NCBI GenBank assembly: GCA_016178625.1 | Contig: JACOSX010000061.1 | Span: forward strand, 1 to 34,330 | Direction of reading: 5' to 3' | Origin: Ignavibacteria bacterium | GTDB taxonomy: Bacteria > Bacteroidota > Ignavibacteria > UBA10030 > SZUA-254 | DNA length: 34,330 nt | In this document: positions 1-34,330 of the stretch, in pieces | How positions within the stretch are numbered: the first letter of the stretch is position 1 | Layout: each line of letters opens with the position of its first letter | Notes under the pieces: generated by a model | What the model saw: only the letters and a program-made list of their open reading frames with translations | The model's database searches: none | What the model was told of the DNA's origin: nothing | Translations under genes and position numbers: made by a program

Positions 1-185
1 ACTCAAACAACGTTACCGTCAGCATCGTGGTCTCGCACATCGTCATCGACTTGCATATTTCCAATGGTATTTGTCACTATGTCCACACTAAAACAGCAAC
101 ACATTCTGGACATTATACCCAGAATGACACCCTCTTCTTTTCGGACGGCCTCGAACTTGCATCGCCAAGGTAAAGGGTGTTCATG

Positions 186-487
186 TTAAATATCAGTCCA
201 ATTTTTGAAAGACCGTTGCAGCCAATCGCCTTGGATATCAAACCTTAATTCGTTATTTGTTGGTCGGGTATCCATCCTCACATCGAACAAAACATTTCCC
301 ACCCCCAGTGGCTCGCTTATAATGTCCGTCGACGTTCCCGTTAGTGGTGTCACATTTTGTGATACCAGCCAGCTCTTCTTAGCTGAGGTTCCATCAGGTT
401 GTAACGAGTTTGGGCTTCACCAACATTTTCCCATGACTTAGTTCTATGTTCATTGTTGGTGAAAAATTTTCTGAGAAAGATAGCCAA
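186..487 (-). pseudogene. Possible frameshifted coding remnant, unknown
   Basis: On the minus strand two overlapping open stretches look protein-like. One runs from 487 down to a stop at 350-352 and contains KSWENVGEAQTRYN. The other runs from 416 down to a stop at 186-188 and ends in NELRFDIQGDWLQRS followed by FKNWTDI. The second has no credible start codon, so a single frameshift around 350-416 would be needed to join them into one short protein of about 90 residues. No family is recognised. It could equally be non-coding sequence that happens to be open. The rest of the first 500 bases shows nothing I can support. Confidence 0.22.
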
Positions 488-513
488 TTACTTTGATGAG
501 TGTAACAGGTAAG

Positions 514-1002
514 TTACAGCGCCTTCCTCAGCTTCATCAGCGTCTCCTTCATATCCTCGGAGATCATTTTCGTATCGGCGAGGGTAGGCATGAAGTTGGT
601 GTCGCCGTTCCAGCGCGGGACGATGTGGAAATGGATGTGATGGTCGATGCCAGCGCCCGCCGATCTACCGATGTTGGAGCCGATATTGAACCCCTCAGGG
701 TGCGAGACTTTCTGAAGTGCCTTGATCATTTTCTGAAGAAACTTCATTGCTTCTGTCATTTCTTTATCGGTGAGATTGGTTAGCGAGGGAACGTGACGGT
801 AGGGGACGATCATGACATGTCCACTGTTATATGGAAACAGATTCATGATGACAAAACAATGTTTGCCGCGTGTTACAATAAAATGCTCGTTGTCCTTTTT
901 ATCTTTGTACGCTGCACACAGAACGCACTTTGCCTTTGTAGTGTTGGGTTGGGAAAATGTTTTAATGTATTGCGAGCGCCAGGGAGAGAATAATCGTTCC
1001 AT
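514..1002 (-). CDS. HIT family protein (Ap4A hydrolase/phosphorylase type)
   Basis: A histidine-triad nucleotide hydrolase or transferase of 162 residues, expected to act on dinucleoside polyphosphates such as Ap4A in the cytosol. The catalytic triad HIHFHIV is at residues 122-128 (His122, His124, His126). It is preceded by GFNIGSNIGRSAGAGIDHH, which is typical of the bacterial Ap4A phosphorylase-like branch. An N-terminal CVLC (Cys26, Cys29) could bind zinc together with nearby histidines, as in several relatives. The ending WNGDTNFMPTLADTK matches the family's conserved tail. The ATG is at 1002 and the start MERLFSPWRSQYI is the usual one for this branch. It lies downstream of the EF-G-like gene on the same strand but is separated from it by a terminator-like hairpin. 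The exact substrate is not readable from sequence. Confidence 0.9.
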   Translation of the reverse strand: MERLFSPWRSQYIKTFSQPNTTKAKCVLCAAYKDKKDNEHFIVTRGKHCFVIMNLFPYNSGHVMIVPYRHVPSLTNLTDKEMTEAMKFLQKMIKALQKVSHPEGFNIGSNIGRSAGAGIDHHIHFHIVPRWNGDTNFMPTLADTKMISEDMKETLMKLRKAL

Positions 1003-1030
1003 TGATCCTATAATCTGTCGGCAGTGTGCT

Positions 1031-1068
1031 TAAAGTAAAATCCCCTCACCATTTTTTGGAGAAGGGAT
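1031..1068 (-). terminator. Probable intrinsic terminator after the EF-G-like gene
   Basis: Read on the minus strand, an imperfect hairpin (ATCCCTTCTCC, loop, GGTGAGGGGAT) is followed by a T-rich stretch TTTACTTT. It lies 20 bases past the stop of the EF-G-like gene. The stem has mismatches, so strength is uncertain. Confidence 0.5.
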
Positions 1069-1087
1069 CTTGCGTGAGAATACACCC

Positions 1088-3196
1088 TTAGACCTCCTCC
1101 TCGACTTTTTGCTTGGTGTGTTCGATAACAATTTTGTCGGCAATTTCACGCGGCATCTCTTCATAATGATCGAACTTTTGCTTATGAATTCCCCTTCCCT
1201 GGGTCATTGACCGCAAGTTCGTTGAATATCGGAACAACTCCTTCAGTGGAACGAGGGCTTTGATGATCTGGTGCGAGCCGTCGGAATCCATTCCAAGAAT
1301 TTTCCCTCGCCTGCTCGAAATGTCGCCCATGACGTCTCCCATATATTCATCCGGTACAATCACTTCGATTTCGTAGATCGGTTCGAGGAGAATCGGTTTC
1401 GCTTCCTTAAATCCTTTTTTGAATGCCATGCGTCCGGCAATCTTGAAGGAGTGTTCATCCGAATCCACATCGTGATATGATCCGTCGAACAGGGTTACTT
1501 TCACGTCAACAACCTTATAACCGGCGATCACTCCCGTCTGAAGCGCTTCGATAATTCCTTTTTCCACCGCGGGAACAAAACGCCCCGGGACGACACCGCC
1601 GACGATCGCGTTCTCAAACTGGAACCCTGATCCGCGCGAAAGAGGCTCAATCTTGATCCATACGTGACCGAACTGACCACGCCCACCGGTTTGCTTTTTA
1701 TGTTTGTATTCAACTTCGTTCACACGTCCACGGATGGTCTCACGGTATGGAATCTTTGGCTCAACCATCTCGACGTCAACACCATACTTTGCCTTCAACC
1801 GCTTAATGATGATGCCAAGATGAAGCTCACCTTGACCGCTGATGACCGTTTGGTGTAATTCCGGATCGACCATCATCACGAACGTCGGATCTTCTTCATG
1901 CAACGCGTGCAAGCCTGTGGCTATCTTGTCCTCATCTCCTTTCGCTTTCGCAACGATCGCCATGCTGATCACCGGCTGAGGAAATGGAATTGCTGGAAGG
2001 ATGGCGGGAAATGCCTTGCTGCTCAATGTATTGTTCGTGTGGGTATCTTTAAGCTTTACAACTGCCCCAATATCACCGGCAAAGATCTTGCCAACCTCCT
2101 TACGCTCTTTTCCATTCATGATGAATAACTGGGCAAGACGCTCGACTTTATTATTTGATTCATTCACGAGGTCCATCCCGGGTGTTACCGCCCCTGAATA
2201 GACGCGGAAAAATGAGAGCTCCCCCACGTGCGGTTCCGAAACCGTCTTGAATACGAAAAGTGTCGGCTGCCCGTTTGGATCGCATCTTACCGTGACCTCT
2301 TTCTGATCTGCGTGATTCGAGCCAGGCATCTTTCCGATTGCCGGTGGAGCCTCCGTCGGGCTTGGACAGTAATCAATGCAAAAATCCAGTAACGATGCAA
2401 CACCAATATTATGGGATCCGGCTGTGCAAAGAAGCGGGAAGATTTTTCTCATCGCGATTCCTTGCTTCAGTCCTTGTTTGATTTCCTGATCGGTCAGTGT
2501 TCCTTTTTCGAAAAAGATGTCGATGAGCTTTTCGTCTGTTTGAGCAATCTGCTCGATGAGTTGCTCTCGCATCGTTTCAGCCTTCGCTTTGAGATCAGCC
2601 GGAATATCACCTTCGGAATATTTCCCTTTGCCATCGCGAGTGAATGTGAGTAGCTTCATTCTCAAGAGATCAACGATCGACTCGAAGGCAAGTCCTTGCT
2701 GTACTGGAAATTGTACAGGAATCAGATCGTGACTGAAGCGCTCCGTAGCGGTTTTTACAACTTTATCAAAATCAGCGTTCTCATTGTTCAATTTATTAAC
2801 GACAACGATGACTGCATTTTTTAATTCCTTCGTGTAGTTCCACACGATTTCCGTTCCTACCTCTACACCCTCGATCGCTTTCAAGAAAACGATCGCAGTG
2901 TCGGCAACACGGAGACTACTCTTTACCTCACCGGTGAAATCCGTGTATCCTGGCGTATCGATGATGTTGAGCTTTGTTCCTTTCCAATCGCAAAAGAGTA
3001 CTGAGGCATTGATGGAAATCTGACGTTCAACCTCGTCGGGATGGTAATCGGAGACGGTGTTCCCTTCTTCCACTTTTCCGAAGCGTGTCGTCACACCCGA
3101 TGTAAACAGGCTTGCTTCGGCAAATGAGGTTTTCCCAGATCCTCCATGGCCCACGAGCGCGATATTACGAATAGTTTCTGCTGAGTATTCTTTCAT
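1088..3196 (-). CDS. fusA: Elongation factor G-like translational GTPase (EF-G paralogue type)
   Basis: A 702-residue translation-factor GTPase with the full EF-G layout: G domain, domain II, and C-terminal domains III-V (GGRGQFGHVWIKIEP, then GRKGILGM-like SRRGKILGMDSDG). EF-G drives tRNA-mRNA translocation and ribosome recycling; paralogues of this type can be specialised. The P-loop is GHGGSGKT (16-23), not the GHIDAGKTT of canonical EF-G, and G3 is DTPGYTDF (80-87). G4 reads NKLN (134-137) where NKxD is expected, an unusual loss of the guanine-specifying Asp. These differences put it with EF-G-like (EF-G II) proteins rather than the fusA of the str operon. AAGGAGAA precedes the ATG at a spacing of 9. 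No ribosomal protein genes are adjacent. The call as an EF-G family protein is firm; its being the main EF-G is doubtful. Confidence 0.9.
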   Translation of the reverse strand: MKEYSAETIRNIALVGHGGSGKTSFAEASLFTSGVTTRFGKVEEGNTVSDYHPDEVERQISINASVLFCDWKGTKLNIIDTPGYTDFTGEVKSSLRVADTAIVFLKAIEGVEVGTEIVWNYTKELKNAVIVVVNKLNNENADFDKVVKTATERFSHDLIPVQFPVQQGLAFESIVDLLRMKLLTFTRDGKGKYSEGDIPADLKAKAETMREQLIEQIAQTDEKLIDIFFEKGTLTDQEIKQGLKQGIAMRKIFPLLCTAGSHNIGVASLLDFCIDYCPSPTEAPPAIGKMPGSNHADQKEVTVRCDPNGQPTLFVFKTVSEPHVGELSFFRVYSGAVTPGMDLVNESNNKVERLAQLFIMNGKERKEVGKIFAGDIGAVVKLKDTHTNNTLSSKAFPAILPAIPFPQPVISMAIVAKAKGDEDKIATGLHALHEEDPTFVMMVDPELHQTVISGQGELHLGIIIKRLKAKYGVDVEMVEPKIPYRETIRGRVNEVEYKHKKQTGGRGQFGHVWIKIEPLSRGSGFQFENAIVGGVVPGRFVPAVEKGIIEALQTGVIAGYKVVDVKVTLFDGSYHDVDSDEHSFKIAGRMAFKKGFKEAKPILLEPIYEIEVIVPDEYMGDVMGDISSRRGKILGMDSDGSHQIIKALVPLKELFRYSTNLRSMTQGRGIHKQKFDHYEEMPREIADKIVIEHTKQKVEEEV

Positions 3197-3326
3197 AGAT
3201 GAAGATTCTCCTTAGCGTAGTGAGGATACAGCAACAACCCCCGCGGAACACGAAACCGAACACGTGCGTGTAGGACGTCTTGCTGTTAGAATGCGTGAGT
3301 ATAAGCGGCTGATCGCCGTGTAAATC

Positions 3327-3710
3327 TTAAGCTCGCAGGCGAGCAATAAAAGCTTTCACCCCGTTGAACACTGCTGCGAAGGTACCGATTGTCTCCAGCA
3401 CGGGCTCTTCAATTCGTTCTTGAATACGACACTCGAAGTCGACCATGTTGTCAATAACTCCTTTGACGGAAGTAATGGCATTCTTCAGGACGTCGACTTG
3501 CCCGTCTATACTCTCGGCAATATTCTTAACTTTGTCTGTGATGACTTCCAGATTTTCTAGAACGGGAATAGCTCTTGCGCTCAACTTTTTCACATCGTGT
3601 TCAACCACCATGAGAAAGTTTCGAACTCGCACAAGGACAACGATGAGAAACAGACACAGCCCTGTCACTGCGGCAAGTGCCACAATCTGCATAACGAGGA
3701 GTGTGTCCAT
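3327..3710 (-). CDS. DUF948-type small membrane-anchored protein
   Basis: A 127-residue protein with one N-terminal membrane helix (about residues 5-27). A long amphipathic, probably coiled-coil region follows (VKKLSARAIPVLENLEVITD onward), with repeated heptad-like spacing. This matches the DUF948 family, which commonly sits beside YtxH genes and is annotated as a general stress-type envelope protein in Firmicutes; its molecular function is unknown. It lies 30 bases downstream of the YtxH-like gene on the same strand, so the two probably form an operon. The family assignment rests on length, architecture and neighbour. Confidence 0.7.
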   Translation of the reverse strand: MDTLLVMQIVALAAVTGLCLFLIVVLVRVRNFLMVVEHDVKKLSARAIPVLENLEVITDKVKNIAESIDGQVDVLKNAITSVKGVIDNMVDFECRIQERIEEPVLETIGTFAAVFNGVKAFIARLRA

Positions 3711-3740
3711 CTGGATTCGCGCGAGTTAGTGGAATGACAT

Positions 3741-4136
3741 TTATGCGGTGTTTTGATTCTTATCATTCTTGTAAGCATCCATGCCAGCACGGAAGGCGGA
3801 TTTAACGCGACCCGCTTCGCTACCCGTACGTTCACGGATCCCCGTCAAGACTTTCTCTGCATCATCGAGGATGTGTCCGGCTTTTTCTTTTGCTTCCGTA
3901 ACCAATTGCTCCGAGCGATTTTTCCCTTGATTGACAAGATCAAGCGTCTTTTCGCGAGTAGCCTTCACATAGTCTGCAGCCTCGGTCGCAATGTCGTCTG
4001 CTTTCTTCTTTAAATCCGACCGCAATTCTTTTCCACTCTTCGGTGCGTACAGTAACGCAGTAATCGCTCCAATAACACTCCCGGCGAGAAACCCAATCAG
4101 CAATCCCTTTGCCATTCCATTCTTTTCTTCAGCCAT
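3741..4136 (-). CDS. YtxH domain-containing protein
   Basis: A 131-residue protein. A glycine-rich membrane helix at the N-terminus (GLLIGFLAGSVIGAITALLY, about 11-30) is followed by APKSGKELRSDLKKKADDI, the hallmark of YtxH proteins. The rest is a charged, alanine-rich helical tail likely to form a coiled coil. YtxH proteins are linked to envelope stress, but no biochemical activity is established. It is the first gene of a two-gene unit with the DUF948 protein. The start ATG at 4136 has GGAGGG-like bases just upstream. Confidence 0.85.
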   Translation of the reverse strand: MAEEKNGMAKGLLIGFLAGSVIGAITALLYAPKSGKELRSDLKKKADDIATEAADYVKATREKTLDLVNQGKNRSEQLVTEAKEKAGHILDDAEKVLTGIRERTGSEAGRVKSAFRAGMDAYKNDKNQNTA

Positions 4137-4274
4137 ACGCCCTCCAAGAATATTTCATGAAATGATCCACTTGGATATCAAAAATAAAGTACCAATTCTG
4201 CCTTTAAAAATCAAGTGGTCAACACCATGGGTAGTGACTCATTTTGGTTCTTGGTAGGTCATACATTCGTGTCT

Positions 4275-4315
4275 GACAGGCAAGTCCCGAGGGGATGGCT
4301 TGTCAAATGCCTGTC
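4275..4315. repeat. Palindromic element in the 4137-4532 gap
   Basis: GACAGGCA (4275-4282) pairs with TGCCTGTC (4308-4315) around a smaller inner hairpin (CAAGTCCC / GGGATGGCTTG). The word GACAGGCAAGTC recurs at 20331-20341, so this looks like a dispersed repeat rather than a gene-specific terminator. The remainder of the 396-base gap holds no convincing gene; a 62-codon open frame at 4239-4427 is proline-rich and has no support. Confidence 0.5.
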
Positions 4316-4438
4316 CCACCGAAATGTCTTTCGTGAATTGATGCACTACCAAACCTTTCCCAAATGGGTACGACTTCATCTTTGGTGAAGGGGGAGGATT
4401 TTTTTCCCACGGAGAATCAACGTCCACGTTAATATGCC

Positions 4439-4485
4439 TTGCTTATCGTGTCAAGATGTCTTAATTTACAACCGATAATTAAGAC
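4439..4485 (+). promoter_or_regulatory. Candidate promoter overlapped by an inverted repeat
   Basis: TTGCTT (4439-4444) and TAATTT (4462-4467) are spaced 17 bases apart and point at the transporter gene that starts at 4533. A perfect 9-bp inverted repeat, GTCTTAATT (4458-4466) and AATTAAGAC (4477-4485), overlaps the -10 box, as an operator would. The hexamers are only moderate matches to sigma70 consensus, so this is inference. Confidence 0.35.
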
Positions 4486-4532
4486 AAATTGCGATTCTGC
4501 ATTGGTGATGAACCATATTCAGAAAACCATTT

Positions 4533-5666
4533 ATGTGGAAAACGACTGAAGGCAGCACGGGAAGACTCATCCAATTGTGTCTCGGATACTTCATCTTTTA
4601 CGTCATCACCGGCGTAAGTGTGAAGTATTTCACCGGAGGCTCAGATCTCGGGTATCCGGGAATGAAGGAGATAGAGTATCTTGTATACAGCACCATCGGC
4701 GGCAACTTGATTTGCCTGGCTGTGGTCTTCGCACTCCGCTGGTACCGGATGACTTCAAATAAGCTCATCCCCATCGCTGGCTGGAAAATCCCACAAGAAG
4801 CTTTGTACATCATTCCATCGGGTATCTGCACCGCTGTGGTCATTCCGACAACGACGCTGATGTACACACTCCCCATCTCTGTCATGGTCGCCATGGTAAT
4901 CATGCGGGCAAGCGTGATTATTATTAGCCGGATTGTGGATGCGGTGCAAATCCACAAGGGTATTCTGAAGAAGAAAGTGTATCGGGAGGAAAACATTGCC
5001 GTGGTCTTCGCCCTGAGTGCGGCGGCGGTGAACATCCTGTGGGTGGGCAAGGGAGATTTCGAGTTCGTTCATTCATTTGCCGCGATGACAATCCTCGGGA
5101 GTTACATTATTGCCTACGCGATCCGCATCTACATCATGAACTATTACAAGAATACGCGTGCCAAGGGAGTGAAACTCGATAACAACGGCTTCTTCGCCAT
5201 CGAGCAAATCACTGCAACAGTTGCGATGGTCGCTGTGGGCTATATGCTCTTCCACTCGGTCGATTGGTTTGGAAGCATGAACACTCAGCTTGTTCTCTTT
5301 CATGAATCATTCGCAAATCCTCGACCGCTCTGGCATTGGGCGACTTTTGTCGGAATGGCATACGGACTGGTGGCGTTCTTCTCGGTGTTTATCTTCATGT
5401 TCAAAGGACGAACGGCAACATTCGCGGGACTCGTGAATCGATTGACATCACTTGTCGCCGGGACAGCAGCGACTATCGTGTCTTACTATTTGTTCAACGG
5501 AAGATTCCCAAAGGTACAAGATTGGGTCTCGCTCGTGTTCATTCTTATCGCGGTCGGGTTCCTCAGTCTCGCAGAGAAGAAACGCACCACGGAGCTTGCT
5601 ATGACGAACACACATGAATCTCTCATGGGCACAAGAGACCTCGTCGCAGTACCGGAAAAATCCTGA
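4533..5666 (+). CDS. Multi-pass membrane protein, DMT/EamA-like transporter
   Basis: A 377-residue polytopic membrane protein with roughly ten hydrophobic segments, beginning at about residue 13 (LIQLCLGYFIFYVITG) and ending near 350 (FILIAVGFLSLAEKK). The repeated small-residue-rich helices, the length and the pairing of two similar halves fit the drug/metabolite transporter superfamily. No substrate motif is recognised, and a non-transport role is possible. It is the only plus-strand gene in the first 21 kb and stands between two minus-strand blocks, so it is monocistronic. There is no clear Shine-Dalgarno sequence before the ATG at 4533. The candidate promoter with an overlapping inverted repeat upstream suggests local regulation. 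Confidence 0.6.
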   Translation: MWKTTEGSTGRLIQLCLGYFIFYVITGVSVKYFTGGSDLGYPGMKEIEYLVYSTIGGNLICLAVVFALRWYRMTSNKLIPIAGWKIPQEALYIIPSGICTAVVIPTTTLMYTLPISVMVAMVIMRASVIIISRIVDAVQIHKGILKKKVYREENIAVVFALSAAAVNILWVGKGDFEFVHSFAAMTILGSYIIAYAIRIYIMNYYKNTRAKGVKLDNNGFFAIEQITATVAMVAVGYMLFHSVDWFGSMNTQLVLFHESFANPRPLWHWATFVGMAYGLVAFFSVFIFMFKGRTATFAGLVNRLTSLVAGTAATIVSYYLFNGRFPKVQDWVSLVFILIAVGFLSLAEKKRTTELAMTNTHESLMGTRDLVAVPEKS

Positions 5667-5741
5667 TCTGAAATCGACCAGTATTGTTAGGCACACTCTC
5701 CAGGATGCCTCACCCTTCAGATGGGGTTCTTTCTAAAAACG

Positions 5742-6452
5742 TTATCTCGGCAGGCTCCATAACTTTTGTGCCACGCGCTCCAACTCATCACCGAGTTTCT
5801 GCGGATCATCAGTCTTCTCCGGCTCATTCTCAAATACCGCATATGGTACTTTAAACCCTTTGATGTCAATATAGTTAGGATCTTTCGACGTTAGCTTCTT
5901 CCAATCATTCGTCTTGTAGTAAAACTCCATCTTCTCATCAGGCAAGGAATGGTACAAGATCGAGTCTTCGAGCCCCGGTCTTGCGCGGTGGCGATTCTTT
6001 CTGAACGATTCCTCATACGACACGCTGATGTAGATGATTCTCGCTCTCTTTAAAATCTCCTCATGCAGATACGAGAACGCTTCTCCAAATCCATTGTCGC
6101 CTCCCCGCGCAAATTCGACAAGCGTTGTTATACCGCTATGGTAGTTTGGATTAGCTGCACGCTTCTTCAGGTACGCGAGATTAATGCGCTCGATGTAGAG
6201 ATTCCAGGCAAATGGATCTTTGAACCAATACTTCTCATCAGACCAGATACGTTGCTTCCCATAACGTGAGAGTATATCATCAATCTCGAACGTTTCCCAT
6301 ACGTAAACGAAATCATCGATCTCCTCGAACTCCCCGATATGAAATCGCCGGGAGCGTTCCGGAACAGGTGTTTTCTTGAGAAAGTCGATCACCTCCGATT
6401 TGCCTGCAGCGGGTCGACCAATGAGAATAATAACCTCAAAATTGTTCATCAT
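5742..6452 (-). CDS. P-loop NTPase, nucleotide kinase-like, unknown substrate
   Basis: A 236-residue soluble protein with a Walker A motif GRPAAGKS (about residues 12-19) right after a beta strand FEVIILI, as in small-molecule kinases and uncharacterised ATP-binding proteins. Conserved-looking features further in are RRFHIGEFEEIDDF and ARGGDNGFGEAFSYLHEEIL, with a lid-like segment rich in Arg (SFRKNRHRARPG). No family name is recognised with certainty. It starts 20 bases downstream of the 5'-nucleotidase stop on the same strand, so the two are probably co-transcribed and may act in nucleotide metabolism. Two ATGs (6452 and 6449) are adjacent and neither has a clear Shine-Dalgarno sequence. 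Confidence 0.6.
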   Translation of the reverse strand: MMNNFEVIILIGRPAAGKSEVIDFLKKTPVPERSRRFHIGEFEEIDDFVYVWETFEIDDILSRYGKQRIWSDEKYWFKDPFAWNLYIERINLAYLKKRAANPNYHSGITTLVEFARGGDNGFGEAFSYLHEEILKRARIIYISVSYEESFRKNRHRARPGLEDSILYHSLPDEKMEFYYKTNDWKKLTSKDPNYIDIKGFKVPYAVFENEPEKTDDPQKLGDELERVAQKLWSLPR

Positions 6453-6472
6453 TGATGAATGTTGCTTTACTG

Positions 6473-7996
6473 TTATTGGAGTTCAATAAAGTGCATCTCG
6501 ATCCCTCCGCTAATCGTCTTTTCCTTTTGAACCTTTGCGACGAGCATCTGGGAGATGGTTGTTTGAGTGTAATTCACTTTTTTGGGGGTCATTCCCAAAT
6601 ATTTATCACTTTGGTTGATGAGAAAATCGCTTGTGGCGATAAGATATGCGCGATCGTCAACAATATCTTGTCCATCGATCTTCAGATTCATGATCTTCGC
6701 CCGACCGCTTTCGCGCTTCCATGTGGCAGTAATTCCCGAGAGATCAAGAGATGTTTTCCCCTCGATCATCGACTGGAGATAACGTTGAACAAGTCCTCGC
6801 AACTCTCCCCCGGAAAGAGAGAATGTGCAGAGATAATTCCGGAAGGGAGAAATTTCAAACAGATCGAGCTTCGTGATGTTCCCTGCGCTCAAATCCTTAC
6901 GAATACCACTGCTGTTCGTTATCCCCACGCTGGCTTTGGCGCCTTCGCGGATCGCGTCGGCAACAAAAGAACCGACATTACTCTCGCCGGATCGCGACCG
7001 CTTCCAATCGGCAGAGAGTGTGCCGAGGATAATACCGTAATCCTTATCAACATTCTTCTTGTATTCCGCGATGAATTTTGAGATCTCGTTTTCCGGTCGG
7101 TCGCTCCGAGCCCAGAGGGTTAAAAGCTTTCCGTTTGAAGCAGTCACCTTGCCACCGTCGATCGTCAGTTCCAGTTCCCCCAGATTTTCACAATTCGATC
7201 CCGCTTGACAGACGATAACGCCATTGATCATCTTTGGTGTTTTCAATCTTGTGTGGCTATGTCCACCAATAATAATACTTAAGCCGTGTGCTGACACTGC
7301 AAGGATCGAGTCGGCATCCACTCCTTCATGCGTGAGAGCAACGATAAGATCAGTTTCACGATTGATCTTATCGATGATCTTTTGTACGACCTCAACGGGT
7401 GAAAGTACTTTCAGTCCTTTGAGGTTATTGGTGTTGGTCAAATGAAATAAGTCCGGTGCCATCAATCCGATAATTCCAATACGCAGTCCATTCTTTTTCA
7501 CGATGACGTAATCTTTATTGTTCAGTGTAAGGCGACCCGTCGTATCGACGAGGTTCGCGCTCACCGTCGGAAATCTCGCAATCGCCGTCAACGTGCGTAG
7601 ATTGTCTTGAGAAATATCGAGGTCGTGGTTGCCGATTGTCCATGCATCATACCCGACCATATTCATCAGCTCGAAGAGGGCACCTCCTGTGCCACCTTTG
7701 TAGTCAAACTCCGAGATGGGTGTTCCCGTCATGACGTCGCCACCGTCGAGCACAAGGACATCCCCTTTTGAGCGCCGAATGCTATCGACCATCCACCATA
7801 ATTCTCGGAAACCGCCTACCATAGGTTTCGGAGAGGATTGGACCCAACCCGCTTCATGAGGAAGGAATGATGCGTGCATATCATTCGTGTGGAGGATCGT
7901 CAGCGTTTTAGGTTGCGTACGAACATCGATTGTCGAGCACAACATCCCGAACGCCACGACGATAACCATGGTGCGTCGAAGCATAAACGATTTCAT
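6473..7996 (-). CDS. Exported 5'-nucleotidase / metallophosphatase (UshA-like)
   Basis: A 507-residue two-domain nucleotidase. The N-terminal calcineurin-like metallophosphatase domain shows LHTNDMHASF, GGDVMTGTP, GNHDLD, LTHEGVDAD and GGHSHTRL, the complete set of dimetal ligands. The C-terminal 5'-nucleotidase domain shows SNVGSFVADAIREGA and GITNSSGIRKDL, with the substrate-binding aromatic/Phe region around FEISPFRNYL. A hydrophobic N-terminal segment (residues about 8-25) indicates Sec export to the periplasm, where such enzymes salvage extracellular nucleotides. I chose the ATG at 7996; an in-frame TTG at 8011 would add five residues. Neither has a good ribosome-binding site. It probably leads a two-gene unit with the P-loop protein. 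Confidence 0.88.
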   Translation of the reverse strand: MKSFMLRRTMVIVVAFGMLCSTIDVRTQPKTLTILHTNDMHASFLPHEAGWVQSSPKPMVGGFRELWWMVDSIRRSKGDVLVLDGGDVMTGTPISEFDYKGGTGGALFELMNMVGYDAWTIGNHDLDISQDNLRTLTAIARFPTVSANLVDTTGRLTLNNKDYVIVKKNGLRIGIIGLMAPDLFHLTNTNNLKGLKVLSPVEVVQKIIDKINRETDLIVALTHEGVDADSILAVSAHGLSIIIGGHSHTRLKTPKMINGVIVCQAGSNCENLGELELTIDGGKVTASNGKLLTLWARSDRPENEISKFIAEYKKNVDKDYGIILGTLSADWKRSRSGESNVGSFVADAIREGAKASVGITNSSGIRKDLSAGNITKLDLFEISPFRNYLCTFSLSGGELRGLVQRYLQSMIEGKTSLDLSGITATWKRESGRAKIMNLKIDGQDIVDDRAYLIATSDFLINQSDKYLGMTPKKVNYTQTTISQMLVAKVQKEKTISGGIEMHFIELQ

Positions 7997-8051
7997 AAAA
8001 AAGACTTTCAAAAGTGAGGATTGTAAAATCTAACGGTGGGTCATCAAACAA

Positions 8052-8104
8052 TTCTTATCTGATAAGAACAGACTGTCCCACACAGAAAGGTCTGTGCGGG
8101 ACAG
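8052..8104. repeat. Two adjacent palindromes (REP-like or terminator)
   Basis: TTCTTATC (8052-8059) pairs with GATAAGAA (8061-8068). Then CTGTCCCACACAGA (8073-8086) pairs with TCTGTGCGGGACAG (8091-8104) at 13 of 14 positions around an AAGG loop. They lie just past the stop of the 31-residue gene, where a terminator would act, but no long T run follows on the minus strand. Confidence 0.6.
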
Positions 8105-8115
8105 CTTGCGATTGC

Positions 8116-8211
8116 CTACCGATTTCTCTTCTTATGTCGATTTTTCCGCAAACGCTTCTTCCGCTTGTGAGTAGCCATCTTTCTGCGTAACCGTTTCTTT
8201 CCGCTTGGCAT
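8116..8211 (-). CDS. 31-residue COX24/AURKAIP1 (mS38)-like basic protein
   Basis: A tiny, extremely basic protein starting MPSGKKRLRRKMATHKRKKR and ending LRKNRHKKRNR, with about 60% Lys+Arg. The pattern KKRxRRKMxxHKRKKRxRKxRHK resembles the C-terminal domain of mitochondrial ribosomal protein mS38 (COX24/AURKAIP1) and its short bacterial counterparts, so a ribosome-associated role is inferred. A strong Shine-Dalgarno sequence AGGAGA sits 5 bases before the ATG at 8211 and overlaps the stop region of the upstream zinc-ribbon/TPR gene, giving translational coupling. The first-residue pattern and ribosome-binding site make this a real gene despite its size. Palindromes follow its stop. Confidence 0.8.
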   Translation of the reverse strand: MPSGKKRLRRKMATHKRKKRLRKNRHKKRNR

Positions 8212-8219
8212 GGGTTCTC

Positions 8220-9104
8220 CTATGATGTTGATCGATTAGTGAAGGAATGTTGATTAAGAAATTGCTGCGCCCTACGACCCACGTCCGAGGTTGAATCAAT
8301 GGCAACGCATTTTTTGAACCACTCCGTCGCCCGTTGGATATCACCGGTGTGGAACGTAATGATCCCCATGTTAAAATGTGCTAACTGATGCTTCGGTGCA
8401 TAGGAAAGCGCTTTCTCCATCTCGCTTTTGGCCGACGCCAGATATTCTGCCGAACGTGAGGAATCGGAAAAAGACAGCTCAAAATACGATGTGCCGAGAT
8501 CAGTTCGTACGTCTGGATTCGCAGGATTGACCTCGAGGTAACGTTCGTACATAACTACTGCCTTTGAGTACATTTTCACATCATGATAGAGATTCGCGAG
8601 CTGTAAAATTGGTCCAATATCTTGTGGATTCGCGGAGACCTGTTTCTGCAATGACTCTATCTCTTTTACCATCGATGCCGCACGGGGAGATAATCCTTCA
8701 GCCACAGGGTGTTCCCCCCGGCTGATCTTCAGGATAATTACTGTTGCAATCAATACAACGCCGAGAGTTAAAGTGAGTTTCCAACTTTGGAAAAAATTCA
8801 ATGGAGATGTAGGGATGGAATGTGTTTTCGCATCGATGGATTTGGTTGAGGAAGTCGATCGACCAGTCGGAGTGAGAACGGCTCCGCAACTTACACATGA
8901 AGTCGAATCCGATAAATTATAACTTCCACACATCGAACAAACACCCGTCGTCGAGGATCGTTCTGGAACCTTATCTCCCCTTGAATTGCTCAATGAGCTC
9001 TCAGGAGCGTCTTGCCACTCAACTCGTGTACCACACGAACTGCAGAACCTATCCGACCTTCCGATCTCACCCCCACAAACCTGGCAAATGACCTTTGGTA
9101 TCAT
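8220..9104 (-). CDS. Zinc-ribbon and TPR membrane protein
   Basis: A 294-residue protein. The N-terminus carries two zinc ribbons, CQVCGG...CSSCG (about 8-25) and CSMCGS...CVSCG (about 56-73). A Ser/Thr-rich linker and one membrane helix (LTLTLGVVLIATVII, about 110-126) follow. The C-terminal 150 residues hold tetratricopeptide repeats, including LANLYHDVKMYSKAVVMYER, VRTDLGTSYFELSF and LAHFNMGIITFHTGDIQRAT. TPRs bind proteins; the ribbons probably face the cytosol. Function is unknown. It sits 19 bases after the HU gene and immediately before the 31-residue basic protein, suggesting one operon of three. The ATG at 9104 is preceded by a weak GGAAG. Confidence 0.75.
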   Translation of the reverse strand: MIPKVICQVCGGEIGRSDRFCSSCGTRVEWQDAPESSLSNSRGDKVPERSSTTGVCSMCGSYNLSDSTSCVSCGAVLTPTGRSTSSTKSIDAKTHSIPTSPLNFFQSWKLTLTLGVVLIATVIILKISRGEHPVAEGLSPRAASMVKEIESLQKQVSANPQDIGPILQLANLYHDVKMYSKAVVMYERYLEVNPANPDVRTDLGTSYFELSFSDSSRSAEYLASAKSEMEKALSYAPKHQLAHFNMGIITFHTGDIQRATEWFKKCVAIDSTSDVGRRAQQFLNQHSFTNRSTS

Positions 9105-9123
9105 GCTGCTTCCACTTGGAACC

Positions 9124-9429
9124 TCATAACGAGGAGGGCTGTTTCATCTTTAAGTTCTCGTTGACAACTGACCGGAGTTCTTTAGAGACTTTGAAAAATG
9201 GAACATAGTGCTCATCAACCTGAACTTGTGCGCCTGTTCGCGGGTTGCGCGCGATTCTTCCTTTGCGCTTCTTGGTTTTGAAACTACCGAACCCTCTGAT
9301 CTCAATGTTCTTTCCCTCCTTGAGAGCTTCGATCACCGTTTGAATGAAACCATCAACCACAGCTTCAGTTTCCACTTTCGTCAAGCCCGTGCCCGAAGCG
9401 ATATGGTCTACTATGTCTGCTTTGGTCAA
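9124..9429 (-). CDS. hup: HU/IHF family DNA-binding protein
   Basis: A 101-residue nucleoid protein that bends and compacts DNA as a dimer. It has the complete family fold: N-terminal helices (KADIVDHIASGTGLTK), the conserved IEIRGFGSFKTKKRKGR, and the DNA-binding arm with ARNPRTGAQVQV (about 64-75) that carries the intercalating-proline RNP motif. The length is slightly above the usual 90 because of a short C-terminal tail. The start is a TTG at 9429, supported by AAAGGAGA seven bases upstream; there is no in-frame ATG at the right place. A terminator separates it from sppA, so it is probably the first gene of the unit with the zinc-ribbon/TPR and 31-residue genes. Confidence 0.93.
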   Translation of the reverse strand: MTKADIVDHIASGTGLTKVETEAVVDGFIQTVIEALKEGKNIEIRGFGSFKTKKRKGRIARNPRTGAQVQVDEHYVPFFKVSKELRSVVNENLKMKQPSSL

Positions 9430-9451
9430 TGCTCGTCTCCTTTATGATATG

Positions 9452-9476
9452 AAAAAATTCTCGTCCGCGTGACGAG
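9452..9476 (-). terminator. Intrinsic terminator after sppA
   Basis: On the minus strand CTCGTC, loop ACGCG, GACGAG is followed by AATTTTTT. It lies between the sppA stop and the HU start, so HU has its own promoter or depends on read-through. Confidence 0.65.
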
Positions 9477-9483
9477 TTGTGAA

Positions 9484-10398
9484 CTAATATCCTTGCAAGA
9501 TCTTATATTGCAAGATAGGTTGATTGAGTAACTCATCTTTCAGTCCCAGGAAGTCAGGGATCTTCGCTTCGCCGAATAACCGCTCAAACAGTGAGAGCCC
9601 ATGTTTTCGCTCTTTCACAATGGAAGGTTCTCCCCGGATGCCAGCAAGTTTCGCGACGATCGCAAGTGCGTCTTCATACGTTCCGATAGTATCTACCAGT
9701 CCAATTTCCACCGCCTGCTCCCCCGTGAACACTCTACCATCAGCAATGGCAAGAACAGAATCGTGTTCCATGTCTCGCTCCTGCTCCACAACAGAGATAA
9801 ACTGCCTGTGTACATCATCCATAATTGTTTGAAAGTATTTTTTATCCGCAGTGGTCATGTTCCTGAATGGATTACCTGCATCTTTGAATTTTCCGCTTTT
9901 GATGGTATTCACACCGATACCAATTTTGTTCATCAACGGATCGAAATGCATGAACTGAGAGATCACACCAATGCTTCCCGTGAGGGTGCCGGGATTAGCA
10001 ACAATCCTGTTTGCACCACATGAGACATAATAGCCACCGCTTGCCGCGAGCGATCCCATCGAGACCACAACCGGTTTTCCGCTCTCTCGCGTTTTTTTCA
10101 CCTCCTCATAAATTTCCTGACTTGCGACAACCCCTCCCCCCGGGGAATCTACACGAAAGAGAATACCTTTAATCGAATGATCATCGCGGTATTTCTTGAA
10201 TTGTCGTACTGTTTCTTCTGAAGTAAGTATCGTGCCGGTGAGATTGACGACGGCTATCTTTGCCCCCGTACCAACGACGAAATCAGTATCGCGATCAGAG
10301 AGATTCCAATAGATGAGAAAGAAGAACAGCGTTGTTCCGAAGCCAATGAAGAGAAGCAACGCAATAATGATAATAAACCATCTTGTTGATTTATTCAT
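9484..10398 (-). CDS. sppA: Signal peptide peptidase SppA (S49 serine protease)
   Basis: A 304-residue inner-membrane protease that degrades signal peptides left after secretion. One N-terminal membrane helix (about 7-30) anchors it. The single S49 domain contains RVDSPGGGVVASQEI (82-96), the nucleophile in MGSLAASGGYY (Ser120), and the segment TIKSGKFKDAG (166-176) that supplies the general-base lysine. GTLTGSIGVI is the conserved strand between them. The size matches the short, homo-octameric Bacillus-type enzyme rather than the about 600-residue E. coli form. It is flanked by terminators on both sides and is probably monocistronic. Confidence 0.92.
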   Translation of the reverse strand: MNKSTRWFIIIIALLLFIGFGTTLFFFLIYWNLSDRDTDFVVGTGAKIAVVNLTGTILTSEETVRQFKKYRDDHSIKGILFRVDSPGGGVVASQEIYEEVKKTRESGKPVVVSMGSLAASGGYYVSCGANRIVANPGTLTGSIGVISQFMHFDPLMNKIGIGVNTIKSGKFKDAGNPFRNMTTADKKYFQTIMDDVHRQFISVVEQERDMEHDSVLAIADGRVFTGEQAVEIGLVDTIGTYEDALAIVAKLAGIRGEPSIVKERKHGLSLFERLFGEAKIPDFLGLKDELLNQPILQYKILQGY

Positions 10399-10518
10399 GA
10401 TTGCGTATGAGGTCTATGCCCATCAACTCCAATGATAGAAAGCGGTCATAACTCGTTGATTTTACAGCCTATTATACAAAACTCGTTTGCAAAAGTCAAA
10501 CCTTATACAAAAACAACA

Positions 10519-10593
10519 ATGGGCGATGAACAGAGTATGAAATTCCGTTTATCGCCCATCTTACTCGGCATCTATCGGCTGAATCCGATAGAT
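10519..10593 (-). terminator. Tandem hairpins downstream of hsp20
   Basis: Seven bases after the Hsp20 stop a perfect 9-bp stem is formed by ATCTATCGG (10570-10578) and CCGATAGAT (10585-10593). A second 9-bp stem, ATGGGCGAT (10519-10527) with ATCGCCCAT (10551-10559), follows and on the minus strand runs into TGTTGTTTTTG. Together they probably end hsp20 transcription. The rest of the gap 10399-10518 shows nothing. Confidence 0.65.
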
Positions 10594-10599
10594 AAAGCG

Positions 10600-11079
10600 T
10601 TACTTCACTTTTACTTCGATCTCTTTGGGTTTCGACTCTTCAGCCTTCGGCAAACTGATCGTCAGCACGCCGTTATCGTATGAGGCCTCGATCTTATCGT
10701 TTTTTACCGAGGTAGGAAGTGTGAACGACCGCTCGAAGGAGCCATAAGAGCGCTCAACTCGGCGATAGTTGTCGCTCTTCTTCTCCGTCTCATTTTTCTT
10801 CTCCCCTCGAATCGTCAGAACATCATTCTGAACAGTGATCCGAACATCGTTCTTGTTAACACCGGGGAGTTCAGCTTTGATGTAATAGTCATTCTCACGC
10901 TCGATGATATCAACCGCTGGCATCCAAAGTGAAGGTGAATTTTCGTCGAGCATGCCGCCGCGGAACCGATCAAACATTCGATCGATCTCGTGTTGCATGA
11001 CTGCAAATTCACTTACTAAATCTGTTACTGGATGCCACGCCGTGACATCAGGCATCGGGTTCCATCGAACTATTGTCAT
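10600..11079 (-). CDS. Small heat shock protein, Hsp20/alpha-crystallin
   Basis: An ATP-independent holdase chaperone that binds unfolding proteins in the cytosol. The alpha-crystallin domain spans about residues 45-145: PAVDIIERENDYYIKAELPG, then DVRITVQNDVLTIRGEKKNE, then YGSFERSFTLP and the late ASYDNGVLTISLPK. The C-terminal IEVKV supplies an IxI/V-type assembly motif. Two in-frame ATGs exist. The one at 11088 is only one base from AAAGGAG, so I chose the ATG at 11079 (MTIVRWNP), ten bases from it and matching the family's usual N-terminus. The 248-base gap upstream (11080-11327) holds the promoter region and an AT-rich palindrome, GAAAATTC/GAATTTTC, at 11252-11272 that may end trxB transcription. 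No CIRCE-like element was seen. Confidence 0.93.
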   Translation of the reverse strand: MTIVRWNPMPDVTAWHPVTDLVSEFAVMQHEIDRMFDRFRGGMLDENSPSLWMPAVDIIERENDYYIKAELPGVNKNDVRITVQNDVLTIRGEKKNETEKKSDNYRRVERSYGSFERSFTLPTSVKNDKIEASYDNGVLTISLPKAEESKPKEIEVKVK

Positions 11080-11327
11080 AGATTTCATTCTCCTTTCATA
11101 TGAATAGTTTTCTTTTAAGTAGTAGTTACGTCGAGAGAATTATCAAATCACGTGCCAGCAAGAATGATCAATAGATTCTTCAGAATAAAAGCGTTTGAGG
11201 ATCGGAGGTAAGCGTTGGGAACAGTTCTCTTCGACGAATTGTCAGAAATCTGAAAATTCGTTCTGAATTTTCAAGACAAGGTGACAAACATGTGACAGAA
11301 TGAGATGGAGATGTGAAAACAAGAAAG

Positions 11328-12272
11328 TCAATCGTGCAAACGCTCTAAAAATTTCTCGGCATCTATGGCAGCCATGCAGCCCGTCCCTGCAGCAGTCACT
11401 GCCTGACGATATACTGCATCGGCAACATCGCCAGCAGCGAAGACACCGGGCACGTTAGTGGTGCTGCTACCCGGGGTCGTGATGATATATCCGTTCGCAT
11501 CCATATTCAGTTGTCCATGAAAGATTTGTGTGTTCGGTTGGTGACCAATCCCAACGAAAAATCCATCGGTTCTGAAATTACTCACTCCACCGGTCTTCAC
11601 GTTTCGCAACCTCACACCCGTGACAACCTTTTTACCGTTTTCCTGCTTGCCAAGAATCTCCTCAACCGCTGTATCCCAGATGAATGAGATTTTCGGATTC
11701 TTGAATGCACGATCTTGCATGATCTTCGAAGCCCGTAGTTTATCTCGACGATGAATGACTGTTACCTTTGTCGCAAATTTCGTCAGGAAGTTTGCCTCTT
11801 CCAATGCCGTGTCACCGCCTCCCACAACGGCGACTTCAAGTCCTCGAAAGAAGAATGCGTCGCATGTTGCACATGCCGATACTCCAAACCCTGTATATTC
11901 TTTTTCAGAATCCAACCCAAGCCATTTCGCCGACGCACCAGTCGCAATAATCACCGTGTCGGCGAGATATTCTTCTTCATTCGAATAAATAAGAAATGGA
12001 CGTCTTGAGAAGTCAACTCGTGATACATCTTGAAATATCGTCTTCGCATTGAATCGCTGAGCCTGCTTTCGGAATAAATCCATGAGTTCAGGTCCAAGGA
12101 TTCCCTCTGGGAATCCGGGATAGTTCTCGACGTCAGTTGTGATCGTCAACTGCCCGCCCGGTTGTATCCCTTCGAACACAAGAGGGCTGAGATTTGCGCG
12201 GCTGGCATAAAGAGCGGCAGTTAAACCTGCTGGTCCGGACCCAATGATGATAACTTTATGATGGTTGTTCAT
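11328..12272 (-). CDS. trxB: Thioredoxin-disulfide reductase
   Basis: A 314-residue NADPH- and FAD-dependent flavoenzyme that reduces thioredoxin. The FAD-binding motif GSGPAGLTAALYASRA is at 11-26, the redox-active CATC at Cys134/Cys137, the NADPH-binding VVGGGDTALEEA at 149-160, and the second FAD motif GVFAAGDVAD near the C-terminus. Length is standard for the low-molecular-weight bacterial enzyme. The ATG at 12272 lies five bases after the queG stop with no Shine-Dalgarno sequence of its own, so translation is probably coupled to queG. Confidence 0.95.
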   Translation of the reverse strand: MNNHHKVIIIGSGPAGLTAALYASRANLSPLVFEGIQPGGQLTITTDVENYPGFPEGILGPELMDLFRKQAQRFNAKTIFQDVSRVDFSRRPFLIYSNEEEYLADTVIIATGASAKWLGLDSEKEYTGFGVSACATCDAFFFRGLEVAVVGGGDTALEEANFLTKFATKVTVIHRRDKLRASKIMQDRAFKNPKISFIWDTAVEEILGKQENGKKVVTGVRLRNVKTGGVSNFRTDGFFVGIGHQPNTQIFHGQLNMDANGYIITTPGSSTTNVPGVFAAGDVADAVYRQAVTAAGTGCMAAIDAEKFLERLHD

Positions 12273-12277
12273 GGCGT

Positions 12278-13225
12278 TTATTTTTGAATAATCTTAGATT
12301 GATTGGATATCACTGCTTGCACATTCCGTTGGAGACCGGCATGTTTCGTCCTTTTGATAGGACTTTTCCGAAATGCTTCGCTAAAATCCTCTTGGGACAT
12401 CTTGGTAATCTCAAGAAGGTTTGGCGCAACATTAGACTCTCTCGGTTGAAATTCCTGAACCTGCGTGGGTGTTGAGAATTTATGGTTCCACGGGCAAACA
12501 TCCTGACATATATCGCATCCATAAATCCAGCGATCGAATTTCTCGCCGACCTTTTCAGCAATTTCGCCTCGATGTTCGATCGTTAGATACGATATGCACA
12601 GATTTGAATCAAGCACGTAAGGTTCGGTAATCGCCTCGGTCGGGCATGCTTCGATACATAACGTGCATGTTCCACAATGATCCGTTGCAGGAGAATCGTA
12701 TTCGAGCTCAAGGTTGAGAATAATCTCACCGAGAAATACCCATGAACCGTACTCTTGCGTAATAACATTCGTATGTTTTCCTTCCCAACCGATTCCTGCA
12801 CGCTGTGCCCACGCCTTATCCATCACTGGGCCTGTATCAACATAGACCTTCCCTTCAGCCGTGGGCTCCATCGCTTTGATTATTTCAAGGAGTTTATCCA
12901 GCCGGTCAGTAACGATCTCATGATAATCATCACCCCACGCGTAGCGGGAGATTTTGCCCGTCGCCGCATCGTCGCTGTGCCGGACATCTGCATAATAATT
13001 CATTGCCACGGCGATAACCGATTTCGCTCCGGAAAGGATTACTCGTGGATCTACTCGCTTCTCGAAATTCCTTGCCATCCATTCCATAGTTCCATGGTAG
13101 CCACGGAACAGCCATTGTTCGAGGTGCGTCGACTCTTCATCCAAAAAGACTGCTGGAGCGACGCCGACCTTGTCAAACCCAAGCTGAAGTGCTTGCTGTT
13201 TTATCCTTTCAGTTAACGAATGCAT
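12278..13225 (-). CDS. queG: Epoxyqueuosine reductase QueG
   Basis: A cobalamin- and [4Fe-4S]-dependent enzyme making the last step of queuosine synthesis in tRNA (epoxyqueuosine to queuosine). Using the ATG at 13225 the protein has 315 residues. The N-terminal domain holds VDTGPVMDKAWAQRAGIGW (129-147) with the catalytic Asp. The ferredoxin part holds CGTCTLCIEACP (184-195) and CDICQDVCP (237-245), eight cysteines for two clusters. It lacks the C-terminal HEAT repeats of the longer E. coli protein, as many homologues do. An in-frame TTG at 13258 directly abuts an AGAGGAG and would add 11 residues; the ATG gives the more typical start. It is followed by trxB five bases on. Confidence 0.92.
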   Translation of the reverse strand: MHSLTERIKQQALQLGFDKVGVAPAVFLDEESTHLEQWLFRGYHGTMEWMARNFEKRVDPRVILSGAKSVIAVAMNYYADVRHSDDAATGKISRYAWGDDYHEIVTDRLDKLLEIIKAMEPTAEGKVYVDTGPVMDKAWAQRAGIGWEGKHTNVITQEYGSWVFLGEIILNLELEYDSPATDHCGTCTLCIEACPTEAITEPYVLDSNLCISYLTIEHRGEIAEKVGEKFDRWIYGCDICQDVCPWNHKFSTPTQVQEFQPRESNVAPNLLEITKMSQEDFSEAFRKSPIKRTKHAGLQRNVQAVISNQSKIIQK

Positions 13226-13276
13226 TGACCAAATCTTTCGCTCATACGTGTTTCTCAACTCCTCTCAAGTGGAAAT

Positions 13277-13591
13277 TTACAATTCGGGAATTTCAACAAG
13301 GACATCGTCACCATCCACCCTCACGCGATACCTTGCAACCTTTCCCTGGCCGGTCGTCGACAATCCGGTCTGCAAGTCGTATATCCATCCATGCATCGGA
13401 CATTCGACTGTGAGTCCATCCAGCTTACCCTTATGAAGCATCGAAAAATGCTGATGGGCACAAATATTATTGATAGCGAAATATTCGCCGTTCCTTTTAA
13501 AAAGAGCAATGTCAAGTCCATTACAATGGATGACTATTCCACAATTCTCGTGAATCTGTGGAGCACTTGCAACTTTCACGAACTGTGACAT
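13277..13591 (-). CDS. Rieske [2Fe-2S] ferredoxin
   Basis: A 104-residue soluble Rieske protein with the two cluster motifs CAHQH (about 45-49) and CPMHGW (about 64-69), which supply two Cys and two His ligands. It has no membrane helix or Tat signal, so it resembles the stand-alone ferredoxins of the biphenyl-dioxygenase/NirD type that carry electrons to an oxygenase or reductase. No such partner is adjacent. It lies between queG and an MBL-fold hydrolase on the same strand, with short gaps, and may share their transcript. Confidence 0.9.
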   Translation of the reverse strand: MSQFVKVASAPQIHENCGIVIHCNGLDIALFKRNGEYFAINNICAHQHFSMLHKGKLDGLTVECPMHGWIYDLQTGLSTTGQGKVARYRVRVDGDDVLVEIPEL

Positions 13592-13627
13592 CTATCCATC
13601 CCTTTTAGAAAACAAATCCGAGTTCCG

Positions 13628-14476
13628 TCACTCACTGAATGAAACTGACTCATCGAACACATAACCTTTTCCGGTCCTCTTCACGCGACCAGCAACCGTA
13701 AGAGGGTCATGTTCGAAAAACAATACCCATTCCTCATTCACTGCTCTTGAGAGGATACCCTTTTTCTCTTCCAACGTTGTCAGCGGCCTAAGATCATACG
13801 CCATGATGTACGGTAACGGAATATGTGACGTCGTCGGGAACAAATCACAACTGAACAACAGCGAGGTCTTTCCATCGGAGACTCTTGGCAACTGTTGAGC
13901 TGCCGTATGACCGTTTATCACGTGAAGGAATATCTGCGGAAAGATTTCGAATTCGCCTTCGACAAATTCGAGAACGCCATGCTCCTTTAACGGCATAAAA
14001 TCATCATACATGAAACTGCCGCGATCTTTTTCGGTGGGATTCATTGCTTGATTCCAGTGAGCCTGTTGGACGTAATATCTCGCGTTGGCGAACACGGGTT
14101 TCAGTTCTCCTTGATCCCTTCGCGTCGAACCTCCTGCATGATCAAAATGCAAATGAGTGAGGATAACATCAGTAATGTCGGATGTTGTCAGACCATAGTG
14201 TGAAAGGGATTTGTCGAGATCATATTGACTCATATCAAGACGATAGATATCGATTTGTTTGTCAGTAAACTTCGAGCCGTTCCCGTTATCCACCAAAATC
14301 TTCCTGCCGTTTCCGATGATGAGAAGTGCACGCGCTGCAAGTTCGATGCGGTTGCGATCATCGGGGGGGTTAGTCTTACCCCACAAAGGTTTTGGAATGA
14401 TGCCAAACATCGCTCCGCCATCGAGCGCAAATCGACCCGTCTCGACCGGGTAAAGCTCATAGTTCCCTATTTTCAT
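13628..14476 (-). CDS. MBL-fold metallo-hydrolase
   Basis: A 282-residue cytosolic enzyme of the metallo-beta-lactamase fold. The metal-binding HLHFDHAGG is at 108-116 (HxHxDH). Further ligands are likely His in INGHTAAQQ and Asp in FSCDLFPTTSH, and the closing FEHDP provides the last histidine. The overall layout (early LLIIGNGRKILVDNG, then THLHFDH) matches quorum-quenching-lactonase-like and other uncharacterised MBL hydrolases; substrate cannot be told. The start at 14476 gives MKIGNYELYPVETG. A strong terminator lies between it and the ferredoxin gene upstream, so a promoter should lie in 14477-14543. Confidence 0.85.
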   Translation of the reverse strand: MKIGNYELYPVETGRFALDGGAMFGIIPKPLWGKTNPPDDRNRIELAARALLIIGNGRKILVDNGNGSKFTDKQIDIYRLDMSQYDLDKSLSHYGLTTSDITDVILTHLHFDHAGGSTRRDQGELKPVFANARYYVQQAHWNQAMNPTEKDRGSFMYDDFMPLKEHGVLEFVEGEFEIFPQIFLHVINGHTAAQQLPRVSDGKTSLLFSCDLFPTTSHIPLPYIMAYDLRPLTTLEEKKGILSRAVNEEWVLFFEHDPLTVAGRVKRTGKGYVFDESVSFSE

Positions 14477-14543
14477 ACTATATCACCCTTGGTCGGGATG
14501 CACCTCATAACGATTTACGCAGACATAAGTTGGTAACGGGATG

Positions 14544-14579
14544 AAAAAAAGGCCGGCTGACAACGCTCAACCGACCTTT
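14544..14579 (-). terminator. Strong intrinsic terminator after the 4Fe-4S ferredoxin gene
   Basis: On the minus strand AAAGGTCGGTTGA pairs with TCAGCCGGCCTTT (13 bp with two G-T pairs) around GCGTTG, and seven T residues follow. It lies 21 bases past the ferredoxin stop. Confidence 0.9.
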
Positions 14580-14600
14580 CAGTATTTCACTAGTAAACTG

Positions 14601-15333
<733 letters not shown>

Positions 15334-15341
15334 CTGTAGAG

Positions 15342-15370
15342 AGTATAACAAAAATCGAAAAGAAATTCAA
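15342..15370 (-). promoter_or_regulatory. Sigma70-like promoter for DUF309-ferredoxin
   Basis: On the minus strand TTGAAT (15370-15365) and TATACT (15347-15342) are separated by exactly 17 bases. The predicted start of transcription (about 15335) is within two bases of the ATG at 15333, so the transcript may lack a 5' leader. Confidence 0.5.
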
Positions 15371-15399
15371 CTGCCCTCATGTATCTCCACACTACCAGT

Positions 15400-18300
15400 T
15401 TAGACATTAAAGTATCTCGCCTCAGGATGATGAACGATAATTGCTGAGGTCGACTGCTCCGGAACCAGTTGATACTCTTCTGTTAGCTTCACACCGATGC
15501 GCTCCGGCTTGAGAAGCTCGAACAATTTCATCTGATCTTCAAGAGCAGGGCACGCCGGGTAACCAAAACTGTAGCGCGAACCCTGATAGTGCTGACTGAA
15601 CAGCTTCCGTATATCTGGTGCATCCTGTTGGTGAATACCCAGCTCTGCACGGACTTTCTTATGCCATAACTCGGCAAGCGCCTCAGCCGTCTCAACACTC
15701 AGCCCATGGAAGTACAAATACTCTTTGTAGTTATTCGATTGAAAAAGTTTTGTGGCATGGTTCGAAGCGATATCGCCCATCGTCACCAGTTGGAAACCAA
15801 CAACATCGAGCCTGCCAGAGTCCTTCGATGCGAAGAAATCTGAGATGCAAAAAAATCGACCTTTCGTCTGCCGCGGAAAAGTGAAACGCACCCATTCTTC
15901 GAGGAGAATTCGACTATCGCCGTCAGGGTGTAGAATTGAGGCGGTGAAGTCTTCTTTCCAGACCGAAATTGGATCCGTCCCAGCAGCAGGTCTGTACACA
16001 ATCAGATCATCGCCGATCGATTGGCAAGGGAAATACCCATACACTACTTTTGGCTCGAGAAGATGTTGATCGATACAGCAGGCCTTGAGCTGTTGAAGCT
16101 CCGGATAAACTTTTTCGTTGAGAAGTTTCTTATAATCATCCTCGCTGAGTTTCCCGCGTCGCACCTGCCATTGCCCTCTGATCAGAGCGGTTTCATTGAT
16201 ATAGGAGAAGATTTCCTCAAGTGGTGTATTCTCGACAATCTTCGTTCCAAAGAACGGTGGCTGAGGAATCCTCGCTGGAGCAACTGTCCTCACCTCGGAA
16301 TCCCCATTTTTCGGCGCCATCGCGATCTTTGCTTCGAGTCCGGACAAAACCTCCTGGTCATCCGTGTTCGTCACGGCGGCAAGTATTCTCTTGGAATCCA
16401 ACTTGTTTGGTTGAGTATCTCCTTCTCGATAGACGAGCTGCTCCATATAGTGTAATCCATCGAATGCATCATTGGCGTAGTAGAGATCTCCATGATAGAT
16501 CGAGCGAAGATCCTGCTCGACGTAACGCCGCGTGAGTGCTGCTCCACCGAGGATGACAGGCGGCGAAACATTTCGCTCATTCATAACTTGCAGATTCTCC
16601 TTCATGATGAGGGTCGATTTCACCAACAACCCTGACATACCGATTGCATCTGCCTTATGTTCCTCTAACGCCACAAGCATCCGATCTAATGGACATTGAA
16701 TTCCAAGGTTAATAACTCTATACCCGTTATTCGTGAGAATGATGTCGACCAGATTTTTTCCGATGTCATGAACATCGCCCTTGACTGTTGCAATCACCAT
16801 CGTCCCCTTCGACGTCGACTCAGACTTGTCCATAAACCTCTCGAGGTAACTGACTGCGGATTTCATCACCTCCGCAGATTGCAAAACAAAGGGTAGTTGC
16901 ATTTGCCCGCTTCCAAACAGATCGCCCACGACTTTCATCCCTTCCAACAGGATCGTATTGACGATATCAAGGGGAGCGTATTTCTGGCGTCCTTCATCGA
17001 GATCTTCCTGGAGGCCGACTTTATCTCCCTCGATGATTCGGTTTTTTAATCTTTCTTCGATCGTTGCATCCTTTGTTGTGGTCTTCTTCGTTTCGATCTT
17101 CTTGTCAGCATAATACGAAAGGAGATCCTGCAAGGGATCATAATCCGGCGCCCGCTCATCGAAGATCAGCTTCCGACAAATTTCTCGTTCCTGTTCCGAA
17201 ATTTTAAAGAGAGGCATGATTTTGGAAGCGTGGACTATTGCCATATCAAGTCCATACTCAATTGCATAATGGAGGAAGACGCTGTTGAGGACATGACGCG
17301 CGTGAGGGTTGAGACCAAAAGAGATATTACTCACACCAAGGCTGGCATGAACGTTCGGAAAAAGCTTTTTAATTTCGCGGATCGCCTCGATAGTTGCGAT
17401 ACCAGCTCTCCGGAATTCTTCATCCCCCGAACCGAGGGTAAACGTCAGCGTATCAAAAATGAGATCCTGCTCGTTGATGCCATATTTTTGGGTCGCGAGG
17501 GTGTGGATGCGCTTTGCAATCTCAACCTTACGGTCGACAGTTTTCGCCATCCCTTTCTCGTCGATCGTGAGCGCGACAACGGCAGCACCGTATCTCTTGC
17601 ACAACGGCAAGACTCGCTCCATACGTTCCTCTCCATCTTCCATGTTAATGGAGTTGACAATGGCTTTGCCAGCGATGCGTTGGAGCGCTTCTTCGATCAC
17701 GGGTGCCTCAGTTGAATCAATCATCAGTGGCAACGTAATCTGGGTGTTGAATCGTGTGATCAGTTCGCGCATGTCACGGGCTTCGTCACGCCCCACGTAT
17801 GCAGCACAGACATCGAGGACGTGGGCACCTTCGCGCACTTGCTCCTTTCCCATCCCCACCATACCCTCCCAATCCTCTTTCAAGAGCAACTCCCGAAACA
17901 TCTTACTGCCATTGGCATTGGTGCGCTCGCCGATGATGACCGGCGCGGGATCGATGTGCAATGGAACACTCTGATACAAACTCGAACAACTGGGGGTACA
18001 ATCCCATTGACGGCGGGAGGGGGAAAGAGAACCCACGGCATCAACAAGTTTCTTGAGATGTTCTTTCGTCGTGCCGCAACAACCTCCGACGATACTCACA
18101 CCCAAATCTTTAACGAAGTGAGCGAGATAGTACACGAGCTCCTCGGGCGTGAGTTTGTAGTGTGCATGACCGCCAACATTTTCAGGGATACCTGCATTCG
18201 GCATGACGAAGACAGGGAACGGACTGTTGGCACAGAGGTAACGGACATTTTCCGACATCTCCTTGGGTCCTGTTGCACAGTTCATCCCAATCATATCGAT

Positions 18301-18954
18301 ATCGTAAGGCTCAAGCGAGGTGAGAGCTGCCGAGATCTCCGTGCCGAGAAGCATCGTGCCCATCGTTTCGATTGTGACCGATGCGATGATCGGAATTTTC
18401 GTCCGTGCTTCTCCGAAGTACCTGAAGATGCCGGCGAGCGCAGCCTTGGTCTGCAAAATATCCTGACATGTTTCAACACTCAGCAGATCGACCCCACCGT
18501 CGAGCAGACCCTTCGCTTGAACATAATACGACTCCTCCATGTCCTTAAAGCTGATATGACCGAGAGAAGGAAGTTTCGTCGTTGGACCCATCGAGCCAGC
18601 GACAAACCGAGGGTGAGCGTTTGTGGAGAAATCTCTTGCGATCCCTTTGGCTAACTTCGCAGCTTCATAATTTAAGCTATACGCCCGATCTGCAAGTCCA
18701 TACTCGGCAAGCACAATGGATGCAGAGCCAAAGGTATCAGTTTCAACAACGTCGCATCCCACTTCGAAGAAATCTGAATGTATCTTCTCAATGGCAGGTG
18801 GTTTGATCACAACGAGGTACTCGTTACATCCATTGTACTTTTCACCGCCAAAATCATCAGGTGTGAGATTCTGAAACTGGATGTTCGTCCCCATCGCGCC
18901 ATCAAAGACGATAACCTTTTCTTTCAGGATATTGAGAAACGACTTCTGATTCAC
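15400..18954 (-). CDS. metH: Cobalamin-dependent methionine synthase MetH
   Basis: An 1184-residue modular enzyme that moves a methyl group from 5-methyltetrahydrofolate to homocysteine through cobalamin. The homocysteine domain begins VFDGAMGTNIQ and holds the zinc ligands in GMNCATG and VGGCCGTT (about 290-296). The pterin domain follows (GERTNANGSKMFRELL). The B12 domain contains the lower-ligand motif DVHDIGKN, and the C-terminal activation domain holds RAELGIHQ and RYSFGYPACP for S-adenosylmethionine-dependent reactivation. The length is close to the E. coli 1227, so all four modules are present. The start is a GTG at 18954; an upstream in-frame stop excludes a longer form, and the ribosome-binding site is weak. 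No cobalamin or SAM riboswitch was recognised in the 109 bases upstream. Confidence 0.97.
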   Translation of the reverse strand: MNQKSFLNILKEKVIVFDGAMGTNIQFQNLTPDDFGGEKYNGCNEYLVVIKPPAIEKIHSDFFEVGCDVVETDTFGSASIVLAEYGLADRAYSLNYEAAKLAKGIARDFSTNAHPRFVAGSMGPTTKLPSLGHISFKDMEESYYVQAKGLLDGGVDLLSVETCQDILQTKAALAGIFRYFGEARTKIPIIASVTIETMGTMLLGTEISAALTSLEPYDIDMIGMNCATGPKEMSENVRYLCANSPFPVFVMPNAGIPENVGGHAHYKLTPEELVYYLAHFVKDLGVSIVGGCCGTTKEHLKKLVDAVGSLSPSRRQWDCTPSCSSLYQSVPLHIDPAPVIIGERTNANGSKMFRELLLKEDWEGMVGMGKEQVREGAHVLDVCAAYVGRDEARDMRELITRFNTQITLPLMIDSTEAPVIEEALQRIAGKAIVNSINMEDGEERMERVLPLCKRYGAAVVALTIDEKGMAKTVDRKVEIAKRIHTLATQKYGINEQDLIFDTLTFTLGSGDEEFRRAGIATIEAIREIKKLFPNVHASLGVSNISFGLNPHARHVLNSVFLHYAIEYGLDMAIVHASKIMPLFKISEQEREICRKLIFDERAPDYDPLQDLLSYYADKKIETKKTTTKDATIEERLKNRIIEGDKVGLQEDLDEGRQKYAPLDIVNTILLEGMKVVGDLFGSGQMQLPFVLQSAEVMKSAVSYLERFMDKSESTSKGTMVIATVKGDVHDIGKNLVDIILTNNGYRVINLGIQCPLDRMLVALEEHKADAIGMSGLLVKSTLIMKENLQVMNERNVSPPVILGGAALTRRYVEQDLRSIYHGDLYYANDAFDGLHYMEQLVYREGDTQPNKLDSKRILAAVTNTDDQEVLSGLEAKIAMAPKNGDSEVRTVAPARIPQPPFFGTKIVENTPLEEIFSYINETALIRGQWQVRRGKLSEDDYKKLLNEKVYPELQQLKACCIDQHLLEPKVVYGYFPCQSIGDDLIVYRPAAGTDPISVWKEDFTASILHPDGDSRILLEEWVRFTFPRQTKGRFFCISDFFASKDSGRLDVVGFQLVTMGDIASNHATKLFQSNNYKEYLYFHGLSVETAEALAELWHKKVRAELGIHQQDAPDIRKLFSQHYQGSRYSFGYPACPALEDQMKLFELLKPERIGVKLTEEYQLVPEQSTSAIIVHHPEARYFNV

Positions 18955-18993
18955 AGGATTCTGCCATTCATAATATCGATTCGATAAACGACA

Positions 18994-19035
18994 ACGGCGA
19001 TTCCGTCACTTCTACTCACATGACGAAATCGCCGT
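18994..19035 (-). terminator. Long hairpin between the thioredoxin-like gene and metH
   Basis: ACGGCGATTCCGTCA (18994-19008) pairs with TGACGAAATCGCCGT (19021-19035), 14 of 15 positions, loop 12. On the minus strand it lies 29 bases past the thioredoxin-like stop and 40 before metH. There is no strong T run, so it could be a terminator, an attenuator or a repeat. Confidence 0.5.
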
Positions 19036-19063
19036 AGTAAAATACGAAATATGGGATAGACTT

Positions 19064-20083
19064 TCAATTCTCGGAGATCATCTCCGGAATGACTGATGAG
19101 ATAAAGGAAATATCATACAACGCAAAGCCATTTGAGCGTGTGGTGAGCTTCAGGGTATGTTCACCGAATTCTTTGTTCTTTGCGAGATTGTAAAGCCTCG
19201 GCTGATCGATAAGGAGGTAACTCCTGCCCCCTTCATCGATGAGGACATCGTCTCCCTTGTCTGTTGTGGTCATAAAACGATCATCTTGATGCACGAATAC
19301 CTGAAAGTTCTTTTCACCTTCAGGTTTGATGACAGCGTTCACTTCCTTCGCCTGATATGAGAAGACCAAGTAACCCTCTTTACCATCAGTCTCTTCCAGC
19401 TTGAGGAAGCTCCGGTCGTTATACCAATTGCCCTGAAGATAAAGTCGTCCGTCGAGATGATATCCGGGATCTTCATAATGGATGGTTGACTCCGGCGAAA
19501 AGCCTTCCACGTTACCCAGTGTTCCCCGTTGCCAACCGGCAAGAATCTCGGGAGTCGCACGGTAACAGACGACTCCGGGGCGATCTGATTCACGGATAGG
19601 ATCCATCACGATCGGAAATTCAGCGTGGTAGCCAGCGTCGGCGAGAAGAGACTGGATGGCATGTTCAAAATTTTGGTACGAACCTTCACCGGCATGCACA
19701 TACTTGAAGAAGCCATGCTTATCGACAAGATATTTGGTGGGCCACACCATATTGCGAAACGAACCCCAGACAATAAAATCATTATCCATCACCACTGGAT
19801 ATTTTATTCCCAACTTCTCGACCGCCTGACGCACGTTTATTGGGTCGCGAGCAAAAGGGAATTGTGGAGTATGCACTCCAATAGTAATGAGTCCTTTGTC
19901 GGCATAACGTCTATTCCATTCTTGAACGTAGGGCAATGTACGCAGGCATGGAAGACAGGAGTAATCCCAGAAGTCGATGAGAATGACGTATCCGCGCAGA
20001 GCACCAAGGGGAATTGGGTCCGAGTTAAACCAGTAATCTCCATAGATTTCCGGTACCCGAAATTGTTGGTGTAAGATATCCAT
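19064..20083 (-). CDS. Thioredoxin-like protein with DipZ-type C-terminal domain
   Basis: A 339-residue protein. Residues about 1-150 form a redoxin/thioredoxin fold: LRGYVILIDFWDYSCLPCLR places the active site CLPC near Cys43/Cys46, and VWPTKYLVDKHG supplies the cis-proline. The C-terminal half (after about 210: YLQGNWYNDRSFLKLEE, FQVFVHQDDR, HTLKLTTRSNGFALYDISF) resembles the carbohydrate-binding-like domain found at the end of DipZ proteins. Unlike DipZ it has neither the CcdA membrane part nor a signal peptide, so it appears cytosolic. It may pass electrons between thiols. It is isolated between long gaps. Confidence 0.75.
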   Translation of the reverse strand: MDILHQQFRVPEIYGDYWFNSDPIPLGALRGYVILIDFWDYSCLPCLRTLPYVQEWNRRYADKGLITIGVHTPQFPFARDPINVRQAVEKLGIKYPVVMDNDFIVWGSFRNMVWPTKYLVDKHGFFKYVHAGEGSYQNFEHAIQSLLADAGYHAEFPIVMDPIRESDRPGVVCYRATPEILAGWQRGTLGNVEGFSPESTIHYEDPGYHLDGRLYLQGNWYNDRSFLKLEETDGKEGYLVFSYQAKEVNAVIKPEGEKNFQVFVHQDDRFMTTTDKGDDVLIDEGGRSYLLIDQPRLYNLAKNKEFGEHTLKLTTRSNGFALYDISFISSVIPEMISEN

Positions 20084-20241
20084 TGTCGCTTAGTTCACCC
20101 TTAGGTAAAGAATCGCTCTTGAAAAAGATAGATAAAATGGAAAGGAGAAGCAAATTAAAATGTATGATCGAAATTCAGATTATGAAATATACAAGTAAAT
20201 CATTCCCTCACGAAAGATTGGTGCTGTTCTAAATTAGGCGG

Positions 20242-20374
20242 GTCAGACATTTTCCGAAGGTCCAAAGGACTCCTTCGGAGAATCACTTTGTGACTTGTCT
20301 GACATAAGAGTATCAATCCAATGGAGATCGACAGGCAAGTCTATCTACGATCCTACGAATCGTAGAACGACTCT
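20242..20374. repeat. Palindromic repeat cluster in the 20084-20447 gap
   Basis: GTCAGACA (20242-20249) pairs with TGTCTGAC (20296-20303) around an inner stem TCCGAAGG/CCTTCGGA (20253-20279). A second unit at 20339-20374 contains CTACGAATCGTAG. It matches, on the opposite strand, 28313-28356 over 36 bases except for an 8-base insertion there. These are dispersed repeats, and the rest of the 364-base gap shows no gene. Confidence 0.7.
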
Positions 20375-20447
20375 ATCTGAAGTCAACGACCGATAGGATT
20401 GATAAGAGAAGTAATTTGGCTTAACGTTGAAGGTGGCACAGACCTCA

Positions 20448-21134
20448 TCAACGATGCGTAGTCCCCTCAACAATGACAACAAACTCACCTTTCAGATTTT
20501 TCTTCTCCGCCTGTCGATACAACTCGAGCGCGGTTCCACGGAAGATTTGTTCATCCGGCATTGTTAAGTTGAACGCGACGCACACTCGTCTTACCTCACC
20601 GAATATTTCCGCGATGTCTTTCAGTAATGGAGCCAGCCTGTAGGGTGCATCCATAAACACCATCGTTCGCCGCTCATTCCGCAGTTGGCGCAGCTCAGCA
20701 ATCCGGCGATTACTTTTAGGAGAAGGAAAGCCGTAAAACAAGAATCGGTCGATCGGAAAACCGCATACGGTCAATGCCGGCAACAACGACGATGCGCCTG
20801 GAATCGGCACAATTTTGATTTGATTCTCGACTGCCTTCTGGACCAAGAGCTGTCCCGGGTCAGAAAAGACCGGAGTTCCGGCATCTGAGATAAGCGCGAC
20901 GTTCTTCCCGGCTTTAAGATGCTCGATGATATGAAATGTCGCCGCCGCCTCGTTATGTTCATTCAAGCTTTCAACTAATTTTTCAGGAATGTTGTAGCGG
21001 GCGAGCAACCGATGTCCTTCCTTTCGCTCCTCGTAAACAACGACATCAGCATTCTTAAGAACACTCAACGCACGGACTGTGATATCATCATCATTGCCGA
21101 TCGGTGTTGCGACGAGGTAGAGTATTCCAGCCAT
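20448..21134 (-). CDS. rsmI: 16S rRNA (cytidine1402-2'-O)-methyltransferase RsmI
   Basis: A 228-residue tetrapyrrole-methylase-fold enzyme that methylates the ribose of C1402 in the ribosomal decoding centre. Motifs are LYLVATPIGNDDDITVRAL (5-23), ALISDAGTPVFSDPGQLL (78-95) with the SAM-binding GTP loop, and PIPGASSLLPALTVCGFP (112-129). It lacks the C-terminal extension of the 286-residue E. coli protein. The usual EDTR after the first domain is replaced by YEERKEGHRLL, so it belongs to a divergent branch and the exact target is inferred. It lies 40 bases downstream of the broken dut gene on the same strand. Confidence 0.88.
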   Translation of the reverse strand: MAGILYLVATPIGNDDDITVRALSVLKNADVVVYEERKEGHRLLARYNIPEKLVESLNEHNEAAATFHIIEHLKAGKNVALISDAGTPVFSDPGQLLVQKAVENQIKIVPIPGASSLLPALTVCGFPIDRFLFYGFPSPKSNRRIAELRQLRNERRTMVFMDAPYRLAPLLKDIAEIFGEVRRVCVAFNLTMPDEQIFRGTALELYRQAEKKNLKGEFVVIVEGTTHR

Positions 21135-21174
21135 TCAGTAATTAAGGATAATATGAAGATTCAGGAAACGGGAA

Positions 21175-21441
21175 TCAAGAAAAAGACATCAGTTCGATGT
21201 GCCCGTATGGCCAAAGCCTCCCTAAGCCGCTGCGCGGACGGACCTGAGCTTCATAACCGGGAGGGATCTCTATTTGAAATCCAGTCGGAACGAGCACTGT
21301 TTCTCCCGGCTTAGCCATCAGATCTACCGATGATCGAACATCCATCCCCGATGATCCTGATGTGGCGTACGAAGGTAAAGGAACGTCAGCAACCATACCG
21401 TCGACACGAGAGATTCGAATTTTCACTGCCACCTGAGACAT
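21175..21441 (-). pseudogene. dut: dUTPase gene with an internal deletion
   Basis: Intact dUTPase is about 145 residues and hydrolyses dUTP to dUMP. Here motif 1 (SSGMDVRSS) and the following [20 protein letters not shown] are normal. After motif 3 (RPRSGLG) the frame reads [14 protein letters not shown] and stops, giving 88 residues. In the next frame the same DNA (21221 down to 21189) reads [10 protein letters not shown] and stop, which is dUTPase motif 5 with a normal C-terminus. So the segment between motifs 3 and 5, including the catalytic-Asp/uracil-binding hairpin and motif 4, is gone, with a frameshift at the join. The product should be inactive. A local assembly error is the alternative. 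Confidence 0.78.
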
Positions 21442-21577
21442 GTTGAATGGACAAGTAATGAGTATTGTGAGTATTAAAGCTTACAAATATAAAGAATTTC
21501 TGCCACAAAACAAGAAGAGAGGCGGCGTCTTATTTTACCAAGCTGTAACAGTTTATGACACCCTCCGAGAACTGTCT

Positions 21578-21672
21578 TTGCGAGTCCCGATTTATCGGGA
21601 CGAAGCAATCTGACATGGCGTGAAAAATTTCGTTGGTTGGTCGGATTGCTTCGAACGACTCCGTTGAATGAC
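21578..21672. repeat. Degenerate GCGAG/CGAAGCAATCTGA palindromic repeat
   Basis: TTGCGAG and CGAAGCAATCTGA (21578-21614) flank a perfect palindrome GTCCCGAT-TT-ATCGGGAC, and CGGATTGCTTCG...AATGAC closes it by 21672. The same outer words occur in the element at 32080-32166. The rest of the gap 21442-21809 shows no gene. Confidence 0.65.
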
Positions 21673-21809
21673 ACACTGGTTCTCGGACACACTCCCGTAC
21701 CGCGGCAGTGTCCCGAAAACAATCAAAGAGATGGGATTTCGTTCCGGGCATTCCTTTTTTCTCCCCGAAGATTGGAATGCAGAGGGCTCGTTTTCGTTGG
21801 TAAAATAAC

Positions 21810-21838
21810 TTGACAGGTTAGTAAATATTTAGTATGTT
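21810..21838 (+). promoter_or_regulatory. Near-consensus sigma70 promoter
   Basis: TTGACA (21810-21815), a 17-base AT-rich spacer, and TATGTT (21833-21838). Transcription would begin near 21845, leaving a leader of about 145 bases before the ATG at 21989. It is the best promoter in the window and drives the exported-protein/patatin gene run. Confidence 0.75.
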
Positions 21839-21988
21839 GCTGCTGTTTCCTTTGGGGGTTTGATTCACGTCTTCGTTTGGCAGATGGAATCCGGGGAGTA
21901 CTTCATCATCGCCCAACATTCTATTCAATAACTGATCGCTGCCAGACATCCTGATGCACACGTACATTCTATCTGGAGGAGCACAGTC

Positions 21989-23242
21989 ATGCGTAGATTT
22001 CTTGCTTATCTCATGTCGATCTCATCGTTGGTAAGCGCGCTTACTGCACAAACGGTCAGCCCACTTTATCAAGTGATGTCATCGAACTCGTCGATCAGGA
22101 GACCAGCAGAGTTTCGGGATATGCAGGACTACATCGAACAAAACTTCGGCGATGTGAAACCGGGTTTGCGCCTCGACTATTTCTACGATAAGTTATCGGC
22201 AGCTCGTACTATGCTGATGGCTAAGATTCAGACTCCACAAGTTCGCGCTAAAAACGACACGCTGATTTTTACGGTGGACAGGTTTTCATTCAGCGTGCCA
22301 GCAAGTACAATCCGAAAAGTCAGCAAGATCCTCGATCATACCGAAGAACAATTGGCTGATGCCCTGAAGAAAAGCATCGATACACTGTTCCTAACATTAT
22401 CCTTTTCCCCTCAAGAACAGCGTGCCGTTATCACTTCATTACTTACGATGCTAAGACAGACTGGCGTGGAAGGCGACGTCATACTCGGTAATTCCACTCA
22501 GGATCTTTCGAAAAGCATCTCTTCGATCTTACTGATACGAGCGAGAGCTGAGATGGAAAGTATTTTTCCGGAACGACCTTTATACAAAAATTATACAAAC
22601 ATCGATACGCTTCGTGATGATCTCCAGCTCGTTTTCGATAAGATCACCGGAGAGGTGCGAGATAGAATCACACAGGTCTTAGACAAAGCTGAACACGAAC
22701 TTGCAAAAACCGTTCTCGATGCATCAAATAAGTTATTGCAAGCGAACATCGGTTTGGGTGTGACGGAAGGAACGGGCGCCTTTAACGGTGGTATGCTGTA
22801 TACATTCAAGTTGTCCGCGTGGCTCAAAGGGGGATTATACATCAATGGACAATTCCACAATAGCGACACAACAGGATCTGCAACTGACACGCTCAAGCCG
22901 AGTGAATCCCTCGTAGGACTCCAGATCAGAGGAGTATTTGACCGGGCTCAGATCGATCTATTGGGCTCGAAGCTAATCGGCAATCACATGAACTCGGCAT
23001 GGGAATTCGGTCTTGGCGCATCCGCGCGTACAAACAATGACATCATCATCGGTCTGGCGATCTTTAGTGTGTTTCCTGAAGTGCTACAACTCAATAATGA
23101 AAACAGCACCTATACTCTCGGAGCGACTCTCAGGGGAACCGCGGCTGATTCTCCATCCCTGTTGTTCGGCGCGGTAATGCAGAAGGACAAGAAAACGGTG
23201 CCAGTGTTCCAGATCAGTTTCCCCATCCTTCCAAGCCGATAG
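21989..23242 (+). CDS. Exported protein with beta-rich C-terminus, unknown
   Basis: A 417-residue protein of no recognised family. A Sec signal peptide (MRRFLAYLMSISSLVSALTA, cleavage probably after TAQ) sends it to the periplasm or outer membrane. Residues about 60-250 are predicted helical, with amphipathic stretches such as ILDHTEEQLADALKKSIDTL. From about 255 the sequence alternates polar and hydrophobic residues with glycine turns (GGMLYTFKLSAWLKGGLYI, WEFGLGASAR, TYTLGATLRG), like strands of an outer-membrane barrel. GGAGGA lies eight bases before the ATG. It leads a tightly spaced run with the next two genes under a strong promoter. Confidence 0.75.
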   Translation: MRRFLAYLMSISSLVSALTAQTVSPLYQVMSSNSSIRRPAEFRDMQDYIEQNFGDVKPGLRLDYFYDKLSAARTMLMAKIQTPQVRAKNDTLIFTVDRFSFSVPASTIRKVSKILDHTEEQLADALKKSIDTLFLTLSFSPQEQRAVITSLLTMLRQTGVEGDVILGNSTQDLSKSISSILLIRARAEMESIFPERPLYKNYTNIDTLRDDLQLVFDKITGEVRDRITQVLDKAEHELAKTVLDASNKLLQANIGLGVTEGTGAFNGGMLYTFKLSAWLKGGLYINGQFHNSDTTGSATDTLKPSESLVGLQIRGVFDRAQIDLLGSKLIGNHMNSAWEFGLGASARTNNDIIIGLAIFSVFPEVLQLNNENSTYTLGATLRGTAADSPSLLFGAVMQKDKKTVPVFQISFPILPSR

Positions 23243-23255
23243 GAGGAGCAAAACA

Positions 23256-24545
23256 ATGAATAGAATCTTCTTACTCTTCACTGCGGCATTTCTGTTCACG
23301 CCCTCTCTTCGTGCAGGTGATGACAAAGTCAACGTCCTCGGCTATTATGCAGTGAACAATTCTCTCGATGGTCAGCTCATGGTCGACATGGTGAACGTGC
23401 TCAGGTTCTATCCCGTCTTTGCAATGAGAGATAGTACCAACTCTGTCTTTGTCACGATTTACTACGGCGGGAATATTTTCTCGCGTCCTGCCCGACAAAT
23501 GGACGGCGGAAGATACTGGCAAGTGCTGCTGCCGATTTTCAGATTGGGAGAGGCGATACAGAGAATTGAAGTGGATGTCCGTTTCGGTTTAAGAAAATCT
23601 ATTATAGAAAGTTATCAGAAAAAGCTTGACATCATCGCATTCGAAATTCGGAATGAACAAGATAAAGAGAGGCAAAAGTTTAAAGGCACTAAAAAGGAGT
23701 TTGGCGATCTCATAAAGAGCAATAACAAAGAATTCAACAAGTTAGGACTAACTTCTGCTCAGGCAGATCAACTGAGGAAACACCTTGAAGAAGATGTCGA
23801 CACATACGAGACGTTGCGAGATTCTCTTATCACGGGCGAGGCGGATCGGGAAATCGCTGATTCACTCATTTCCATTAGGAGTCAAAGTTTGAAACAATAT
23901 TTAAGCAATTATGAAATTGATGTAAAACAAAAAATAATGTCATTAGAATTGCAACGAAATCAGGTTCTTGACTCTGTACGCACAAAACTTGCAAGGCTCA
24001 TCGAGATTGACTTAACAGATACAAACTACTCTGGACCGAGTGTAAGAAGATCAGACCTTATCATCAGTGATGATTTGAACTCTGCACGCATCCTCTACCG
24101 CAACTACAAGAAAGAACTCCGTTACATGCCCGCCCTTGATCCTGCCGAACGGATGGGTGTCTTCCGTGTTCGCTATGTCCCCTTCCCTGTCGTTGGAACT
24201 CCCGACAATGCGAAGACGACGCTCAGGGGACCAACGGGTGACAACGCTCTCACTGTCTTTGAAGTCGGTCTGGCATTCGGAGATGCAATTGTGCCAGGGG
24301 ATGAATTTGTTATGCCCGAGTTCTCGTTCCGCCGACTGGGATTTGCGTTTGCAATTACTGAAAAATTGTTCAACAGTGATGCTCAAATCGTCGCCCTGGC
24401 GCTCACTTACGATTTCAATTCCTACGGAAGCATCGGCGTCGGGGCAAATCTCGCACAGCACCAGGTGCACGAGTACTTTAGTTTCGGCATCAACAAGAAA
24501 GCCTTCGAGGTCGCGCTGGCGGGGCTGACAGGGCTATTCAAATAA
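23256..24545 (+). CDS. Exported protein with coiled-coil middle, unknown
   Basis: A 429-residue protein of no recognised family, with a signal peptide (MNRIFLLFTAAFLFTPSLRA, cleavage near AG). The middle (about 105-235) is a long charged helix region rich in Lys/Glu and likely coiled coil (IRNEQDKERQKFKGTKKEF, DQLRKHLEEDVDTYETLRD). The last 120 residues are beta-rich with repeated aromatic-glycine endings (ALTYDFNSYGSIGVGANL). It starts 13 bases after the previous stop behind AGGAGG, so the two exported proteins are made from one message and may interact. Confidence 0.75.
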   Translation: MNRIFLLFTAAFLFTPSLRAGDDKVNVLGYYAVNNSLDGQLMVDMVNVLRFYPVFAMRDSTNSVFVTIYYGGNIFSRPARQMDGGRYWQVLLPIFRLGEAIQRIEVDVRFGLRKSIIESYQKKLDIIAFEIRNEQDKERQKFKGTKKEFGDLIKSNNKEFNKLGLTSAQADQLRKHLEEDVDTYETLRDSLITGEADREIADSLISIRSQSLKQYLSNYEIDVKQKIMSLELQRNQVLDSVRTKLARLIEIDLTDTNYSGPSVRRSDLIISDDLNSARILYRNYKKELRYMPALDPAERMGVFRVRYVPFPVVGTPDNAKTTLRGPTGDNALTVFEVGLAFGDAIVPGDEFVMPEFSFRRLGFAFAITEKLFNSDAQIVALALTYDFNSYGSIGVGANLAQHQVHEYFSFGINKKAFEVALAGLTGLFK

Positions 24546-24591
24546 ACGATGCGTCAGGATAAGACACCTTTACCACGAAGGAATGAGTTTT

Positions 24592-26475
24592 ATGAGTGAC
24601 GACAACAAAGCAACGAGAACAATCGATCAGATACTCAAAGACGAACTCGAAGTCATCAAAGCCAAGCGTGCCAACACAAATCCCGACGACGGCGCGGACG
24701 ATCCTCTGAAGAATCTCTTCGGCATTGCACTCTCGGGGGGTGGCATCCGCTCTGCCACAATCAATCTCGGTATCCTCGAGATCTTCAATACGTTCTGCAT
24801 CCTCCAGAAGGCAGATTACCTCTCGACCGTTTCGGGAGGCGGATACTGCGGCGGATATTTCCAGGCAAAGTTCCACGGCAACCGATCCTACCGAACCATC
24901 TTCACGAATAACGATATTCACAAGCTCAGAGAGTATGGAGACTATCTGATTCCTCAAACGGGCATCAAGAAGTTCTTCAACATGCTTCGCCTCGCCGGCG
25001 GATTTCTTGCAAGCTTCCTCATGAACCTGGTGTGGCTTGCACTCTTCTTCGGGACGCAGTTTTTTCTCGGCAAGGTTATCAGCGAGGTTTGCTGCATTGA
25101 GTTTGGTTGGCGATTCCTCGTATACTGGCTGCCCTTTGTTGCTGTAGCCGTATTGGCGTATCATTACTTTTTCCATTATCTCCGACACGTGAAGTTGTGG
25201 TCGTCCAACCTCCTTAACTATGCCGAAGGAGTGTTGCTTTTCTTGCTCATCATTGCCTACGCCTTGTTCTGGTTTAACTCGACTCACATCTATTTCTCTT
25301 CGTCCATCATCGGCCTCCTCATCGTGGCAGGACTTTTTCTCGTGACCGGTTTCTTTGCAAATCCCAACATTCTCACATTTCATCGCTTTTACAGAGACCG
25401 TCTTGCAACCGCGTACTTAAAGCCATCCGGCAAGACATACAATCGGATCAAGGTCGCTGAGCTGTATCCGACTAACAATAAACCACAAGGGCAGTACCCA
25501 CCCTACCCCCTCATCAACACCTGCCTGAATTTATCGGGCAAAGTAAAGGACGGCTATCGCGGCTCGAAAGCAAGCGATTACTTTCTCCTCTCGCCGCTCT
25601 ACTGTGGTTCGAAGCTCACCGGGTATATCAGCACGGCGAGCAGATTCTATAAGCGGATGACGCTCTCGACCGCAGTTGCTGTCTCAGGAGCTGCCGTCAA
25701 TCCGGAAATGGGAAGGCGCTCCAACGGTGTTCTTGCCTTTTTCATGACGCTGCTGAATTTGCAGCTCGGCTATTGGACTCACAATCCATCGATCAAATCC
25801 TCCTTCCCACTCACGTGGTGGCCCTATTATGAGATTCTGGAGTTGTTCAACAGAACAAACTCAGAAAAGGCACGAGTGAACATCTCCGATGGCGGACATA
25901 TCGAGAACCTCGCCATCTACGAGTTACTGAGGCGGAAGTGCAAGCTCATCATCGCCATCGATGCGGGTGAAGATCCGGACTTTGAATTTTCCGATCTCAC
26001 AGAACTCATCATCAGAGCGGAGAACGAGCTTGGCGTGCGGATCAAGTTTCGGGCAGGACAAGAACCCGAGTACCGCATCAAGCCCGCGACGTCCAACGGG
26101 TTTTCGAAATCGCATTTCGCTCTTGCAGACATCAGTGAACTGCCGGGAAATCCACAAGGAGAATACCGTGGCATCCTCGTATACATCAAATCGTCAATGA
26201 TGGAGCCGACAAGCTGGAAAAATATCGAGAAGGGGAAGCCTGAGTACGCGAGCTTCATGTACAAAACGTATCATCCGAGTTTTCCTCACGAGAGCACTGC
26301 AGACCAATTCTTCGATCACGACCAGTGGGAGGCGTACTACCAGCTCGGGCGATATATGGCTGGAGAGTTGCTCGGCGTAGAAATGAGAGACGACGCCGAA
26401 GTTACGCGGAAAGCGAATGACGTGTGCAAAAAAACTATCACTGAGCTTTCCGATTTTCTGAGCGGAAAAACGTAA
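24592..26475 (+). CDS. Patatin-like phospholipase with internal membrane domain
   Basis: A 627-residue acyl hydrolase predicted to cleave membrane lipids with a Ser-Asp dyad. The oxyanion hole GGGIRS is at 49-54, the nucleophile in TVSGGGY (Ser81), and the dyad Asp in SDGGHIENLA (Asp433). Between them, at about 130-260, are four hydrophobic segments (including FLMNLVWLALFFGTQFFLG and SIIGLLIVAGLFLVTGFF), so the catalytic domain is split by a membrane insertion. I chose ATG 24592 because AAGGA lies nine bases before it; an ATG at 24583 directly abuts that sequence. It starts 46 bases after the exported-protein gene and is probably in the same operon. Confidence 0.85.
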   Translation: MSDDNKATRTIDQILKDELEVIKAKRANTNPDDGADDPLKNLFGIALSGGGIRSATINLGILEIFNTFCILQKADYLSTVSGGGYCGGYFQAKFHGNRSYRTIFTNNDIHKLREYGDYLIPQTGIKKFFNMLRLAGGFLASFLMNLVWLALFFGTQFFLGKVISEVCCIEFGWRFLVYWLPFVAVAVLAYHYFFHYLRHVKLWSSNLLNYAEGVLLFLLIIAYALFWFNSTHIYFSSSIIGLLIVAGLFLVTGFFANPNILTFHRFYRDRLATAYLKPSGKTYNRIKVAELYPTNNKPQGQYPPYPLINTCLNLSGKVKDGYRGSKASDYFLLSPLYCGSKLTGYISTASRFYKRMTLSTAVAVSGAAVNPEMGRRSNGVLAFFMTLLNLQLGYWTHNPSIKSSFPLTWWPYYEILELFNRTNSEKARVNISDGGHIENLAIYELLRRKCKLIIAIDAGEDPDFEFSDLTELIIRAENELGVRIKFRAGQEPEYRIKPATSNGFSKSHFALADISELPGNPQGEYRGILVYIKSSMMEPTSWKNIEKGKPEYASFMYKTYHPSFPHESTADQFFDHDQWEAYYQLGRYMAGELLGVEMRDDAEVTRKANDVCKKTITELSDFLSGKT

Positions 26476-26598
26476 TCCTGGTCTTGACGGTTGGAACAGT
26501 TGCGATAGACATTGGCTTCCTTGAGCAATCCTCTAACAAGAACTGGAACCCTGTCCCTAACTCATAATAAAAAAACATCTCTTGAAAGGAGAAGACAT

Positions 26599-27816
26599 AT
26601 GCCAGCACGGAAGGCATCCAAAGCCACGGCGAAGAGTAGCAACAGAAAAGTCTTACGCTTTGCCCATCCATTCTTTACAACCGTGCCGCATAACAGACGA
26701 CGGAACATTCCCGGCGTCGGAAAGCGGATGACGGAATACGTCGGCACTAAGCTTGAAAAGATACCTGATCCCCAGCGCGAGCCGACAATGACGTTGGAGG
26801 AAATCATAGGAAAGCCTGGTGTTACAGCAATTAAAAAAGCGAAAGCAATCTCTTTTCATGCTGTAGGGGACACAGGGCACCCGAACGGAGAAATGGAGGA
26901 GCTCGTAGCCGATGCAATGTCGGGAGATTACAAGGCTGCCAAACCTGAAAAATCACCGGCTTTTTTTCTGCACATGGGAGATGTTAATTATTATAAGAAC
27001 AACGATGCAGGTTATCATGAACAATTTTATGTGCCGTACAAAAAGTATCCCGGAAAAATCATAGCGATTCCTGGAAATCATGACGGGGAGTTGTACAAGT
27101 TCGATGGAACGAGCAGTGGACAGAAAAACACCCTGGATGCCTTCCGGAAAAATTTCTGCCCACCCAAACCATCCATTCCTCCGGCAGCAGGTACGATTTA
27201 TCGTGAGATGGTAAGCCAACCTGGGGTATACTGGTTATTGAATGCACCGTTTGTCGACATTGTAGCACTTTATTCAAACGTTGCAGAAGGACCCGGATAC
27301 ATTGCCGGCAAAAATATCGGACAGAAGCAAAAAGGCTGGCTCATCAAAACACTCACTGCTATTCAAAAAGAACGGGATAAAGGCAACCGTAAGGCTTTGT
27401 TGATTGTCGTTCATCACCCGCCATTCAGCAATGGTGGTCACGCTTCCAGTACCGACATGCTCAAAGACATTGATGACGCGTGTAAGCAAAGCAGCATCAT
27501 GTCTGATGCAGTACTCGCAGCGCACGCTCACGATTACCAGCGCTATACCCGTTTTGTTTCTCCCGGTGGTAAGAAAATGGAGATTCCCTTTATCGTTGCC
27601 GGCTCCGGTGGACGTGGCTTGTCACCACATGTAGGTCAAGCGAACGGCAAGAAGGATGGCGACCATACATATGATAAATCGTTGCGTGGTTATGGTTATC
27701 TTACAGTCACTGTTACAGATCGCCTGCTGACGATTAGCTTCACCCAGGTAGATAAGGGTCTGAAAAAACCATTCGACAAGGTAGTGGTTGATTTGAAGAC
27801 AAATCTTCTGCGCTAA
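26599..27816 (+). CDS. Metallophosphoesterase, purple acid phosphatase-like
   Basis: A 405-residue calcineurin-like phosphoesterase. Dimetal motifs occur in order: HAVGDTGHPNG (DxG-type), FFLHMGDVNYY (GD), AIPGNHDGE (GNH), LLIVVHHPPFSNGG and AAHAHDYQRYTR (GHxH-like). Spacing and the YQRYTR ending resemble purple-acid-phosphatase relatives. The first 60 residues are basic and have no obvious signal peptide, which is odd for this group and suggests a cytosolic enzyme. The ATG at 26599 has AAAGGAG six bases upstream; a TTG-started extension to 26512 is rejected. It lies 123 bases after the patatin gene and may have its own promoter. Confidence 0.85.
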   Translation: MPARKASKATAKSSNRKVLRFAHPFFTTVPHNRRRNIPGVGKRMTEYVGTKLEKIPDPQREPTMTLEEIIGKPGVTAIKKAKAISFHAVGDTGHPNGEMEELVADAMSGDYKAAKPEKSPAFFLHMGDVNYYKNNDAGYHEQFYVPYKKYPGKIIAIPGNHDGELYKFDGTSSGQKNTLDAFRKNFCPPKPSIPPAAGTIYREMVSQPGVYWLLNAPFVDIVALYSNVAEGPGYIAGKNIGQKQKGWLIKTLTAIQKERDKGNRKALLIVVHHPPFSNGGHASSTDMLKDIDDACKQSSIMSDAVLAAHAHDYQRYTRFVSPGGKKMEIPFIVAGSGGRGLSPHVGQANGKKDGDHTYDKSLRGYGYLTVTVTDRLLTISFTQVDKGLKKPFDKVVVDLKTNLLR

Positions 27817-27849
27817 AATAATTTTAGAGAGCAACCTGGTCTCGATATT

Positions 27850-27900
27850 TGCAGCGGTAAGAAAGAAAAGACAATGGCTTTCTTGCAATCTCTCTTTTTT
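27850..27900 (+). terminator. Possible terminator after the metallophosphoesterase gene
   Basis: TTGCA...AAGAAAG pairs with CTTTCTTGCAA around a loop, followed by TCTCTCTTTTTT. It is 33 bases past the stop codon and fits an intrinsic terminator with a bulged stem. Confidence 0.45.
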
Positions 27901-28062
27901 GAGGCTGTCCAAAAAGAAGATCGTAGAGTCCATTTCGTAAATGGACTCTTTGGAAATGGAGCAGAACCGACAAAGATTCTGTCCGATTGCGAATCGGACT
28001 CTACATTTCCCGACTTTCTGGACAGCTTCATGTCCCGCTCCCGATATTATCGGGACGGGACA
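27900..28062. repeat. Nested palindromic element with GGCTGTCC ends
   Basis: TGAGGCTGTCCAAAAAG at 27900-27916 is inverted as CTTTCTGGACAGCTTCA ending at 28030. Inside are GTAGAGTCC/GGACTCTAC, the perfect 10-bp stem GAGTCCATTT/AAATGGACTC (27926-27948) and GTCCGATT/AATCGGAC (27981-27999). Next to it 28031-28062 is another palindrome around CCCGATATTATCGGG. The outer ends match the element at 32047-32206. Confidence 0.75.
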
Positions 28063-28271
28063 GTAGGGGTCGAGAGGAGTAGCACAGCCAATTCTTTGTG
28101 ATCAATGTGAAATACAATGGGTTTCTCAAGGATCGGCAACAACGCCTCGCTGATGACTTCGTGAGCCAATAACTGCAAAGAGAGCAATCTGGTCTTGACA
28201 TTTGAAATGGTTAGACGTACATTCTCGCAGCGCTCAGCACTTGAAAGAAATAAAAGCGCTCTACGAGTCCT

Positions 28272-28356
28272 TTCTACGAACCGATGGTTCGTAGAACCGT
28301 CGGTCGACTCGAAGAGTCGTTCTACGAATCTACGATTCGTAGGATCGTAGATAGAC
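28272..28356. repeat. Palindromic repeat cluster before the cassette array
   Basis: TTCTACGAACC/GGTTCGTAGAA is a perfect 11-bp stem (28272-28296). GACTC-GAA-GAGTC and CTACGAATC/GATTCGTAG (28322-28342) follow. The stretch 28313-28356 is an inverted copy of 20339-20374 with 8 extra bases. The gap 28063-28390 otherwise shows only a diverged copy of AGAGAGCAAYCTGGTCT (27828 and 28179). Confidence 0.75.
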
Positions 28357-28390
28357 AATATTGTATAATTAACGGTTAGCTGCAAGGCAA

Positions 28391-29044
28391 ATGAAATACA
28401 GACCAACACCTTTAAATATTACAAGTGCAGTAGCAATCGGCTTCTCAATATATGCTGCAATACATGATGCAATAACTCCTGGATCTGAAGGATTTGGTTT
28501 CCTCATGTTATTTTTCTTTTCACCATCTGGTATCATTGGACTAACTGTTGATTACTTTCTGCAAAAGATTTCGAAAAAATATGTTTGGACTTTCATTGTT
28601 GAAAGTTGTCTACTTGGTTTTCTTTTTCTTTATTACAGTTCGAAACAAGGGAAGAAGACCTTAATAATTCCAGACCATTTAGAACAACCTTACATTGTAA
28701 CAATTTATGGTGTGGATAGCGCCCCTGAACTTCCAAACGGGCTATTAAGTTGGAATCCTCAAATCAAAGTTCCTGAAAATGGAATCCTGTTGACTTCAAC
28801 AAGTATTGAAAATGATTTACCAGACACTAGATGGTTTACAACTTCTGGCATTGACCTTCAAAACCCAAACGATTCAACTGATATGTACGTTGGTCATGTA
28901 CGAACAGGTTCTGTTAAATGCTCAGAAAAAGAATTTAAATACCAAATTTGGAAATTAGTTGATAAGCGCTGGACAACTGGACCTTTATCAAGAGAGTTAG
29001 ACTCATTGGAATTAATGCTAACAGATTACTTATGTAAGAAATGA
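28391..29044 (+). CDS. Membrane protein of unknown function, cassette A
   Basis: A 217-residue protein with three hydrophobic N-terminal segments (about 10-25, 36-53 and 66-82). A soluble, probably external, beta-rich domain follows (PYIVTIYGVDS, IKVPENGILLTSTSI, DTRWFTTSGIDLQ). The soluble part vaguely recalls the DUF6843 type, which I cannot confirm. The ATG lies 16 bases after the cassette start GTTAGCTGC with AAGG just upstream, and the stop is 7 bases before the site that ends the cassette. The gene is visibly AT-rich compared with the housekeeping region, consistent with transfer. Confidence 0.65.
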   Translation: MKYRPTPLNITSAVAIGFSIYAAIHDAITPGSEGFGFLMLFFFSPSGIIGLTVDYFLQKISKKYVWTFIVESCLLGFLFLYYSSKQGKKTLIIPDHLEQPYIVTIYGVDSAPELPNGLLSWNPQIKVPENGILLTSTSIENDLPDTRWFTTSGIDLQNPNDSTDMYVGHVRTGSVKCSEKEFKYQIWKLVDKRWTTGPLSRELDSLELMLTDYLCKK

Positions 29045-29050
29045 AGCCCA

Positions 29051-29094
29051 GCAGCTAACATGGGCGGTGCCCTCGTTACGCAACGTTATACGCC
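29051..29094 (+). other. attC-like site between cassettes A and B
   Basis: GCAGCTAAC (29051-29059), a small GGGC-GGT-GCCC hairpin (29062-29071), then GTTATACGCC (29085-29094). The outer boxes share only AAC/GTT with each other, as expected for a hybrid site, while each matches the far end of its own cassette. Confidence 0.65.
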
Positions 29095-29121
29095 ACTGCA
29101 ACCGATGGAAAGGAGATTCCA

Positions 29122-29676
29122 ATGGGAGCCATATACAGTACAATATTTAGAATATCGCCCGAAGACAAACGTAATTTGTATGTCTTCGCATTTGGGATTA
29201 ATAAATTGGATGACGTGCATGATTGGCTCGAAGAGAAGTTCGTCAAAGTATCCACTGCCCTTGGCGTGGAAGGACTCTTCGTGATGGCAGAAGACAAGCC
29301 ACTTGATCCTGACCTATCAGAAGCTTATGGAAAAATCAATTCAATCCCTCTGGGCGGTCGAGGATTTCTTGTCAGCAACGTAAATCCATACAAGATTCAA
29401 GAAACTTCAAATGAACAGCGGCCAGAAGTTCTATTTATTCCGATCATAAAGCCTGACCGAGATGAATTGGCACGATTGGTTGACCAAATTGTGAATGCAG
29501 CTAAGAGCAACAACATTTCTCTGCTGCGACCTTTGAGCAAATCGCTCAACCAAGAATCGAATCAGAGCATCGCCAACCTCGTCATTTCGAATGCATCGTT
29601 TAAACCAAGTTTCGTCGGCTTTGGCTTCGATGTCGGAAACTTCACGAGAGAACTGATCAAAAGATTGAAACGGTAA
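29122..29676 (+). CDS. Soluble protein of unknown function, cassette B
   Basis: A 184-residue cytosolic protein with no membrane segment and no family I recognise. It begins MGAIYSTIFRISPEDKRN and contains a helical middle (DRDELARLVDQIVNAAKSNN) and a glycine/phenylalanine-rich end (SFVGFGFDVGNFTRELIKRL). A strong ribosome-binding site AAGGAG lies seven bases before the ATG, inside the cassette leader. It stops 10 bases before the next attC-like site, so it fills its cassette completely. Confidence 0.7.
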   Translation: MGAIYSTIFRISPEDKRNLYVFAFGINKLDDVHDWLEEKFVKVSTALGVEGLFVMAEDKPLDPDLSEAYGKINSIPLGGRGFLVSNVNPYKIQETSNEQRPEVLFIPIIKPDRDELARLVDQIVNAAKSNNISLLRPLSKSLNQESNQSIANLVISNASFKPSFVGFGFDVGNFTRELIKRLKR

Positions 29677-29686
29677 GTGACTCGTT

Positions 29687-29740
29687 CGGTTGCAGCGGCG
29701 TATAACAGCGCGAGCTTTGCCCTTCTATGCGTTAGGCAAC
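29687..29740 (+). other. attC-like site between cassettes B and C
   Basis: CGGTTGCAGCGGCGTATAAC (29687-29706), inner GAGCTTTGCCC, then GTTAGGCAAC (29731-29740). The first box is complementary at 19 of 20 bases to the start of cassette B at 29085-29104. The 54-base length is within the attC range. Confidence 0.7.
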
Positions 29741-29797
29741 AGTAAGAAAATTACACTATAGCTACAAAACTGACACTCAATGATTTGAGGTCCCCTT

Positions 29798-30115
29798 ATG
29801 GAAAGCTACACACTTATTGGATGGCACATCCAAGATACCTATGTATATTTTTCGTTAACACTATTCGGATCAATTGTAATGTATATATTTTCTCTTTTCA
29901 AGGGGTTTCAGGGGGCAGTGGCATTTTTGAATAAAGTTCTTCCCGGACATTCAAAAGTCTTCTATGATCGTTTGGATTTTCTTATTGTAGTTATGACTGG
30001 GGCAATAGTAGGGACAATTTTCTTTTCACCCTCCAACAATCTGCAGGCTCTTGCAGCAGGATTTGGTTGGGTAGGAGCAATTAATATCCTTCTGAATCAA
30101 AAAGAGGGTGGATGA
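29798..30115 (+). CDS. Small membrane protein, cassette C (first gene)
   Basis: A 105-residue protein with three hydrophobic stretches (about 15-33, 61-77, 84-98). Between the first two is a basic loop with LNKVLPGHSKVFYDRLD. The family is not recognised. GAGG lies about seven bases before the ATG. Its stop overlaps the start of the next gene in an ATGA arrangement, so the pair is translationally coupled and the products probably work together in the membrane. A toxin-immunity or effector role is possible but unsupported. Confidence 0.65.
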   Translation: MESYTLIGWHIQDTYVYFSLTLFGSIVMYIFSLFKGFQGAVAFLNKVLPGHSKVFYDRLDFLIVVMTGAIVGTIFFSPSNNLQALAAGFGWVGAINILLNQKEGG

Positions 30116-30357
30116 ACATGGACAAGAACATTTGGCTACTAACTTCTTTGGTAATCGGTCTCATCGGTTCAGCAATTGGTACTTTTTGGCTTTTTTTCAA
30201 ACCGGAAAAATATAAAGCTATCTTCTCGTCTACTTTGAAAAAGGCTTTCCCTTTTATCCTCGTTATGGGCGTAATACTTCTCTTCCTTTTGTTTGGGAAA
30301 TATATCATTGCAATAATAATTTTCGTAGTTGTTTTTCTAATTGATTTATTTACATGA
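30112..30357 (+). CDS. Small membrane protein, cassette C (second gene)
   Basis: An 81-residue, strongly hydrophobic protein with three predicted membrane helices (about 9-27, 45-58, 61-79) and lysine-rich loops (FKPEKYK, TLKKAF). It overlaps the preceding gene by four bases. An alternative ATG at 30118 has better spacing from GAGGG. No family is recognised. The stop is 44 bases before the box that closes the cassette. Two-gene cassettes are less common than single-gene ones. Confidence 0.6.
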   Translation: MNMDKNIWLLTSLVIGLIGSAIGTFWLFFKPEKYKAIFSSTLKKAFPFILVMGVILLFLLFGKYIIAIIIFVVVFLIDLFT

Positions 30358-30400
30358 TGGCAGTGCCCTTTCAACGAAAAAATTATTAATATCTCGTGCC

Positions 30401-30427
30401 GTTGCCTGACAAGCGGCAATGCTGGGG
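30401..30427 (+). other. Collapsed attC-like site between cassettes C and D
   Basis: GTTGCCTGAC (30401-30410) matches the end expected for cassette C. It runs directly into AGCGGCAATGCTGG (30412-30425), which is 12/14 complementary to the end of cassette D (CCAGCACTGCAGCT at 31123-31136). The normal interior of the site is missing, so it was probably lost by deletion. Confidence 0.5.
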
Positions 30428-30431
30428 AAGA

Positions 30432-31118
30432 ATGAAAACTGACTCTCGCATACAGAAATGGATCACGTGGTTAGGGGTCATTGAGAGTGAGATGTATGAA
30501 CTCTTGATGCTTCGCTATGTTTTTTGGGAGGTGCAGAAAATCATAAAGGCTAATCCCAAAATACAGATGGACGGATATTTTTATGAGTGGCTTGGTCTAT
30601 CGTACTCGAAGACTGCCTGTATTGGCGTACGACGTCAGCTCGACCCTGATCCCAGAGGCATAACTCTGGCTCGGCTCCTTGCTGAGATTCAGCAGTCGTC
30701 GATCGCATTGACATATAGTCGTTTTGAGAGTATGTACACCGATGGACAGCCTAAGCACACTCAACACCAAAAAATGCTCTACGATCTACAGAAGCAACAA
30801 GCCCAAAGAGACTTCAAACAATTCGGCAGCAGAAGAAAGGGCCATGTCGATGCTTCTTTTGTTTGCAACGATCTAATTCGGCTCAACATGGCGTGCGATT
30901 CAATTTTAAGATATGCACACAAGCGCATTGCTCATCGTGATAAGAAGAAGTTCACTCAGTTTCCAACGTTTAATGACCTTGATAAGGCAATCGATCTCTT
31001 GTTCACTGTGTACAAAAAATACGTTCATTTGCTACGTGGAGTTCAGTATGATATTACAATTGCGCCACAATGGGACTGGAAAGAAGTTTTTACAGTACCA
31101 TGGATTAACGAACCGTGA
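30432..31118 (+). CDS. AbiU2-like HEPN-type protein (candidate defence), cassette D
   Basis: A 228-residue all-helical protein. The C-terminal part RYAHKRIAHRDKKKFTQF, then PTFNDLDKAIDLLFTVYKK, strongly recalls the AbiU2/HEPN-type signature (R..RIAHxD followed by PTxxDLdkAid). HEPN proteins are often RNases of toxin-antitoxin and abortive-infection systems, with an Rx4-6H active site. Here KRIAH gives R-x2-H and R-Y-A-H-K-R-I-A-H gives R-x7-H, so the exact catalytic spacing is not met and activity is uncertain. The ATG at 30432 is used because a GTG at 30396 would read through the attC remnant. The stop is five bases before the closing box. Confidence 0.5.
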   Translation: MKTDSRIQKWITWLGVIESEMYELLMLRYVFWEVQKIIKANPKIQMDGYFYEWLGLSYSKTACIGVRRQLDPDPRGITLARLLAEIQQSSIALTYSRFESMYTDGQPKHTQHQKMLYDLQKQQAQRDFKQFGSRRKGHVDASFVCNDLIRLNMACDSILRYAHKRIAHRDKKKFTQFPTFNDLDKAIDLLFTVYKKYVHLLRGVQYDITIAPQWDWKEVFTVPWINEP

Positions 31119-31122
31119 TTCA

Positions 31123-31139
31123 CCAGCACTGCAGCTAAC
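31123..31139 (+). other. Terminal attC-like box after cassette D
   Basis: CCAGCACTGCAGCTAAC is the AAC-ending box of cassette D. An interior-like AAAGGTCAAAGCCC follows, but no matching GTT box can be placed with confidence before 31216, so the array may end here or the site may be degraded. Confidence 0.45.
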
Positions 31140-31215
31140 ACTTTATAAAAGGTCAAAGCCCAGCGAACAGTGGACGGGATTTTACACAAAGCGTTCACCA
31201 AGAGACGGAGATACT

Positions 31216-31629
31216 ATGCAAAACATAGATATTGAGCTTGTGCTAAAAGTTCTCGTAGGAGTTGCGGGAATTATTGTTTCTTTATTCCAACTCCGAAACC
31301 TGAAGCCAATATCTCGGTCTGCGATCAAGACTGATCTGGAAATGCTGAAAATGCTCGATGAGTCCGATCCAAACCACGCTATGATCAAAGCACGCTTTGA
31401 TGAGACAATAAGGCGGGTCTATTCCATGGATCACTCGACAGGGACAAAAGTTCACAGCTGGAGGGATTTCATATTCGGAGTTACGTTTCTTTCCGTGTTC
31501 TCAGTGTGGACCATTCTCCTTCTTAAGAACGGCTTCACACCGTGGTCACTGCTTACAGGGTTCTTTGCGGTTGCCGGACTTGGAGGAATCATGAATGGTT
31601 TTGATCCGAAGAGAGCTAAACAGAAGTGA
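31216..31629 (+). CDS. Small membrane protein of unknown function
   Basis: A 137-residue protein with one N-terminal hydrophobic segment (VLKVLVGVAGIIVSLFQL, about 9-26), a charged middle (IKTDLEMLKMLDESDPNHAM), and two C-terminal helices (about 88-103 and 110-127). No family is recognised. The open frame extends upstream to 30913 but that part overlaps the AbiU2-like gene and has no starts of its own; the ATG at 31216 has CGGAG nine bases upstream. It could be the cargo of a further cassette, but its boundaries are not visible. Confidence 0.6.
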   Translation: MQNIDIELVLKVLVGVAGIIVSLFQLRNLKPISRSAIKTDLEMLKMLDESDPNHAMIKARFDETIRRVYSMDHSTGTKVHSWRDFIFGVTFLSVFSVWTILLLKNGFTPWSLLTGFFAVAGLGGIMNGFDPKRAKQK

Positions 31630-31662
31630 CTACAAATAGATGTTTTGTAAGGAACAATACCC

Positions 31663-32034
31663 ATGAAAGAAGATTACTACTTCGAACAACGTGAAGGCTA
31701 TATCTACATCAAGCTTACAGAACCGGAAACATTAGAAAGTTGTAAACGAGAAGCGTTGGCTACGAAAACCTTAGTTGATAGATACAAGTGCAAAAAGGTG
31801 TTGGCAGACAACCGAGAGAAGCCTTCCTTTATCGGCACATTCGAGGAATACGAGCTGGCAGAGTTTTATGCGAAACATAAACTTCAAATGCACATCTCCC
31901 ATGCTGCCATCGTGTTTGATCCGAAGGTCGTAGCTCAAATGAAGTTTTGGGAAGATGCTTCCTTCAACAGGGGTATCAACGTACGGGTGTTCTCGAGTCT
32001 CGAAGAAGCCGAACGATGGCTGAAAGGTAGTTAA
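31663..32034 (+). CDS. STAS/SpoIIAA-like domain protein
   Basis: A 123-residue soluble protein with the alternating beta-alpha pattern of the SpoIIAA-like/STAS fold. YIYIKLTEPETLESC is followed by helix REALATKTLVDRYKCKK, strand VLADNREKP, helix FEEYELAEFYAKHKL, strand HAAIVFDP, and ends with VRVFSSLEEAERWLKG, a typical closing of this group. Function is unknown; relatives may bind lipids or partner proteins. It starts 33 bases after the previous stop behind AAGGA and its stop is 12 bases before a MITE-like element. Confidence 0.65.
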   Translation: MKEDYYFEQREGYIYIKLTEPETLESCKREALATKTLVDRYKCKKVLADNREKPSFIGTFEEYELAEFYAKHKLQMHISHAAIVFDPKVVAQMKFWEDASFNRGINVRVFSSLEEAERWLKGS

Positions 32035-32045
32035 CGCAAGTGGGC

Positions 32046-32206
32046 TCCTTCTTTTCGAGGCTGTCCAAAAAGAAAAGTGGTCATTGCGAGGAGCGAAGCG
32101 ACGAAGCAATCTGATATTCTGATCAAAATCCGGATGATGAGATTGCTTCACTTCGTTCGCAATGACGGTAATAGTTACTTTTGGGACAGCCCCGAATGAA
32201 GAAGGA
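32046..32206. mobile_element. MITE-like element with palindromic core
   Basis: The ends TCCTTCTTTTCGAGGCTGTC (from 32046) and its near-complement ...GGACAGCCCCGAATGAAGAA (to 32206) form an imperfect terminal inverted repeat of about 28 bases. The inside (32080-32166) is the palindromic repeat GTCATTGCGAGGAGCGAAGC...GCAATGAC. It has no open frame of its own. The outer word GAGGCTGTCCAAAAAG is shared with the element at 27900. The rest of the gap to 32385 shows nothing. Confidence 0.6.
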
Positions 32207-32385
32207 TGATGGTGGCGCCGTTTAACGACGAACAAGCCCGCCGGACCGACGGCGAGTATATTTAGAAGAATGTTCTTTGAGCAACAAATGTATTACTTAA
32301 AGTCAACCGCCGCTGCCTCATGATGACAGTAATGCAAACGTCGTTTTAAAACAAACGTCCATTCACAACACACAAAGGTACAGGT

Positions 32386-33714
32386 ATGAACACGCTCACA
32401 TCACCTCACAAAAAAGATCGGCGACAGTTTCTCTCCATGGTCGGTAAAGGCGTCGGCCTCGCGGCGCTCACCACCGCTTCTATCGCAACACTCATGGATA
32501 ATGTTCGCGCGGCGTCAAAACGGATCGAGCATCTCCCTCCCGCTCAGGCAGCGATGGATGAAGACTTCTGGTTCGAGATCCAACAGGCATTCTCTGTCAC
32601 ACGAGGGATTATTAACCTAAACAACGGCGGCGTCTCCCCTTCCCCACGCATCGTCACAGAGGCGGTCGCGAGGTATCTCTGGGAACAGGAAGACGCAACG
32701 GCATACACCATGTGGCAAATCCTCGAGCCGCAATCGGAGACGATACGGACAGGATTAGCCGACGTGTTCGGCTGCGACAGGGAAGAAATTGCCATCACAC
32801 GCAACGCCTCCGAATCGTTGGAGATCTTGCTCATGGGCATGAACTTGAAGTCAGGCGACGAGATTCTCACCACAACACAGGATTATCCCCGCATGATCAC
32901 AACGCTCCGCCAGCGCGAGCAACGGGAAGGGTTGGTATTGAAAACAGTCAAAGTCCCCATCCCTCCGAAGAACCTCGATGAAATCACCGCAGCATTCGAA
33001 AAGGGAATCACGATGAAGACCCGTTTGATCCTCATCTCCCACGTTATTAATATTACGGGACAGATCACGCCGGTAAAGGCAGTCTGCGAGCTTGCACGCT
33101 CGAAAGGCATCGAAGTAATCGTCGATGGTGCGCACTCGTTTGGGCACTTTGCGTTTACACAGAGCGATCTCGGCTGCGATTATTATGGAACGAGCTTGCA
33201 CAAATGGCTCTACGCGCCCAAAGGCACAGGGCTCTTGTACGTGAAGCGGGAGAAGATTGAAAAGATCTGGCCCCTCATGGCGGCGGAACAGAAGCAAGCA
33301 ACAGACATCAGGAAGTTTGAAGAGATCGGCACGCACTCTGCCGCGCCGCGATTGGGAATCGGTGAAGCAATCCTCTTTCATAACGGCATCGGCACGAAGC
33401 GCAAGGAAGCCCGGCTCCGGTACCTCTCCCGTTATTGGATGAACAAGTTAAAAGTGCTGCCGAACGTCCGCTTCCACACGTCGTTCGATGAGAATCAATC
33501 GTGCGGGATCGGCAACATCGAGATCGTGGATGTCGACCCGAACGCTCTCGGCACCTATCTCATGGACAAGCACAAAATCTTCACGACCCCCATCATCCAC
33601 GATGAATTCAAGGGTACGCGCATCACGCCGAATGTGTATACAACCCTGAAGGAGCTGGACAAGTTTGTTGAGGTCATGGAGATGGTGGCAAAGAAGGGGT
33701 TGCCGAAAGGGTGA
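32386..33714 (+). CDS. Tat-signal class V aminotransferase-fold PLP enzyme
   Basis: A 442-residue pyridoxal-phosphate enzyme of the isopenicillin-N-epimerase/cysteine-desulfurase-like fold. LNNGGVSPSPRIV opens the catalytic domain, ITRNASESLEILL provides the phosphate-binding turn, VDGAHSFGHF (Asp about 246) binds the cofactor pyridine, and TSLHKWLYAPKGTG (Lys273) is the Schiff-base lysine. The N-terminus DRRQFLSMVGKG followed by a hydrophobic stretch and AAS is a twin-arginine signal, so the folded, cofactor-loaded enzyme is probably exported. The substrate is unknown. The ATG at 32386 has AGGTACAGGT just upstream, a poor ribosome-binding site. It is convergent with carA. Confidence 0.88.
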   Translation: MNTLTSPHKKDRRQFLSMVGKGVGLAALTTASIATLMDNVRAASKRIEHLPPAQAAMDEDFWFEIQQAFSVTRGIINLNNGGVSPSPRIVTEAVARYLWEQEDATAYTMWQILEPQSETIRTGLADVFGCDREEIAITRNASESLEILLMGMNLKSGDEILTTTQDYPRMITTLRQREQREGLVLKTVKVPIPPKNLDEITAAFEKGITMKTRLILISHVINITGQITPVKAVCELARSKGIEVIVDGAHSFGHFAFTQSDLGCDYYGTSLHKWLYAPKGTGLLYVKREKIEKIWPLMAAEQKQATDIRKFEEIGTHSAAPRLGIGEAILFHNGIGTKRKEARLRYLSRYWMNKLKVLPNVRFHTSFDENQSCGIGNIEIVDVDPNALGTYLMDKHKIFTTPIIHDEFKGTRITPNVYTTLKELDKFVEVMEMVAKKGLPKG

Positions 33715-33721
33715 GTCCCCG

Positions 33722-33796
33722 ACTGGTCATTGCGATCCCGCTCGATTTACAGTTTGATAGAGATAGAGATAGAGAAGATCGAGACTCACAATGACG
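33722..33796. repeat. Degenerate GTCATTGCGA hairpin between convergent genes
   Basis: GGTCATTGCGA at the left pairs with CACAATGAC at the right. Between them is a triplicated ATAGAG microrepeat. It is a third, worn copy of the repeat at 21578 and 32080 and may serve as a bidirectional terminator between the aminotransferase-fold gene and carA. Confidence 0.5.
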
Positions 33797-33800
33797 TTAC

Positions 33801-34330
33801 TTACGCGGGGACGGTGGAGTATTCTTTCATCATTGCGATGAACTGGCGGAAGAGATAATCGCTGTCGTGCGGTCCGGGCGAAGCCTCAGGATGGTACTGC
33901 ACACAGAAGATGGGAAGGTGGCGATGGCGGAATCCTTCATTCGTACCGTCGTTGAGATTCACGTGCGTTATTTCGATTGACGCAGAATCGAGAGATGTTG
34001 GATCGACGGCAAAACCATGGTTCTGAGACGTGATCTCGATTTCACTAGTCAATAGATTCTTAACGGGATGGTTCGCTCCACGATGTCCAAACTTCAGCTT
34101 GAATGTTTGCCCGCCGAGCGCCAGTGCAAGCAACTGATGTCCCAGGCAAATACCGAAGATCGGTTTCTTCCCTACAAGTTTCTTGATGTTTTCGATCGCG
34201 TAATGGACTGCTTCCGGGTCACCCGGTCCATTCGACAGAAAGATTCCATCGGGGTTCAGCGCAAGAACGTCTTCTGCCGAATAATTCGAGGGGACAACAG
34301 TCAACTCACAACCGTACCTCACCAGTCGAC
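33801..34330 (-). CDS. carA: Carbamoyl-phosphate synthase small subunit, 3' part
   Basis: The glutamine amidotransferase half of CarA, which supplies ammonia to CarB for pyrimidine and arginine synthesis. Visible are [28 protein letters not shown], the nucleophile in [16 protein letters not shown] (Cys), [23 protein letters not shown] and the His/Glu dyad in [15 protein letters not shown]. The reading frame is open to the window edge, so the N-terminal half lies beyond 34330. A GTG at 34320-34322 is internal, not the start. The ending is normal. Confidence 0.95.

Follow-up and report, generated by a model that had tools for sequence, protein, structure and literature searches.

The stretch of DNA analysed here (the window) comprises 34,330 nucleotides from an Ignavibacteria bacterium and carries on its minus strand a row of genes ending in a small open reading frame (8211-8116), whose 31 residues are MPSGKKRLRRKMATHKRKKRLRKNRHKKRNR. 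Lysine and arginine make up 58% of the product, and its pI is about 12. The features of the row are collected in Table 1. The AGGAG motif (8221-8217) lies five bases ahead of the ATG; it shares bases with the TAG stop codon (8222-8220) of the preceding zinc-ribbon/TPR gene (the TPR gene), which ends 8 nt before the small ORF begins. The first-pass annotation had called this a strong Shine-Dalgarno sequence; over the whole window, 20 of 1305 ATGs (1.5%) have an AGGAG at a comparable distance ahead. The hairpin stretch trailing the ORF (8105-8072) gave a folding energy of -32.7 kcal/mol with a z of -7.2, and an Rfam scan of the window returned no match at gathering score.

Table 1. Features of the row and its borders, in order of position in the window
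Feature	Coordinates	Strand	Details
Intrinsic-terminator-like hairpin 3' of bS22	8072..8105	-	15 pairs, strong
bS22 gene (small basic ribosomal protein)	8116..8211	-	31 aa, ATG start
AGGAG Shine-Dalgarno site of bS22	8217..8221	-	overlaps TPR gene stop codon
Protein with two zinc ribbons, one hydrophobic stretch, TPRs	8220..9104	-	294 aa
HU/IHF-family DNA-binding protein	9124..9429	-	101 aa, TTG start, AAAGGAG at 9443-9437
Weak terminator-like hairpin with run of T, between SppA and HU	9460..9476	-
SppA-type signal peptide peptidase (S49)	9484..10398	-	upstream, same direction

The 31-residue ORF is a real gene, as the annotation had claimed. In all 30 TPR-bearing loci of the order (L002-L031, selected for the TPR gene and including the window's own) it lies directly 3' of the TPR gene at a gap of 8-42 nt, with the same start and length. 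Across 50 order-level copies, synonymous differences amounted to 0.50 per codon pair versus 0.07 for non-synonymous ones, and base differences at the third and second codon positions to 0.52 and 0.05; strong purifying selection acts on the gene. The start codon is ATG in 48 of the 50 loci. That a frame of merely 31 codons might be a chance basic ORF is suggested by its length and by the protein family databases, as neither Pfam nor NCBIfam yields a match over cut-off: COX24_C (PF08213) scored 12.4 bits against a cut-off of 23, below the gathering threshold, and the NCBIfam search found nothing. The identical start, length and position in the 30 loci, the selection on the sequence and its matches to solved ribosome chains leave this explanation with practically no probability. 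A search of the window's own genome with COX24_C also gave no match.

The residues after the initial Met were compared by phmmer with PDB chains. Only three distinct solved chains matched, all of them ribosome chains: 9i5v_10 (AURKAIP1/COX24 domain-containing protein, E 2.8e-7), 7jil_5 (named both 30S ribosomal protein S22 and 50S ribosomal protein L38, E 1.3e-6) and 8fmw_V (30S ribosomal protein bS22, E 2.6e-4). A family profile of 19 sequences spanning the phylum, in which 15 of the 31 positions are invariant, reached these same chains at 1.3e-13, 8.1e-15 and 1.1e-11, respectively, and no other chain up to E 10. We take 7jil chain 5 to be bS22 from the 70S ribosome of Flavobacterium johnsoniae and 8fmw chain V to be that of Borrelia burgdorferi. 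Like the window's protein these are basic, 28-31 residues long and of the pattern MP.G.KR...K..THKRKK....NRHKK, and the window's protein aligned end to end with the ribosome-resolved bS22 chains. It differs from the 7jil chain in reading LRRKM where the latter has KRHKV, and in ending in an NR tail. Two other loci in the survey (L097 and L098) encode the 7jil chain letter for letter over 30 residues. The length and composition of the window's protein also fall within the bS22 class of about 30 residues and 55-65% Lys/Arg, a range taken from PMC10085706. With respect to the double name of the 7jil chain, PMC10618245 distinguishes two proteins in the Flavobacterium ribosome, bS22 and bL38, and assigns bS22 to the small subunit.

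The protein is bS22, and it almost certainly serves as a 30S protein of Bacteroidota that is made from the HU-TPR-bS22 row and is placed and acts as in its solved relatives. As a ribosomal protein it is no novelty, since bS22 has been published and structurally solved in relatives and was previously reported from Flavobacterium, Borrelia, mycobacterial and Cutibacterium ribosomes (PMC10618245, PMC10085706). The earlier proposal of a small ribosomal protein of the mS38/COX24 type was right about the kind of protein, given the S22, bS22 and AURKAIP1/COX24 chain matches and the published mS38 pocket.

The phylum profile, while reaching the 7jil and 8fmw chains, reached none of the mS38, eL41 or mycobacterial bS22 chains in the PDB search, so kinship to those proteins depends on published structures. 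According to these, mS38 (COX24/AURKAIP1) and the cytosolic eL41 occupy the pocket of bS22 (PMC10618245, PMC6582356), and the mycobacterial and Cutibacterium bS22, likewise small and basic, sit in the same 30S pocket, with 37% identity given between the Cutibacterium and F. johnsoniae proteins (PMC10085706). Mitochondrial mS38 is longer than bS22, and no chain of mS38 or of eL41 matched the profile by sequence. By analogy with the published relatives, bS22 would form a short bent helix in a 16S rRNA pocket lined by h2, h27, h44 and h45, near the decoding centre, and in the 70S ribosome would contact helix H67/H68 of 23S rRNA; PMC10618245 describes this pocket with a contact to H68, and PMC10085706 gives the contact as H67. 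In such a position the protein would neutralise rRNA charge, steady h44 and add a subunit bridge. In yeast without mS38, h44 and initiation on some mRNAs were reported to be disturbed (PMC6582356). HU, TPR and bS22 are presumably co-transcribed, and translation of bS22 is probably coupled to that of the TPR gene. The hairpin ahead of HU may separate this unit from SppA.

Gene neighbourhoods were collected from 128 genomes, which were best-scoring matches or hand-picked across families and are thus a non-random sample. HU was counted at loci with 1400 nt or more of sequence upstream, which excluded the contig-cut ones (L024, L032, L074, L128, L022 and L044). An HU gene was present upstream of bS22 on the same strand at 45 of 46 loci at order level, at all 34 at class level and at 23 of 42 at phylum level; as the HU and TPR profiles were built from the window's order, these figures underestimate the more distant HU and TPR genes. 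Taken together, the order- and class-level loci give HU in 79 of 80, which, with the exact start kept in the 30 TPR-bearing loci, answers the check for conservation that the annotation had proposed. Within those 30 loci HU is upstream in 29 (the exception, L024, is contig-cut), SppA upstream in 27 and a 5'-nucleotidase downstream in 11. With two HU-family genes in the 3.36 Mb of the window's own genome, chance adjacency of HU and bS22 is negligible. Several Bacteroidia-like loci have HU immediately before bS22, and the two loci with the exact 7jil sequence have it just upstream. Elsewhere in the phylum, HU-bS22 or HU-TPR-bS22 can be followed by a large gene, which was RNase E/G in both loci tested (L092 and L113); in L092 a MutY-type gene lies on the other side of the row. 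The row is not preserved in every clade: at one locus of family f27 (L110) the large gene preceding bS22 is Rho, and no HU was detected there. A search of open-access full-text literature found no paper describing an HU-bS22 operon by its title or the start of its abstract, which is weak evidence, as most subscription papers lie outside that collection. The HU-bS22 pairing offers a reliable gene-context handle for finding bS22, and it suggests that nucleoid and ribosome may be linked.

A survey with a 16-sequence profile found bS22 in 58 of 60 relatives, the two misses being genomes 81% (G011) and 90% (G059) complete. In the phylum as a whole it was present in 377 of 395 genomes (358 of 371 of good quality), nearly always as a single copy. 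Because a nearly universal protein goes unnamed over cut-off by Pfam and NCBIfam, lists of ribosome genes may miss it; although known, bS22 is a small-subunit protein of Bacteroidota that easily escapes notice. The constant pairing with HU could point to a basic peptide that works mainly off the ribosome, for example as a nucleic-acid binder together with HU, or as an antimicrobial peptide, given that free Cutibacterium bS22 inhibits cell-free translation and the growth of other bacteria (PMC10085706). We consider a role of this kind very improbable, because relatives of matching sequence were resolved inside the ribosome and the gene is near-universal and usually single-copy in the phylum.

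Family f43, all of whose genomes lack a convincing match, accounts for seven of the 18 misses in the phylum, and genus g127 for four, half of its eight genomes. The eleven genomes concerned (f43: G199, G246, G250, G353, G372, G387 and G431; g127: G277, G319, G331 and G391) are of good quality. A wider profile at a loose threshold gave no convincing recovery in any of them; one f43 genome returned a 13-residue match at E 0.39. Nine of these bS22-less genomes showed neither HU nor a bS22-like ORF beside RNase E/G in the flank examined, and three bS22-bearing genomes of the same genus likewise had no bS22 or HU there. Two basic ORFs noted at L164 and L171 bore no resemblance to bS22. The absences look like real lineage-specific losses, although the gene may instead have diverged. 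With all of f43 and half of g127 having no convincing match, not every member of the phylum needs bS22, and its apparent loss in these lineages constitutes a natural experiment on its role.

The TPR gene was a less constant member of the row. In five members of the window's family (G001, G005, G008, G009 and G013; loci L047, L061, L141, L142 and L143) HU adjoins bS22 with no TPR gene between them, in the order SppA-HU-bS22-nucleotidase, and only weak TPR matches occur elsewhere in the genome. The TPR gene is therefore dispensable, and HU-bS22 is the core pair. The first-pass annotation had placed bS22 in an operon with both the zinc-ribbon/TPR gene and HU; the linkage to HU is conserved, and the TPR gene can be missing. 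One might nevertheless see in the TPR protein a dedicated assembly factor or chaperone of bS22, the two forming a functional unit, since they adjoin at 8-42 nt in every one of the order-level loci chosen for the TPR gene. The losses in the five relatives argue against such a dedicated partner, as do the Bacteroidia-like loci where HU directly precedes bS22, and the protein's hydrophobic segment (about residues 107-128), located between its zinc ribbons and its TPRs, suggests a membrane anchor; we regard the chaperone role as unlikely. Overall, bS22 is an ordinary ribosomal protein encoded in an operon of moderate interest.

The conserved HU linkage and the start codon of HU are of more interest than the bS22 protein itself. 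At the HU start of the row (9429-9427, minus strand), 45 of 47 order-level loci carry TTG (34) or GTG (11), in each case with a Shine-Dalgarno motif directly ahead (45 of 45); in the two remaining loci (G035 and G050) an ATG lies two codons upstream of that position. Five of the 45 (L004, L006, L037, L051 and L141) have an additional in-frame ATG upstream. The other HU-family gene of the window's genome appears, as judged by eye, to start with ATG, as bS22 does, and set against these the order-wide TTG/GTG looks like a kept feature of the row's HU within the order. ATG occupies the position in 19 of 34 class-level and 19 of 23 phylum-level loci. It is conceivable, though in our estimation improbable, that the row forms a feedback unit tying the supply of nucleoid protein to the state of the ribosome, which would be comparable to the way IF3 regulates its own synthesis through the AUU start of infC. 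By h44/h45, bS22 would lie near the 16S rRNA end that carries the anti-Shine-Dalgarno sequence, and it may modulate initiation at TTG/GTG starts behind a strong Shine-Dalgarno sequence; ribosomes with and without bS22 would then translate HU differently, and through coupling TPR and bS22 as well.

With respect to the signals ahead of bS22 itself, a Shine-Dalgarno-like motif was seen in 47 of 50 order-level, 29 of 35 class-level and 10 of 43 phylum-level loci. Unlike the window's gene, the two loci encoding the exact 7jil sequence have none. Bacteroidia are known to lack Shine-Dalgarno use, and the scarcity of such motifs at the phylum-level loci agrees with this.

What the first reader, a model, noticed from the sequence alone, without database searches (positions are those of the whole stretch)
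21810..27816. Candidate envelope-lipid module: two exported proteins, a membrane-split patatin and a phosphoesterase
A near-consensus promoter drives two unrecognised exported proteins (gap 13 bases), then a patatin with its catalytic domain interrupted by four membrane helices, then a phosphatase. Patatin plus phosphatase can remodel or degrade phospholipids; two beta-rich exported partners could act at the outer membrane. I know of no described system with this set.
Basis: inference. Interest (0 to 1): 0.6.

Follow-up and report, generated by a model that had tools for sequence, protein, structure and literature searches.

The report
Outer-membrane gene pair beside lipid-cutting enzymes
Four neighbouring bacterial genes turn out to be a tightly conserved pair for an outer-membrane barrel protein and its exported partner, next to two separately travelling enzymes (a membrane-embedded phospholipase and a purple-acid-type phosphatase); related pairs elsewhere often sit beside other lipid-cutting enzymes, which hints at an undescribed envelope system with exchangeable lipases.

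Summary
A (21989-23242) and B (23256-24545) form an obligate adjacent pair: A lies directly upstream of B in every locus that shows that side (12 by sequence, one by position only), in Ignavibacteria/Bacteroidota, Latescibacterota and Calditrichaeota MAGs, never with C or D homologues. A is predicted to be a helical domain plus a 10-strand outer-membrane barrel. B is exported, with an Ig-like domain split by a coiled coil. C is a patatin/cPLA2-clan hydrolase with four membrane helices between Ser84 and Asp436, from a patchy family also found on rhizobial plasmids. D is purple-acid-phosphatase-like and travels separately. The lipid idea survives in another form: in five independent lineages, including this one, a different lipid hydrolase neighbours A-B (membrane patatin, ordinary patatin, GDPD plus alpha/beta hydrolase, DUF900, Tle1-like). 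In nine A-B genomes 3 of 28 such genes lie within 3 kb of A-B, against 0.06 expected (families chosen post hoc). Five loci show A-B with a convergent gene and no hydrolase, so the enzymes are optional partners. Function is inferred, not shown.

The parts
21810..21838 (+). promoter-like hexamers TTGACA-17-TATGTT upstream of A
   Evidence: 10/12 consensus match, but such matches are about twofold in excess in the whole region; not proof
21989..23242 (+). gene A: exported protein, helical N-terminal half and predicted 10-strand outer-membrane beta-barrel
   Evidence: N-terminal hydrophobic signal; AlphaFold2 mean pLDDT 69.8; Foldseek and VIA-align to outer-membrane barrels, best Z 16.1; no Pfam family
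23256..24545 (+). gene B: exported partner of A; Ig-like domain split by a coiled coil, conserved beta-rich C-terminal end
   Evidence: conserved at both ends in 13-sequence alignment; model; always follows A
24583..26475 (+). gene C: patatin/cPLA2-clan acyl hydrolase with four membrane helices between catalytic Ser84 and Asp436 (start probably 24592)
   Evidence: motifs invariant in eight homologues; hydropathy; homologues match PF01734
26599..27816 (+). gene D: purple-acid-phosphatase-like metallophosphoesterase
   Evidence: PF00149 3.6e-9; profile match to human purple acid phosphatase 1.1e-9; metal-binding motifs in alignment

Best explanation
The real unit is the A-B operon, which encodes a two-protein envelope complex. 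A sits in the outer membrane as a small barrel with a helical periplasmic part, and B is its exported partner with a coiled-coil arm. A-B occurs without neighbours of this kind in several genomes. In a subset of genomes it has been combined with exchangeable phospholipid-directed hydrolases encoded alongside. Here these are C, an inner-membrane acyl hydrolase whose two catalytic halves should face the cytoplasm, and D, a purple-acid-type phosphatase that could remove phosphate from head groups or glycerophosphates. The most likely working is that A-B is an export, anchoring or surface-sensing device and that the linked hydrolase damages or remodels membranes, in conflict with other cells or phage rather than in housekeeping. 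Shown: gene order, conservation of the pair, catalytic motifs, recurrence of hydrolases. Predicted: barrel, topology, export. Inferred: physical interaction, functional coupling, conflict role, direction of action.
For: A directly precedes B in all loci that show that side. A's barrel is supported by structure search. Five independent lineages have a co-directional lipid hydrolase beside A-B: C here; PF01734 patatin in G480; GDPD and a GxSxG membrane hydrolase in G531; DUF900 in L106/L107; Tle1-like PF09994 in G198, with papain and amidase genes further upstream. In nine A-B genomes 3 of 28 such genes lie within 3 kb of A-B, expected 0.06, Poisson P about 3e-5. A TIR-WD40 gene follows A-B in G447. 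C homologues lie beside lysozyme, DUF2235 or TIR genes, and D homologues beside patatin, PLD-like or PI-PLC-like genes.
Against: The hydrolase families were chosen after seeing the neighbours, so the probability is too favourable. Five loci (L100, L103, L104, L105, L108) have A-B followed by a convergent gene with no hydrolase in view. No interaction, activity or expression was tested. The D gene may be a separate transcript. Barrel and B models are of moderate confidence.
Confidence: 0.4

Rival explanations
1. Chance juxtaposition: A-B is a housekeeping outer-membrane pair of unrelated function, and C and D are mobile cargo that landed next to it in a variable region; there is no functional link.
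For: C and D have patchy distributions and travel separately. A-B stands without hydrolases in five loci. The region downstream is a low-GC segment of orphan genes, and the genes differ from locus to locus.
Against: Lipid hydrolases of unrelated folds recur beside A-B well above the background of nine genomes. B to C gap is only 37-46 bases, co-directional.
Confidence: 0.35
2. Lipid homeostasis: A, B, C and D remodel or recycle the cell's own envelope phospholipids.
For: Barrel in the outer membrane, phospholipase-type enzyme and phosphatase in one cluster; LpxR, PagL and FadL barrels appear among the fold matches.
Against: A housekeeping role predicts retention; C and A are absent from all 14 other same-family genomes searched. 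The enzymes are swapped for others in relatives, and C and D appear to lack signal peptides, so they are not obviously on the same side as A and B.
Confidence: 0.12
3. The hydrolases are payloads of a contractile injection system (T6SS or eCIS) encoded elsewhere in the genome, with A-B as an accessory.
For: Tle1-like enzymes are known T6SS payloads (family annotation). A C homologue in G188 lies upstream of a gene that reads like a contractile sheath protein (L039; sequence reading only).
Against: The phage/eCIS sheath family PF04984 is not found in the window's genome and only in 3 of 9 A-B genomes. C has membrane helices between its catalytic motifs, awkward for an injected protein. T6SS genes were not searched.
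Confidence: 0.08

Closest known systems
Patatin / cytosolic PLA2 clan phospholipases (PF01734, PF01735)
   Same: C has the SGGG oxyanion motif, the serine motif STVSGGG and the DGG aspartate motif, invariant in its homologues; seven of eight aligned members hit PF01734, best 1.9e-11
   Different: C itself falls below the Pfam cut-offs and carries four membrane helices between the motifs; that split is normal for its family
Purple acid phosphatases (PF00149 superfamily)
   Same: D's family aligns over its length with mammalian purple acid phosphatase, E about 1e-9, with GDxG, GDxxY, GNHD, HHPP and HxH motifs
   Different: No obvious signal peptide; basic N-terminal extension; GHxH reads AHAH in this protein
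Outer-membrane barrels with a helical periplasmic part, such as FapF and autotransporter translocators
   Same: A has a long helical part before a small barrel; structural match to FapF, OpcA, autotransporter barrels and a designed 10-strand barrel
   Different: No sequence relation; partner B has no counterpart in those systems; the transported substrate is unknown
T6SS lipase effector clusters (Tle families)
   Same: Swappable lipases of unrelated folds beside a conserved partner; a true PF09994 Tle1-like enzyme in G198
   Different: The conserved partners are A and B, not VgrG, PAAR or sheath proteins; no sheath-family (PF04984) gene in the window's genome

Membership tests
Patatin / cPLA2 clan (gene C) | glycine-rich oxyanion loop, nucleophile serine motif and DGG/DGA aspartate motif | tested here: met
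   G52-G54, S84 and D436-G438 invariant in eight homologues
Patatin / cPLA2 clan (gene C) | score above the curated Pfam cut-off | tested here: not met
   C alone: only PLA2_B at 0.15, below cut-off; seven of eight aligned family members match PF01734 at E up to 1, best 1.9e-11. The split domain explains the weak score
Patatin / cPLA2 clan (gene C) | phospholipid acyl hydrolase activity dependent on the Ser-Asp dyad | not testable with these tools
   needs an enzyme assay
Purple acid phosphatase (gene D) | metal-ligand motifs GDxG, GDxxY, GNHD/E, VxxH, GHxH | tested here: met
   all present in alignment A6; last motif AHAH in this protein, GHAH in most relatives; profile match to human enzyme 1.1e-9
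Outer-membrane beta-barrel (gene A) | signal peptide and closed antiparallel amphipathic barrel | tested here: met
   prediction only: ten strands 251-413, Z 16.1 to a designed membrane barrel; signal judged by eye, no signal-peptide program available
T6SS / eCIS effector cluster | contractile sheath gene in the same genome | tested here: inconclusive
   PF04984 not found in G000, found in 3 of 9 A-B genomes; T6SS sheath families not searched and the genome is a draft
Known anti-phage defence system | match of the four proteins to PADLOC models | tested here: not met
   no credible match; weak hits for B lie mostly in its coiled coil

The most novel reading that the evidence does not exclude
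A-B is an undescribed envelope device (outer-membrane barrel plus coiled-coil partner) that deploys or controls exchangeable lipid hydrolases and sometimes other lytic or TIR enzymes: a modular conflict system with a constant envelope core and variable effectors, of which this window carries the variant with a membrane-embedded phospholipase.
Probability: 0.2. Interest if true: 0.8.

Novelty: new variant of a known kind. Interest (0 to 1): 0.45.

Why it matters
If the link is real, two protein families that match nothing in Pfam would form the constant core of a lipase-linked envelope system in little-studied environmental bacteria, and the exchange of unrelated lipases around one core would show that lipid hydrolysis is the selected outcome. 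Even without it, A-B is a clean two-gene outer-membrane family with a strongly conserved B signature (ALDPAERLGIFR...RYIPFPIVG) that is ready for structural work.

Tried and rejected
Four-gene conservation: rejected. B as an Argonaute or methyltransferase (PADLOC hits): the hits lie mainly in the coiled coil and Pfam gives nothing, rejected. A or B related to solved proteins by sequence: no match better than E about 0.5. Fold match for B: only Ig-like/CBM-type domains and coiled coils at Z about 7, the level of chance arrangements; its C-terminal end was poorly modelled, so no statement on its fold. Phage origin of C: no relatives in phage records nor in IMG/VR (close relatives only). Plasmid relatives of B: none. 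Papers describing the A-B pair or this combination: none recognised in five full-text searches of the open-access library. A wider search for B in the order of G198 gave no further member in 390 genomes. Shared small neighbour genes between the window and other A-B loci: none noticed in an all-against-all comparison whose printout was cut.

Full report
What is there. The window is contig 18 of a 3.36 Mb draft genome. The nearest named relatives by B are Bacteroidetes/Ignavibacteria MAGs. Small corrections: C most likely begins at 24592 and D at 26599, judged by Shine-Dalgarno position. The promoter-like hexamers at 21810 are near consensus, but the region holds about twice as many such matches as shuffles give, so this is not proof.

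Gene order. B-directed searches (class-wide with the window's B; 84,980 species genomes with a B alignment; phylum-wide) gave 14 further loci. Where the side upstream of B is held, A lies directly before it, from an 11-base overlap to a gap of about 13 bases in most listed ORFs. L115 has an exported protein of similar architecture in that place, without detectable sequence similarity to A. None of the other 13 contains a homologue of C or D. Conversely, C homologues (L037-L043, L098, L116-L120) and D homologues (L091-L097) showed no A or B beside them in the searches made. A and C are missing from the 14 other same-family genomes. So A-B is one inherited unit, and C and D are independent units that meet it here.

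What the proteins are. A has no Pfam family. Its model shows helices and a small sheet up to residue 246, then ten antiparallel strands. The barrel matches a designed 10-strand outer-membrane barrel (Z 16.1, rmsd 2.1, 136 residues), OpcA (Z 15.8, rmsd 3.5, 155 residues), autotransporter barrels and FapF. Confidence is moderate (mean pLDDT 69.8), but the match stands above the level quoted for models without a clear match. B has an Ig-like domain split by a coiled coil, then a conserved beta-rich end that the model does not resolve; conservation is concentrated at both ends and the coiled coil varies. C is an acyl hydrolase of the patatin/cPLA2 clan with invariant SGGG, Ser84 and Asp436. The four helices between them are an even number, and the loops that would face the cytoplasm carry more Lys/Arg (3, 2 and 4 against 1 and 0), so both catalytic halves should lie in the cytoplasm. 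All eight relatives aligned carry membrane segments between the motifs, in varying number, so a membrane-split patatin is the family's normal state and not peculiar to this genome. D is purple-acid-phosphatase-like by motifs and by profile match to the human enzyme.

The hydrolase theme. The neighbours of A-B include different lipid-directed enzymes in different lineages: an ordinary patatin (G480); a GDPD downstream with an SNase and a membrane-spanning GxSxG hydrolase upstream (G531; the last read from sequence, no Pfam match); one or two DUF900 hydrolases (L106, L107); and a Tle1-like phospholipase directly before A, with papain-type protease and amidase genes further upstream (G198). One further locus has a TIR-WD40 protein after B (G447). 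To see whether this is more than chance, four families were counted in the nine available A-B genomes: 16 patatin, 9 GDPD, 2 Tle1-like and 1 DUF900 matches. Three lie within 3 kb of A-B, against 0.06 expected (Poisson P about 3e-5). The families were picked after the fact, so the probability is too favourable; on the other side, the window's own C and the L106/L107 loci are not in the count. Against a strict link, A-B is followed by a convergent gene with no hydrolase in view in L100, L103, L104, L105 and L108, and contig ends hide one side in several loci.

Relatives of the enzymes. C relatives on rhizobial plasmids sit beside lysozyme, DUF2235 and alpha/beta-hydrolase genes or among TIR genes, and in Hymenobacter beside a muramidase and a dipeptidase. 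D relatives lie beside a patatin, a PLD-like gene and a PI-PLC-like gene. These enzymes seem to belong to a pool of hydrolases that cluster with each other in many bacteria.

Most likely working. A-B is probably a two-protein outer-membrane/periplasmic complex. Its repeated pairing with unrelated lipases suggests that lipid hydrolysis is what gets coupled to it. The patchy distribution and the other neighbours (amidase, protease, SNase, TIR) point to conflict rather than housekeeping. Whether A-B exports the enzymes, protects against them or senses an attack at the surface cannot be decided from sequence. No PF04984 sheath gene was found in the window's genome, which makes an eCIS-type injector less likely; T6SS was not searched.

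Verdict. No description of the pair was recognised in the open-access papers searched, which does not exclude one elsewhere.

Noticed in passing
window 28000-31700: Low-GC segment (0.39-0.44 against 0.45-0.54 around it) of orphan small and membrane ORFs with an AbiU2-type HEPN gene at 30396-31118 (PF18734, 1.7e-9); looks like an inserted defence or mobile segment.
   Followed up: partly
window 27896-27918 and 32052-32074: A 23-base direct repeat (96%) brackets that low-GC segment; further looser copies at 135-152 and 32176-32193 suggest a dispersed intergenic repeat.
   Followed up: partly
window 21599-21652 and 32100-32149: A second pair of similar intergenic stretches (18 of 18 with one mismatch, then 18 at 78%) brackets A-D plus the low-GC segment.
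   Followed up: partly
window 26478-26501, 27826-27862, 28179-28215: Related short stretches (CTGGTCTTGAC...) lie on both sides of gene D and once more downstream, as if D were in a repeat-bounded cassette.
   Followed up: no
L087:4179-5567 (G531): A hydrolase with VHGMG and AHSLG motifs appears to be interrupted by hydrophobic segments too, a second membrane-split lipase type beside A-B.
   Followed up: no
L084:7158-9325 (G480): The A-B pair next to the patatin has a truncated A and an in-frame TAG in B: decayed genes or assembly errors.
   Followed up: no
L117:538-9775 (Mesorhizobium plasmid): The C homologue lies among four TIR-domain genes.
   Followed up: no
L039:5523-14287 (G188): A C homologue preceded by an overlapping exported 686-aa gene and followed by a gene that reads like a contractile sheath protein (sequence reading only).
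   Followed up: no
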